Shown piece by piece: positions 1 to 64,000 of a DNA stretch of 64,000 bases. The stretch is from NCBI GenBank assembly GCA_943736015.1, contig OX031061.1:17803290-17867289 (forward strand), written 5' to 3'. The DNA is from Tridacna crocea. Lineage: Eukaryota; Mollusca; Bivalvia; Cardiida; Cardiidae. The position numbers and the translations under genes are program-made. The notes below the pieces were generated by a model. That model did no database searches and had not been told where the DNA came from. It saw only the letters and a list, made by a program, of their open reading frames with translations. Positions within the stretch are counted from its first letter, which is position 1. Each line of letters opens with the position of its first letter.

Positions 1-171
1 TGAGGGCTTTTGAAAACATCATAAGAAAAGGAGAAAATGCTGGTAACCAGCATTTTCTCCTTTTCCTATGACGTTTTTTTTACACATTCATCGAAAAGTT
101 CCAATAAATTTGTTGCCTAGTGATGCTTTGAATATAGACAATTACAAATGTGATCATCTGGTAAAGAGTTT
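1..171. repeat. TTAA-type palindromic-core MITE, left-truncated by the window
   Basis: The hairpin core (AGAAAATGCTGGTAACCAGC and its complement) lies at about 31-62 and is followed by the usual outer half, ending in 'ggtaaagagtt' near 171. The left end is outside the window. This is the first of some 30 full or partial copies; well-bounded copies are about 229 bp and end in TTAA on both sides. Confidence 0.75.
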
Positions 172-887
172 ATGCAATGAGTGTCTAAAAACCTCAACAG
201 GTATGTTCAATTTACACTGAAGATCTACAGAATGGCAATTTTAAGGTTGTTTTAATCTAGACTGTTTCAGCAAAGTTAACAACATAGGTCAAAAGTCAGA
301 CTGCACATTCCACGTAGTTTCTGATATTGATCTGCACTGGATGTAAATCATCTCATATAGTTATGTTATGTGCTGAAAGGATTCAGTGTTAGAGGGCTGG
401 GTGGATGAAACTTTTTCCTGCTAGTAGACAAGGTTATTCTGATCAAAGTATGTCAAAGTGTTGTAGAATGTAGATCAAAGATCAGACTTTCTTTGCACTC
501 TTGATATCTTTCATCTATAAAAGCACTTTATGTTGCCCATTGCATTCTGAAAGTCAAGATAAAAAAAAACATGTATAAATTCATAAACTTGAAAATGAAG
601 AACTTTAAAATGAAGTCCTGAACTGAGCAAGTAATTATACATATTTACTGTTATAAACTGCAATAGAAGCCATTCTATTTGAAAACATTCCTGTAAAATA
701 TGGAAAATTAGTTTTATTTATTATCTAAACCTTTACCACACAATTCCAGCTTTTAATGAACAAAAAAAAGCTTTTAAAAACATAACCAGGATTCTCTCAG
801 ACTGTTTTCTTTCCTTTCATTAAAAATCTTATGTTGTAAACAACACTTTATTTGTTGTAAACCAAATACTTTCAGGTTGGAGAGGCA
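172..887. other. AT-rich intergenic sequence without a supported gene
   Basis: No ORF with recognisable content. Positions about 290-345 hold a decayed copy of a small palindrome whose better copies (4,310-4,370; 16,138-16,198; 20,868-20,930) read 'gtagatcaagatcagactgc' followed by its reverse complement. Confidence 0.6.
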
Positions 888-1282
888 AAAAAGTTGTAGT
901 GTGGTAAACCAGCATTTTCTCCTTTTCCCACAATGTTTCCACGGTGTAGGACCGGAAATGTACAGTGTTTGAGATTGTATGTCACTTGGGAGTCTGTACA
1001 GCGGTGAAATGTCACTTGGTAGTGAAAATTGCTAACACACGGTAAGTCAAGCTGGGGATTTTTCATTTATTTTGATAGCTATTATAAAACCTTCATGTCC
1101 AGTTGTTTGTTTGTTAATCATAGACCGTATCAAGAACACTCATGTGCTCTGAAAAGCTTTCCTGGAGATATGGGGATGCCTTGATCATGTAACCATACTA
1201 AAATACAGATGATTTTACCTAAAAACAACGGGGTACATGTATTTTGTTTGATTAATCATCCTTAAAAGCTTTTTTGCTTATG

Positions 1283-2263
1283 CCTGGCGTCCACTAGGAC
1301 GCGGAGGGGACAAGGAAGCCTCGCGGTAAAAATAAATTCATTTCGGCATACCTTCCTGTGAGAAAATATAGATTCAGTTCAAAAATGTATTTATCCCCGG
1401 TCTTCTTGCTAGCATACTTAGGATTGTCCGCGTAAACAATCCAGAATGGTACCGAATGTTCAGGTGTGAAAGCGGATCGTTTCAGGACAACCAGGAAACG
1501 TTTGGGACAACCAGTTTCAGTGCACGACACTAGGCGGAGACTGTACGGAAATGCAGAGGTTGCATTCATAATAGATAATAAGAGCGCTTGGAGCTGTCGT
1601 TTCATAGACTGACATCGACTAATTAGCAGTGTATCAGAGAAAATAACGTCGCTCTATACAAGCACGAATGAAAAGTATCACAAACTTCAGTCGCCTGTTT
1701 TTTTTTCACCGACGATTTTTTTTTTTTCTTTTTTGTCTCGGCATATTGTGTGCAGGAGAGATTAAAAACACGTACGCCCTGTGTAAAGTCAAACTGCAAG
1801 TGACAAAGCACTGATTTTAATATGTTAATAAGGGAGTAGGTTACCTAGATACGAAACTCATGAGACATTTTCCCCGTGTTCATGGAGCATACCGCAACCT
1901 CTCTGAACGTTCAGGAAAGGTTCCGAGAACCTCCTGTATCGATTCCTCTTAGTGTCCGCAAGCTGTCCGCGTCGCTGAAGCTTTCGGGAATAAACGCGGA
2001 AGACTCGGGATGTCCTGACGATGTCCTGACGAAAACGCGGACAAGATGCCGAAGGTGTAAGGAAATTCATTTCCGCGTCCAAATTTTGCTCTCGATCAAA
2101 ATTTCGACGCGGACAAAATTGCCGATCCGGAAGGCACCGAATCAGGCGGAAGCATCTAGGACAACAATAAGAAGACATCGGGAACATGCGGAAGCTTTGC
2201 CGAATATTAAATTCGTTGTCCGCATGCTATCCGCGTATTGTCTTGGCCCTAGTGGACGCCTGG
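1283..2263. mobile_element. 981-bp non-autonomous element with 17-bp terminal inverted repeats
   Basis: The left end at 1,283-1,299 reads CCTGGCGTCCACTAGGA; the right end at 2,247-2,263 is its inverted match with two differences (CCAGGCGTCCACTAGGG after reversal). The interior is clearly richer in G+C than its surroundings and repeats the words 'gtccgcg' and 'ggacaa' on both strands. ORFs inside (103 aa at 1,294-1,605 minus; 135 aa at 1,876-2,283 plus) match no family I recognise and overlap the termini, so I treat them as incidental. No clear target duplication is seen. Confidence 0.55.
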
Positions 2264-2388
2264 TCTTAACGGAAAATGTATAGACAGTTTCTTTATTCAC
2301 TTTTGTTGGAAAACATGTAAAGAATTGGTAACAAAATCGACTACAATCCTTCTAATCGTTCGTTTAGAATGGCATGTCAACATAGGGA

Positions 2389-2466
2389 ATTTGTACTGTC
2401 ACTTGCTAAGCTGTTGTACAGTCACTTGAGATCTACACTATTTTATACAAGTGACAGTACAAAATT
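2389..2466. repeat. Short hairpin with about 17-bp arms
   Basis: TTTGTACTGTCACTTG near 2,390 is matched by its reverse complement CAAGTGACAGTACAAA at about 2,448-2,463. A third copy of the word, 'tgtacagtcacttg', lies between them. Possibly a minimal foldback element. Confidence 0.5.
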
Positions 2467-3019
2467 CTGTTGGTAGACATGCTGGAATTTTGTCATTTTA
2501 ATCGCTTTTAAGGTCACAACTTGGAACTTGTTGATGAAAAGAGAAAGCAGACACATCGGCAGACCTTTTAATCATAGAAAGAACTCTCTCGTGTGCGCTA
2601 AAGCGAAAATTCTGCTATTTTTTGTAGTCAAAAATCATTTCAATTTTGTTCACATCAAGATGATCAAGACAGTCTTATTGCTATAAGGAGGTTGCATATT
2701 GCACGATCAGGTGCCTGGCATGTTTAATATATATCAAAAGTACAAGTGGATGGAAAGATTTCAATCAAATATAAAAATAAATGAAAAAAATATTAACTTC
2801 ACTAATGGTGGAAACACAGTTTTCTAGAATCAAGTGACATTTCGCCACTGTACAGACTCCCAAGTGACATACAATATCAAACAATGCACACTTCCGGTCC
2901 TACACTGTGGTTTCTATGCTTCCCAAAACAAATTTCAGTATTTGAGCCACATTTATTGTCATCTGCAAATGCTTTCAATTTGGAACAGTCCAAAATTTTG
3001 TCTTTTGGTAAAGAGTTAA

Positions 3020-3822
3020 CTGATGAATTTGATCATCGCATCAATGCAACATGTAGAATCTGATGCATGAATATTGCAGGAATATTTCATAGGTTTTGTG
3101 AATGAAAAAGTGGCATTTAAATTTCTAATTAGCATCAGTATGGAAGCTCTTTTGTGTGCAGTTTTTAAGGTGAATACATGCATTTAAAAGCAAGCCTAGT
3201 TCACATCTTTCCTGCTGAGATAGCTTTTTTGTGTCTTGCAACAAACCAACTTTGAACACATTTTAGCCAAATTTGAAATTAATTGTACTGACCAGTGTTC
3301 CCCTGTAGCGACAATTTTTCTCACAAATTCATGCTAATTATTCTTACATATCATAAATGCTTATTAAGTTACCTGGTGCTTTTTTTTTAAAGATAGTCAA
3401 GAAATGCTTAGATTTTAAACTTTCAATGTTTTTATGATGTATTTTGCTTTTTCCTTTTCCATAGCTTTTGACTTAACTCTTTATCAGATGTTAACATTTT
3501 AGTTGTGCTGAAATTGAACGCATTTACAGAGGACAAAAAATAAGTGGCTTGAATGATGGAATTTTTGTTCGAAAAGTTACAAAAAGTAAATGGGGAAAAA
3601 GATGAACATGTTGGCCAACAGCATTTTACTCCTTTCCCACATTTTTCACTACCTTTTTGTGCACAAACCCTATCATTTGAGTAATAATTGATGTGTTGTC
3701 TGCAATTGCTTTCAATATTTACCTGTCTGAATACATTGACATGTGGTGTAGAGCCAAGTCATATGACACCAAGCACTTTGCACACATGCACTAGCCTTAA
3801 CCCTTTCCCTAATGACAAGTTA
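3020..3822. other. AT-rich sequence with MITE remnants
   Basis: No gene seen. A worn MITE core is recognisable at about 3,580-3,660; otherwise low-complexity AT-rich DNA. Confidence 0.5.
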
Positions 3823-4045
3823 ATCCTTTACCAGACGGCAAAACTGGAGACTCGTCCAAATTGAGAGCATTTGCAGAGGACAAATTAAAAGTAGACTCAA
3901 AAATTGAAGCTTGACTTTAGAAGAGGAGAAAACATTGTGTGAAAAGGAGAAAATGCTGGTTACCAGCATTTTCTCCTTTTACCGCAATGTTTTCAAAAGT
4001 CATCTTTTCCAGGTTCATGAAATTAAGAAACAGTTTGGTAAAAGA
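3823..4045. repeat. TTAA-type palindromic-core MITE
   Basis: Starts 'ttaatcctttaccagacggc', carries the hairpin core at about 3,947-3,980, and decays at the right end. Confidence 0.7.
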
Positions 4046-4719
4046 TTAAAATTGGTTCACATCTCACAATGATTTACAGATACCTGTATGCCTTGTCATC
4101 TTTTTTCCTTTATGCCTTGTTATCTTTTTTACAGCCACATAAATGATAGTGACACATATTTCACTTTGTACAATCCTGCAGTAGCTTGTTCTCTAACTCT
4201 TATCCTGCTATAAACTAAGATAAACTTTTCATTTGAATTGTAAAAAAAAACCACAAATGCTTCTATTTCAAAGTTGTGCTTTGGGGAATAATATCTCCTT
4301 GTTGGACAGTGTAGATCCAAGATCAGACTGCATGTTCTGTGCAGTCTGACATTGATCTACACTGTCTGCGAAAAGTTAGTGAGTCACACTTGGCAGCCTG
4401 AGGGTTAAACACCAATTGAATGGCAGTGTTATTGCTTTACATACATTGCTTCTTTTCTTGATTATTTTCCATTTTTTTATTAAAAAAAAACTTTGTTCTC
4501 TTTCGTCTTTTGTCCACTTTTACAAGTCGGGTTACATTCACTTTGATATTACTGCTACCTTGCAATTGCATAGCATGTTTTACTTTTTTACTTTTTAATT
4601 TTCAGTGTACCATTGAAGCAGTTGAGTTTAGCTCTTTACCTCCACACAACCTTTTTTTTTTCAATCACAGCAGATCAGGAGCTCTATTAACCAACCACTC
4701 TTAGGTTTATTATTGGTCT

Positions 4720-4862
4720 TATTCTAGATTCACAAAGTAACACAACTTCCGATTGGCTAAATGTTTGTCCTAGATAATCAGAAATTGTTACTTTCAAATT
4801 TACACATATTTTTGATAACAAGGCTAGGAATGTTCTTACAAATGGTTGGTGAATACAAACCC
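4720..4862. repeat. Degenerate foldback element ending 'ggttggtgaatac'
   Basis: Shares its right end and the interior word 'gattggctaa' with the better preserved foldback element at 19,379-19,575. The left end is eroded. Confidence 0.45.
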
Positions 4863-4898
4863 ATCTTGAAAACTATGTGGGCAAAAAGAGAAATGTCT

Positions 4899-5125
4899 TT
4901 AATTCTTTACTAAATGACAAATTATAGACTGGTTCAAATTCAAAGCAATTGCAGACAACAAAATACATGTGACTAAAGAATTGAGATTTGTTTTGGGAAG
5001 GGAAGAAAGCATTGTGGGAAAAGGAGAAAATGCTAATTACCAGCATTTTCTCTTTTTCCCACAGTGTTTTCAAAAGGCTTCTTTCAAAGGGGTGTTAAAA
5101 GTCGGGATTGTGTGATAAGGGTTAA
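4899..5125. repeat. TTAA-type palindromic-core MITE
   Basis: TTAA at 4,899 and again in 'gggttaa' at 5,122-5,125; core hairpin at about 5,022-5,055. Confidence 0.75.
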
Positions 5126-5299
5126 ATGTTTATTTGCCATAATGTTTTACCTGATAAAGTATCTTACTTTGTAGCGAATTCAAATTAATTTTCCATATTT
5201 TACAATGATATTTTCAAAGTTGTTGACTGCAAATTTTTGTAGTGACTTAATTCACATGTCTTCATCTTACAATTTTACTGTCCTAAATCTTGTTAACCC

Positions 5300-5715
5300 A
5301 TTATCCAATATTTCTATGATTTGGAGGGAAGAAAGCTTTGGAAACGTTGTGAGATAAGGAAGAAAATGCCACTTTTAAATACACTGTGAGAAAAAGAAGA
5401 AAATGCTGGTAAACAGAATTTTTTCTTCTTTTTCCCACAGTGTTTTCCAGCCTGTCATAGACAAGTTCTGTCTTTTAAGCTATAGGCAGTTTGTCACCTG
5501 CAACAGTTTTACTGTTGACAAGTTGTACTGTAACTCTTTACAAAATGACAAAAAGTGAGACTGGTCCAAACTGAAAGGATTTGCAGACGACAAATTAAAT
5601 GTAACTGAAATAATGATTTCTGTTTTGGATGGGGAAGAAACTGGCATACAGCATTTTCTCCTTTTCGCACAATGTTTTCTAAAGCCTTCTTTCTCAGGGT
5701 CATCAAAACACACTA
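5300..5715. repeat. Two partial TTAA-type MITEs
   Basis: One core at about 5,390-5,445 (diverged) and one copy from about 5,531 to 5,715 with half of its hairpin lost. Sequence from 5,716 to 5,954 shows nothing recognisable. Confidence 0.55.
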
Positions 5716-5954
5716 TAGAGTAGATTAGAGCTACATTTATTTTTTATGACTTCTCCCAATTTACTTTGTTTTTAACACATGAAGTTGAAATTTCGAATGA
5801 TATATTTTACCATACAATGTCTCCTAAAATAATCCTCTCGCAAGACAATGCAGAACCCTAGCCTATTACTTCTGAAACCTAAGTCATACATGAATATGTG
5901 AGCTGTCCCCGTGATCTGACTGAAATAATCTTGAAAGCGGCGTAATACTCCCGT

Positions 5955-6183
5955 TTAACTCTTTACCAAACGACATAATTTTAGACTGGTTCAAATTGGA
6001 AGCATTTGCAAACGACAAAATTAATGTGACTGAAAAGTTGAAATTTTGGTGGAGAAGGATAGAAAACATTGTGGGAAAAGGTGAAAATGCTGGTTACCAG
6101 CATTTTCTCCTTTTCCCACAATGTTTTCTAAATGCTTCTTACTCAGGGTCGTCAAAAGTAGGGATTGTTTGGTAATGGGTTAA
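5955..6183. repeat. Intact 229-bp TTAA-type MITE
   Basis: TTAA at 5,955-5,958 and 6,180-6,183 bounds inverted ends (CTCTTTACCAAACGA against the complement of TTGTTTGGTAATGGG). The centre is a perfect palindrome around GGTTACC. Good reference copy. Confidence 0.8.
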
Positions 6184-6391
6184 TCAACCAATCTTTCAAA
6201 ATAAAGTTAAAAGCTTCAAGTTGATAGAGCAATATCCTGTGATTTATCCAACTGTATAATTATGTCTATTGAATTGGAATTAAAATTGTTTTACTAAAAT
6301 ATGAAATCCATCTGACCTATTTGTCATTGATTTTGAAACCCTTTACAATGCAGCCCCAAATTGAAACAATCTGTCCTTGGTTATCATTGTA

Positions 6392-6640
6392 CAATTCTTT
6401 ACCCCACAGTCCCGAATTCCAACCACTTTGAGAGGGATACTATTTGAAAACATTGTGGGAAAAGAAGAAAATGCTGGTAACCAGCATTCTCTCCTTTCCC
6501 TTCAATGTTTTTATGCCCCCACCATGAAATGGGGGGGGGGGGCTATAGAGTTACCTGTGTCCGTCTGTGTGTGTGTGTGTGAGTTAGTGTATGGGTGTGA
6601 TGGGTGTGTTTGTTAGTGTGTGTGTCCCATTCTTGTCCGG
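6392..6640. repeat. Broken MITE core followed by poly-G and TG microsatellite
   Basis: A MITE core lies at about 6,440-6,510, interrupted on its right by a G run at about 6,532-6,542 and an imperfect TG/TGTG tract to about 6,640, where the tandem array begins. Confidence 0.6.
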
Positions 6641-7835
6641 AGCAAAACTTCTACATTCATCAATGGATTTCTAAATAATTTTGCACAGATGTTCTCCCTA
6701 ACAAGTACTAGTGCCATGTGAAAAAGTTTATTTCGATATGCCCAAGGTCAAGGTCACAGTTGAAGGTCAAATGTTTAAATTGACCTTGTCTGGAGCATAA
6801 CTTCTACATTTATCAATGGATTTCAAGAAAACTTTGCACACTTGTTCTCCTTAACAAGTACTAGTGTCATGCGAAAAGTTTGTTTCGATTTGCCCAAGAT
6901 CAAGGTCACCGTGCATTAGTGTTTGTCCCATTCTTGTCCAGAACACAACTTCTACATGTATTGATGGATTTCAAAAAAAAAAAAACATTGCACAATTGTT
7001 CTGCTTAACAAGTACCAGTGTCATGCAAGAAGTTTGTTTCCATATGGCCAAGGTCAAGGTCACAGTTGAAGGCCAAATGTTTAAATTGACCTTGTCTGGA
7101 GCATAACCTCTACATTTATGAATGGATTTCTAAAAAAAAAAACTTTGCAGACTTGTTCTCCTTTACAAGTACCAGTGTCATGCAAAAAGTTAGTTTCAAT
7201 ATGCCCAAGGTCAAGGTCACAATGCGTTAGTATGTGTGTCCATTTCTTGTCCTGGCCCGCCCGGGTGGCTTAGTGGTGAGCATGTCAGACTCATGATCTG
7301 GTAGTTGTGAGTTCGATACCTGGTTGAGGCAAACTTTCTTTCTTTCTGGCGTATTTTCGCCTCTCACCTCTGCTGAAGCATGTGAGAAAAGTAGTCGGTG
7401 GCTTTTGAAAGAAAGTTGTGTTAGTACTGGTGTGAGAAAGTCAGGAAACACATGTGCATCACCGAACACCATGATATGACCTTAGCTGTTAAAGTGGCGT
7501 TAAACCCAATACAACCACCCAATTTTTTTCCGGAGCATAATTTCTATATTTATCATTTCTAAAATATTTTTGCACAATTGTTCTCTTTAACAAGTACTAG
7601 TGTCATGCGAAAAGTTTGTTTCAATATGCCCAAGGTCAAGGTCACAGTCGAAGGTCAAATGGTTAAATTTACCTTGTCTGGAGCGTAATTTCTACATTTA
7701 TCAATGTATTTCAAAAAAGAGCTTCGAACACTTGTTCTCCTTAACAAGTACTAGTGTCATGCAAAAAGTCTGTTTTCATACACCCAAGGTCAAGGTTGAA
7801 GGTAAAATGTTTAATTTGAGTATTCAACACATTTT
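6641..7835. repeat. Imperfect tandem array, units about 155 bp
   Basis: About six units share 'aaggtcaaggtcac', 'ttctacatttatcaatgg' and 'aacaagtactagtgtcatg'. The array is split by a SINE at 7,253-7,528. ORFs inside (6,864-7,106; 7,600-7,860) read through repeat units and are not genes. The same family appears once more, diverged, at about 46,080-46,330. Confidence 0.75.
7253..7528 (+). mobile_element. tRNA-Met-derived SINE
   Basis: The head is tRNA-like: an A-box-like TGGCTTAGTGG at about 7,266, an anticodon arm CAGA-CTCATGA-TCTG that places CAT in the loop as in elongator tRNA-Met, and a B-box-like GAGTTCGATACC near 7,309. About 200 bp of unrelated body follow, ending 'gcgttaaacccaatacaacc'. 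It sits cleanly inside a tandem-array unit, whose sequence resumes at 'ccggagcataatttct'. A functional tRNA is excluded because the acceptor stem is not closed. Confidence 0.75.
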
Positions 7836-7861
7836 TACATACTGCTTAGCAGAATTGTGAT

Positions 7862-8871
7862 ATGAAGATACAGTTTTGGTTTTTACAAAGACTCATCCAA
7901 AGAACGATGACTTTGCCAGAGAATATTGTGGCTACAATCTACCATTCAACTATAGTCCAGTGTGTAATTTTGGATCCAATTTATTTCTGTCTCATAAAGG
8001 AAGTCCAACAAAGTAATTATTTTTGCTATATTTCTCACTCTCATTCCTCAAGTTAAGATCATCATAATCCTGAGTATAAGTAACCTCAGTTGAAAGATTA
8101 AGGAAAACGCTGAATAAAAAGAAGTTAATGCTCAAAATCAGTATTTTCTTCTTTTTCTACTATATGCAGTGCAAACCATATAATTTATTGTCTGCATATT
8201 GCTTTCAACTTGGACCAGTCCTCAATTTTGTTATCAGGTATGAATAATCTTTTATCTGTTTGGCTATATATATATAACAAACCGCATTAACCTTGTCTAA
8301 GCTGTTATTCAAAACAACAGTTTTCTGTAATACCTACTGATTCTCTCATATGACAGTCTATGACCAATAGAATATAGCGGGGGCTTCCATGTCTCTGACA
8401 CACCTATTTCTAGTCTATCCTTTCAAAAATAAATCTCGGCGTTAAAACACATTACTTTGCCATCTTCCAAAGCTTTTAATTTGAACTACCCGTAATAATT
8501 ATTTGTCGTCTGTTCTTAGAGTTAATTTATCTTCTGCAAATTCTTTCAGTAGGGACTGCTCGCGTAACTTTGTCATCTGGCAAAGAGTTTAGATGATATA
8601 TTGCACAGCTATAAATCTGCAGCTGACATTCTTAATTATCACACACTCGGTCTAGAGTACGAAGTGCATAGGGGTCGAGGTCTCTTGAATTGGATACAAT
8701 CTTTTAACTCATTACCACACAATCCCTACTTCTAACGACCCTAGGAAAGAAGCCTTAAGAAAACATTGCGGGAAAAGGAGAAAGTAAAGTGTCTTAACGG
8801 GCTAATTGTTATAATTGTTATGGTTTTGCCAGAAATAATGAAAAAAAAAAAAACAACAAAAAAAAAAAAAA
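7862..8871. other. AT-rich sequence with a half MITE
   Basis: No gene supported. A MITE left half is present at 8,704-8,787 ('cattaccacacaatcccta' through 'gggaaaaggagaaa') and stops abruptly. Poly-A tracts at 8,838-8,871 abut the next element. Confidence 0.5.
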
Positions 8872-10696
8872 CAAGAGGGCCAAGATGGCCCTGGATCGCT
8901 CACCTGAATTTCTGAGAGAACCATGGCCATTTCTTTTTTTTCAAAATCTGATCAGCCATTTTAGACGAGAAGAATTTTCAAGAATTTCTTCATGTCTGTA
9001 TAGTGTAAATAGCCCACAGTCATCAGAGCCATGTTTCTTGATGGATCAAAATTTCTCGAGCAATTTTTGTTCAGAGAAAAAGAATTTTAAAGACCAAATA
9101 GTGCAAGTAGCCCTCATTCACCAGATCCATGTTTCTAGACAAATCAGCATTTTGCGAACAATTTTTGAAAAGGGTTACTAAAGGAACATTTCTGTGAGAT
9201 TATATCAAAATCTGATCAGCCGTTTCAGAGAAGAATTTTAAAGAATTTCTTCATGGCCATTTAGTGCAAGAAGCCCCCATGAACTAGAGCCATATTGCTT
9301 GATGGATCAAAATTTCGCAAACACTTATTGAAAAGGGTCACCCAAGGAACATTTCTGTGAAATTATTTCGAAATCTGACTGGCAGTTTCTGAGATGAAGA
9401 ATTTTTAAGAATTTCTTCATTTCCCTATTGTGCAAGTAGCCCCCATTCACCAGAGCCATGTTTCTTGACGGATCAAAATTTCGCGAACAAATTTTGGAAA
9501 GGGTCATCAAAGGAACATTTCTGTGAAATTATTTCAAATTCTGACCAACAGTTTCAGAGAAGAAGAATTTTTAAGAATTTATTTCCGTATACATGTAGTT
9601 CAAGTAGCCCCCATTCACCAGAGCCATGTATATTGACGGATCAAAATTTCGCGAACAGTTTTTGAAAAGGGTCACCCAAAGAACATCTCTGTGAAATTAT
9701 TTCAAAATCTGACAGGCGGTTTCAGAGAAGAAGAATTTTTAAGAATTCCTTTATTTCTGTATAGCGCAAGTAGCCCCCGTTCACCAGAGCCACATTTTTG
9801 ACGGATCACAATTTCACGAACGGTTTTTGAAATGGGTCACACAAGGAACATATCTGTGAAATTATTTCAAAATCTGATCAGCGGTTTCAGAGGAGAAGAT
9901 TTTTAAAGAATTCCCTAGAAAATTCCATTTGGTTGCCATGGCAACCAGTGTTTTTGATGGAATCAAATTCTGTGAATAATTTTTAAAAAGGACGTCCCAA
10001 GGAACATTCCAGCCAAGTTTGGTCCAAATTGGCTCAGCAGTTTAGGAGGAGTTGATGTTTAAAGGTGAGTACATGTATTTAGAATTTTCACATCACACCA
10101 AATTTAAAAAAATATATATCATTGAAATTTATATGAAAAAACAATACAAATCATCAATAATTAAGAATCATAAAATTACAAAAAAAATTTTTTTTGATGG
10201 TATTCCCTTAAAAGGCTACGTAGCCTCTTATGGTATTTTTAGATTGTGCGCCAAAAATCAATAAAGCATTGTGGGAAGGTCAAGTGACTGTCACGTGACT
10301 AATAACGCTTAAATTCCATTACAGAACAAACATGTAATAATTATTCTCCGTAATGTCTTCTTCGGACTGATGTTTGAAACTTTGTCTGTGTTTTTCCTGT
10401 ATTTAAATGAGAGAATTGATAATCTAAGAATAGAACGTGTCTCCCCATGGTGTCAACCTGGTCCGTAATAAATCTCCAAATTCTCCTGTTTTCGGATGGT
10501 TTTCGGCTACTGGGGTTTTATGAACGCAAATTAAAAGGCTATCGGAGTATAGAGATGATCTTTTTGCATTTTTGTAAAATTTTCGTCCAAAAATCTGAAG
10601 GGCCACCTTTAAAGAATTGTTCACGACGCACTGACGCATGACGGACACCGGGTGATCCTAAAAACTCCCCTTGAGCACGTTGTGCTCAGGTGAGCT
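8872..10696 (-). mobile_element. AGCTCACC-family hairpin-ended element (1.8 kb)
   Basis: On the minus strand the element begins AGCTCACCTGAGCAC with a self-complementary head (about 10,665-10,696) and ends with the GGCC-type hairpin and CCTCTTG (8,872-8,900). Both flanks are A/T runs. The interior holds a tandem array of about 167-bp units (8,990-9,920; shared phrase 'ttcaccagagccatg') and a unique block at 10,170-10,625. That block recurs inverted at about 19,790-20,345 and in part at 34,895-35,035. No transposase is visible, so it is probably non-autonomous. Confidence 0.7.
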
Positions 10697-10969
10697 AAAA
10701 AACGAAAGGTCAGGGGGGATTACAATGACAGCTAGGGAAATTGCTCATCTGAGCTGAATCTATCCCTTTGTCTCTATAATTTTAAACATAGTTATGTGCT
10801 ACAGGCCCTACATGAGCTTCAAAGTTCATGCAAAAACTGCATATTTACCTGGCGTGAAAAAATAAATTGAGAACAATATTAAAAACTTGGCAAACCTACG
10901 TCAATGTCATGTAATAAACACATTAGGAAATTATAAACACGCCACGACATAATAAAACATGTCCTTAGT

Positions 10970-11202
10970 TTAAACTCTTTACCAAACAATCCCTGGTGTT
11001 TTACGACTCTGAGATAGAAGCCTTTTGACAACATTGTGGGAAAAGAAAAAAATGCTGGTGTAACCAGCATTTTCTCCTTTTCCCACAATTTTTTCTAACC
11101 TGCTTGAAACAAATTTCATTTTTTGAGTTACATTTATTTTTTCGTCTGCAAGTGCTTTGATTTTGGACCAATCTAAAATGTAGTCGTCTGGTAAGGGGTT
11201 AA
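10970..11202. repeat. TTAA-type MITE, first of three abutting copies
   Basis: Bounded by TTAA at 10,970 and 11,199-11,202; carries the palindromic core at about 11,052-11,080. Its right TTAA is also the left TTAA of the next copy. Confidence 0.75.
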
Positions 11203-11428
11203 ACTCTTTACCAGACGACAAAACTTTAGACTAGTCCAAATTGAGAACACTCGCAGACAACTATTTAAACCTGACTCAAATCTGAACTTTGCCTCTGGAA
11301 AGGTAGAAAATCATGGTGAGGAAAGGAGATAGTGCTGGAGACCAACATTTTCTCCTTTACCCACAATGTTTTCAAAGATCTTTTACCTCGAGGTCGTTAA
11401 AGTTCGAAATTGTGTAGAAAAGAGTTAA
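11199..11428. repeat. TTAA-type MITE, second of three abutting copies
   Basis: The ends share TTAA with both neighbours. The core is diverged ('gctggagaccaacattttctcc'). Confidence 0.7.
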
Positions 11429-11655
11429 AATGTTTACCAAACGACAAATTTTTAGACTGGTCCAAACTGAAACCATTTGCAGACGACGAAATAAAAGTGA
11501 CAGGAGATTTGAAATTTGTTTTGGGAAGGGGAGAAAACATTGTGGGAAAAGGAGAAAATGCTAGTTACCGGCATTTTCTCCTTTTCCAACATTGTTTTCA
11601 AAAGGATTCTTTCTCGGGATTGTTGAAGTTCGAATTTGTGTTGAAAAGAGTTTAA
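11425..11655. repeat. TTAA-type MITE, third of three abutting copies
   Basis: Begins at the shared TTAA (11,425-11,428) and ends in TTAA at 11,652-11,655. The hairpin has one mismatch (TTACC against GGCA). Confidence 0.75.
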
Positions 11656-12885
11656 TTAAGAGATCTACATACATGTACCATGTTAATATGACAACGTTAG
11701 TGAAAAGCACAAGAACGTAAAGAAACTTGTAATTCAGAATAAGCTTTTCTTCGAATACAAGGTCGTGCAATAATACCAACCGTAGCAGAACTGCATCCAG
11801 ATTTAATTTCTTATGTGGACAGCGTAGATCAAGACCAGACAGCCCAAAACGTGCCATCTGATATTGAATATATGCTGCCCGCTTCTTATGCCGGATATTC
11901 TTAGGAAAGAAATAGCCTTGAACTTACAATAAATGCACTTTTAGTACTGCGTGAGGGTGACTGACTATCTCATTTATTTCAAGCATTATCGCTTCGACGG
12001 CTTAATTTAGCGCAAAAAAGAAACTAAACCGAAAAGAATAAAAAATAATAGCCTATAGATTGCAACATGCCAAAAGGAGCATTCGGACATTTGCGTAAAG
12101 TGTCGTCTCGGATCAGGCTGTGTGTAATTCTACGTGTAGTAGTAGGACTTTTTGATCACCCCACGTATATCTAAGAAGACGAATGCCCATCCTTGCCTCG
12201 TGATCAGACAGCGAAATTGCAGACTGGTTACTTTGAAAGCGTTTGCAGACGGAAAATTAAATATCGCTCTCCCAATCACCATCAAATATTTTGTGTACAA
12301 ATGCTCTTAAATGGTTGAATGTGGTTTATTTATCATCGCCACCGCTTGCCCTTATTGTTCTTAAACGGGATCTTTGTTTCATAATTCATCCGAAAGAATG
12401 TATAAGGTGCCTAGTACAGGCACCATCAAACGGGACCTTTGTTTAACGTTTCATCAGAAAGAATTTGAGACATGCTCTGTGAAAAGACGGCTTGATGTAT
12501 CCACAAAAAGTCCATGCAGGCTGTCCTGAGTTGCAACCTTTGCTAATGGCTATTTTTTGCACATTAAAAGACCAGCGCACCTTATGATTCAGTAGACAAA
12601 TGGTTTTAATGGATCCACATTTATGTGATGATTTGTCTAGTATCATGGATCACACAGATGCAGTCCGTCCCTTTTTTTCAAAGCATAGCTCATTTATAAG
12701 GTGTCTTATGTATTGCAACGTCAAACGGGACCTGTTTAACTTTTCATCCGAAAGAGTTTTAATATTTTTAAGTGAACAGCCGTGATGAACCCACGTCCAC
12801 AAGACTCAATAGTTGACGTTTACAAATCTCATGATCTACCACAATTCGTCACAACTCGGCCGATTCCATGCCTACATCTAAAGCA
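11656..12885. other. Gene-free stretch with fragments of small palindromic repeats
   Basis: A worn copy of the 'gtagatcaagatcagac' palindrome lies at about 11,818-11,882. At 12,080-12,150 is 'cggacatttgcgtaaagtgt', a word shared with 16,600 and 17,990. The phrase 'aaacgggacctttgttt' recurs at about 12,365, 12,430 and 12,725. At 12,846-12,890, 'cgtcacaactcggccgattcc' is nearly the same as 32,918-32,938. Confidence 0.5.
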
Positions 12886-13437
12886 AGGCTAATGCAAGGC
12901 TGACACTTGCACGACTTTTGGCCACGATTTTGTCGTGGCAAGTCGTGCCATTTTGGGGCACGAACTGGGAGGCTCGTGTCTGCTTTGTTTTAGACATCTT
13001 GTCTCTGTGATGTTTTTTCGCTGGCGATCTCTGGAATGGCGAGCAGTGTTCAGAAGGCCTATATATACCCCGCACCGACGCGAGCGCCACTGTCGCGCAG
13101 TAGTCGTGAACCGCTCGTGAACATGTCGTGAACTATTCGTGAACTCGACGTGAGCTGTTCGTGAACTATTCGTGACAGTAGTGGCATGGCGCGCACTGGC
13201 ACGCATCCTCACGCATCGTCCCGACGATTTCACGAACAGTTTGCGCATAGTTCACGACCTGGTCACGAAATTTTGTCGTGACCAAAATTTTGAACATTTC
13301 AAAATTTTTGTCCCGACATGGCACGCAGTCACGACATGTTGACGCACACTTCACGCCAGTTTACGACTAGTTTGCGCACTGGCACGAATCGAGTCGTGCC
13401 AATGCGTGTCACAGAATCGTGCAAGTGTCAGCCTTGC
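12886..13437 (+). mobile_element. CpG-rich element, copy 1, TAA-flanked
   Basis: The ends are AGCAAGGCT(...)GACACTTGCACGA and its inverted counterpart TCGTGCAAGTGTCAGCCTTGCT, with TAA outside both. The interior is strongly CpG-rich and built of 'tcgtgaac' words. It has a TATA motif (about 13,060-13,067) and a palindrome around 'ccaaaattttgaacatttc'. ORFs on both strands come from the repetitive CpG-rich sequence and match nothing known. The 3-bp TAA flank and TIRs fit PIF/Harbinger-type non-autonomous elements. The left end carries an extra 'ggctaatgcaa' duplication. Confidence 0.65.
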
Positions 13438-13950
13438 TTAACACTTGCACGAATCTGTGACACGCATTGGCACGACTCGAGTCGTGCCAGTGCGCAAACT
13501 AGTCGTTAACTGGCGTGAAGTGTGCGTAAACTCGTCGTGACTGCGTGCCATGTCGGGACAAAAATTTTGAAATGTTCAAAATTTTGGTCACGACAAAATT
13601 TCGCGACCGGGTCGTGAACTATGCGCATAACTGTTCGTGAAATCATCGGGAGGATGCGTGCCAGTGCGCGCCATGCCACGACTGTCACGAATAGTTCACG
13701 AACAGCTCACGTCGAGTTCACGAATAGTTCACGACATGTTCACGACTACTGCGCGACAGTGGCGCTCGCGTCGGTACGGGGCTTCCTGAACACTACTCGC
13801 CATTCCAGAGATTGCCAGCGAAAGAACATGACAGAGACAAGATGTCTAAAACAAAGCAGACACGAGCCTCCCAGTTCGTGCCCCAAAATGGCACGACTTG
13901 CCACGACAAAATCGTGGCCAAAAGTCGTGCAAGTGTCAGCCTTGCTTAAC
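13438..13950 (-). mobile_element. CpG-rich element, copy 2, inverted
   Basis: Reads as the reverse complement of copy 1. Its left end is truncated against copy 1 (only 'acacttgcacga' remains after the shared TAA), while its right end is complete and followed by TAA at 13,948-13,950. The TATA-bearing segment present in copies 1 and 3 is shortened here. Confidence 0.65.
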
Positions 13951-13962
13951 CTGTCTGTGTAA

Positions 13963-14513
13963 AGCAAGGCTGACACTCGCACGACTTTTGGCCACGATTC
14001 TGTCGTGGCAAGTCGTGCCATTTTGGGGCACAAACTGGGAGGCTTGTGTCTGCTTTGTTTTAGACATCTTGTCTCTGTGATATAAATTGTCTCTTCGCTG
14101 GCAATCTCTGGAGCAGTGTTCAGGAAGCCATATATATACCCCCGCACCGACGCGAGCGCCACTGTCGCACAGTAGTCGTGAACTACTCGTGAACATGTCG
14201 TGAACTATTCGTGAACTCGACGTGAGCTGTTCGTGAACTATTCGTGACAGTCGTGGCATGGCGAGCACTGGAACGCATCCTCCCCCATCGTCCCGATGAT
14301 TTCACGAACAGTTTGCGCATAGTTCACGACCCGGTCGCGAAATTTTGTCGTGACCAAAATTTTGAACATTTCAAAATTTTTGTCCCGACATGGCACGCAG
14401 TCACGACGTGTTTACGCACACTTCACGCAAGTTTTCGACTAGTTTGCGCACTGGCACGACTCGAGTCGTACCAGTGCGTGTCACAGAATCGTGCAAGTGT
14501 CAGCCTTGCTTAA
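13963..14513 (+). mobile_element. CpG-rich element, copy 3, best ends
   Basis: TAA at 13,961-13,963, then AGCAAGGCTGACACTCGCAC; the right end is GTGTCAGCCTTGCT followed by TAA at 14,512-14,514. The interior parallels copy 1, including the TATA motif at about 14,132-14,139. A 12-bp spacer separates it from copy 2. Confidence 0.65.
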
Positions 14514-15288
14514 CGGTCGTGTCCATTTGGACTACCGAATCACGTGATCAAATACATGGCGGCGCAAATGTAAGTCGTTTAGCAACGCCATAAACAACCT
14601 TGATGAAGTTATTCAGTGTATCTAATTGTAGGTGAAAACTTCAATCGGAATTGATAAATCACAATAAAAACGAATGTAGAAACTGTAAGCAAAGCTCTTT
14701 ACAATTTTCAGAGCGGTAAACCGGTGTATTTCCGGCGAAGAAATGTACCGTGTCGTTGTCAGTGCATGTCATATTCTTCGAAGATTCGACCTGTCTGCTT
14801 TGACGCGTCTCCCAGTCTTTATATCGAAGCTGTTAGCCTATTACCCAAGCATGTAGGGCTGTTTTGATAAATAATCGGGGCATAGGTTACATGCCGTAAC
14901 TGAATGAATAGCACTAAGTCACGAGCGTTATATTTCAATAAACGTTTATTTCATTTTAAAGTCAAAGTAACGGTTGTTCACTTGAAAACTACGCTTCTAT
15001 ACCCAGAATGACTAAATTAGATAGATTTGTATTTGTAGAATGCCGTCTATGGGAGATAATGGTACCGTGTATAGATGCATATCAAGCTATCAGATACATT
15101 CGAGGGACTAATCTCGGGATCACGTGAGGTATGCCGAATGGCTCTTCCACCAAGGCTCCCGGGGCTGTCAATGTTTTTTTTTTTTTCAGTAAGGACAAGT
15201 CTACGGTTTTATTGTTTGGTACAAGATTTAAAAAAAAAATGCAGCAGAATACAACAACAGAACTTTAATTTTTCTTCACATTTATATC
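14514..15288. other. Gene-free stretch
   Basis: Nothing coding recognised. At about 14,770-14,800 the word 'ttcttcgaagattcgacctgtct' has an inverted partner at 36,460-36,485, so this is dispersed repeat DNA. Confidence 0.45.
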
Positions 15289-15517
15289 TTAAGTCATTAC
15301 CAAACGACAGATTTTTAGGCTTGCCCAAAACGAAAGCATTTGCAGACGACAAAGTAAAAGTGAATGAAAATTTGAAATTTGTTTTGTGAATGGTAGAAAG
15401 CATTGTGGGAAAAGGAGAAAATGCTGGTTACCAGCATTTTCTCCTTTTCCCACAATGTTTTCTATAGGCTTTTTTTCTCAAGGTCGTCTAAAGTAGGGAT
15501 TGTGTGGTAATGGGTTG
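15289..15517. repeat. TTAA-type palindromic-core MITE
   Basis: TTAA at 15,289-15,292; right end 'gggttgaa' has a decayed TTAA. Perfect central hairpin at about 15,412-15,448. Confidence 0.75.
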
Positions 15518-15536
15518 AATACCGCTATGTGTTGCT

Positions 15537-15807
15537 CAACTCTTTACCAAACGACAAAATTTTGGACTGGTCCAAATTGACAGCACTCGCAGATGACAAA
15601 AATAACGTAACTCAAAAGTTGACATTTGTTTTGGGATGGGTAGAAAACATTGTGGGAAAAGGAGAAAATGCTGGTCACCAGCATTTTCTCCTTTTCCCAC
15701 AATGTTTTCTACCATTCACAAAACAAATTTCAAATTTTCATTCACTTTTACTTTAAGGCCTCTATATCAGGGTCGTACAAACTAGCCTTTGTTTAGTAAA
15801 GACTTAA
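15537..15807. repeat. TTAA-type MITE with altered right arm
   Basis: The left half and core are typical. The right side switches at about 15,712 to sequence of the opposite outer arm ('caaaacaaatttcaaatttt') before a decayed end. Confidence 0.65.
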
Positions 15808-16687
15808 ATGACGGTTTCAAAAGTAATTGGGCTGTGCTAAAACATGCAAAGACGTCAGAAAAAAAGGTAACATTCGTTATATTTCATGTAAATTTAGGTC
15901 ATTACAAATCTCGAAATTGCCAAAGGGGATAATTCCTTAGAGTTATGGGAAAAATACGCAATTTTAATATACTTTATTGTTATAATCAAGAAAGTAAATG
16001 AGAATATGCATATTATTAAAAAAAGATCGTTCAACCACTTGTCAAGTTGCAGAAAAATTGGTGTCACCGCAGACAACAATCCCTTCTCTATTAGTCCCTA
16101 AACAGCTTGCGCGACCAAAAGGATCCTTTTACGTTCAGTGTAGATCAAGATCAGACTGCAAAGAATGTGCAGTCTGATCTTGGATCTACACTGTCCAAAA
16201 TAGAGATAAATGTATTATTCCTCAAAACGGTAATTTTGAAATAGCAGCATTTTGGGGTTTTACTATCGAATTGAAAATTTGATCTTATTTATTTAGAAGG
16301 ATAAGAGGTAACTAATAAGAGGAGTTTTTCACTTCTAGTTGGCTCCATTGGCGATGTAAATTCAGACTTGACTGCACAACACGATCTATGATCTAGCGAC
16401 CATTTAGACAGATTCAACATGAAATTGTAATTATTTGGGTCTGATTCTGGCATAAAAATGTCTGTTGGATTTAAAGGTTCTTTAAACTATGCCGACAATG
16501 TGTCATGAAAATGAAAATCCTAACAACAGAAACTGGTCAAGTCTGGAGTAACTAATGAAAGGTGTTGCTTACTCATTGTTGTACCCTAAGGTAGTGGACC
16601 CGAGAGGACACTTTACGCAAATGTCCTCTTTTCGCCTGTTGCAGGCCATATAAATTTACTACTCAAACTTTGATAGGGGTCACTTAT
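15808..16687. other. Gene-free stretch with one clean small palindrome
   Basis: 16,138-16,198 is a well-preserved copy of the palindrome 'gtgtagatcaagatcagac' joined to its reverse complement ending 'ggatctacactgtcc'. Otherwise nothing recognisable. Confidence 0.55.
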
Positions 16688-16912
16688 ATAAACTCTTTAC
16701 GATACTATAAAATTCTAGATCTGTCCAAGTTGAAAGCATTTGCTAACCAAAAACTATATGCAACGTACAATATGCTGTCTGTCATAGGGTAGAATACATC
16801 GTTGGACAAGGAGAAAACGCTGGTATCCAGCATTTTCTCCTTTTCCAATGATGTTTTCCAAAGGCTTCTTTCTCAGTATCTTTAACAGTCGGCATTGTGA
16901 GGTAAAGGTTTA
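16688..16912. repeat. TTAA-type palindromic-core MITE
   Basis: Typical arms and a core hairpin at about 16,808-16,840. The ends read 'ataaactctttac' and 'ggtttaaa', so both TTAA sites are worn. Confidence 0.65.
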
Positions 16913-17079
16913 AAGATCCATTCCACTGGTCATTTTATTGATCAGTGTAGCAATGTAACATATTGTAAAACCATACATGATACATGCCACACATAGATTT
17001 AGAGTGAATCTTTTAGGCTGATCCCTAGCAAATTTTGAGTAGTATATTTGATAGATTACACATACCTATACATATGAGC

Positions 17080-17330
17080 CATGCTCTGTGAAAAGAGATT
17101 TTAATGAAGTGCAAAATGGAAAAAAATGCCTTTGAAAGAACAGAAAATATTCAGGTTCGAGGAGCAGAAAACGTTGGCCAACATTTTTCTTTCTCCTTTT
17201 CTAATATTGTGTCCAAAGCTTTCTGCATCCGGGTCATTAGAACATCGGGTTGTTTGGTAATGAATTATACCACAAAATAGCGATGAAAAAGTTTTTTTCT
17301 CTCTCTCTCTCTCTCTCTCTTGATGAGCGA
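17080..17330. repeat. Worn MITE core and a TC microsatellite
   Basis: A diverged MITE spans about 17,095-17,275. A (TC)n tract lies at 17,298-17,320. Confidence 0.5.
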
Positions 17331-17489
17331 ACACATAAAATTAATAGATAAAACCGTAATGATGCATCAGCAAAAAGTTCTATGATAAATCGCCTTTTTC
17401 AAAAAAAAAAAAATGAAAACTGAAGGCCACGTTTTTATTCTATACACCAAATTAGAATTTCTGAACAATAATCAAGGCTCGTTTTCATG

Positions 17490-17892
17490 AGGGCATTGCA
17501 GGATTGCAAACGAAAAACTAAACCGGATTCAGGTAACAGGATTTGAAACGGTAGAAAATATTTAGTGAAAGGGAGAATTTGCTGGTTACCAGTATTGCCT
17601 CCTTTTCCTACATTGAAATTTCCTTCCTCTATGTGGTTGAAAAGCTGTAAAGTCTGGGAAAGCTTTAATCCTTTACCAGACGGAAAAAATTACCCTTGTC
17701 AGAACTGAAACCATTCGCAGACGGCAATTTCAATGTGGCTCAAATGGTGCAATTTTTCCTCGATAGCCTAAAAAACAGTGTGGAAAAAGGAGAAAATGCT
17801 AGGTACCAGCATTTTGTCCTTTTCTCAAAATATTTTCAAAAGGCATCTTTCCAAGGGTCGTTAAAAGTCGTTAATGTGTGGTAAAGGGTTAA
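17490..17892. repeat. Partial MITE followed by a full TTAA-type MITE
   Basis: Worn copy at about 17,500-17,665; full copy at 17,666-17,892 with TTAA at each end. Confidence 0.7.
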
Positions 17893-17934
17893 TAGTATAT
17901 GAGTGCGTAAAACAACAACAAAAAAAACATAAAA

Positions 17935-18050
17935 AAACGGAAAGTATCGTTTCGGATTAGTCTGCGCGGACTGCTCAGGCTGATCCGAGACGACACTTTA
18001 CGCAAATGTCCGAATGTCCCTTTTTACGCGTTGTAGACCATGTTATTTGT
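17935..18050. repeat. GC-rich hairpin repeat ('cggattagtctgcgcggac')
   Basis: Self-complementary around the CTGCGCGGAC/CTGCTCAGGCTGATCCG segment, followed by 'cgacactttacgcaaatgtcc'. A related, more perfect hairpin is at 21,601-21,665 (CAGCCTGCGCAGTCC and complement), linked to 'gagccatgctctgtgaa'. This is a dispersed small repeat family. Confidence 0.5.
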
Positions 18051-18221
18051 CATATGCTCGCGCTCTCTTTTCAAGGGATTTCAAGGTTTTTTTTTTCTTC
18101 CACTTTCTTAAAAGATCAGCATTTTTTCTCTTTCCTTAAATGTTTTCAACCTCTTTCACTAAGACAGTAAAAATCGCTTTGTGTAGTAAAGGGTTGAAGG
18201 GCGAAACCCTCCAACTCTCTT

Positions 18222-18448
18222 ATATCATTACCACACAATCCCTACTTTTGACGCCCCTGAGAAAGAAGCGTTTTGAAAACACTGTAGGAAAAGGAGAAAA
18301 TGCTGGTAACCAGCATTTTCTCCTTTTCCCACGTTGTTTTCTACCCTTCCAAGAACAAATTTCAATTTTTCTGTCGCTTTTATTTTGTCGTCTGCAAATG
18401 CTTTCAACTTTAACCAGTCTAAAATTTTGTCGTGTGGTAAAGAGTTAA
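18222..18448. repeat. TTAA-type palindromic-core MITE
   Basis: Opposite orientation to 15,289; right end 'agagttaa' at 18,441-18,448; perfect core hairpin. A fragment of another copy lies at 18,094-18,195. Confidence 0.75.
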
Positions 18449-18945
18449 TATGGAGAAGCAGACTTAGCTTGAATTAACAGTCTGATCATTTTTCCCTTTA
18501 TCTATTCGGACGTTACTTTATCATAATTATTAGGGACCAATAACCAGGTTTTCCACAATACTAGGAGACGCATAAAGAATGGCGAAAATGCAAAGAAAAT
18601 GAAAAGAAAACAGCAGAACGAAATCAAAACTTTTTCTAAAAATTTACATATTATTGTCAATTTGTTTTGTTGAAAATGACTGCTTTTATTTGTTTTTCAA
18701 TACAGCGCTTTGTAACATTCATTATTTTACTTAGATATCTTGTAGCTTATGGTCCACCGATTTTAAAATTCAATGCAATAAGAAAAAAGAAAGGTTTTGT
18801 TTATTCTATATTTTTTTCCCTTAATATTTGATAATAATGAATATGTCATTCATTACGAATGTCACGGTGACTTGTTTTGCCCGTTATTCTACAGTCAGTC
18901 TAAGCTAATGTTACAGTCCCGTATTGTGGGTGGCAAATCTACACT

Positions 18946-19174
18946 TTAACTCATTACCAAACGACAATATTTTAGGTTTGTCCAAATCGAAAGCATTTGC
19001 AGACGACAAAATAAAAGTGACTGAAAATTTGAGATTAGTTTTGTGAAGGGTAGAAAGCATTGTGGGAAAAGGAGAAAATGCTGGTTACCAGCATTTTCTC
19101 CTTTTCCTACAATGTTTTCTAAAGACTTCTTTCTCAGGGGCGTCAAAAGTAGGGATTGTGTAGTAATGGGTTAA
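18946..19174. repeat. Intact 229-bp TTAA-type MITE
   Basis: TTAA at 18,946-18,949 and 19,171-19,174. The inverted ends CTCATTACCAAACGA and GTGTAGTAATGGG are almost complete. Confidence 0.8.
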
Positions 19175-19378
19175 GTATACTATCTCTATTTTGCATAGAA
19201 TATAATGAGCACTTCAACTGGTTTAACTCTTAGAGGGCCGAGTAAATCCATTCGACATTTTTAGTGTAGAAATACAATCAAAATAAGTGTTTTTGAAGGT
19301 TGTTTTCATCTTTATTTTCAGCAAAGGACATTGTGTAGATCGAGCATCACACTGCACAAACAGTGCAATCTGATCCAA

Positions 19379-19575
19379 GGCCCGTATTCACCGACCATTC
19401 TTAAGAACATTCTTTGTCTTATTTTTCAAGATTTTCTGACAGTGAAAGTAACAGAACTTCTCATTGGCTAAACCATACGGTTTAGCAAATCAGATGTTCT
19501 GTTGCTTTCACACTGACAAAATTCTGAAGAATAAAACTAAGAATGTTCTTAAGAATGGTTGGTGAATACGGACCC
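19379..19575. mobile_element. 197-bp foldback MITE
   Basis: Nearly the entire element is one inverted repeat: GGCCCGTATTCACCGACCAT at the left mirrors ATGGTTGGTGAATACGGACC at the right, with the axis at AAACCATACGGTTTAG (about 19,473-19,488). It interrupts a copy of the 'gtagatc...gatctac' palindrome whose halves lie at 19,334-19,378 and 19,577-19,586. Degenerate relatives are at 4,720-4,862 and 59,334-59,470. Confidence 0.75.
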
Positions 19576-19789
19576 AGGTCTACATTTTCAAAAAAAAAAA
19601 AAAACTTTTAAAAAGCTTTTTTAAGTTTCGAATTTTATCGATTTTGTCAGCTGAAAAGTCAAAGGTCACCTTAAAGATGACCACCCTAAACTCATCGGTA
19701 AATATCGTGTAGCATCGAGGGTTTTCGTAAAGGCTATTCGTCAAATCTCGATAGCTTCCGTCTTTTAGTATGAGAGTTTGGGACCAAAG

Positions 19790-20345
19790 ACTTTAAAGGT
19801 GGCCCTTTAGATTTTGGGACGAAAATTTTACAAAAGTGCAAAAAAATCATCCCTATACTCCCAAAGCCTTTTAATTTTCATTCATAAAACCCCAGTAGTC
19901 GAAACCGTCCGACAACACGAGAAATTAGAGATTTACTATACGGCCAAGGTTGACACCAACGGAAGACACATTCTATTTTTAGATGATCAATTCGCTCATT
20001 TACTTACAGGAATACACAGAAGAAGATTCAAACATAGGGTCCGAAGAAGACATTATGGAAAATAATTATCACATATTTGTTATGATAGGGAATTTAAGCG
20101 TTATGAGTCACGTGCAAGTCACTTGACATTCCCACAATGCTTTATTGATTTTTGGCGCGAAATCTAAAAATAGCTTAAGAGGCTACGTAGCCTTTTAAGG
20201 AAATACCACCAAAAAAAATTTTTTTTGGTAATTTTATGAATCTTAGTTATTGATGATTTGTATTATTTTTTCATATGAATTTCAGTGATATATATATTTT
20301 TTAATTTGGTGAAATGTAAAAATTCTAAATACCCACCTTTAAGTC
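19790..20345 (+). repeat. Fragment of AGCTCACC-family element (inverted match to 10,170-10,625)
   Basis: Includes the palindromic 'gaggctacgtagcctttta' and 'cccacaatgctttattgatt'. Neither hairpin end is present, so this is a truncated remnant. The 83-aa ORF at 19,814-20,065 lies within it and is not recognised. Confidence 0.6.
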
Positions 20346-22740
20346 CATTATCTGACGGGAAAAAAAACTTCGATACAAAAAATGCAAACGTACAAGTGCA
20401 CTGACTACTAGTATCTCTCTGCACTTAACTTTCTTTCAACATTATTTCTATTTAGTATCATTCGTATCTAACATAATAGACTGGACGTAAACAATTGTAA
20501 AACATTCTGAAAATAACGTTTGTATATTATGTAAAAGTAAAAAAAGTGACAAAGGTAAAGATAATAATATAGAAAAATCAATAAATAAGTAAATGAGTAT
20601 GTTTTTTTTTTTGTAAAATAAACAAGATCTTGTTTGTCTAACCTTTTTCAAACAGAGTTTAAACAGGGATATATACAGTCAGTCGTTTATGCCAACAAAG
20701 GATTCAAAAAGGAAACTTTCACTCGCCATAATACCAACGTAAAACTGTAAATTGCTTTGCCCCCTTTACTCGCCGAATAAATGCATTCACCTTGTATGCG
20801 TTTACGAAGATAAGAAAGAAAATATATATGTCTTAAAGCTCAACATGTGGATCATAGCAGCGGGCTATGTAGATCAAAGATCAGACTGCACGTTCTGTGC
20901 AGTCTGATCTTGATCTACATTGTCCGCAAAAGCTTTTTATTTCGAATTACACTGGTACAAAGGGTAATTTTCAAATCCTGTTTCAGGTATTTAAAATGCG
21001 CCACAGCTTTGCGTCATTGACAGTTTTCGAACCACTTCACAAAAAAAGGAGGGACAGTTAGGACTATCCTATTCAGGTAGTTGCGTTATTTCCTTGTTTG
21101 TTGTTTCACTTTGTTTTCATCAGAATTTGAATTATACACGGCGGCCAGTGCATCTTTCCACGCATTCCAGCTTTTTTTTTCACACATGTGCCTAGCACAG
21201 AAATCTAAGAAGGGTTAATGACTGGTGTCTACAATAGAAAATAGAATGACGAAATAAAGTATTGAAAGAGGAATGATTTCTGCAGGCAACGATTTTGGAA
21301 GAGGCATGGTTTCAAACTTGCAACCCAAGGGTCTCTAACATTATGCGTTACTCCAGAGCCACTTACATGTAGGTTTGGCTGTTCAAACAGAGTTTTGAAT
21401 CACTTCCGAAATTCCCGTCCACAATTTGTTATTGGAGACTTCTCTTTCAAACATGGCTCTCTCCCGGTCCAGATAAAATACTTAGCAACTAATTTAAGGA
21501 GAATTCTCTTTAGCTGCGTGGTTATGGCGTTTCGGACCTTTAGCTTGATCATGGGCCAAACGTTATGAGCCATGCTCTGTGAATAGGAGGCTTAATGCAT
21601 CTGCGAAACGTTTCGGTCCAGGTCAGCCTGCGCAGTCCGCGCAGGCTGACCTGGGCCGAAACTTTTCGCTATTAGTCATTTTTCTGTATTTGATAGGACC
21701 GTTTTAGATCATGATTAAGTCGATTGTTTCAAGAAAAGTGGCAATGGTGGATCCATACTTATCTGATGGCTTGTTTGGTATTCCGCATTGCGGATACGCA
21801 TTAAGCCCCCTTTTGCCAGAGCGTGGCTCTTATGATTATGACTGCAACTGAAATGACGAGGACAAGGTCAACGACAAGGACGGTGATGATGATGATGATA
21901 ATGATGATGATGGTGGTGGTGGCTGAGATGACGATGTTAATGATGGTGGCATGAATAATGATGATAAAATACGTTGTATAGGTCGATGCTATAAAAAGTC
22001 AAAATTCTATTACCAGCCCATTAGGAAAATGGTTTTATTTTTCACAGATATATTACTTATTTTCTGTTTGCTTTGTGGCTATACTCGCCTCTTGTCAAAC
22101 TTGGGGTCTAGAGGGCGTTATTTAGATTTTTATTATCTCACTAAACTTAAAAAAAAAATGGTTTATCAATAAATTACGTACGCCGATAAAAGGAATATAT
22201 ATAAGAAGAAAAAAAAAAAAAATCAGCGGTATTTCTTTATTAACTACTTAGCTTCCTTGGCACTTTTAGATAATACCTGTCGATAACGAGGTTGGTATTC
22301 AAAGCAGTTTGATGACGTCAGATTTGCTGTAGTTAAACATTCAGAGTTTGACCACCGATTTCGAAACGACCATCCCGTTTTTAAAAGCCCCCAAATTGCA
22401 ACGTTTTAGTGAATGTAACCCCATAGTTTTAAAAAACCTGCTCGTGAAAATATTACCGATGATGTTCAGGAGGTGAAATAAATTTCAACAATTAACAAAA
22501 AATATCCCTTATAATGCATCTTAAAAATGCAGTTTATCCAGCAGTTAGGGGTAAAATATGGATGAACTTCGACTTAAATGCCTGAATCATGAGAGGATTA
22601 ATGGTTACCGGGCATGAAAACAAAATTAGTCAACTACTAAATATTTCGATTTACGTCAACCTGCAGAGGTTAATATATATCAATGCCTTTTGCAGAAACA
22701 TTTACCACCTTTTAATAGAATACAACTCCTTTGTATTGTA
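20346..22740. other. Upstream region of the signal-peptide exon; no gene seen
   Basis: Contains a small palindrome at 20,868-20,930 and a GC-rich hairpin at 21,601-21,665. A sequence at about 21,495-21,530 ('ggagaattctctttagctg') resembles the tRNA-like part of the LTR at 60,715. A GAT microsatellite lies at about 21,883-21,915. The promoter of the downstream gene would be expected here or in an upstream exon. I see no convincing TATA box tied to the ATG at 22,773. Confidence 0.45.
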
Positions 22741-22772
22741 GATAGACGATTAGAAAAGGAGGGAGAGGGACA

Positions 22773-22893
22773 ATGCCAGCCCTAGCAGTGGTTTTGTGTT
22801 CGATCCTATATGTTGTTGACGGCCAACCACAACCATCAAGATTGCCTGAATTGCCTAGTGTTACCTGCCCTGGTGGCAGATGTCCACCGCAAA
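22773..22893 (+). CDS. Exon 1 (signal peptide) of a secreted cysteine-rich modular protein
   Basis: The ATG lies in 'gggacaATGcc' with A at -3, and 40 codons follow. Residues 1-17 form a short start, a hydrophobic core (ALAVVLCSILYVV) and a plausible cleavage site after VVDG; then a proline-rich stretch and CPGGRCPPQ. The frame ends one base into the next codon at a donor reading AAA|GTAAGC. This phase-1 junction matches the acceptors of all exons assigned downstream, which is the main reason for linking it to them although the intron would be 11.3 kb. A possible 5' UTR acceptor (tattgtag) precedes it at 22,741. The alternative is a separate small secreted peptide, but no in-frame stop supports that before the donor. 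Confidence 0.6.
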
Positions 22894-23789
22894 GTAAGCC
22901 ATACTTTATTGGTTGTATGGTCAGGTGGCAGGGGACTTGGAAACTTGTTCACGGCGGTGGTGAATCATGTCGCCCCGAGCCGAAACTTGTTTACGGCGAT
23001 GGTGAATCATGTCGAAGGCTCGGGGCGACATGATTCACCACCGCAGTGTACAAGTTTCCAAGTCACGGGTAGGAAACTTCATATTCAGAGCCAATGGCTC
23101 CGACGAGAAAGTGTTGTGTTGGTCTTCCGTTTCTGAAGATGTCGGCTGAAAAACAATCCCAAAACAGGTAGGCATGTCAATATTTGTTGTTATGTTTTCT
23201 TATGTCTTTGAATTTCAAAAAAAGGAGAATGTCTTTCGATGCTCTGGTCTTTCAACGTGTTTTCTGCATTATGGAAAGTTGGAATAGGTGTACTATGTTG
23301 TCTGAAGCATTTGTGGCATGGATTGACCGTAGCCAAAATAATACGTCTCGGAGATAAATTCAGTCTGTTATTACCATTTAATTGGCAAGTAAGAGAGAGT
23401 CTTACTGTCCCAAAGCCATGAACTAATGTCCTGAAATGTTACATTCACTACTGGTCAAAAATTGAAAAGAAAAGCACAAGAATTGATAAAAATAAAGAAG
23501 GGCTCTGATTATGTGGACCGGCTCTGACTATGTTACTCGTGACTGATTCAAGAGGGCTCCCTTTCAAAATTTTAGTTTTCTGTAAATAATTAGTCAGGAC
23601 GTAAATTTTGGTTTTCCATTAATATCTTTCTGTCCAAAATTTAGTGCATTTGTTGGATGGAACATGATTGCATGTATGAAAATACAAAGGACTGGTGTTG
23701 CCACGTTAGAAAAATGCTGTTTAACATTAGTCTATCTAAATTTTGAAAATACTTCTGCAGTGCTTTTGATTAGACCGAAAGGTCCATAT

Positions 23790-24317
23790 TGTTACGGGAG
23801 ACCACTCCTTCCTGCATGGCATACTCCCGATTTAAATACAATACCTGGCTACTGCGTCAGAGAGATATCTCTTTGGCTCAGTGGTTAGGGTATTGGCTTT
23901 GCGTCCGGGAGTTCGGAGTTCGAATCCCGCTCCGATCCTTATTTCTGCCATGCATTTATTCATTTGTTTCTTTGTTACGGACTTCGTTCGTAAGATGGGG
24001 GCTCGTCCGGGATTGGCCATTGAGCCATAAATCCCATTTGTTGTCCAAAATCGGACTTCCTGCCTAATAAGGCTTCGAGTCATCAATAAATGATGACTTT
24101 AAGAGGGGGTGTGTTACGGGAGACCACTCCTTCCTGCATGGCATACTCCCGATTTAAATACAATACCTGGCTACTGCGTCAGAGAGATATCTCTTTGGCT
24201 CAGTGGTTAGGGTATTGGCTTTGCGTCCGGGAGTTCGGAGTTCGAATCCCGCTCCGATCCTTATTTCTGCCATGCATTTATTCATTTGTTTCTTTGTTAC
24301 GGACTTCGTTCGTAAGA
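23790..24317 (+). mobile_element. 528-bp miniature LTR retrotransposon (TRIM-like) with tRNA-like LTRs
   Basis: Two 206-bp direct repeats (23,790-23,995 and 24,112-24,317), identical by eye, begin TGTTACGGG. The first is immediately followed by TGGGGGCTCGTCCGGGAT (23,996-24,013), the classical 18-nt primer binding site for tRNA-Pro. The second is preceded by a purine tract AAGAGGGGGTG (24,101-24,111). The internal region is only 116 bp and non-coding. ATAT flanks both sides (23,786-23,789; 24,318-24,321). Each LTR carries a tRNA-like block. The element lacks gag and pol and must have been mobilised in trans. Identical LTRs imply recent insertion. Confidence 0.88.
23868..23938 (+). promoter_or_regulatory. 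tRNA-like Pol III promoter block in 5' LTR (second copy 24,190-24,260)
   Basis: Contains an A-box-like TTGGCTCAGTGGTTAGGG and a B-box-like AGTTCGAATCC at tRNA spacing. A 9-bp inverted pair, TGCATGGCA (23,813-23,821) and TGCCATGCA (23,946-23,954), encloses it. The tRNA of origin is not clear because the anticodon arm does not pair well. Whether it is transcribed by Pol III is inferred from the boxes only. Confidence 0.65.
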
Positions 24318-26236
24318 ATATATAAAATTTTTCGTGCTTTTGTCGCAAATGCAGCCCACACATAAGCACAAATAATGAAACATATTTTCTTTTAGAAGTA
24401 CGAGAATGATAAACACAGCACGTGTTTCTAGATGCATAAATTTGCATTATGCAGTTTATGAACCATTATTCAGCCATCAACATAATTCTTTACATAGAAC
24501 TGAAACTTTGGAAACAAAATCATTGTTTTGCGAAACAATTTAAAAAGGTCACCTGTAAAAGTCATTTCGAAATCTGTCACCACATCAATGATTTTGATGA
24601 TTCAGAATTCTGCAAATAAACTTTGGATAGATCACCCAACAACAATTTCTTGCAGAAGAGCACATGCTCGAAAGTGACTAAAATCATGAGTCCAACGAGA
24701 GAACCACATGCAGGTACCAACAATATGATGTTGTTTTTCGACAGACTAAAAATTTCCAAAACGATTTTTGAAAAGGGTCAGCCTAGACATATCTGTGAAA
24801 TTATTTCAAAGTCTGACCAGCCATTCCAGAGAAGATTTTGTTTTAAATTTCTTCATGTACATACAGTGTTAATAGCCCACAGCCATCAGAGCTATGTTTC
24901 TTGATGGATCAAAATTTCTTGAACACTTTGCGAAAAGGGTCAACCAAGGAACATTTCTGTGAAAGTATTTCAAAATCTGACATGCCGTTCCAGAGAAGAA
25001 TTTTTAATAATTTCTTCATGGCCGTATAGTGCAAGTGGCCACCTGCACCCCAATCAGGGCCATGTTTCTAGACAGATAAATTTTCGCTCTTGCTCTTCTG
25101 CAAGAAATTGTTGTTGGGTGATCTATCCAAAGTTTATTTGCAGAATTCTGAATCATCAAAATCATTGATGTGGTGACAGATTTCGAAATGACTTTTACAG
25201 GTGACCTTTTTAAATTGTTGAAAAACAACATCATATTGTTGGTACCTGCATGTGGTTCTTTCGTTGGACTCATGATTTTAGTCACTTTCGAGCTTGTGCT
25301 CTTCTGCAAGAAATTGTTGTTGGGTGATCTATCCAAAGTTTATTTGCAGAATTCTGAATCATCAAAATCATTGATGTGGTGATGATAGTAGGAGACGGTG
25401 ACAGATTTCGAAATGACTTTTACAGGTGACCTTTTTAAATTGTTTTGCAAAATAATGATTTTGTTTCCAAAGTTTCAATTATATGTAAAGAATTATGTTG
25501 ATGGCTGAATGATGATTCATAAACTTCATAATGCAAATTCATGCATCTAGATCATTCAAACACGTGCTGTGTTTATCATTCTCGTACTTCTAAAAGAAAA
25601 TATTTTTCATTATTTGTGCTTATGTGTGGGCTGCATTTGCAACAAAAGCACGAAAAATTTTATATATGGACCATTCGGTATAATCAAAAGCTATGCAGAA
25701 GTATTTTCAAAATTTAGATAGACTAATGTTTAAACAGCATTTTTCTAACGTGGCAATACCAGTCCTTTGTATTTTCATACATGCAATCATGTTCCATCCA
25801 ACAAATGCACTAAATTTTGGACAGAAAGATATTAATGGAAAACCAAAATTTACGTCCTGACTAATTATTTACAGAAAACTAAAATTTTGAAAGGGAGCCC
25901 TCTTGAATCAGTGCCGAGTAACATAGTCAGAGCCGGTCCACATAATCAGAGCCCTTCTTTATTTTCATCAATTCTTGTGCTTTTCTTTTCAATTTTTGAC
26001 CAGTAGTGAATGTAACATTTCAGGACATTAGTTTACGGCTTTGGGACAGTAAGACTCTCTCTTACTTGCCAATTAAATGGTAATAACAGACTGAATTTAT
26101 CTCCGAGACGTATTATTTTGGCTACGGTCAATTCACGCCACAAATGATTCAGACAACATAGTACACCTATTCCAGCTTTCCATAGTGCAGAAAACACGTT
26201 GAAAAACCAGAGCATCGAATGACATTCTCCTTTTTT

Positions 26237-29200
26237 AGCTCACCTGAGCACGAAGTGCTCAGAGTGAGCTATTGTGATCACTCACCGTCCGTCGGCGTCC
26301 GTCGTCCGTCCGTCGTCCGTCCGTCCGTCGTCCGTCCGTCCGTCCGTCCGTCCGTCGTCCGTTCACATTTTCTTGTTTACACTCTAGCATCTACAAATAT
26401 CAACCAATCAGCACCAAACTTGGTCAAAGTGTGTATGACCATAAGATCTCGGATGAGTTCGATTATGGGTCAAATCGGACCAGAACATCTGGAGTTATTT
26501 GCCCTTGAATTAAGAAAATTGCTATATTTCACTTTGTTTACACTCTAGCATCTACAAATATCAACCAATTAGCACCAAACTTTTTCAAAATATATATGAC
26601 CATAAGATCTCGGATGAATTCGATTATGGGTCTAATCGGACCAGAATGACCGGAGTTATTTGCCCTTGAATTAAGAAAATTGCTATATTTGACTTTGTTT
26701 TCACTCTAGCATCTACAATTTTTAATCAATCGACACCAAACTTAGACAAAGTGAGTATGACCATAAGATCTCGGATGAGTTCGATTATGGGTCAAATCAG
26801 ACCAGAACATCTGGAGTTATTTGCCCTTGAATTTAGAAAATTGCTATATTTCACTTTGTTTACACTCTAGCATCTACAAATATCAACCAATTAGCACCAA
26901 ACTTTGTCAAAATATATATTACCATAAGATCTCGGATGAGTTTGATGATGGGTCTCATCGGACCAGAACGACCGGAGTTATTTGCCCTTGTATTAAGAAA
27001 ATTGCTATATTTGACTTTGTTTTCACTTTAGCATCTACAATTTTTAACGAATCGACACCAAACTTGGACAAAGTGTGTATGACCATAAGATCTCGGATGA
27101 GTTCGATTATGGGTCAAATCGGACCAGAACATTTGGAGTTATTTGCCCTTGAATTAAGAAAATTGCTATATTTCACTTTGTTTACACTCTAGCATCTACA
27201 AATATCAACCAATTAGCACCAAACTTTGTCAAAATATATATGACCATAAGATCTCGGATGAGTTCGATTATGGGGCTCATCGGACCAGAACGACCGGAGT
27301 TATTTGCCCTTGAATTAAGAAAATTGCTATGTTTGACTTTGTTTTCACTTTAGCATCTACAATTTTTAACCAATCGACACCAAACTTAGAAAAAGTGTGT
27401 ATGACCATAAGATTTCGGACGAGTGTGATTATGAGTCAAATCGGACCAGAACATCTGGAGTTATTTGCCCTTGAATTAAGAAAATTGCTATATTTCACTT
27501 TGTTTACACTCTAGCATCTACAAATATCAACCAATTAGCACCAAACTTTGTCAAAATATATATGATCATAAGATCTGGGATGAGTTTGATGATGGGTCTC
27601 ATCGGACCAGAACAACTGGAGTTATTTGCCCTTGAATTAGAAAAATCGCTATATTTGACTTTGTTTTCACTTTAGCATCTACAATTATTAACCAATCAAC
27701 ACCAGACTTGGACAAAATATACATGACCATAAGATCTCGGATGAGTTTGATTATTGGTGTATTCAGACCAGAACAACTGGAGTTATTTGCCCTTGAATTA
27801 AACAAATTGCTGTATTTCACTTTGTTTACACTCTAGCATCTACAAATATCAACCAATTAGTTCCAAACTTGGTCACAACATGTATGACTCTAAGATCTCA
27901 GATGAGTCCGATTATGGGTGACCAGAACAACGGGAGTTATTTGCCCTTGAATTAGAAAGTTTTTTTTTTAGAATAGTTCTTAGGCTGGAGCATAACTGTG
28001 ACAAATTTGTTAAGGGTTATTGTTCAGGGATAACAGATGTTGTGTACCTACCTGTATTCATGGTATAACCTTTACATAATGTTTGAATAAAACTCACTCT
28101 GTCATGCTTTTCTAACAATTTCTGCTATGTATATGATGTATATATAATTATGTCAAATGAGACATTGTAAGGCAGTAAGCTGTGAGCAGTTGTAGGGTGA
28201 AGACTCTGTAGTTTTGAAGCTTGGTCTTAGACCAGCTATGAGTTATCTGGCCTAACCATGAGTTTTGCTCCTCGCCTCTCTTATTGTGAAGTACAGTGTT
28301 GTTGATACATGTAGATGACAGAACTTACAAAAACACAACAGAACTAATGAAGAATGAAGTACTGTGAGCTAGCCTAAAACATTGCAACAGAGGGAAGTAA
28401 ATACTTCACTTATTTAGAACAAACGAACTGTAAACTGAATTGGCTCAGAGCAAACTTTACTGATAAATCCATTATTGGAAGAAAGGTTCTAATTACATTA
28501 AGGTAGATCTATGCTATTCTGCGGATTCCTTTGCCATATGTGACTAAAAGAATGTACCAGACTTTGAGAACTATTGACAGACAGTGATAAGGAACTTTTG
28601 TGCTAAATTGTGCTTTTGTTTTGTTTTATTTGTCAATGTCTCTGTTCTTTTCTGTTTGCTACTTCTTTGCGCTTTCTTTCTGCCTTTTGCTGTCTGCTAT
28701 CCTTCCGGTTAAGGTTTAATATTTGTTCTAATAAATTTTGTTTGTTCGCTTGTCGTCTTTTGGTCACGTTAGAAATAACTCACGTCTTTACAATAACTTT
28801 GTCATTTCCAGTCCAATTTACTTGAAACTTGGCATTTGTGTTTATTGCAATAAAACAGAGTGCAGTGTGAAAGAGCCATAACTCTACTTCATACTGTCTA
28901 TAAGTTAATTCCCTTTGATTGAAATTTTTACAGCATCTTCTGCTTGTCTGGAATATAACTTTGTCATCTACAGCCTGAACATCGTCAAATTTGATATGCA
29001 TGATTGTTGAAAAATTATGGAGTGCACTACACAAGAACCATAATTTCCTAGCACAAATTTTGAGTTATTCCCCCTTCATTTTTATAGCATTTCTTGCTTT
29101 GTCGGGAGCAAAACTTTGTCATCTTAAGGAGGAATGACTTGATATTTGGTATGCTTATTTGTTGCAATATTGGGAAGTGCAGTGCCTAAAAATTGTAACT

Positions 29201-29585
29201 GTACCTTGTGCTGTCTTTAAGTTATTTCCCTTTGAATGTCATTTTTACAGCATTTAGTGCCTGCCCTGAATATAACTGTTATCTCAAGTCAGAACGACTT
29301 CAGACTTGGTATTCATGTTTTTTGCAATATTACAGAGTACAGTGCACAAGAACAATAACTCTACGTAGCAGGAATTTTGAGTAATTCCACTTTGATCTTC
29401 ATTTTTACAGTATTTCTTGCTTGTATGGAATGGAACTTCAAAGTCTCAAGTTAGATTGCAACAATTTGCTGCTCCTGTTTCATTATCATTTGGCCTTGAA
29501 CCTTGTTCTTTGGTATATATCTTTAGTTTAGACCTGTGCTGCTTGGTACTCAGGTGAGCGATATAGGACCATCATGGTCCTCTTG
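26237..29585 (+). mobile_element. AGCTCACC-family hairpin-ended element, 3.35 kb
   Basis: Head AGCTCACCTGAGCACGAAGT with an inverted tail forms a hairpin (26,237-26,270). The end 'aggtgagcgatataggacc' plus a GGACCATCATGGTCC hairpin terminates in CTCTTG at 29,585. A GTCC-rich tract (26,283-26,362) follows the head. The interior has ten or so units of about 160 bp (26,370-27,960), then about 700 bp of non-repeated sequence, then four to five units of another array of about 160 bp (28,780-29,450). It interrupts the right palindrome arm; the uninterrupted site survives inverted at about 23,215-23,235. No transposase ORF is recognised. Confidence 0.8.
26370..27960 (+). repeat. Tandem array, about 160-bp units arranged as alternating dimers
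   Basis: Two unit types alternate: one with 'tttacactctagcatctac' and 'aaatatcaaccaatt', the other with 'tcactttagcatctacaatt'. This gives a higher-order period of about 320 bp. A period near 162 bp keeps reading frames open, which explains the 109-123-aa ORFs here; they are not protein genes. Confidence 0.75.
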
Positions 29586-30053
29586 TTTGAATTTCAGAGA
29601 CATAAGAACACATAACAACAAATATTGACATGCCTACCTGTTTTGGGATTGTTTTTCAGCCGACATCTTCAGAAACGGAAGACCAACACAACATTTTCTC
29701 GTCGGAGCCATTGGCTCTGAATATGAAGTTTCCTACCCGTGCAAGTAGACTACCCTGCCACCTGACCGTACAACGAATTTATTATACTGCAAATTTTTAC
29801 CATTCAAATGTTTGTTAGGCGAATTTTATCTATTTTCTGGTTTAAAAAATTGAGTACGCTGACGAAGTAGAATTTCCATTCTTAGTGCCCCAATTCAATG
29901 AAAAAAAAATGACGTCACTGGGGACTGACGTCACTGAAACCTTGGTAATATGTGCTAAAACGTGCAGCTTTGCGCATAATCTTGATGTTAATCTTAATCG
30001 AGGCCACCGTTTTGGATGTTGTGTTGATAGTGTTAATAGACTATAGTTAGGTC

Positions 30054-30416
30054 CATCCTCGGATACCCCGGTGTCTCCCTATTTACTACGCTACATCGAC
30101 CCCTGGGACAATTAGTTGAATTTCCTTCGCTTTACCGCTGGCCGAATGCTGGCTTTTCATTGGTTCCATCATCATTTTGTGATGGGCGAGTGTACTGTAC
30201 GCTATGACGTTTCGTATCGATTTTCGGCGGCTCGCTTTACCGCTGGCCGAATGCTGGCATTTCATTGGTTCTATTATCATTTTGTGATGGGCGAGTGGAC
30301 TGTACGGTATGACGTTTCGTATCGATTTTCGGCGGCTGATTCAAAGTTTTATTAGTCAATTGTCCCAGGGTCGATGTAGCGTAGCAAATAGAGAGACCCT
30401 GGGGTATCCGAGGATG
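30054..30416. mobile_element. 363-bp element with 9-bp target duplication and long TIRs (Mutator-like)
   Basis: AGTTAGGTC flanks both sides (30,045-30,053 and 30,417-30,425). Terminal inverted repeats of about 65 bp start CATCCTCGGATACCCC. Between them are two direct repeats of about 107 bp ('accgctggccgaatgctggc'). Long TIRs with a 9-bp duplication are the hallmark of Mutator-like non-autonomous elements. Confidence 0.8.
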
Positions 30417-30460
30417 AGTTAGGTCAATCGCGGATATAGTTATTGTTATATATATGTATA

Positions 30461-30691
30461 CAGTCAGACATTTCTGTGAAGCATCACCAGAACAAATTCA
30501 GTCATATTTTTTTTAATGGATAACCTTTTATTTAGTATAATTTCAAGCTATGCACGGACCCACTAGACAAGTAACAGGCTGATTTATGAGCCAAATGAAA
30601 GGATGGCTACGAGAAAACTTTCCGAAGCCCAGAAATGGCAAATTGTGGGCATGAGTAATGCTGGTGGTGATGCTTAACTTGTGTCTGACTG
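30461..30691 (+). mobile_element. Internally deleted Tc1/mariner-like element
   Basis: Ends CAGTCAGACA (30,461-30,470) and TGTCTGACTG (30,682-30,691), each flanked by TA. The interior keeps the start of a transposase-like frame (see next entry). The 231-bp length shows most of the element is lost. Confidence 0.6.
30603..30677 (+). pseudogene. Remnant of Tc1/mariner transposase N-terminus
   Basis: A 24-codon frame from an ATG includes RKLSEAQKWQIVGM and NAGG, which resembles the first helix-turn-helix (DNA-binding) region at the start of Tc1-type transposases. A TAA follows where the second half of the domain should begin, and no catalytic DDE/D region remains. It cannot be functional alone. 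The assignment rests on this short motif plus the TA-flanked inverted ends. Confidence 0.55.
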
Positions 30692-31010
30692 TATATATTA
30701 TTGCTTGGCGTAGTTGTTGTTATATTGGTGATGTACGAGCGTACATACAAGATTGTAATTCTTTATACTTATATTCCTGTATAAAACTATATTTGTGTTC
30801 GGCCTACTTCGATGTACACAGCCTACCTAATACTAATACTTACCTAAACAATGGTCAAATTTACCGAAATCGTCTGTGATCGAAACATCTGTCACCCAAA
30901 ATCAATATTACATTTGACCCTAAAATGAATGTGTCAGGCGTCTAAAGTTAATTTGAAAGGCAAATGACCCCGATGAGAAAAAGTGTTGGGAAAACCTTAA
31001 TGATTATGAT

Positions 31011-31017
31011 GATGAAG

Positions 31018-31048
<31 letters not shown>
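31011..31048 (+). repeat. GAA microsatellite
   Basis: Uninterrupted (GAA)n following 'gatgat'. Confidence 0.9.
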
Positions 31049-31050
<2 letters not shown>

Positions 31051-31083
31051 ATTTATATTCTCTCCCACGGTAAGCTCGGGCAT

Positions 31084-31248
31084 TCACGGAGAGAGGTTAG
31101 ATATATAGGCACTTGAAACCTACCTTGCTGTTAAGCTAGCTTTTAAATACAGCGATGCGGTTTGGTGTTGGCCTATTTCTCTCCGTGGAAGTTAAGCAAC
31201 GTGCATTGGTTTAGTACCTAGATGGGTAACCAGATCGCTGCACATTAC
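31084..31248 (+). mobile_element. 5S rRNA-derived repeat module, + copy 1
   Basis: Starts 'tcacggagagagg'. The last 65 bp (about 31,185-31,248) resemble the second half of metazoan 5S rRNA: GAAGTTAAGCAACGTGC (A-box region) and TTAGTACCTAGATGGGTAAC (C-box region). The first half of 5S is absent, so this is not a 5S gene but a 5S-derived SINE-type promoter fused to other sequence. Confidence 0.65.
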
Positions 31249-31269
31249 ATTTTGGAACGCCTTTACTGC

Positions 31270-31815
31270 CTCATTATACTGAACTTTATTTTCATTATGT
31301 CATATATTCATGTGCAGGCTTTATCATCTTATGTCAAATAAAGTGTCAGTAAAGTGCAATCTTCTTATGGGTATGACCGAATGCAATACTGTGATGTCAG
31401 ATAGTAGGTTTGTCAGGTACACTCTTCATATCAGGAGAAATGGTTGATTTGTTTGGTCATTACATCATACTGTTTTGTGCAAATATCATTATATCATGTT
31501 CAATTGTATGATTGTCAGGTGTGTATATCACATCGTTATGCCTAAACGAAATTATCTTATGTCATAACTCCTATCATCACTGTGTTATGATTCAACATAA
31601 CTTTGTTATGTGCATTCTTTTCGCTATATCCAAATGCAATTTTTTTATGTCAAATCATTGAATTGATCTGTGCATTCTTTTTATCGTTATTTCCAAATGT
31701 CATTAAGTTATGTCCAACCATTAGTTTGTTACATGCATTTTTCTTATCGTTATGTCCATACGTCATTTTGTGATGCCCAACCATTAGTTATGTTTATTTT
31801 TCTTATTGTTATAAT
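31270..31815 (+). repeat. Diverged short tandem repeat, units about 60 bp
   Basis: Recurring 'ttatgtccaaatgtcatt' and 'cattcttcttatcgttatg'. Continues at 32,290-32,690 and appears inverted at 33,140-33,470 and 40,946-41,160. Confidence 0.55.
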
Positions 31816-31819
31816 CGTG

Positions 31820-31975
31820 TAACGTGCAACGAACTGGTCACCCATCCAAGCACTAACCTAATGCACGTTGCTTAACTGTCACGGAGAGAAATACACCAAA
31901 CCGCATCGCTGTAAAAGCTAGCTCAATAGCAAGGCAGGTTTTAAGTGCTTATATATATCTAACCCCTCTCCGTGA
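31820..31975 (-). mobile_element. 5S rRNA-derived repeat module, minus copy 1
   Basis: Reverse complement of the 31,084 module with a 5S-like part at 31,820-31,880 ('ggtcacccatccaagcacta'), ending 'ctctccgtgac'. A second minus copy follows at 32,114-32,271. Confidence 0.65.
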
Positions 31976-32113
31976 CATTACTGCCCCCTTTGAGAAGTCT
32001 CGACCTCGAGACCTATTTACAAGCATGTATATACAGAAACACCAGGGGGAATATACATGGATAAGGCAGCTCCAATCCGGCTGTTGTCATTATCTCACCG
32101 CTGCCACCAAATG

Positions 32114-32271
32114 TAACGTGCAACGACCTGGTCACCCATCCAGGCACTAACCTAATGCACGTATGCTTAACTGTCACGGAGAGAAATACACCAAACCGCA
32201 TCGCTGTAACAGCTAGCTCAAGAGCAAGGCAGTTTTTAAGTGCTTATATATATCTAACCCCTCTCTGTGAC
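32114..32271 (-). mobile_element. 5S rRNA-derived repeat module, minus copy 2
   Basis: Almost the same as 31,820-31,975. The two minus copies are separated by about 140 bp that includes 'ctgctgccaccaaatgtaac'-like sequence, so they may be part of a tandem duplication. Confidence 0.65.
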
Positions 32272-32694
32272 AATCGAAACGTCGTTAAATTTGGCCAAAT
32301 TTTAAGTTTGATTAGTCATTCTGCACGTTGTTATGTTCAAATGTTCTTCTGTTATGTCAAGTTATTAGTTTCTTAGACGCATTCTTCTTACTGTTATGTT
32401 CAAACGTCATCATGCTGTCTGCAACAAAAAGTTTGCTAGTTGCATTTTCCACCGTTGTTATGGACAAATGTCATCATAATGTCTCAAACAGATAGTTTGT
32501 TGTGTGCATTTTTCTCACTGTTATGTGCAAATAATCTTATGCAATGTCAAATACTTAGGTGCATTATTCTCATTGTTATGTGCAAATGTCATAATCTTGT
32601 CTCAAACGGTTAGTTTACTCGGTTCCTTGTTCACATCATTATGTACAAACGTAATTGTGATATGTCAAATAGGAAGTCTATTAAGCGCATTATT

Positions 32695-33111
32695 AGTTGT
32701 ACGGTCAGGAGGCAGGGGACTTGGAAACTTATTATACTGCAAAGAAATTTCTCGTGATCTGATTGTTTAACATGCTGGGAACATACATCATGTTCCCTGG
32801 CAAAAACCACGTAAAACCAGTTTCCCTTTTTAGTGCCCCGTAAACATCACTACACGTGCAAATCAACATCCAAAATGGCGGAGTCGATCGATCACCAGAC
32901 TGCACATTTATACATTCGTCACAAGTCGGCCGATTCCGTATCTACATCTAATGATATGATGGCTCCCACCACCCGAGGTATGCCGAATGCACATTTATGC
33001 ACCAAACTGCACATTTTAGTGACGTCAGTTTCCAGCCTTCGGCTCGGGATGACATGATCCACCACAGCGATGAACAAGTTTCCAAGTCCACTGTCACCTG
33101 ATCGTACAGCT
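32695..33111. mobile_element. 417-bp element sharing termini with the 6.9-kb palindrome
   Basis: Left end AGTTGTACGGTCAGGAGGC with GGGGACTTGGAAACTT; right end AAGTTTCCAAGTCCACTG with ATCGTACAGCT, forming TIRs of about 36 bp. The same terminal words open and close the palindrome at 22,912-29,774. The interior includes 'ggctcgggatgacatgat', also close to 23,015-23,035. Confidence 0.65.
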
Positions 33112-33469
33112 AATATTGTTCACGGCTGTGGTTAATCATATAACGAAATAAATGAACAGAATAAATATACCATTTGATAAACTACAATAAGTTTTACATG
33201 TAGCTAAATAACAAATACACCTAATAACCTTATCGTTTGAAACAAAGGTAACACATTTAAGCATAACAAAATAATAAATGCTGTCAACAATCTTACCGCT
33301 TGACATTACATGACGAAGTCTACAAACAATGATAAAAAAAGAATGCACTTAACAGCCTTGTTATTTGACATTGCATTATTAAGTTTGCACACAATAATAT
33401 GTTGTTTTGACATAGAAAACTTACCGTTTGACATAAAAGGATGAAGTTTGTAAATAACGATATAAGGAA

Positions 33470-33776
33470 TACATGTACCGAATGATATGGAAAGCCATAG
33501 CTATCATATATCGTTTTTTTATAGTTCATTCCACCAAAACATGTATATATCAAATGAAAACGTCTTTATATTGAACCAAAAAAGCATGGTATTGCTTGGA
33601 TTCATCAACATATTGAACCAAACTGTTTTTGTATTAATCCATTTGTCTTTATATTGAACCAAAGGAGCATGGTATTGTTTCTTTGGTTCAACATAAAGAC
33701 GTTTTCATTCAATATATACATGTTTGGTGGAATGAACTGTAAAAGAACGATATAAGACAGCTATGGGTTTCCATAG
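33470..33776. mobile_element. Foldback insertion private to unit 1
   Basis: Arms of about 100 bp ('ggaaagccatagct' ... 'acgtctttatattgaacc' and their inversions) surround a short AT-rich loop. The matching place in unit 2 (about 41,165-41,180) joins 'aggaatgtacctaataacag' without it. Confidence 0.65.
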
Positions 33777-33956
33777 ATAACAGAAAGCCCCGTATAATGA
33801 TCCAGTAAAGGCGTTCCATAATATGAACATTTGGTATTAGAAGTGGGATTAATGGCAACTGCCGGAGACGAGTTGCCTTCCCCATGCACATGTACATGTA
33901 AATACATGCTTGTATATCAGTCTCGGAGTCGACACTTCTCATGGGGGGTGTTAATG

Positions 33957-34108
33957 TCACGGAGAGAGGTCAGATATATGAGAATTTGAAACCTGCCCTG
34001 CTATTGAGCTAGCTTTTACAGCGATGTGGTTTGGTGTATTTCTCTGGGAGTTAAGCAACGTGCATTGGGTTAGTGCCTAGATGAAAGACCAGACCGCTGC
34101 ACGTTACA
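33957..34108 (+). mobile_element. 5S rRNA-derived repeat module, + copy 2
   Basis: Ends 78 bp before the VWC-like exon at 34,187. The paralogous module in unit 2 is at 41,366-41,517, 74 bp before its exon. Confidence 0.65.
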
Positions 34109-34186
34109 GGACTGTGGAGTGGGGAGAGTGGTTTCCCAGCTAAAAGACCCTACTAGTCAAAGCAAATGTTCTTTTTTTTTTGACAG

Positions 34187-34306
34187 CGGGGTTATTTTGT
34201 TTTTACAATGGAAAAATTTACTTAAACGGCCAAGTAGTCTCAAAAGACGGTTGCAATACGTGCACATGTACCAATGGGAAGTTAGCTTGTACTGAGAGGG
34301 CTTGCC
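34187..34306 (+). CDS. VWC/pacifastin-like exon of unit 1
   Basis: A 120-nt exon after a long T-rich acceptor (tttgacag) and before the perfect donor GTAAGT, with phase 1 at both ends. It encodes about 40 residues with the pattern C-x17-CNTCTC-xNG-xxx-CTxxxC; GKIYLNG precedes the KDGCNTC core. This fits the N-terminal half of a VWC module and also the pacifastin signature (CNxCxC...CT). Such modules occur in secreted inhibitors and growth-factor-binding matrix proteins. Its partner at 41,592 has equal length, equal phases and the same cysteines. The following intron holds MITE remnants and shared duplication sequence. The choice between VWC and pacifastin cannot be settled by eye. Confidence 0.7.
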
Positions 34307-37300
34307 GTAAGTATTTTTTATTTTTTTTTCCATCATTGACTGTCATTTGTAGTTTGTTCTCGACTTGAAAAATAATTCTAGACTCTTCAATATTGTTTCA
34401 CTGATGACAAATTAAATGTGGCCCAAATTATACGATTTACTAAAGGGTAGAAGACAATGATAGAAAAGGACAAAATGCTGTTTACCAACATTTACTCCTT
34501 CCTCACGATGTTTTCTACACGGGTTGATAAAACTCATGGCTGTGCGGGATAGAGATAATGGAGTTCCAAAGTCCAATTCAAGGCATATGATTGGATAAGA
34601 AACCGTGTCTACTTTTATGGAGCCAAATTGAATGTGATGTCATTCTACTTACTTGATTACAATCAAACATAATGTATTAAAGACCATCTGCCGTTTCGGA
34701 AATCTAGGCAAACTTCTGGTACAGTAAGAAAATAACGTGTGTTATATAACCTATTAGGAAAACCACTGGTTTTATCCACTTACATTTAATATCTTGGTAG
34801 TCGTGAGACTTTCAAAATCTAAACAGCCTGCTTAAAGTGTCATAGTTCTAAGTAACAGTACTAGTACATGGGGAAACCATTATGGAAACGATTATTATTT
34901 TATTGTTGTTTTTTTTGGTAGTTTTATGATTCTTAATTATTAATAATTTGTATTGTTTTTTCATATAAATTTCAGTGTTATATATATATTTTTTATTTGA
35001 TGTGATGTGAAAATTCTTAGTACCCACCTTTAAAAAAAAGAATGAATAGCTTTATCCAAGTTTGGATTATATTTTCTTCACTTCACTTTAGAATTCGGTA
35101 TACACTTAAACCACCCTCTAACAAATAATCCCTACTTTTAAAACGGTTTTGAAAAAAGGCAAAATGATAGTAAAACATTTTATCCTTTTCCAAAAATGTT
35201 TTATACCCTATGAAAGACAAATGTCATATTTTGAGTTACACTAAATTTGTTGTCTGCAAATGCTCTCAAGAAGGACAAGCCTGAAATTTTGTCATTTAGT
35301 AACCTTTAGATTTAATTTCCTAGGAGAAAACAGACTAGACTTTGGTCATAACTTCAATTAATTATTGAATGAGCGCTTACTATATTTAATAGCTTAAAAA
35401 AAAAGCAATAAATAGTGTTGCTTACTCTTAATTTTGCTGCAACCAAACAAAAATAGAGCAATCTTAAACTAGACTTGACATTAAGAGTCTGAGAGGTAAC
35501 CGATGCCCTCAAAATTGTAAACTTTTACATTGAGCTGTCCAAATTATCATTGACAATGGACACAATACTTGCACCTATATTTACTTTTGACCTATGTATA
35601 AAGTTCTTGCTCGTGACATGTCACTCATATGTGGTTGACAGTTCTGCAAAGTTATACGAAAGGTAGGCCTAATCATCGTTTTCATGAATGGTGGATGAAT
35701 ATTATACCGTAAAATTTTGACCAATGAACTTGCAAATGAAAACATACGTATACCGTAAGTTAATTAGGTCATAATGACGTCATCGTACCATTCTCGGAAA
35801 AGTAGTTCACAGTGTAGATCTGTATCTATATTTTTTGCATGTCCTGTTTATATGAGTGCGACGCATGTATTTTCTCCGAGAAAACTTTTACTTTATAACC
35901 ATGAACTATTATGCTGTTATAACTTTTTCTAGATCTACACCTTTTTCAGAACAAAATATTGCAAATTATTGACATTCTATTAAAAAAAAAGTAAACAAGT
36001 TAGAACAAATAATGGTGAATTAGCCAGTAACTCTTGATCTCCCACAGAAAAAAAATATACATGTATCTGCACACTGTGAAATATGGTTTCAAATGTGATA
36101 TGGTGTGGTCATGATGACGTAACTCACAAGCGGATCTATACAATCATTATCTCCCGCTAGATGGCATTCTATAAATACTCATCTATAGATCTAATTTGGG
36201 CATCCTGGGTACAGAACCGAAGCACTTTCCTAGGCGACAATCGTTACTTTGAATTTCAAACTAGAATAAACATATACTCAATAAAACGCTTCTTTGTGCA
36301 ATTCACTCAGCTATGATCTGCAGTTTAGAGAAATCTGGAGCTAAAGCAGGTCTAATTTCTCCTCAAACGTATTGATAAAAGCTATTTTCTACATTGCTAC
36401 TTTATATCTAGAGCGCAATATTACAGTCTGCCCGCTTTCGTGGCTAGTGATGCGTCATATAAGACAGGTCGAATCTTCGAAGAATATTACATGCGAAGTC
36501 AACGGGTATACATTCATTTGCAATTTGATTGGTCAAAATTTTACGGTGTAATTAATATGAATGGTGGATGAATATTACAAAGTAAAATTTTGACCAATTA
36601 AATATTTAAATGAGATCAGGGCGTCAAAAGTTGAAGTTTTTGCTGTTCAAGCCTTCAAGCCTCGCATCGTGTTTAAGTTGTTTTTCTTTTTCACACATTT
36701 AAACATTCCATTGAATGCAAACAAATCAAACTAAAAATTCTGCAAAATTCATTCGGTATGGTGGTATAGACAGTATAGTTACATGGTAGACCGAAAGATA
36801 AATTCAGATAGATTAATTTCTGTGTAAATACATGACATCATAAAAGCATTATAGATCTACATGAGATTAGATGGACATAGTAATAAAAATTATGCCAAAC
36901 TAGCATATATTTAGATACAAAGGATGACATGAAAAAAGGGATTATGAATCCATTATTTCAAAAAGTGTCGCATAGGAGGACATGCTACATAATTGACACG
37001 AATACAAACCCACTTTTGACCTTACTGTGACGTTTACAAGTGCAAACATTCTTTGAAATTAACTAATTGTCAAGAAAGTAACGGACTGAACGCGCAGTGG
37101 ACAGACGGATAGACAAGACAAAAGCTACATGTCCCATTTTTTATTCCGGGGCACAAAAAGATTCATTATAACGACAGTGGAGCTTCTAAAATGTTTTTTT
37201 TTGGCGAGAAATCATGTAATCATTAACCCTTTACTACATGATACCATCTTAAAATAATGATGCCGAGGAAGTGGGCTTTTGAAAATATTGTGGAACTAGG

Positions 37301-38366
37301 ACAAAATGCTAGACTAATAATATTCTCCTTTAATTCAATAACACCATCTGCAAATTAATTCAGTCCAGATGTCTACACTTTTGTAAATTGGTAAGGAATT
37401 AATCCTTTTCCGAACAGTCCCTGGATTTAATGACCTGAGAAAAGACCCTTGGAAAAACGTGTGTTATGTGTCTATCCGTCAAAAAGTGAATTTATATTTT
37501 TGAGCCACGATTAATTTGTTACCTGCAAAAAATTTCAAAGAAAGCTAGTATAAAATTTTGTTGTTTGGTAAAGATTTAAAAATCTAATATATTTGCGCTA
37601 GAGACATTTTGTTTCTAACAGAGAGTGTTGGATCAGAATGTGTTTCAGTTTGATCATGGTCTATACAACGTGCCATCCATAGAGCATTTAGCAACAAGTG
37701 ATATTGTGACTAAAAAAATTAAAGCTGTACAACAAAGTTTCATCCTCACAGATGGCAGATATGAAATTAGTTTTGTTTTAGCGAACACTGTGGATCAAAT
37801 TCTTGATCAGTCTTCAATGGACGGGTAGTCTTAACTGAGCTAGTCTGTTCAGTTTATAGAGAAATATAATTTCTAAACCCTTTAGCAAACAAACCTCAGT
37901 TACCAAAAAGCTTTTGAAAACATTGTAGGAGACGGAGAAAATGCTGTTAACAAATATAAGTAAGATTTAGTTTCACACTTGAAAGTACTTTCAACTTTAG
38001 CAAGTCTGAAATGTTGCCATTTTGGTAAATATCTAAAATACATATGTTTATTTTTTCATACTTTTCAGACATGACAGTTTCATGTAACATTTTTTAACAC
38101 AACAAGACTTAAAATTCGTAAGTGTTCTTGAAATTATAAGCTATAACCGTGCAAGTCTGTTTCATGCTGAAGAAAAGGCTTTGTTTTATAACATCCTATA
38201 TAAATTTTTGTATCAAAAAGTGACAATCAATGCAAGTCTTTGTTTTCCATGCATTTACATATAATTATAATCTTCCTTGCATTGTAGCCTGTGCATATGT
38301 ATAAATATGCTTTTTCATGCAGAATAAAGTGCCATGTTATGTTATGTATCATCTTATGAATTTCAG
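34307..38366 (+). other. Intron of the modular gene (unit 1)
   Basis: AT-rich. Contains a worn MITE at about 34,380-34,540, a fragment of the AGCTCACC-family unique block (34,895-35,035), further MITE remnants (35,110-35,310; 37,223-37,580) and long stretches colinear with 41,712-45,215 and 52,190-53,690. A 67-codon ORF at 37,625-37,828 follows a good acceptor (ttctaacag), but its relatives in unit 2 are broken. Confidence 0.6.
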
Positions 38367-38498
38367 TGTGCCCGAATGGAAATTCACCACTTCCAAATGT
38401 TAAGTGTGATGACCTTTCCATTTGTCCAGATGGCTATATTTGTGACACCTCCAACAATCCTTTAGCTACACCCAATCAGATTGGAATCTGTTGCAAAC
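38367..38498 (+). CDS. Lustrin-type cysteine module exon of unit 1
   Basis: A 132-nt exon between acceptor tgaatttcag and donor C|GTAAGA, phase 1 at both ends. It encodes 44 codons with CPNGNSPLPNVKCDD, then SICPDGYICDTSNNP and IGICCK: six cysteines in the lustrin repeat pattern (CPxG...C...CPxGYxC...CC). The copy in unit 2 (53,695) differs at only three residues in the module. Lustrin-type repeats are found in molluscan shell-matrix and other secreted proteins; the function here is unknown. A GA microsatellite starts three bases into the intron. Confidence 0.75.
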
Positions 38499-38501
38499 GT
38501 A

Positions 38502-38541
38502 AGAGAGAGAGAAAGAAAGAGAGATAGAGAGAGAGAGAGAG
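38502..38541 (+). repeat. GA-rich microsatellite next to a splice donor
   Basis: Imperfect (GA)n begins within the first bases of the intron following the lustrin exon; the same arrangement occurs in the paralogue at 53,831. Confidence 0.85.
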
Positions 38542-38708
38542 GGTTTAGTAAAAACTCGTGTATTGTGTAGAGGCCATGTGTACAGTCAAATAGGGTCAGA
38601 TCTAGGATGGTCAGAATGTTTGTCTTGATAACATCTCATCTTTGAAAGTGAGTTATGTAGGGTCAAAAAGTAGGCTACTGGGTCAAATCTTCGAAAACCT
38701 TGTGCATA

Positions 38709-39165
38709 TATATGTCGTATATATGTCGTAGGCCAGATTGGAATCTAGGCAGATCCGGAATCTGCCCAGACCAAATTAGGATTCAAATTTTGTGTAGATC
38801 AAAATGCATTGTTTTCTAATATTTTTTTAAACATATTGATTTGATTATGTATACAACTGAAAGGTATTTTCAATTAAAGCATTTTATATGATTTTTCCAC
38901 AATCGCTCTGTTTTCAAAACATTCAACATTTATATTTATTCTGAATTTCTGACTAAAACTTCTTTTATTTTGGGGTTTACGTTTAAAAGTAAGATGATTC
39001 ATATGTAGACGCCCTATATTCAACGAGAAATTTTTAGAATTTGGTTTAGGCAGATTGTAGAGCTGCCTAGCTAAACTAGAATCCTGATTTGTTAAAGACA
39101 AATTTCAGTTTGGTGAAGGCAGATTCCGGATCTGCCTGGATTCCAGTTTGGACCACGACATATAT
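38709..39165. mobile_element. Approximately 457-bp TIR element private to unit 1
   Basis: Ends TATATGTCGTAGGCC and GGACCACGACATATA with TIRs of about 48 bp that include 'ggcagatccggaatctgcc'. Unit 2 has the empty site at about 54,015-54,030 ('tttgcaaatacaagatt'). A fragment of the same family is at 60,920-61,190. TA-rich target; the duplicated TSD is obscured by a repeated 'tatatgtcgta'. Confidence 0.65.
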
Positions 39166-40513
39166 ACAAGATTATTTCTTAGAAAAATCTGAATCAGGTC
39201 AAGACAAGATGAAGAGAAGGCCACTGAGTGTCATCTGTGAGAGTTCTATCCTTACGCATGCTGTAGAGGCCACAATTATAGTTTAATACCTATCAAAGTT
39301 TGATAGATTTTTCTTATGATATTTCAAACTTGTTTAAAAATGTGACACCTTAGGTCCAAAAGTAGATCAACAAATCTTTGGAAAACTTTGTGCATACCCT
39401 ACAGGCCACATTTGCATTATTATACTCATAGAATGTTTGTCTCGATGATATTGCGTTTTTGGTTGAAAAATACATATGTCAGGTCAGAACTAAGTCACTG
39501 GAACTGATTTTTGAAAAAAATATTTTGTATATTGTAGAGGCCACATTTTCAGTCTAATGTCCTTGAAAGTTGGTCAGAGCAACTGTCCTGATGCTTTCTC
39601 AGATGATTTCCGAATTTAATTATATCATCTTTGGTTGGTCTTTCAGTTAATTATGTGAAAAAAAGTTATGTACACGCTTGAAGCCAGTTTTCATTCCAGT
39701 CCTCAAGAAAGTTGATCAAGTTGTTTTCTTGGTGATGTTCCAGACGAGTTCCAAATTGGGTCCAAAAGTATGTCACAGAGATAATCTCTGAAGCCCAAAG
39801 TTTCACTCTGATGCTCATTAAACTGGCTCTGAATGTTTTTCCTAGTATATAATCATATACAATTTTGAAAATGGATGAGTCTGGTAAAAAAATTCAAGCC
39901 ATTAGGACACATCAGAGAAAAAAAGAGACTTTCTTATTACGTTCCCAGAGGCATTATGCGCATGGGTACAATTCAGTCCCTCTTGTTTGAAAAAATCATT
40001 GAAATGAAATATTCATATATGGTTAAGAATATTATTACCAAAAGAGGTACTATTTGTAATAAAAAAAAAAAAATACTTTAAAAAACATTTTGGGAAAGGC
40101 AGAAAATGCTGCAAACCAGCAAGTTCTTACATTGCCATATTGTTTTACACATCCTTTCAAATTTATATTTTGAGCTATATATAATTTATGTATGAACTCT
40201 CAAATAGGAACGGTCTAAGAATTTGTTGTTTCATAGGGTGCTAAGAACAAAAATACAAAGAAAGCCACTAAAAAATTTGGCCCCTTATGTCTCAATTAAC
40301 CTTTTACAAAATACTTTAATTTTCAATTATCCAGGGAAATGAGGCGTTTGAAAACATTTTGGGAAAAGGAGAAAATTTTGGTAACTGTTTTCTACCCTAT
40401 CACAAACAAACTTCCCCAAATTACTGATATATAATCTGTTCACTGCAAATGTTTTCAATTAAGACTAGTCAAAATATTTGTTGTTTGGTAAAAAGTTTAC
40501 TGAGGATACCACT
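39166..40513 (+). other. Intron sequence of unit 1, colinear with unit 2
   Basis: Matches 54,030-55,560 through words such as 'cctacaggccacatttgcat' and 'acgttcccagaggcattatg'. No exon found. Worn MITE core at about 40,310-40,500. Confidence 0.6.
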
Positions 40514-40741
40514 TTAACCCATTACCACACAATCCCTACTTTTGACGTCCTGAGAAAGAAGCCTTTTGAAAACAATGTGGGAATAGGAGAAAATGCTGGT
40601 AACCAGCATATTCTCCTTTTCCCACAGTGTTTTCTACCCTTCCCAGAACAAATTTCAATTTTTCAGTCGCCTTTATTTTGTCGTCTGCAAATGCTTTCAA
40701 TTTGGACCAGTCTGAAATTTTCTCGTGTGGTAAAGAGTTAA
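40514..40741. repeat. TTAA-type MITE, nearly intact
   Basis: TTAA at 40,514-40,517 and 40,738-40,741, typical arms, core with one mismatch. A second, diverged copy is adjacent at about 40,760-40,950. Confidence 0.75.
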
Positions 40742-41365
40742 CAGATTGATGTTTTTCATTACTCATCACTTACCACACCTTTCTGAGTTCTAACGACCTT
40801 GAAAACAAAGGTATTTGAAAACATAATGGGAACAAGAGAAAATGCTGGTAAACAGCATTTTCTCTTGTTCCAACTATGTTTTCTACCCTATCAAGTGCAG
40901 AAATCACCATTGAAGCAAAAGTTAATATGTTGTCAGCAAATACTTTCAGTTAACACATTTACGCATAACAAAATAATAAATGCTTCCAACAATCTTACCG
41001 TTTGACATTACAAGATAAAGTCTGCAAACAATGATATAAAGAATGCCCTTTACAGCCTTGTCATTTGACATTGCTTTATTAAGTTTGCACACAATAATAT
41101 GTGGTTTTGACTTAGAAAACCTACCGTTTGACATAAAAGGATGAAGTTTCTAAATAACGACATGAGGAATGTACCTAATAACAGAAAGCCCCATATAATG
41201 AGGCAGTAAAGGCGTTCCATAATATGAACATTTGGTATTAGAAGTGGGATTAATAACAACTGCCGGACTGGAGATGCCTTCACCATGCACAATCCCCAGG
41301 TTTATTTGTATGTGCATGCTTGTATATCAGTCTCGGAGTCGAGACTTCTCAAAGGGGCAGTATTG

Positions 41366-41517
41366 TCACGAAGAGAGGCTAGATATATAAACACTTGAAA
41401 GCTGCACTGTTGTTGAGCTAGCTTTTGCAGCTATGTGGTTTGGTGTATTTCTCTCCGTGGAAGTTAAGCAACGTCCACTGGGTTAGTGCATGGGGGACCA
41501 GACTGTTGCACGTTACA
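41366..41517 (+). mobile_element. 5S rRNA-derived repeat module, + copy 3
   Basis: Starts 'tcacgaagagagg'; the 5S-like part at 41,458-41,517 is more decayed than in unit 1 ('gtccactgggttagtgcatg'). Confidence 0.6.
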
Positions 41518-41591
41518 GGACTGTGGAGTCGGGCATGGTTTCCCAGCTAAAAGACCCTACTCTCCAAAGCCAGTGTTCTTTTTATTAACAG

Positions 41592-41711
41592 GTGAGTTAT
41601 TTTGTGTGGACAAAGGAAAAAAATACTTAAATGGCGAAGAATTCTCAAAAGACGGTTGCAATAAGTGCACTTGTATCAATGGGAACTTAGCTTGTACTGA
41701 AAGGGCTTGTC
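41592..41711 (+). CDS. VWC/pacifastin-like exon of unit 2
   Basis: A 120-nt exon with acceptor ttattaacag and donor C|GTAAGT, phase 1 at both ends. It encodes ELFCVDKGKKYLNGEEFSKD, then GCNKCTC and NGNLACTERAC: the same cysteine spacing as the unit 1 exon with conservative changes elsewhere. All cysteines and the CT...C end are retained in both copies, which suggests selection on the protein rather than drift. It sits 74 bp after a 5S-derived repeat, as does its paralogue. Confidence 0.7.
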
Positions 41712-44700
41712 GTAAGTATTTTTTTTTTGGTTTTTGTTTTCCATCAATGACTGTCATTGATTGTTTTAAGCGTTTACTGATGACAAATTAAATGTTTCCC
41801 AAGTTACACGATTTTTAAAGGGTAGAAAACAATGATAGAAAAGGAGGAAATGCTGGTAACTTCACGATGTTTTTTACACAGGGTTGGTAAAACTCAGGAC
41901 TGTGTGTAAAAGAGATAATGGGTTTCAAATTCCAATTCAAGCCATATGATTGGACAAGAAACTGTGTCTACTTTTATGGAGTCAAATGTGATGCCAATCT
42001 ATTTATTTGATTACAATCAAACATAATGTATTAAAGATCATCTGCCGTTTCAGAAAATCTTTGCAAACTTCTGGTACAGTAAGAAAATAACGTGTGTTAC
42101 ATAACCTATTACGGAAAAACTACTGGTTTTATCCATTTACATTTATCTTAGTAGTCGTGAGACTTTCAAAATCTAAATAGCTTGTTTAGTGTCTTAATCC
42201 TAAGTAACAGTCATTACATGGGGAAACCATCTTGGAAACAATATAGAGGATATTTGTGTATACAGTGAAAGATCGAACCAACTTTAATAGATCTACATCG
42301 AGCGAACATCATCGCTAATATCTTCACCAGTGGCGCAACCACGGGTAAAATAATTACCTATGATGTTTTCGAGTTGAAATGAATTTCTATCTTTCACCGG
42401 GAAAAAACAAATATTCTTTATGGTGAACTGATAAGTTATCTCATTTCTAGCTTATTTGAAAAACCAGCAACTTATTTGGTAAAAAAAGGTGCATCTTATG
42501 TTCGATAGAGCAGCAAATGCCATTCAATAACATTTAAAATCATCTAACTTTATGATTATCAAAATTGGGCATATCATGTAGGACATAAAATGAAATAAAT
42601 GAGATGAAATTGACTCGACAAATATGTGGCTTAATTGATAATTTGTCATTCTAAGTTCATTATAATTATAATGAATAGCTGACGGACGTGTTCAAGCAAC
42701 AAAGGTTTTAAAACTAAAACATTTCATCTAAATTAGTTATGCAGTACCTATAAGCACAGTTCGTAACGAGAAAAATATTTTACAATGCATCAGTATTGAA
42801 CAATGAATAGCCTTAAGTATCCAAGTTTAGATTATCTATTCTTCATTTGACTGTAGAATTACGTATAGATCTACACTTAAATCACCCTCTAACACACAAT
42901 CCCTACTGTTAACAAAGGAGGAAGGGCTTTTAAAAAGATTTTGAAAAAAATGCAAACTGATGGTAAAACATTTTATCCTTTTCCAAAAATGTTTTATACC
43001 CTATGAAAGACAAATATCATTTTTTGAGTTACACTGAATTGGTTGTCTGCAAATGCTATCAATATGGACAAGCCTGAAATTTTGTCGTTTGATAACTTTT
43101 ATACTTAATTTCCTGAGAGAAAACTGACTAGACTTTGGCCTTAAATTCAATTAACTATAGAAGGAGCTTTAAATATGTGTAATAGATTTAGTTGAAAAAA
43201 AAAAACCATTGAATAGTGTTGCGTAGTCTTATTTAGCTCCAACCAGACAAAAATAAAGCAATCTTAAACAAGACTTGTCACTGAGAGTCTGAGAGGTGAC
43301 CGATGCCCTCAAAATTGTGACCTTCCTTTGAGCTGTGCACATTATCATTGACAATGGACACAATACTTACACTTATATTGACTTTTGACCAACGTGTAAG
43401 GTTCTTGCGTGCGACATGTCACTCACATGTAGTTGACAATTTCTGCAAAGTTATACAAAAAGGAAATATTGTTTTCATGAATGGTGGATCAATATTAGAC
43501 TGTAAAATTTTGACCAATGAACTTGCAAATGAAAGCATAAACTTGTATACCATGCGTGAGTTACGTCATTATGACGTCATCGTACCGTTTTTGGAACCTT
43601 GGTTCACAGTGTAGATCTGTAGATTTTTTTTCTGTCCTGTTTTATATTTTATCTGCGTGCGACTCATGTATTTTCTCTGGGAAAACTTTTACGTTTTAAT
43701 AAATATGTAATATTATGCTGTAGCCTAGTAACTTTCCCGATGCTTGTATTAGCTTCGAGCAGCGTGAGAAAACTTTTGGTGTCGTGCTAGACCGAGGGTC
43801 GAGTGAGATGCCAATTTTTTTACGCAGCCAGAAGTAAATACAAGCACCAGGAAAGTCACTATAGCAAAATATTCCTTTTATTTTTCACCTACATTTTTTC
43901 ATAACAAAATATTGCAAATTATCGACATTTTATTAAAAAAAAAGTGAACAAGTTAAAACAAATAATGGTGTATTAACCAGTAACTCATTATCTCCCACAA
44001 AAAAAAAAAAAAAAAAAAATCTGTGTCTACACACTGTGAAATATGGTTCCAACTATGGCATGGTGAGGTCATGATAACGTAACTTATGGGCAGATAGGTA
44101 TACATTTATTTGCAATTTGATTGGTCAAAACTTTCGGTGTAATATGAATGGTGGATTACAAATTATAGTGAAATATGTATAATGTAAAATTTTGATCAAT
44201 CAAATGTTTTAGAGAAAAAAAAAAAAAAAAAAGAAAAAGAGATCAGGGCCTCAAAAGTTGAAGTTTTTGCTGTTCAAACAATGTTTTCTATTCTTCATAA
44301 AACAAATTTCCAATTTTCAGTCACTTAATTTATCGTCTGCAAATGCTTTTGATTTGGACAAGCCTAGGGTGTTGTCGTTTGGTAATAAGTTAAATGGAGG
44401 AAATGTACGCTGATGGCATTTTCTCCGTTTCGAGCAGTGTCGACTGCAGATATTTTACTTTTGGACAAGGCTAAAATCTGGTAAAGTGCATAGTTTTATA
44501 ATTGTGAATTTAAACATCTCCTACATGTAATAGATTAGATTTTGTGAGGGAATGCATGGTAAAATGGTTTATTTATTATGGGCCGGTGGCCTATATAGAT
44601 CTATTTGAATAAAATATCTTTGAATCTTTGAAACGACCACAGTTACAGTACTTGCATGAAAAATGTTTTCATAAATAGATCTAGGTAAACCCTTAACTTT

Positions 44701-45215
44701 GAATAGCCTTCAACCCTCGCACCATTTTTGAGCTGTTTTGTTCATATTTAAACATTGCATTGAATGCAATTCTAAAAAAATAATTCAGAGATGGTATAGA
44801 TAGTATAGTTAGATACCAGTAGACCAAAAGATAAATTTAGATAGATTAATTTCTGTGTAAATACATGACATCATAAAAGCACTACAGATCTACGTGATAT
44901 TAGATGGACATAGTAAACAAAATTATGACCAACTATATTTAGATACAAAGGATGACATAAATGGAGGGATTATGAATCCCTTATTTCAAGTGTGGTCCTG
45001 GAAATAGAGCGCTCTACTAATGAATATAAAAGTGTGACAAAGATGGACATGCCACATTTAATGACACTAATACTAACCCACTTTTGACCTTACTGTGACG
45101 TTTATGCAAAAATTCTTTTAAATCATCTAATTGTCAAAAACGTAACTGCCTGAGCACAGTGGACAGACGAACGGATAGATGGATGGACAAGACAAAAGCT
45201 ACATGTCCCATTTTT
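41712..45215 (+). other. Intron of the modular gene (unit 2, first part)
   Basis: Colinear with 34,307-37,137 of unit 1. Holds MITE remnants at about 41,800-41,880, 42,900-43,090 and 44,280-44,470, and poly-A tracts at about 43,998-44,020 and 44,214-44,232. No exon recognised; the 88-aa ORF at 43,348-43,614 is not conserved in unit 1. Confidence 0.55.
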
Positions 45216-45949
45216 AGGCCAGGGAATCCCTCAAGGGATTCCCTTGCCTATAGGGATCGTAAGCTGCCTATTCAGACAAAAATGTTGGACGGTGTGTCCA
45301 CTCTATATCGCCGAGTCCGCCAAAACAACTAGTTTCCCAAGTATATACAGAGATTGCTTATCACACGGTGTAAATGCTTTCGTTTCCTCAAAGCTTTCAT
45401 CTGCAAAACGCCATGGAATTGCAAGGGTATTACAATCCTTTAATAACTGACGAATGTGTTTTTTATCCCTTTTTTTGCGCTAACACTGAAGGCGTAACCT
45501 AATGAACTTAGTTTTATCCGGCAGTTGTGTATTCCTACGCGCTATATACGGTTAATATCTATAACGCTCTCTCTTGCTTTCCGGATCATTCACATTCAGG
45601 TATGGTGAGATTAACGAACGACAACTCTGCTCGGAGTTTGTCTATAACGTTGTGTTGACATTTGAACGTGTGTCACAAAACGCGTCTCCGCTAAAATGCG
45701 AGTGTAAATAAAGCAAACTACATGTAGAATATTGGCCCGTGTTATGTTTATCACTTTTTCTTATGTATATCGACTAAATCTAGGGTACTTCAGCGGAATG
45801 CTGGAGAAATCGGCCCCTTGAGAAATCGTCACCGAACTGCTTGGCCCATGTTATGTTTATCACTCCGGAGAAATCGTCCCCTGGAGACGATTTCTTTGGT
45901 GAAATCGTCCCCAAATGAAATTTTAGAGTCTTTCGCTTGTCATTTAATG

Positions 45950-45987
<38 letters not shown>

Positions 45988-47198
45988 GTGTCATATGACA
46001 TATCTGTGACCAATACCATTTAGCAGGGGCACCAATATCTCTGACACACATATTTCTAGTGTTCACTAAGGCTTGTGTGCATCCGAATATTTCCGGTCCA
46101 TAACTTCTACAATTGTGGATGGATTTCAAAATAATTTGGTACAATTGACCTCCATCACGGTTAGATGTGCCATTTGAAACATCTGTTCAAGTAGGTTCAA
46201 GATCAAGGCCCCATTGAAGGCCAATTTTTCGTCCGAACCATAACTCCTACATTTTTGGATAGATTCCGATATAAATTAGCATAATGCATTGTTCTCCATC
46301 ATGAGTAGAAGTTCCCTTTGAAACATTAATTCAGGTCCAGGGTCTAGGTCAAGCTTGAGAGTCAAGTGTTCGCTGGCTTGACACAAGTTGTCCTTGGATA
46401 ACGATTATGAATTAGGATTAAAGTCTTTTTATATTATGTAGATATAAGTATCGAAGCTCAAGTCACTGTGACTTGTCCGTAAAATAGGCAAGTAAAATAG
46501 GAAAACCGAGCCTAATCGTTTTCCCAAAACAATCCAACCTTTTCACAGTATTTTTTTATTGAGAAAATATTTTGGCTAAAAGAGAATTCGCTTGTAACAA
46601 GCAATTCCTCCCAATTTCCCCGAAATCTTACTTTTCAATATACCCGAAGAACTACTTCGGATTTTCATCTACAACTTCTTTCAAATATGGCCAGTTCAAA
46701 ATTTCGTCGGGAAGGTAGAGACAACATGACCAACTGCCGTATCACTCCAATCTTTATTATTCATTACATTTCACCTTGATATCTATCTTATATGTATTTT
46801 CATTGAAATCAATAAAAATAAATATGTTCTTGCGTCATAAATGTAAAAAATAGCGTCATTCAGGACTACAAGACATCACATGTCTCAGAAAATTCAGATA
46901 ACCAAATTTGGTATTGCACCGATTGAATACGGTTCAATTTTGACTTGGGATTGTTTACAAGCACGACAAATTACTAAGTATTCTAAGCCATTATCAAGCA
47001 CCGCATAACTGTGAGCACATACCTAGCTCTGGCTTAATTAGTTTCTGGCTGATGCTTTCTAGTATCAGTTCAAAATTTCCTGATAAAACAAAGAATTCCA
47101 GGGGCTTAGTGGAATCCGCTTGTATCCCTGTCGTCTACCTGTTTGTATTAATTAAAATTGACCTCATGTGTTGTTTCGTATCCTCAATTTCCTGGCCT
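45216..47198. mobile_element. 2-kb insertion private to unit 2
   Basis: Unit 1 reads through 'cccattttttattccggggc' (37,134 on), while unit 2 breaks at 45,215 and resumes near 47,219. The insert starts AGGCCAGGGAAT and has an inverted ATTTCCTGGCCT at about 47,187-47,198. Inside are a 68-aa ORF (45,244-45,450) I do not recognise, 'gagaaatcgtcccc' repeats (45,810-45,915), a (TC)n tract (45,954-45,983) and a diverged unit of the 6.6-kb tandem family. The 21 bp between 47,199 and the resumption are unexplained. Confidence 0.55.
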
Positions 47199-47278
47199 TC
47201 AGTACTATCAGTACTTTGATTTATTCAGGGGCACAAAAAGATTAATTGAAGCGACATTGGAGCATCATAAATTTTTGT

Positions 47279-48873
47279 AGCTCACCTTAGCACAAAGTGC
47301 TAAAGGTGAGCTATTGTGATCGCCATATGTATGTCGTCCTTCGTCCGTGAACAATTTCCTTAAACATCTTCTTCTCCTAAACCAGTGGGCCAATCTTGAT
47401 GGAACTTGGCAGGGATGTTCCTCGGGTAAAGCTCTACCAAAAATGTTCAAAGAATTGAATTCCACCTATAACTCTGGTTGCCGTGGCAACAAAAAGGAAA
47501 AGCATACAAAATTTTTGAAAATCTTCTCCTCTGAAATTAGAAGGCGTAGAGCTTTGATATTTAGCATGTGGCAACTCCTAGTGGAGTTCTACCAAGTGTG
47601 CTCAAATTATGTCCCTGGGGTCACAACTGGCCCCGGGGTCACAAATTTGAGCATCGGAGGAAAGAAGGAAAACTTTAAAAATCTTCTCTGATGAAAGTTG
47701 ATGGCGTAGAGCTTTGATATTTGATACGTAGCATCTCCTAGTTAGACCGCTACAACGTTTGTTCAAATGATGCCACTGGGGTCAAAACTTGCCCAGCCCC
47801 GGGGGTCACAAGTTTGAGCATCGGAACAAAGAAGGAAAACTTTAAATATCTTCTTCTCTGAAACTAAAAAGAGTAGAGCTTTGATACTTGGTCTTTGGCA
47901 TCTCCTAGTAGACCTTTACTTAGTTTGTTCAAATGATGCCCCCCTGGGATTAAAACTGGCCCAGCCCCGGGGGTCACAAGTTTGAGCATAGGAACAAAGA
48001 AGGAAAACTTTAAAAATGTTCTCTGAAACTAGATGGCGTAGAGCTTTGACATTTGGTATGTGGCATTTACCAGTGGACCTCTACCAAGTTTGTTCAAATG
48101 ATGCCCCTTGGGTTAAAACTGGCCCACCCCGGGGGACACAAGTTTGAGCAAAGGAACAAAGAAGGAAAACTTTATAAAATTTTCTCCTCTGAAACTTGAA
48201 GGTGTAGAACTTTGATATTTGGTATGTAGCATCTCCTAGTAGACCTCTACCAAGTTTGTTCACACGATGCCCTTTGGGTCAAAACTGGCTCCGCCCAGGG
48301 GTTACAAGTTCAAACATAGGAACAAAGAACGGAAAAAAATTAATATTCTTCTTCTCAAAAACTAAAAAGCATAGAGTTTTGACAATTGGTATGTAGCATC
48401 TCCTAGTGGATCTCTACCAAGTTTGTTCATATGATGCCCCTGAGGTCAAAACTGGCCAAGCCCCGGGGTCATAAGTTCGAAGACAGGAACAAAGAAGGAA
48501 ACTTTAAAAAAGTTCTCTGAAACTTGATGGTGTAGAGCTTTGATATTTGGTATGTAGCATCTTTTAGTGGACCTCTTCCAAGTTTGTTCATCTGATGCCC
48601 CTGGGGTCAAACCCAGGGGGTCAAATGTTCGAAAATAGGAACAATGAAAGAAAACTTCAAAATTCTTCTTCTCTAAAACTAGAAGGTGTAGACCTTTAAC
48701 TTTTGGCATGTAGCAATTCCTAGTGGACTTCTACCAAGTTTGTTCATATTATGCCCTTAGGGTCAAAACTGGCCCTGCCCCGGGGGTCACAGGTTCGTTT
48801 AAAGTTTATCACATAAACATAAGGGAAAAAGCTATTATCTCAGGTGAGCGCTCCAGAGCCATTGAACCTCTTG
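47279..48873 (+). mobile_element. AGCTCACC-family element, 1.6 kb
   Basis: Head AGCTCACCTTAGCACAAAGT with hairpin tail 'gctaaaggtgagct'; end 'caggtgagcgctccagagcc' through CCTCTTG. The interior is about eight diverged units of about 180 bp ('gtagagctttgatatttgg', 'caaaactggcc'). Minus-strand ORFs (48,081-48,263; 48,446-48,709) come from the array. Confidence 0.75.
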
Positions 48874-50241
48874 TTTATCGAGAAGTCATGTAATCATTAA
48901 CCCATTACAACATGATACCATCTTAAAATAATGATGCCAAGGAAGTGGGCTTTTGAAAACATTGTGGAAAGAAGACAAAAGGCTAGAAATAATAATTTTC
49001 ACCTTTAATTTAATAACACCATCTGTAAATTAATTCAGTCCAGATCTGTGTACATTTTTGAAAATTGGTAAAGAACCCTTTTCCCGAACAATTCCCGGTT
49101 TTAATGACCTAAGAAAAGACCCTTTGAAAACATTGTGTAATGTTTCTGACCATCACAAAGTAAATTTATATTTTTGAATCACAATGAATTTGTCGCCTGC
49201 AAAATGTTTCAAAGAAAGCAAGTCTAAAATTTTGTTGTTTGGTAAGGAATAAAGACTTTAACCTATTTGCACCATTCTGTTTCTAACGGGTAGTGTTGGA
49301 TCAGAATGTGTTGCAGTTTGATCATGTTCTATAAAATGTGATATCTCATTCCATAGAGCCTTTAGCAACAAGAAATATTGTGGAAAAAAAGTGAACAACA
49401 CAGTTTTGTCCTCACGGATGCTATTGTTAGTATTGTTTTGGCAAACAATATGGATCAAGATCAGCCTTCAATGGACAGGTGGTCCAAGCTGAGCTTGTCT
49501 ATTCAGTTTATAGATCAGTACACTCTATTTATAATTTCTAAATTCTTAAACAAATAATCCTCTGTTGTTTTAACAACCTTGACCAAAAAGTTTTTGAAAA
49601 CATTGTGGGAAAAGAAGAGAATGCTGAAAACGTTAGTAAGATCTAGTCTCACATCTGTAAGAATTTTCAATTTAACTCATTACCAAACGATAAAATTTTA
49701 GAATTATCCAGTTCGAAATCATTTGCAGATTACAGAAGAAAAATTACTGAAAAAAAAAAAAAAGAAATTTGTTCTGGGAATGGTAGAAAACATTGTGGGA
49801 AAAGGAGAAAATGCTGGTTACCAGCATTTTTTCCTTTTCCCACAATGTTTTCAAAAGGCTTCCTTCTCAGGGTCGTCAAAAGTAGGGATTGTGTGGTAAA
49901 GGATTAAACAAGTCTAAAAATTTGCCGTTTTTGTAAATATTTATAATGCATATGTTTATTTCTTCATACTTTTGAGACAATGACACAGTATAATGTTACT
50001 GATGGTTTATAACACAACGCATATAACTCCTAAATGTTTTTGACGTTATAAGCTATAACCGTGCAGGTCTGCTTCATGCTTCCACACTTGAATGTACTTT
50101 CAACTTAAGCAAGTCTGAAATTTTGCCAATTTGGTAAATATTCAAAATACATATGTTTATTTTTTCATATTTTTCAGACATGACACAGCTTCATGTACCA
50201 TTCTTTAACACAACGTAGACATAAAATTCCTAAGTGTTTTT
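48874..50241 (+). other. Unit 2 intron block, first copy of an internal duplication
   Basis: Corresponds to unit 1 at about 37,205-38,125. Contains a decayed version of the 37,625 ORF (acceptor changed to 'ctaacggg') and a MITE at 49,672-49,907 that unit 1 lacks. About 150 bp ('aagtctgaaattttgcc') is repeated at 49,910 and 50,110. Confidence 0.6.
49672..49907. repeat. TTAA-type MITE inserted in unit 2
   Basis: TTAA at 49,672-49,675 and 49,904-49,907; core with a single change (TTTTTTCC). Not present at the matching site of unit 1. Confidence 0.8.
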
Positions 50242-52154
50242 AGCTCACCTTAGCACAAAGTGCAAGAGGTGAGCTTTTGTGATCGCCCAATATCCCGCCG
50301 TCAACAATTTCTTTAAACATCTTTTCCTCCTAAACCACTGGGCCAATCTTCATGAAACTTGGCAGGAATGTTCCTTTGTTCAAAGAATTCAATTCCACCC
50401 ATAACTCTGGTTGCCATAGCAACAAAACGAAAAAAATAAAACCCCCGAAATTTCTGAAAATCTTCTCCTCTGAAACTAGCAGGGGTAGAGCTTTGATATT
50501 TGGTGTGTAGCATCTCCCAATGGACCTCTACCAAGTTTGTTCAAATTATGCCCCTAGGGTCAAAACTGGCCCCGCCCCGGGGGATAACGCGTTTTAGCGC
50601 GTTTGAGCATAGGAACAAAGAAGGAAAACTTTAAAAATCTTCTCCTCTGAAACCTGAAGGGGTAGAGCTTTGATATCTGGTATGTAGCATCTCCTAGTGG
50701 ACCTTTACCAAGTTTGTTCAAATTATGTCCCTGGGGTCAAAACTGGCCCCACCCCAGGGGTCACAAGTTTGAGCATAGGAACAAAGATGGAAAAGTTTAA
50801 AAATCTTCTCTTCTGAAACTTGAAGGCGTAGAGCTTTGATATTTAGTATGTGACATCTCCTAGTAGACCTCTACCAATTTTGTTCAAATTATGCCCCTGG
50901 GGTCAAAACTGGCCCCACCCCGGGGGTCACAAATTTGAGCATTGGAACAAAGAAGGAAAACTTTAGAAATCTTCTCCTCTGAAACTTGAAGGCTTAGGGC
51001 TTTGATATTTAATATGTGGCATCTCCTAGTGGACCTCTACCAAGTTTATTCAAATTATGTCCCTGGGGTCAAAACTGGCCCTACCCCGGGGATCAAAAAT
51101 TTGAGCATAGGAACAAAGAAGGAAAACTTTAAAATTCTTTTCCTCAGAAACTAGAAAGCATAGAGCTTTGATATTTGGTCTGTTTTTTATCTCCTAGTGG
51201 ACCTCTACCAAGTTTATTCAAATAATGTTCCTAGGGTCAAATCCGGCCCCACCCCGGGGGTCACTAGTTTGAGCATAGGAACAAAGAAGGAAAACTTTAA
51301 ATTTCTTCTTCTCTTTAAATAGATGGCATAGAGCTTTGATATTTGGTATGTGGCATCTCCTAGTGGACGTCTACCAAGTTTGTTCAAATCCTGCCCGTGG
51401 GGTCACAAGTTCGAACATAGGAACAATGAAAGAAAATTTTAAGATTCTTCTTTTCTATAACTAGAAGGCATAGAGCTATGATATTTGGCATGTAGCAACT
51501 CCTAGTGGATCTCTACCAAGTTTGTTCATATTGTGCCTTTGGGGTAAAAACTGGCCCTGCCTCGGGAGGAAAACTTTAGAAATCTTCTCTGAAACTTGAA
51601 GGTGCAGAGCTTTGATATTTGGTATGCAGAATCTTCTAGTGGACCTCTACCAAGTTTGGCCATATGATGTCCCTGGCGTTTAAACCGGCCCTACCCCGGA
51701 GGTCACAGGTTGGAACATAGGAACATAGGAACAAAGAAGGAAAATTTTAAATTTCTTTTTCTCTCAAACGGGAAGATGTAGAGCCTTGATACTTGGTATG
51801 TAGCATCTTTGAGTGGACCTCTAGCAAGTTTGTTCCAAGGATGCTGCTTTGGTTAAAACTGATCCAGCCCCAGGGACCACAAGTTCGAACATAGGACAAA
51901 AAAGGAAAATGTAAAATTCTTCTTTGAAACTGGAAGGTGTAGAGCTTTATGATATTTGATTGCCCTATGTCCGGCGTCTGTCGCCCGTCAACAATTTCTT
52001 TAAACATCTTCTTCTCCTAACCCAGTGGGCCAATCTTGATGCAACTTGGTAGGGATGTTCCTTGGGTGAAGCTTTACCAAAGTTGCTCAAAGAATTGATA
52101 TTTCACTCATAAGCTATAGTCTAAGGTGAGCGTTCCAGGGCAATGTCCATCTTG
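50242..52154 (+). mobile_element. AGCTCACC-family element, 1.9 kb
   Basis: Inserted in 'aagtgttttt|ttgaaatt', with uninterrupted versions at about 38,121 and 53,449. About ten units of about 180 bp. At 51,957-52,085 the head sequence ('gccctatgtccggcgtctgt') occurs a second time, so two elements have recombined. The ending is CATCTTG instead of CCTCTTG. Confidence 0.75.
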
Positions 52155-52184
52155 TTGAAATTATTAGCTATAATTTTTTGGGGG

Positions 52185-53694
52185 GTCGAGAAGTCATGTA
52201 ATCATTAACCCTTTACAACATGATACCATCTTAAAATAATGATGCCGAGGAAGCGGGCTTTTGAAAACATTGTGGAACTAGGACAAAATGCTAGACTAAT
52301 AATGTTCTCCTTTAATTCAATAACACCATCTGCAAATTAATTCAGTCCAGATGTCTACACTTTTGTAAATTGGTAAGGAATTAATCCTTTTCCGAACAAT
52401 CCCCGGATTTAATGTCCTGAGAAAAGACCCTTTGAAAAACTTATGCTTTGTTTCTATCCGTCAAAAAGTGCATTTATATTTTTGAGCCACAATTGATTTG
52501 TTACCTACAAAAACTTTCAAAGAGAGCGAGTATAAAATTTTGTTGCTTGGTAAAGATTTAAGAATCTAATAAATTTGCACCAGAGACATTTTGTTTCTAA
52601 CAGAGAGTGTTGGATCAGAATGTGTTGCAGTTTGATCATGGTCTATACAGCGTGATATCTCATTCCATAGAGCATTTAGCAACAAATGATATTGTGACTA
52701 AAAAAAGTTTCGTCCTCACAGATGGCAGATCATCTTCGCGAGCCAAGTTTACGATCCCTACGTGGATCTTACCTTGGCTGATTGAGCCCGATTTCGAGAT
52801 TCCTGCGATGCGCCCTCTGTTGGATGCTAGTTATTACACCCTTTACATCATATTTCTAAAAGCCAATGAAATATCCTTTTACAAACCGCTTACGAATACA
52901 CATGAAGCGATAAGCAGACTAGTACCACTTGGGTTTCCATGTAACTTACCTTCTATTCGAAAAGTAGCCACCTTGTTCTGTTTTTATCAAAGATGAAGTG
53001 CTACTAGCGATTTCATTCGTTGCAGCTAGAGCTGGCTGCATCCAATGAAAATGCGTATCGGGGGAATGTAAAAATCAAGCTTGATCCACCAAGGGTAGAG
53101 TAACGTAGTGAATAGTCAGCCTTGTCTTGCGAAGATGATGGCAGATATGAAATTAGTATTGTTTTGGCAAATACTGTGGATCAAGTCTGTTCAGTTTATA
53201 GAGGAGTATAATTTTTAAATCCTTTAGCAAACAATCCCCAATGACCACACAGCTTTTGAAAACACTGTGGGAGACGGAGAAAATGCTGTTAACAAATATA
53301 AGTACGATTTAGTTTCAACTTCAGCAAGTCTGAAATTTTGCCATTTTAATAAATATTTAAAATACATATGTTTATTGTTTCATACTTTTCAGACATGACG
53401 TAGTTATATGTAGCATTTTTTTAACACAAAGTAGACATAAAATTCCTAAGTGTTTTTGAAATTATTAACTATAACCGTGCAAGTCTGTTTCATGCTGAAG
53501 AAAATGCTTTGTTTTATAACGTCCTATATAAATTTTTGTACCAAAAAGTGACAATCAATGCAAGTCGTTGTTTTCCATGCATTTACATATAATTATAATT
53601 TTCCTTCCATTGTAGCCTGTGAATATGTACGAATTTGCATTTTCATGCAGAATAAAGTGCCATGTTATGTTATGTGTCATCTTATGGATTTCAG
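52185..53694 (+). other. Unit 2 intron, second copy of the internal duplication
   Basis: Restarts at 'gtcgagaagtcatgtaatca', equivalent to 37,205 and 48,880, and runs to the lustrin exon. Contains the element at 52,731-53,137. The 129-aa ORF at 52,607-52,996 is chimeric between host intron and that insertion. Confidence 0.6.
52731..53137. mobile_element. 407-bp Mutator-like MITE with 9-bp target duplication
   Basis: ATGGCAGAT flanks both sides (52,722-52,730; 53,138-53,146). The ends CATCTTCGCGAGCCAAG and, inverted, CATCTTCGCAAGACAAG match over 15 of 17 bases. Unit 1 shows the empty site at about 37,752-37,765 with one copy of the duplication. Confidence 0.85.
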
Positions 53695-53826
53695 TGTGCC
53701 CGAATGGAAATTCACCACTTCCAGATGCTAAGTGTGATGATCTTTCCATTTGTCCAGATGGCTATTTTTGTGACACCTCCAACAATCCTTTAGCTACACC
53801 CAATCAGATTGGAATCTGCTGCAAAG
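53695..53826 (+). CDS. Lustrin-type cysteine module exon of unit 2
   Basis: A 132-nt exon between acceptor tggatttcag and donor AAAG|GTATGA, phase 1 at both ends. It encodes CPNGNSPLPDAKCDD, SICPDGYFCDTSNNP and IGICCK. Compared with the unit 1 exon (38,367) the module differs by N/D, V/A and I/F while all six cysteines are kept, and the codons differ little, so the duplication is fairly recent. Together with 41,592 it forms the second VWC-lustrin pair of the gene. A perfect GA microsatellite starts five bases into the intron. Confidence 0.75.
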
Positions 53827-53827
53827 G

Positions 53828-53830
<3 letters not shown>

Positions 53831-53873
<43 letters not shown>
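53831..53873 (+). repeat. GA microsatellite at splice donor
   Basis: Perfect (GA)n of 43 bp beginning right after the donor GTAT. Confidence 0.95.
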
Positions 53874-53876
<3 letters not shown>

Positions 53877-55832
53877 GTTTAGTAAAAACTCGGGTATAGA
53901 GGCCATATGTATAGTCAAAAACAGTCAGATCTAGGGTTAGTCAGAATGTTTGTCTTCATAACATCTCATCTTTGAAAATGAGTTATGTAGGGTAAAAAAT
54001 AGGTTATTGGGTCAAATCTTTGAAAACCTTTGCAAATACAAGATTATTTCTCAGAAAAATCTGAATCGGGTCAAGACCAGTTGAAGAGAAGGCCACTGAG
54101 TGTCATCTGTGAGAATCCTATATCCTTATGTATGCTGTAGAGGCCACGATTCTAGTTTAATACTCATCAAAGTTTAATAGATTTTTTTTACGGTATTTCA
54201 GACTTGTTTAAAAATGGAACACCTTAGGTCCAAAAGTAGATCAACAAATCTTTGGAAAACTTTGTGCATACCCTACAGGCCACATTTGCATTATTATTCT
54301 ATATTACGTAGAATGTTTGCCTTGATGATATTGCATTTTTAGTTGAAAAATACATTATGTCAGGTCAAAACTAAGTCATTGGAACTGCTTTTTGAAAAAA
54401 AAAATGTATATTGTAGAAGCCACATTTTCAATCTAATGCACTTGAAAGTTGGCCAGAGGAACTGTCCTGATGCTTTCTCAGATGATTTCTAAACTTAATT
54501 ATATCATATCTCAAAAAGTTGGTCTTTGAGTTAAATGTGTTAACAAAGTTGTGAAGACACTTGAAGCCAATTTTTATTCCAGTCCTCAAGAAAGGAGGTC
54601 AAGTTGTTTTCTTGATGATGTCTCAGACGAGTTCCAAATCGGGTCTGAAAGTATGTCACAGGGACAATCTCTGAAGGCCAAATTTTCACTTTGATGCTCT
54701 TGAAACTTTACCAAACAACAAAATTTTAGACTGGTCCAAATTGAAAGGACTTGCAGACGACAAAATCAGCGTAATTCAAAAATTGAAATTTGTTTCCAGC
54801 AGGTTACTATCATTTTCTCCTTTTCCCAGAATGCTTTTAAAAGGTTTTTATCTCTATGTCGTTTAAACCAGGGTTGTTTGGTAAAGTGCTAAACTGAATG
54901 TTTTTCCTACTGTATAACCATAAACAATTTTAAAAATGGATCAGCCTGGTAAAAAACTTCAAGGCATTAGGACAAATCAGAGATAAACAGGGACTTTCAT
55001 ATTACGTTCCCAGAGGCATTATGCTTAGGGGAACAATTCAGTCCCTCTTGTTTGATAAATTCATCGAAATGAAATATTCGTATATGGTTAAGAATATTTT
55101 TTACCCAAAGAGGTACTATTTGTAATAAAAGATACTTTAAAAGACATTTTGGGAAACACACAAAATGCTGGTAACCAGGAAATTCTTAAATTGCCAAATT
55201 GTTTTACACACCCTCTCCAATTTATATTTTGAGCAATATATAATGCATGTATGAACTTTCAAATTGGAAAGGTCTAGAAATTTGAAATTTATTGTTTCCC
55301 AAGGTGTTAAGAACAAAATTACAAAGAAAGCTACTAAAACGTTTGGTCCTTTCTGTCTCAATTAATCCTTTACAAAACACTTTAATTTTCAATTATCCAG
55401 GAAAAGAGGCCTTTGAAAACATTTTGGGAGAAGGAGAAAATTCTGATACATGTAACTGTTTTCTTTCCTATCCCAATTTGATATTTAATCTGTTCACTGC
55501 AAATGTTTTCAATTAGAATTAGTCAAAATCGTTGTTGTACGGTACAGAGTTTACCAAATTTGATGTTTTTCATTACTCATCACTTACTTGAACTCTCTAC
55601 CACACCTACCTGAGTTTTAACTACGTTGAAAACAAAGGCATTTGAAAACATAATTTTCCCACAATGTTTTCTACCCTATCAAGTGCAGAAATCAACATTG
55701 ACGCAAAAGTTAATTTGTTGTTTGTTTCAGTTTCGTCCAGTCCAAAATTTTGTTGTTTGGTAAAGCGTTGAGCATGTGCCATTTGTCCATAGAATCCACC
55801 TTTGCATATTTAAATTTGTCAAATTCCATTAG
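53874..55832 (+). other. Intron between second and third lustrin-type exons
   Basis: Up to about 55,735 this is colinear with unit 1 (38,542-40,950). A partial MITE at about 54,712-54,893 is private to this copy. No exon recognised. Confidence 0.6.
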
Positions 55833-55970
55833 ATGAAGCTCCAAAATGTAAACCCGGCTTTATTGAACACCCGAGTGCAGTATGTGGAGGAATAGCTGGC
55901 TTGCTCTGTCCGACAGGCTATGATTGTGTGCAAAAAGGTATTGCTGGCGGTTTAGGTAGCTGTTGCAAAG
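55833..55970 (+). CDS. Third, divergent lustrin-type exon
   Basis: A 138-nt exon after acceptor attccattag and before donor AAAG|GTAATG, phase 1 at both ends (joined codon GAT). It encodes 46 codons with EAPKCKPGF, SAVCGG, LLCPTGYDCVQKG and GSCCK: six cysteines in the lustrin arrangement but with little identity to the two duplicated modules, so it predates their duplication. It lies just beyond the end of unit 2, in single-copy sequence. Confidence 0.7.
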
Positions 55971-56817
55971 GTAATGTTTATTTCACAATATTCTTTAGAA
56001 GTTTTAGGAAAATTAATCTGTGTCCTATGAAAAAACGATAGTTATTCGTTTCTGAAAGTTTTACTTTTGAGATAGAGTATAGGTTCATTGACTGCACATG
56101 TTATATTCTTTCAGGATTAGACCTGTCTACCATGACACATCACTATCCTGTACAGGAAAAATGTCAATAAGAAGGATGTAAACAAAAAACTCTGCCTGTA
56201 AAAATAGCCGGCAGAAAGTTGCTATCAATGATAAGTCTGTGGAAAAAATAAAACATGTTTATCGCCCATGATTTCCAAAAAAAAAAAAAAAAATTCTACA
56301 ATGGATTTTTTTTTGTAAAAATATCGTATTTTACTCAATCCTTTCATAGACTTTCTGGATATAGACGGGGGGAAAATAGGGATTTGTGCAACTGACTGCA
56401 AATTCTGCAAATTCTTTCAGTCTTGTTGAGTTTATTTTTTTTTATAGAGTTAATTTGGTTCACTAAACTTGAGGACCGTTGACAGTAGATGCATCAAAGG
56501 CAAGTTCAAGGTTAAAGTCACTGTTAATGAAAAGAAATGTGTGTGCTATGATTAGAAGAGGATGAATATACTGATTATGTACATTCTTATTTACGAACAA
56601 TGATTTAAGCGATGGTCCAATAAGGATAATGTCATATTTAAGTTTAACTCCAAATGGAAATGAGCTGAACATTGAAACTTGTCCATTTGATAGATGATGA
56701 TTAGAAAGATGACCCGTGTATGACTGTATACTTTGTGAGGAAATTAGACAGTGGTGAAAAATTGTGCACACGTGACACATGGATACAGCGACAAATTCGA
56801 TTGAGTTGTACTTTACT

Positions 56818-57047
56818 TTAACCCATTACCGCACAATCCCTACTTTTGACACCCCTGAGAAAGAAGCCTTTAGAAAACATTGTGGGAAGAGAAGAAAATG
56901 CTGGATACCAGCATTTTCTCTTTTTTCCACAATGTTTTCTGCTCTTCACAAAACAAATTTTAAATTTTCAGTCACTTTTATTTTGTTGTCTGCAAATGCT
57001 TTCGATTTGGAAAAGCCTAAAATATTATCGTTTGGTAATTGAGTTAA
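56818..57047. repeat. TTAA-type MITE in the following intron
   Basis: TTAA at 56,818-56,821 and 57,044-57,047, perfect outer arms, core with ATACC centre. The remaining intron (55,971-57,435) is AT-rich without recognised features. Confidence 0.8.
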
Positions 57048-57435
57048 AAGGGAGCTATAATCAGAGTTGGTACAAACATGCACCAGACTGAGCAAGGTGT
57101 CATTTTTTTAATGCGCCTTTACTTTTATTTAGAAGAATCAGGAACTCATTATCAGTAATAAAGTATACATAATCTGTAATGTATTTTGTTTGTTGCCGTT
57201 TTCATTCTTATACCATTAATTTTGTTTCAGAAATTTCTGAACAGATCTTATGTATTTGTTTTCAGGCTGAACTTATGCGAAATAAGTTTCATCCTTCTAC
57301 AACATTAAAACCTCCTTTTTTAAGAGTGTGGCCATTATGTTTTGTGCTGTCTCGTCTTGATTGTATTGTCCATAAACGCTGTGTTTTTTGTCTATGGTAC
57401 TAACGGAGCTAATGATCCTTCATCGTTTATTACAG

Positions 57436-57528
57436 TTAACTGTAAAGCTGTACCCTGCCCTAGAATAGTGGGCTGTGCGCCTGAGAACATTGTCACACCC
57501 CCTGGGCAGTGCTGTCCCATTTGTAGAG
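57436..57528 (+). CDS. VWC C-terminal-half exon
   Basis: A 93-nt exon with acceptor gtttattacag and donor GAG|GTAAGA, phase 1 at both ends. It encodes 31 codons including NCKAVPCPRIVGC and PPGQCCPICR, the typical ending of a VWC module (C..v.C......C.....pG.CCp.C). With the VWC-like N-terminal halves encoded upstream it could complete a VWC fold split over exons. A hydrophobic stretch in the same frame just upstream (57,342-57,420) resembles a signal peptide, but it lacks an ATG and is separated by the acceptor. Confidence 0.65.
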
Positions 57529-58591
57529 GTAAGACTTTTTTTTATTACATAATGAATAGCTATTATTTACTACTTTCGGTTGAGCGCAAAAAATGAGTAA
57601 ACAGTCCTAGAGCAAAGGGCTCCACAGTTGGTCTCCTGGAACCCATAGACTATATATCATAAATATGTTATTTAACTGTATGCAGGCCGTTACTTGCCCC
57701 TGATTACAAAAAAGTATCTTTTCTACCCCATCAGTTATGCTCCTTATTCTTTCGACAACTGGGAGCTAAAGCATTTTTCTACCAGACAAACACAGCTTTT
57801 TGTCAGTGGCTAATGCAGTGTGGCTGCTACATTTGCCCGAACTTGTAAACTTGCTCAAAATTCTGCGCCATTGACAAGGGTTCGTACATACATTTTTATG
57901 ATATAAAATGCACTTTAGGTCCAATCAAACACACCCTTTGAACATGTTTCAAAATACTACTGACCTATAGTTTTGTCTTTGATAACTTCGAAAAAGGAGG
58001 CTCCAAGTAATTCCGTTGTCAACTTTTCAGTTATGCAATAAACGCGGTTTAGAACTTCTTTAGCGTTGACTTTTGTCATATTACCAACATAATCAAAATG
58101 TCTAGTAAAAAAGATATTTAAACATTCGGGGCAGTTTACCTGAACAAGACAGCCAAGATGGCCCTGGATCGCTCGCCTGAAATATCGAGAGGACCATAGC
58201 TCTATTTAAGCACAGGAATTTGACATTCTATAATGAAAATATATGATAAAATATGAGAAAAAATACTCCTCTATATATAAAGATAATCAGGTAAGAGTGA
58301 TGTGTAAAGCTTATTATACCTGTAGGTATTGCTGATTAGAATCCCATATCTTTTTCCTGTGTTGCTAACGGCTGGCAAATATATACTTAAAACATTCAGT
58401 TAAATTACTAATTTGTAAAAATTACATGTAGTTTAAAAAAGTTCTAAGGTGGCTCAGTTGTATGGTGTAAGATTTCATACCTGTGTTTTTTTAGGAGTGT
58501 AATCGAATAGTATACTTCAAAGCCCTTGCCTAGTACAAGTGAAATGCATCACATAGATGAAAAGCTGTCTTGCATTATAATATGAATGAAA
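57529..58591. other. Gene-free stretch with an AGCTCACC-family fragment
   Basis: At 58,145-58,200 is 'agccaagatggccctggatc' followed by 'gctcgcctga', the minus-strand terminal hairpin of the AGCTCACC family without the rest. Nothing else recognised. Confidence 0.5.
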
Positions 58592-59215
58592 CAAGAGGGC
58601 CATGATGGCCATTGATTGCTCAAGTGAGTCAACAGGCAAAATTCACTCTCAAATTCAATTTCTGACCAAATGTCAGGTCATTTGAGCTTAAAATGTGGCC
58701 GCAAGAGCGTTCACAAGGAATTTCTGTAAGTTGACCTAGTGACCTAATTTATCATCCCAATTTAGAACACATAAAAAATTGATCAAGAAAACATTCTGAA
58801 CAGTTTTCAAGTTAATTGAGCAATAAATGTGGCCTCTAGGATGCCCACAAGGTATTTCTTAAATTTGACCAAATGACCTAGTTTATGATTTTAGGTAAAC
58901 CAAATCCAAATTCACCCAATATCTCATCAAGCCAAACATTCAGACCAAATTTTAAGTCAGTTGAACAAGAAATGTAGCCTCTAGAGTGTCCACAAGGTAT
59001 TTCTTTAATATTACTAGTGACCTAGATCAGGACCCCCAGGTGACCCAATTTTCAACTCATCTTAGATTTTGACAAGAAAAACATTTTAGCCAATTTTCCA
59101 ATCAATCGAAAAATAAATGTGGCCTCTAGAGTGCCCACACAGTATTTCTTTAATTTGACCTAGTGACCTATTTTAAAACCTAATTTCAGGTACATGTGAG
59201 AACATTTGATTGTCA
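58592..59215 (-). mobile_element. Truncated AGCTCACC-family element with about 145-bp units
   Basis: Starts with the terminal hairpin 'caagagggccatgatggcc' and continues into three to four units sharing 'aatgtggcctctagagtgcc' and 'caaggtatttcttt'. The opposite AGCTCACC head is not found. Confidence 0.6.
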
Positions 59216-60714
59216 TTTTAAGGCCTTTACTTTTTCAAGATATTTCATTAATAATTCTAAATAGTTTTCTTAGTCATATACTACTACACTTGGGAAGTAG
59301 AGAAATTTCTGACTGACTTGGCATGAAATTATGGGATTATATTCACCAACCATTCTAGACATATTCTATGAAATTTTGCAATGTCTTATTGGCTTAAATG
59401 ATTTGCTTACCATTTGGTTCAGCCAATCACAAATTGTATTACTTTTATATTAAGATATTTGTTAAGATTATACAAGAGTGTAACTGGTTGCCGAATTTTG
59501 GTCAAGGATTCTGTATTCATCTGTCCATCCTTTGTAAAATCTGGTACAAACTGATGGAAATCTAAGCATTATCAAATCAAGCCCTAACATTCATACAAAA
59601 AAGGCTGTGTGAGTTGTTGACCTGTGTTAGTTGTTGACAGCTGTAAGTTAATTTCTATGTGACTTCACAATATTCCTTTAAGTAAATAGATGCATTTTTT
59701 CCCGTTCGATGTATTCAATGTGTATTTAGGTATAAAGGAACCACAAAGATGAATCATAACTGTCTTGGTTAACAAATAAATAGTTCCTTCTATTGTTAAA
59801 TTAAGGAAGGAAAAAGCAGAGAACTGTAACCATCTAAAAGGCCCATTCCAAAGATGTTAAAATTAAAGCCTTAGTTTCAAAATTGGCTCCACCCCCTAGG
59901 TCATTGATTTAATATTTGCTCATAGAATGATAACTCTAAAATGTTTCTTACTCTAAACCATAAATCTTAGGGCTACCAAATTTGGATCAAGCCTAAATTT
60001 GTTCCAAATTTAGCCTTAACTGAAATAAGTCCAGCCTCAAGGGTCTCATGTTTAACATGGGCTTTATATAGGGGAAACCAAGCAAATTTGAATGTTTATT
60101 TCCATAACATGATAAGGCCTTGACCTGTAGTATTTGGCATGTGAATTTTTCGTGTGGACCTCTTCCAGGATTCAAGTAAATATATGGTGGTTCACATTTG
60201 GGGCCACAGCTCTCATATCCATGGGCTTTTGTAGAGGAAACTTTAAAAAAGGCTTATTGTTGGAAACCATGTGGCCTAGAATTGTAATGTTTAGGACATA
60301 AATTTGAACTTATTAGCAAGTGGAGGGATACAGACCCATCATTGCCCTCTTTCCTTTTAACTAGTATATGGTTTAGACAATAAAGTTATGTTAATCAATC
60401 TTTAGCCTGCTTAAAATGATACAGAATTTACGCTCTGATATTGAATCTGCATTGCAGATACAGAATTGATTCTGTTTCATATCTTGTGAAGTTTTCCATG
60501 GAGAACAAACCATATTGCTCCTATGCTGTATTAGTGGAAATTTGTGCAACATGGAAAAGTTTGTGAATTTGCAAATTTGAGAAAATCGCAAACTTTTCTG
60601 TTCACATATTTTAGCACATATATAGGAACAAATATGTGTGCCTTGAATTCGCAAACATTCCGTATGCAAAATATCCTTAATAGTTAATTTGCAAATAAAT
60701 TTTTTGACACACGT
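59216..60714. other. Gene-free AT-rich stretch
   Basis: A decayed foldback element lies at about 59,334-59,470 (relative of 19,379-19,575). The rest may be an old repeat array but is too diverged to define. ORFs of 60 and 116 aa on the minus strand are not recognised. Confidence 0.45.
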
Positions 60715-60910
60715 TGTAACGGGAACTACTCCTTTATGCATTGCTTTTAAATACAGTACCTAACACATACCTCAAGGAGAGTTCTCTTTAGCTCAGTCGT
60801 TATGACATTGGTCTTTCGTTCGGGCGTTCTAGGTTCAAATCCTGTCTGGTCCCTATATTTGTGCAATGCATTTCTTTATTTGTTTCTTTGGTATGGACTT
60901 TGATTGTAAA
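60715..60910 (+). mobile_element. Solo LTR related to the miniature LTR element
   Basis: Starts TGTAACGGGAACTACTCC and ends '...ggtatggactttgattgtaa', paralleling the LTRs at 23,790 and 24,112 end to end, with moderate divergence. The tRNA-like block (60,789-60,860) has an A-box-like TTAGCTCAGTCGTTATGA and a B-box-like GGTTCAAATCC, closer to consensus than the younger LTRs. No internal region or second LTR is present. Confidence 0.75.
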
Positions 60911-60919
60911 TTTGTATAT

Positions 60920-61190
60920 GTCGTAAGCCAGATTAGAACCTAGACAGATCCGGAATCTGCTTAGACCAAATTGGAATTATAATTATATGTAGACCGATAT
61001 AGATTGTTTTCCAAATTTTTGTTTATTATATTAACCCATATAATTATGTTTACAACTGAGATGTATTTTTAATTAAAACAATTTATCTGTTTTTACCTCA
61101 GTTGCACCGTTTTCCACATTTTTTGGATTGTTTGTTTGTTTCTAAAGTGCAAAACATTAAAAATTTCTTACTCTGAATTTCTGATTGAAA
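60920..61190. repeat. Fragment of the TATATGTCGT TIR element
   Basis: Matches the left 250 bp of the unit 1 element at 38,709-39,165 ('ccagattagaacctagacag', 'tccggaatctgc'). Confidence 0.6.
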
Positions 61191-61199
61191 CTATTTTTA

Positions 61200-62275
61200 A
61201 GCTCACCTTAGCACAAAGTGCTAAAGGTGAGCTATTGTGATCGCCCTATGTCCGGCGTCCGTCGTCCGTCAACAATTTCTTTAAACATCTTCTCCTCCTA
61301 AACCAATGGGCCAATCTTCATGAAACTTGGCAGGAATGTTCCTTGGGTGAAGCTCTACCAAAATTGTTCAAAAAATTTAATTCCACCCATAACTCTGGTT
61401 GCCATGGCAACAAAAATAAAAAAACCCGAAATCTTGGAAAATCTTCATCTCTGAAACTTGAAGGCGTAAAGCTTTGATATTTGGTACGTAGCATCTCCTA
61501 ATAGATGTCTACCAAGTTTGTTCAAATTATGTCCCTAGGGTCAAAACTGGGCCCACCCCGGAGGATAACTAGTTTGAGCATAGGAACAAGGAAGGAAAAA
61601 CTTTAAAAATCTTCTCCTCTGAAACTTGAAGGCGTAGAGCTTTGATATGTAGTATGTAGTATCTCCTAATGGATCTCTACCAAGTTTGTTCAAATTATGC
61701 CCCTAGGGTCAAAATTGGCCCCACCCCGGGGGATAACAAGTTTGAGCATAGGAACAAAGAAGAAAAAACTTTAAAAATCTTCTCCTCTGAAACTTGAAGG
61801 CGTAGAGCTTTGATATTTGGTATGTGACATCTCCTAGTTTGTTCAAATTATGCCCTTGGGGTCAAAACTGGCTCCACCCCGGGGGTCACAAGTTTGAACA
61901 TAGGAACAAAGAAAGAAAGTTTTAAAATTCTTCAACTCTAAAACTAGAAGGCATAGAACTATGATATTTGGCATGTAGCAATTCCTAGTAGATCTCCACC
62001 AAGTTTGTTCATATTATGCCCTTGGGGTCAAAACTGACCCTGCCCCGGGGGGTCACAGGTTCGAACATAGCAACAAAGAAGGAAAACTTTAGAAATCTTC
62101 TCTGAAACTTTGATATTTGGTATGCAGAATCTTCTAGTGGACCTCTACCAAGTTTGGTCATATGATGTCCCTGGCTTCAAAACTGGCCATGCCCCGGAGG
62201 TCACAGGTTGGAACATAGGAACAAAGAAGGAAAATTTTAAATTTCTTTTTCTCTTGAACGGGAAGGTGTAGATGT
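61200..62275 (+). mobile_element. AGCTCACC-family element, 3'-truncated
   Basis: Complete head hairpin at 61,200-61,232, GTCCG tract, then about six units of about 180 bp. It stops within a unit at about 62,275 without the CCTCTTG end. Confidence 0.7.
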
Positions 62276-62412
62276 ATTAATGTATTATATGTCTTAAATT
62301 ACACTGAAACGAACTTCTAAACGGCCACTTTTAAGCCGTAATTTCCCATAGACCTTTTCTCGAGTCCGCTGCCTTTACAAGGGACAGCTTATTTGGTTTC
62401 ATTTTTTGCAGA

Positions 62413-62417
62413 ATGAT
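62413..62417 (+). CDS. Possible terminal exon (stop codon) of the modular gene
   Basis: After a strong acceptor (tttcattttttgcag), the bases AA then TGA would complete the phase-1 codon left open at 57,528 as Glu and end the protein directly after the VWC C-terminal half. The match in phase is suggestive, but one in three random acceptors would fit and no clear AATAAA follows nearby. The real end may lie outside the window. Confidence 0.25.
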
Positions 62418-63641
62418 TGACCGGTCTGAAAACATACCTGAACCAAATTACGAAGAGAATTCCTTCAATTTTATCGCGTAAGAAAATCATTTGTCGTTCA
62501 TTCACACAACATTGTAAATTGAAATGTCAAATTTTTGAAAACTTCAAGCTTGTTTTTTCGGATAACATTTTTTCAAAGAAAATAATTTTCATGTTTTTCT
62601 TATTACTTACAGAAGTTCAGTATTTTATGCTTCGCTTTTTTAAACTGTTTTGGCTGTTAGACACCACGCATGCGCAAACAACTAGTTTTACTTTTTTGAA
62701 AAAGAGAGTCAGTCTGTTGGTAAAATCGAGAATCTTTTCATCACAATATCATGGTTAACGTCCAAATATATTCCACATTTTTTTTATTAACTTTTCTTAT
62801 ACTTGCTCCAGTTTATAGGAGAAACAAAAGTAGCCGTTTAGAAGTTCGTTCCAGTGTAGAGTGTTTGGCAAAGGGATTTTTATGGGCTTTTTATAAACCC
62901 AAACAATTTTATGGTTCTATACACTTTTTAACCTACACAGTTTCAGGCTTCTCTCGATTCAAAGAAATCTAACACAATGGAACTGTTCTTTGAAAGGATG
63001 GAAAACCTGCAATAGGAGTTTTAAAAATGCTAATATATACTAATAATATGCTAATAATTTACCAGATTTTCAAATGCTTTCTTCTAATGGATGGTTAGCC
63101 CATTACCAGATGGCAAATTTTTAGCCTTACCCAAATCGAAAACAGTTGCAGACAACAGTTTTATGTTTAGCCACAGTTTACAAATAATCTGCTTCGGTTT
63201 GTTGAAATGTTGCTGTGGTGTTTTAAAATGTTATTGTTGGACATTGTACATTGAATTCAAAAGCCACATACAATATTAATAAGATATATTAAATGCTACG
63301 ATTTTAATCAATTTTTTTTAAACATTTTTTAGTTTTATCACAGTGAAAGCACACTCAAAAATTGTCTTGGTTTCACAGATACTAGGTTGGGGCTTTATAG
63401 TGTTTTGTCTAAGGTCACTCACTCACGGAAAATTCATCATTAACTGTTGCAGTGCCAAATTAACAAACTGGAATTTTAAAATCGGGAAAAGAACAAACAA
63501 GATATTGCAGTTTTGAGTATGACTTTACCGCACAAAAAATTTTAAACTTGTCCAAATTGAAAGCATTAACCCTTTACTCTATAAGGCAGTTCTATGGCAT
63601 CCATAATTGACCCTAAATAACAGCAAGGATGAAGCTGTTTT
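62418..63641. other. Gene-free AT-rich stretch
   Basis: No recognisable coding sequence. A left end of a TTAA-type MITE is visible at about 63,098-63,150 ('cccattaccagatggcaaa') without its partner, and another at about 63,525-63,570. Confidence 0.45.
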
Positions 63642-64000
63642 AGCTCACCTTAGCACAAAGTGCTAAAGGTGAGCTTTTGTGATCGCCCTATGTCCGGCGT
63701 CCGTCGTCCGTCAACAATTTCTTTAAACATCTTCTTCTCCTAAACCACTCGGCCAATCTTCATGAAACTTGGCAGGAATTATTCTTGAGTGAAGCTCTAC
63801 CAAAATTGTTCAAGAAATTTAATTCCACCCATAACTCTGGTTGCCATGGCAACAAGAAGAAAAAAAAGAAATCTTTGAAAATCTTCTCCTCTGAAACTTG
63901 AAGGCGTAGAGCTTTGATATGTAGTATGTAGTATCTCCTAGTGGACCTCTACCAAGTTTGTTCAAATTATGTCCCTAGGGTCAAAACTGGCCTCACCCCG
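63642..64000 (+). mobile_element. AGCTCACC-family element, running off the window
   Basis: Complete head hairpin, GTCCG tract and the first about 180-bp unit, in the same subfamily as 47,279, 50,242 and 61,200. Left flank is a T run ('gctgttttAGCTCACC'). Confidence 0.75.

Follow-up and report, generated by a model that had tools for sequence, protein, structure and literature searches.

A 528-bp repeat at 23790-24317 (+ strand) in a 64,000-nucleotide stretch of the Tridacna crocea genome (contig OX031061.1; hereafter the window) raises the question of what kind of element carries the replication signals of an LTR retrotransposon together with a tRNA-like promoter block. An earlier note on this DNA took it for a new animal counterpart of the plant Cassandra elements. 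That claim fails, since elements of this kind, the Helenus class, had already been described (Kojima 2024, PMC10886601). We assign the locus to a Helenus-type family of miniature LTR retrotransposons (TRIMs), new or already catalogued, on the basis of its features.

Structure and insertion site of the element

The element has the order LTR, primer binding site (PBS), interior, polypurine tract (PPT), LTR. Its two LTRs (23790-23995 and 24112-24317, + strand) are 206 bp long, run from TGTTACGGG to TTCGTAAGA and are identical. The 116-bp interior between them (23996-24111) has no coding capacity that we could see: no stop-to-stop open reading frame (ORF) of at least 130 amino acids in the window overlaps it, and a single AATAAA occurs at 24085. 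The PBS (23996-24014) abuts the 5' LTR, and its 19 nt, the usual 18 plus one, are the reverse complement of the host tRNA-Pro(AGG) with CCA, the reference being three host genes (L102, L104, L109) to which CCA was added. This match supports mature tRNA-Pro as the likely primer of minus-strand synthesis. At the far end of the interior, a putative PPT (24101-24111) consists of AAGAGGGGG (24101-24109) followed by TG, and the TG separating the purines from the 3' LTR probably represents two bases lost before integration. The alignment, the ORF check and the host tRNA genes thus bear out what the earlier note had described, namely 528 bp in all with identical 206-bp LTRs around a non-coding 116-bp interior, a purine tract before the 3' LTR, and a perfect 18-nt tRNA-Pro-type PBS abutting the 5' LTR.

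The window also contains a large imperfect inverted repeat, the arms of which (23218-23724 and 25730-26236) are 97% alike over 507 bp and enclose about 2 kb, with more paired stretches inward; the whole (23218-26236) is possibly a foldback or Helitron-like element. The TRIM is present in the left arm and missing from the other. When 23601-24600 was aligned to 25351-25900 in reverse complement, a clean 528-bp insertion appeared, in which GGTCC-ATAT-ATAAAA of the empty arm corresponds to GGTCC-ATAT-[element]-ATAT-ATAAAA in the filled arm. This alignment fixes the ends of the element at TGTTACGGG and TTCGTAAGA and demonstrates a 4-bp target duplication, with ATAT at 23786-23789 and 24318-24321 (+ strand) and a single ATAT at the empty site (25664-25667, - strand).

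Copies in the host genome

The 1.049-Gb host assembly was searched for further copies. At least 42 matches span all 528 bp with 99-100% identity, a lower bound obtained by scoring 40 of 946 candidates. A pattern spanning the LTR-PBS edge gave 1,970 matches, while its reversed control gave none, so that the PBS is not peculiar to the window copy; another, built on the beginning of the tRNA-like block, gave 4,155, about two per element. Outside the host genome, the phages, viral_contigs and genome_contigs collections yielded no matches; the query for the last of them was a related pattern taken from a diverged copy.

Of 30 near-identical loci (the best-scoring of the 42 full-length matches), 28 lie between perfect 4-bp duplications, and the remaining two are overlapping windows on one array. 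As a measure of chance agreement, flanks taken from different copies agreed over 4 bp in 7 of 870 pairings. A second sample came from contig C1, where the first 60 LTR-PBS matches listed gave 55 grouped places; the first 40 of these were used. Ten of these loci lack two full LTRs and were left out of the count; a perfect 4-bp duplication was present at 26 of the 30 copies with two or more full LTRs. The other four are two arrays cut by the locus edge (L076, L093) and two misses (L065, L096). The loci examined are mostly scattered LTR pairs about 322 bp apart; some form arrays of the type LTR-interior-LTR-interior-LTR, and two of these (L079, L080) retain the duplication at their outer ends. 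None of the outcomes that the earlier note named as contradicting it was observed: the family proved neither confined to tandem arrays nor devoid of target duplications, and its PBS is not unique to one copy.

Several copies carry the same change in both LTRs, at element positions 72 and 394 (L009, L021, L025, L026, L027), 6 and 328 (L018) or 34 and 356 (L022); four others (L014, L016, L017, L024) are altered at 72 or 394 in one LTR only. Among 24 of the 26 C1 elements with duplications, the two LTRs of one element diverge by 1.1% on average, compared with 2.7% between elements, and 11 pairs are identical. The shared changes and the lower divergence within elements fit the copying of both LTRs from one template, as well as recent activity.

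The tRNA-like block and the occasional LTR-interior arrays would suit a SINE or a tandem satellite unit mistaken for an LTR element. This reading is extremely improbable in view of the fixed 528-bp insertion with its 4-bp duplication and empty site, the PBS and PPT at the ends of the interior, and the scattered pairs about 322 bp apart. Readings as a SINE within the LTR, or as a satellite, were rejected on the empty site and the duplications. Transfer-RNA-derived SINEs share the tRNA-like head with its A and B boxes, but they depend on non-LTR machinery and have a 3' tail (according to the available text of PMC10886601), whereas the present unit has LTRs, a PBS, a PPT and 4-bp duplications.

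Relation to known TRIMs

Helenus elements, for which the class TRIMp3 has been proposed, are TRIMs with tRNA-like LTRs, reported from fungi, plants and six animal phyla (Kojima 2024, PMC10886601; available text). The same text lists 51 bivalve families, in Pteriomorphia, with tRNA-Pro among the bivalve primers, and gives 4-bp target duplications for the animal elements. Our element agrees in being short and non-coding, with two LTRs in 528 bp against an upper size of about 1,000 bp, in the A/B-box sequence within both LTRs, in a PBS adjoining the 5' LTR and a PPT, and in 4-bp duplications. It further resembles Helenus in the tRNA-Pro primer known from bivalve families, in an inferred Gypsy partner and in LTRs unlike those of that partner. 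In the defining features tested, no difference was found. Besides Kojima (2024), a literature listing on these elements showed one other paper, a meeting report.

Two other systems were considered and rejected. Cassandra of plants is likewise a TRIM with the promoter of a small-RNA gene in its LTRs, but these carry 5S rRNA sequence (PMC10853983 and PMC10886601, as far as their available text goes), whereas Rfam scans found no 5S rRNA match in our element. The biv-TRIM of bivalves (Satovic et al. 2019, PMC6934838) has LTRs of 202-218 bp and occurs in solo and tandem forms. It differs, in the portion of that paper available, by an interior of 77-80 bp, a PPT that is mostly GGGGAGA and the report of no PBS, whereas the present element has a 116-bp interior and a perfect PBS.

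The tRNA-like block and its likely polymerase

Each LTR contains an A box TGGCTCAGTGG at LTR nt 85 (23874-23884 and 24196-24206), matching at 11 of 11 positions, and a B box AGTTCGAATCC at nt 128 (23917-23927 and 24239-24249), matching at 10 of 11. Among 2000 dinucleotide-shuffled LTRs none reached the combined score, which occurred in 2 of 1224 tests on other 206-bp pieces of the window (both strands); this confirms the A-box/B-box block recorded in the earlier note. The B-box motif of the window copy, AGTTC, differs by one base from the GGTTC of three relatives (L043, L056, L058), whose B box is GGTTCGAATCC. Of 15 diverged TRIM loci, 11 retain recognisable forms of both boxes, as judged by eye, with a stretch between them that varies in length and sequence; the best of these (L043, L058) match at 11 of 11 positions in each box. 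No good pair was seen in L045, L048 and L057, and the B box of L062 matches at 7 of 11.

No tRNA fold is evident in the window copy. The Rfam tRNA model gave no match to the block of the window copy even at an E value of 10, and a cloverleaf tRNA gene was rejected on this ground. ARAGORN called tRNA-Thr in the diverged copies L043 and L058, Ala in L031 and, with a loose threshold, Asn in the window LTR. Seven bivalve Helenus families carry a tRNA-Thr-type block (Kojima 2024, PMC10886601; available text).

These features suggest that the block drives transcription by RNA polymerase III (Pol III), which we favour. Pol II remains a candidate, because a TATA-like TTTAAATA at LTR nt 42 (23831-23838; 24153-24160 in the 3' LTR) lies at a fitting distance, 30 nt upstream, and would place the start at about nt 72, where the palindromic copies described below also put it. 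An ordinary Pol II TRIM, with its start directed by this TATA-like sequence and the tRNA-like block carried as a passenger from past SINE or tRNA capture, perhaps with a role in RNA structure, is an alternative that we consider unlikely. It gains from the four of 15 diverged loci that lack one or both boxes, from the failure of the window block to match the Rfam tRNA model, and from the modest excess of conservation at the boxes in 12 diverged LTRs (0.86-0.88, compared with 0.79 elsewhere; permutation p about 0.1, block test 0.08). It does not sit well with matches of 11/11 and 10/11 at tRNA-like spacing, or with the persistence of the boxes in 11 of 15 diverged loci though the stretch between them changes. 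The terminators and polyadenylation signals also bear on this question. TTTT is the usual terminator of Pol III. The + strand of the element contains no TTTT, a state shared by 1.8% of shuffles of the LTR-interior unit, and 28 of 30 C1 copies lack it as well. AAAA shows no comparable depletion on that strand. No AATAAA or ATTAAA was found in the LTR. Both the depletion of TTTT and the lack of these signals in the LTR argue against the Pol II alternative and leave Pol III transcription as the preferred reading. Pol III transcription of Helenus is likewise presented as unvalidated in the available text of Kojima (2024, PMC10886601).

A candidate Ty3/Gypsy partner

Among 30 hits examined, out of 53 from a genome search, nine share the PBS of the TRIM and are either Gypsy-like or similar to such copies. 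The Gypsy-like copies L037, L039, L041, L049, L052 and L053 share this tRNA-Pro PBS, and two of them (L039, L041) match tRNA-Pro beyond the usual 18 nt (GGGATTTGAA). Two further loci (L111, L112) are Gypsy-like copies of the L037 type. Traces of coding sequence accompany this PBS: an open stretch of 458 aa in L053 gives a SCAN (gag) match above the cut-off (E 9.8e-12) and weak zinc-knuckle matches, and L051 has a piece of reverse transcriptase (RVT_1, E 2.2e-13) downstream of the PBS.

The LTRs of the L037 type read TGTTATG...CGTAACA, with GAAAT before the PBS, and those of the TRIM TGTTACG...CGTAAGA, directly at the PBS. From the PBS and these few bases at the LTR ends, we infer that a Ty3/Gypsy element may supply reverse transcriptase and integrase to the TRIM. 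In the 570 nt upstream of the PBS at the nine Gypsy-like loci, no good A/B pair was found, and the B box scored 7-8 of 11. This agrees with the view of Kojima (2024, PMC10886601; available text) that Gypsy elements move animal Helenus without sharing their LTR promoter.

Palindromic copies centred before the A box

The first 100 loci, which were chosen regardless of palindromes, included three head-to-head LTR pairs (L061, L046, L044) with one centre. In each, the left LTR is replaced by the reverse complement of LTR nt 78-206 joined to LTR nt 78-206, with arms that agree at 124 of 129 positions in L061 and at all 129 in L046 and L044. A pattern across the joint of this palindrome, whose centre lies 7 nt upstream of the A box, then matched 39 places in the genome; the pattern itself fixes the centre, so that this count says nothing about other centres. 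Nine of the 39 were examined, the three already met and six picked by the pattern.

Four of the nine (L113, L114, L115, L117) consist of a palindrome alone, 245-259 bp long and ending in U5 on either side. Their flanks read AGAC/AGAC, GATT/AATT, ATCG/ATCG and CTGG/CCGG, respectively. In L061, L046 and L118 the palindrome continues through the PBS, the interior and the 3' LTR, and both sides carry TTTT, CAAG and CTGG, respectively; the TTTT of L061 is a weak duplication, its last LTR base being taken as a substitution to G. The chimera L044 is flanked by AAAG on both sides. In L116, 18 nt from the start of the PBS follow the palindrome, and there is no target duplication. In sum, six of the nine have perfect 4-bp duplications, two have one mismatch and one has none.

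The common centre falls at LTR nt 77.5 within GAGATATCTC, 7 nt before the A box. In the window copy it is the centre of a 12-nt palindrome, AGAGATATCTCT (23861-23872; 24183-24194 in the 3' LTR), the 10-nt core of which is GAGATATCTC in copies with 72G. The LTR holds no other perfect palindrome of at least 10 nt. The presence of one means little by itself, because about 15% of shuffled LTRs contain a 10-nt palindrome. Around the same centre, nt 50-106 of the ordinary LTR (23839-23895 in the window) form an imperfect palindrome with 76% self-match, which overlaps the A box. An antisense LTR match in L056 was not counted, being probably this imperfect palindrome of the LTR itself.

Self-priming of strong-stop DNA is known from retroviral work. 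The four stand-alone palindromes fit integrated minus-strand strong-stop DNA that primed itself, and the palindrome at 23861-23872 would then mark the RNA 5' end, with a start 8-13 nt before the A box (LTR nt 72-77). Such a start is expected for a tRNA-type promoter, and it fits the TATA-like box as well. The step from self-primed strong-stop DNA to genomic insertions is our extrapolation from these copies. That the genome holds recurrent integrated intermediates of reverse transcription, as U5-R/R-U5 palindromes of about 258 bp self-primed at GAGATATCTC and flanked by 4-bp duplications, seems to us evenly poised between right and wrong. In a literature search judged by titles and the beginnings of abstracts, we found no paper on palindromic strong-stop insertions.

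The imperfect palindrome at nt 50-106, with its 76% self-match and identical centre, could instead make the site prone to rearrangement, so that DNA-level events (hairpin repair, or inversion within this palindrome) would yield the derivatives. The frequency of palindromes in shuffled LTRs leaves room for such an origin, and the two arms of a derivative are not consistently each other's closest relatives, which can be put down to the close likeness of all the LTRs. We nevertheless judge it rather improbable. All nine palindromes end at the U5 tip or run on into the PBS, of which L116 carries 18 nt; six have perfect 4-bp duplications at their ends, which the stand-alone palindromes would not have gained from an inversion in a finished element. 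Self-primed strong-stop DNA is the origin that we prefer for these copies.

Possible tRNA read-through copies

Two copies pass from primer-matching sequence into antisense LTR. In L038, 39 nt after the 5' LTR are identical to the complement of tRNA-Pro with CCA, reaching beside G37, and are followed by antisense LTR nt 113-57. The switch lies within a shared CGCA, which leaves the place of the junction uncertain by about 4 nt, and no target duplication was found. L044 leaves the PBS at tRNA position 58 and passes, over CGGGATT, into antisense LTR that extends from the B box as far as nt 1. Two further supposed chimeras of the L044 type (C14, C16) proved on inspection to be Gypsy copies.

Modified bases are known to stop reverse transcription within primer tRNAs: m1A58 is the main stop of plus-strand synthesis, and the modified position 37 of tRNA-Lys3 is a minor one (a 2026 review, PMC13191261, available text). 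The same source places m1G37 in tRNAs that read C-initial codons other than CAN, and mentions tRNA-Pro of E. coli. The end points of L116 (18 nt), L044 (position 58) and L038 (position 37), single copies each, are suggestive of stops at modified bases. Likewise suggestive, the letters shared at the switches in L038 and L044 may be supplied by the likeness of the LTR to a tRNA. That L038 was copied to LTR nt 57 is at odds with an RNA template starting at nt 72-77, unless the template was DNA.

Proposed replication cycle

The account that we consider probable is a Helenus-type non-autonomous LTR retrotransposon (TRIM) with occasional self-priming of strong-stop DNA. Directed by the A and B boxes, Pol III would start at about LTR nt 72-77, and the transcript would run through the PBS, interior, PPT and 3' LTR to a T-run in the flank. 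Mature tRNA-Pro, as the PBS match supports, would prime the minus strand, and strong-stop DNA would end at LTR nt 72-77, as the palindromic copies suggest, before transferring to the 3' LTR; the PPT would then prime the plus strand. A Ty3/Gypsy element that shares the tRNA-Pro PBS and resembles the TRIM at the LTR tips would supply reverse transcriptase and integrase. The product is found at scattered sites with 4-bp duplications. From time to time, the strong-stop end, self-complementary at GAGATATCTC, would prime synthesis on its own strand or on another such molecule, giving a palindrome with two U5 ends that integrase may accept for insertion.

The element adds one more genome, together with an empty site, to the class with a tRNA-type promoter described in 2024. 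In the available text of Kojima (2024, PMC10886601), we found no empty site, palindromic derivatives or tRNA-Pro read-through copies. Reverse transcription may have left a fossil record in the aberrant copies. If so, the position of the RNA start, the identity of the primer and the modified bases within it could be read off palindromes and read-through copies in genome sequence alone, also for elements that cannot be grown, and the RNA start of TRIMp3 elements would become testable by genomics. The palindromes would also constitute new foldback elements with the look of MITEs and may be mis-annotated as such elsewhere. The tRNA-likeness of the LTR may offer a homologous landing place to a polymerase stalled in the primer tRNA, as in L044 and L038, and such landing is a possible route by which these elements renew their tRNA-like sequence.

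Other features of the window and genome

A MITE-like, 70-nt near-palindrome has 28 copies in the window (8-77, 3924-3993, 5001-5070 and 25 more). Several of them match mir-9457 below the Rfam cut-off, some on both strands, and the TRIM-derived copies L020 and L117 are apparently inserted in copies of this repeat. Tandem arrays with periods of 161 bp and about 166 bp occupy 26373-27960, 47496-51967, 61406-62291 and 9095-10070; we take them to fall in the length class of the bivalve BIV160/pearl repeats. ARAGORN predicts a tRNA-Met (cat) at 7259-7331. Elsewhere in the host assembly, contig C31 (G000), near 27 kb, carries a COX1 match at 26516-27850 with three TGA codons within the matched frame, and this contig is probably a large mitochondrial genome.
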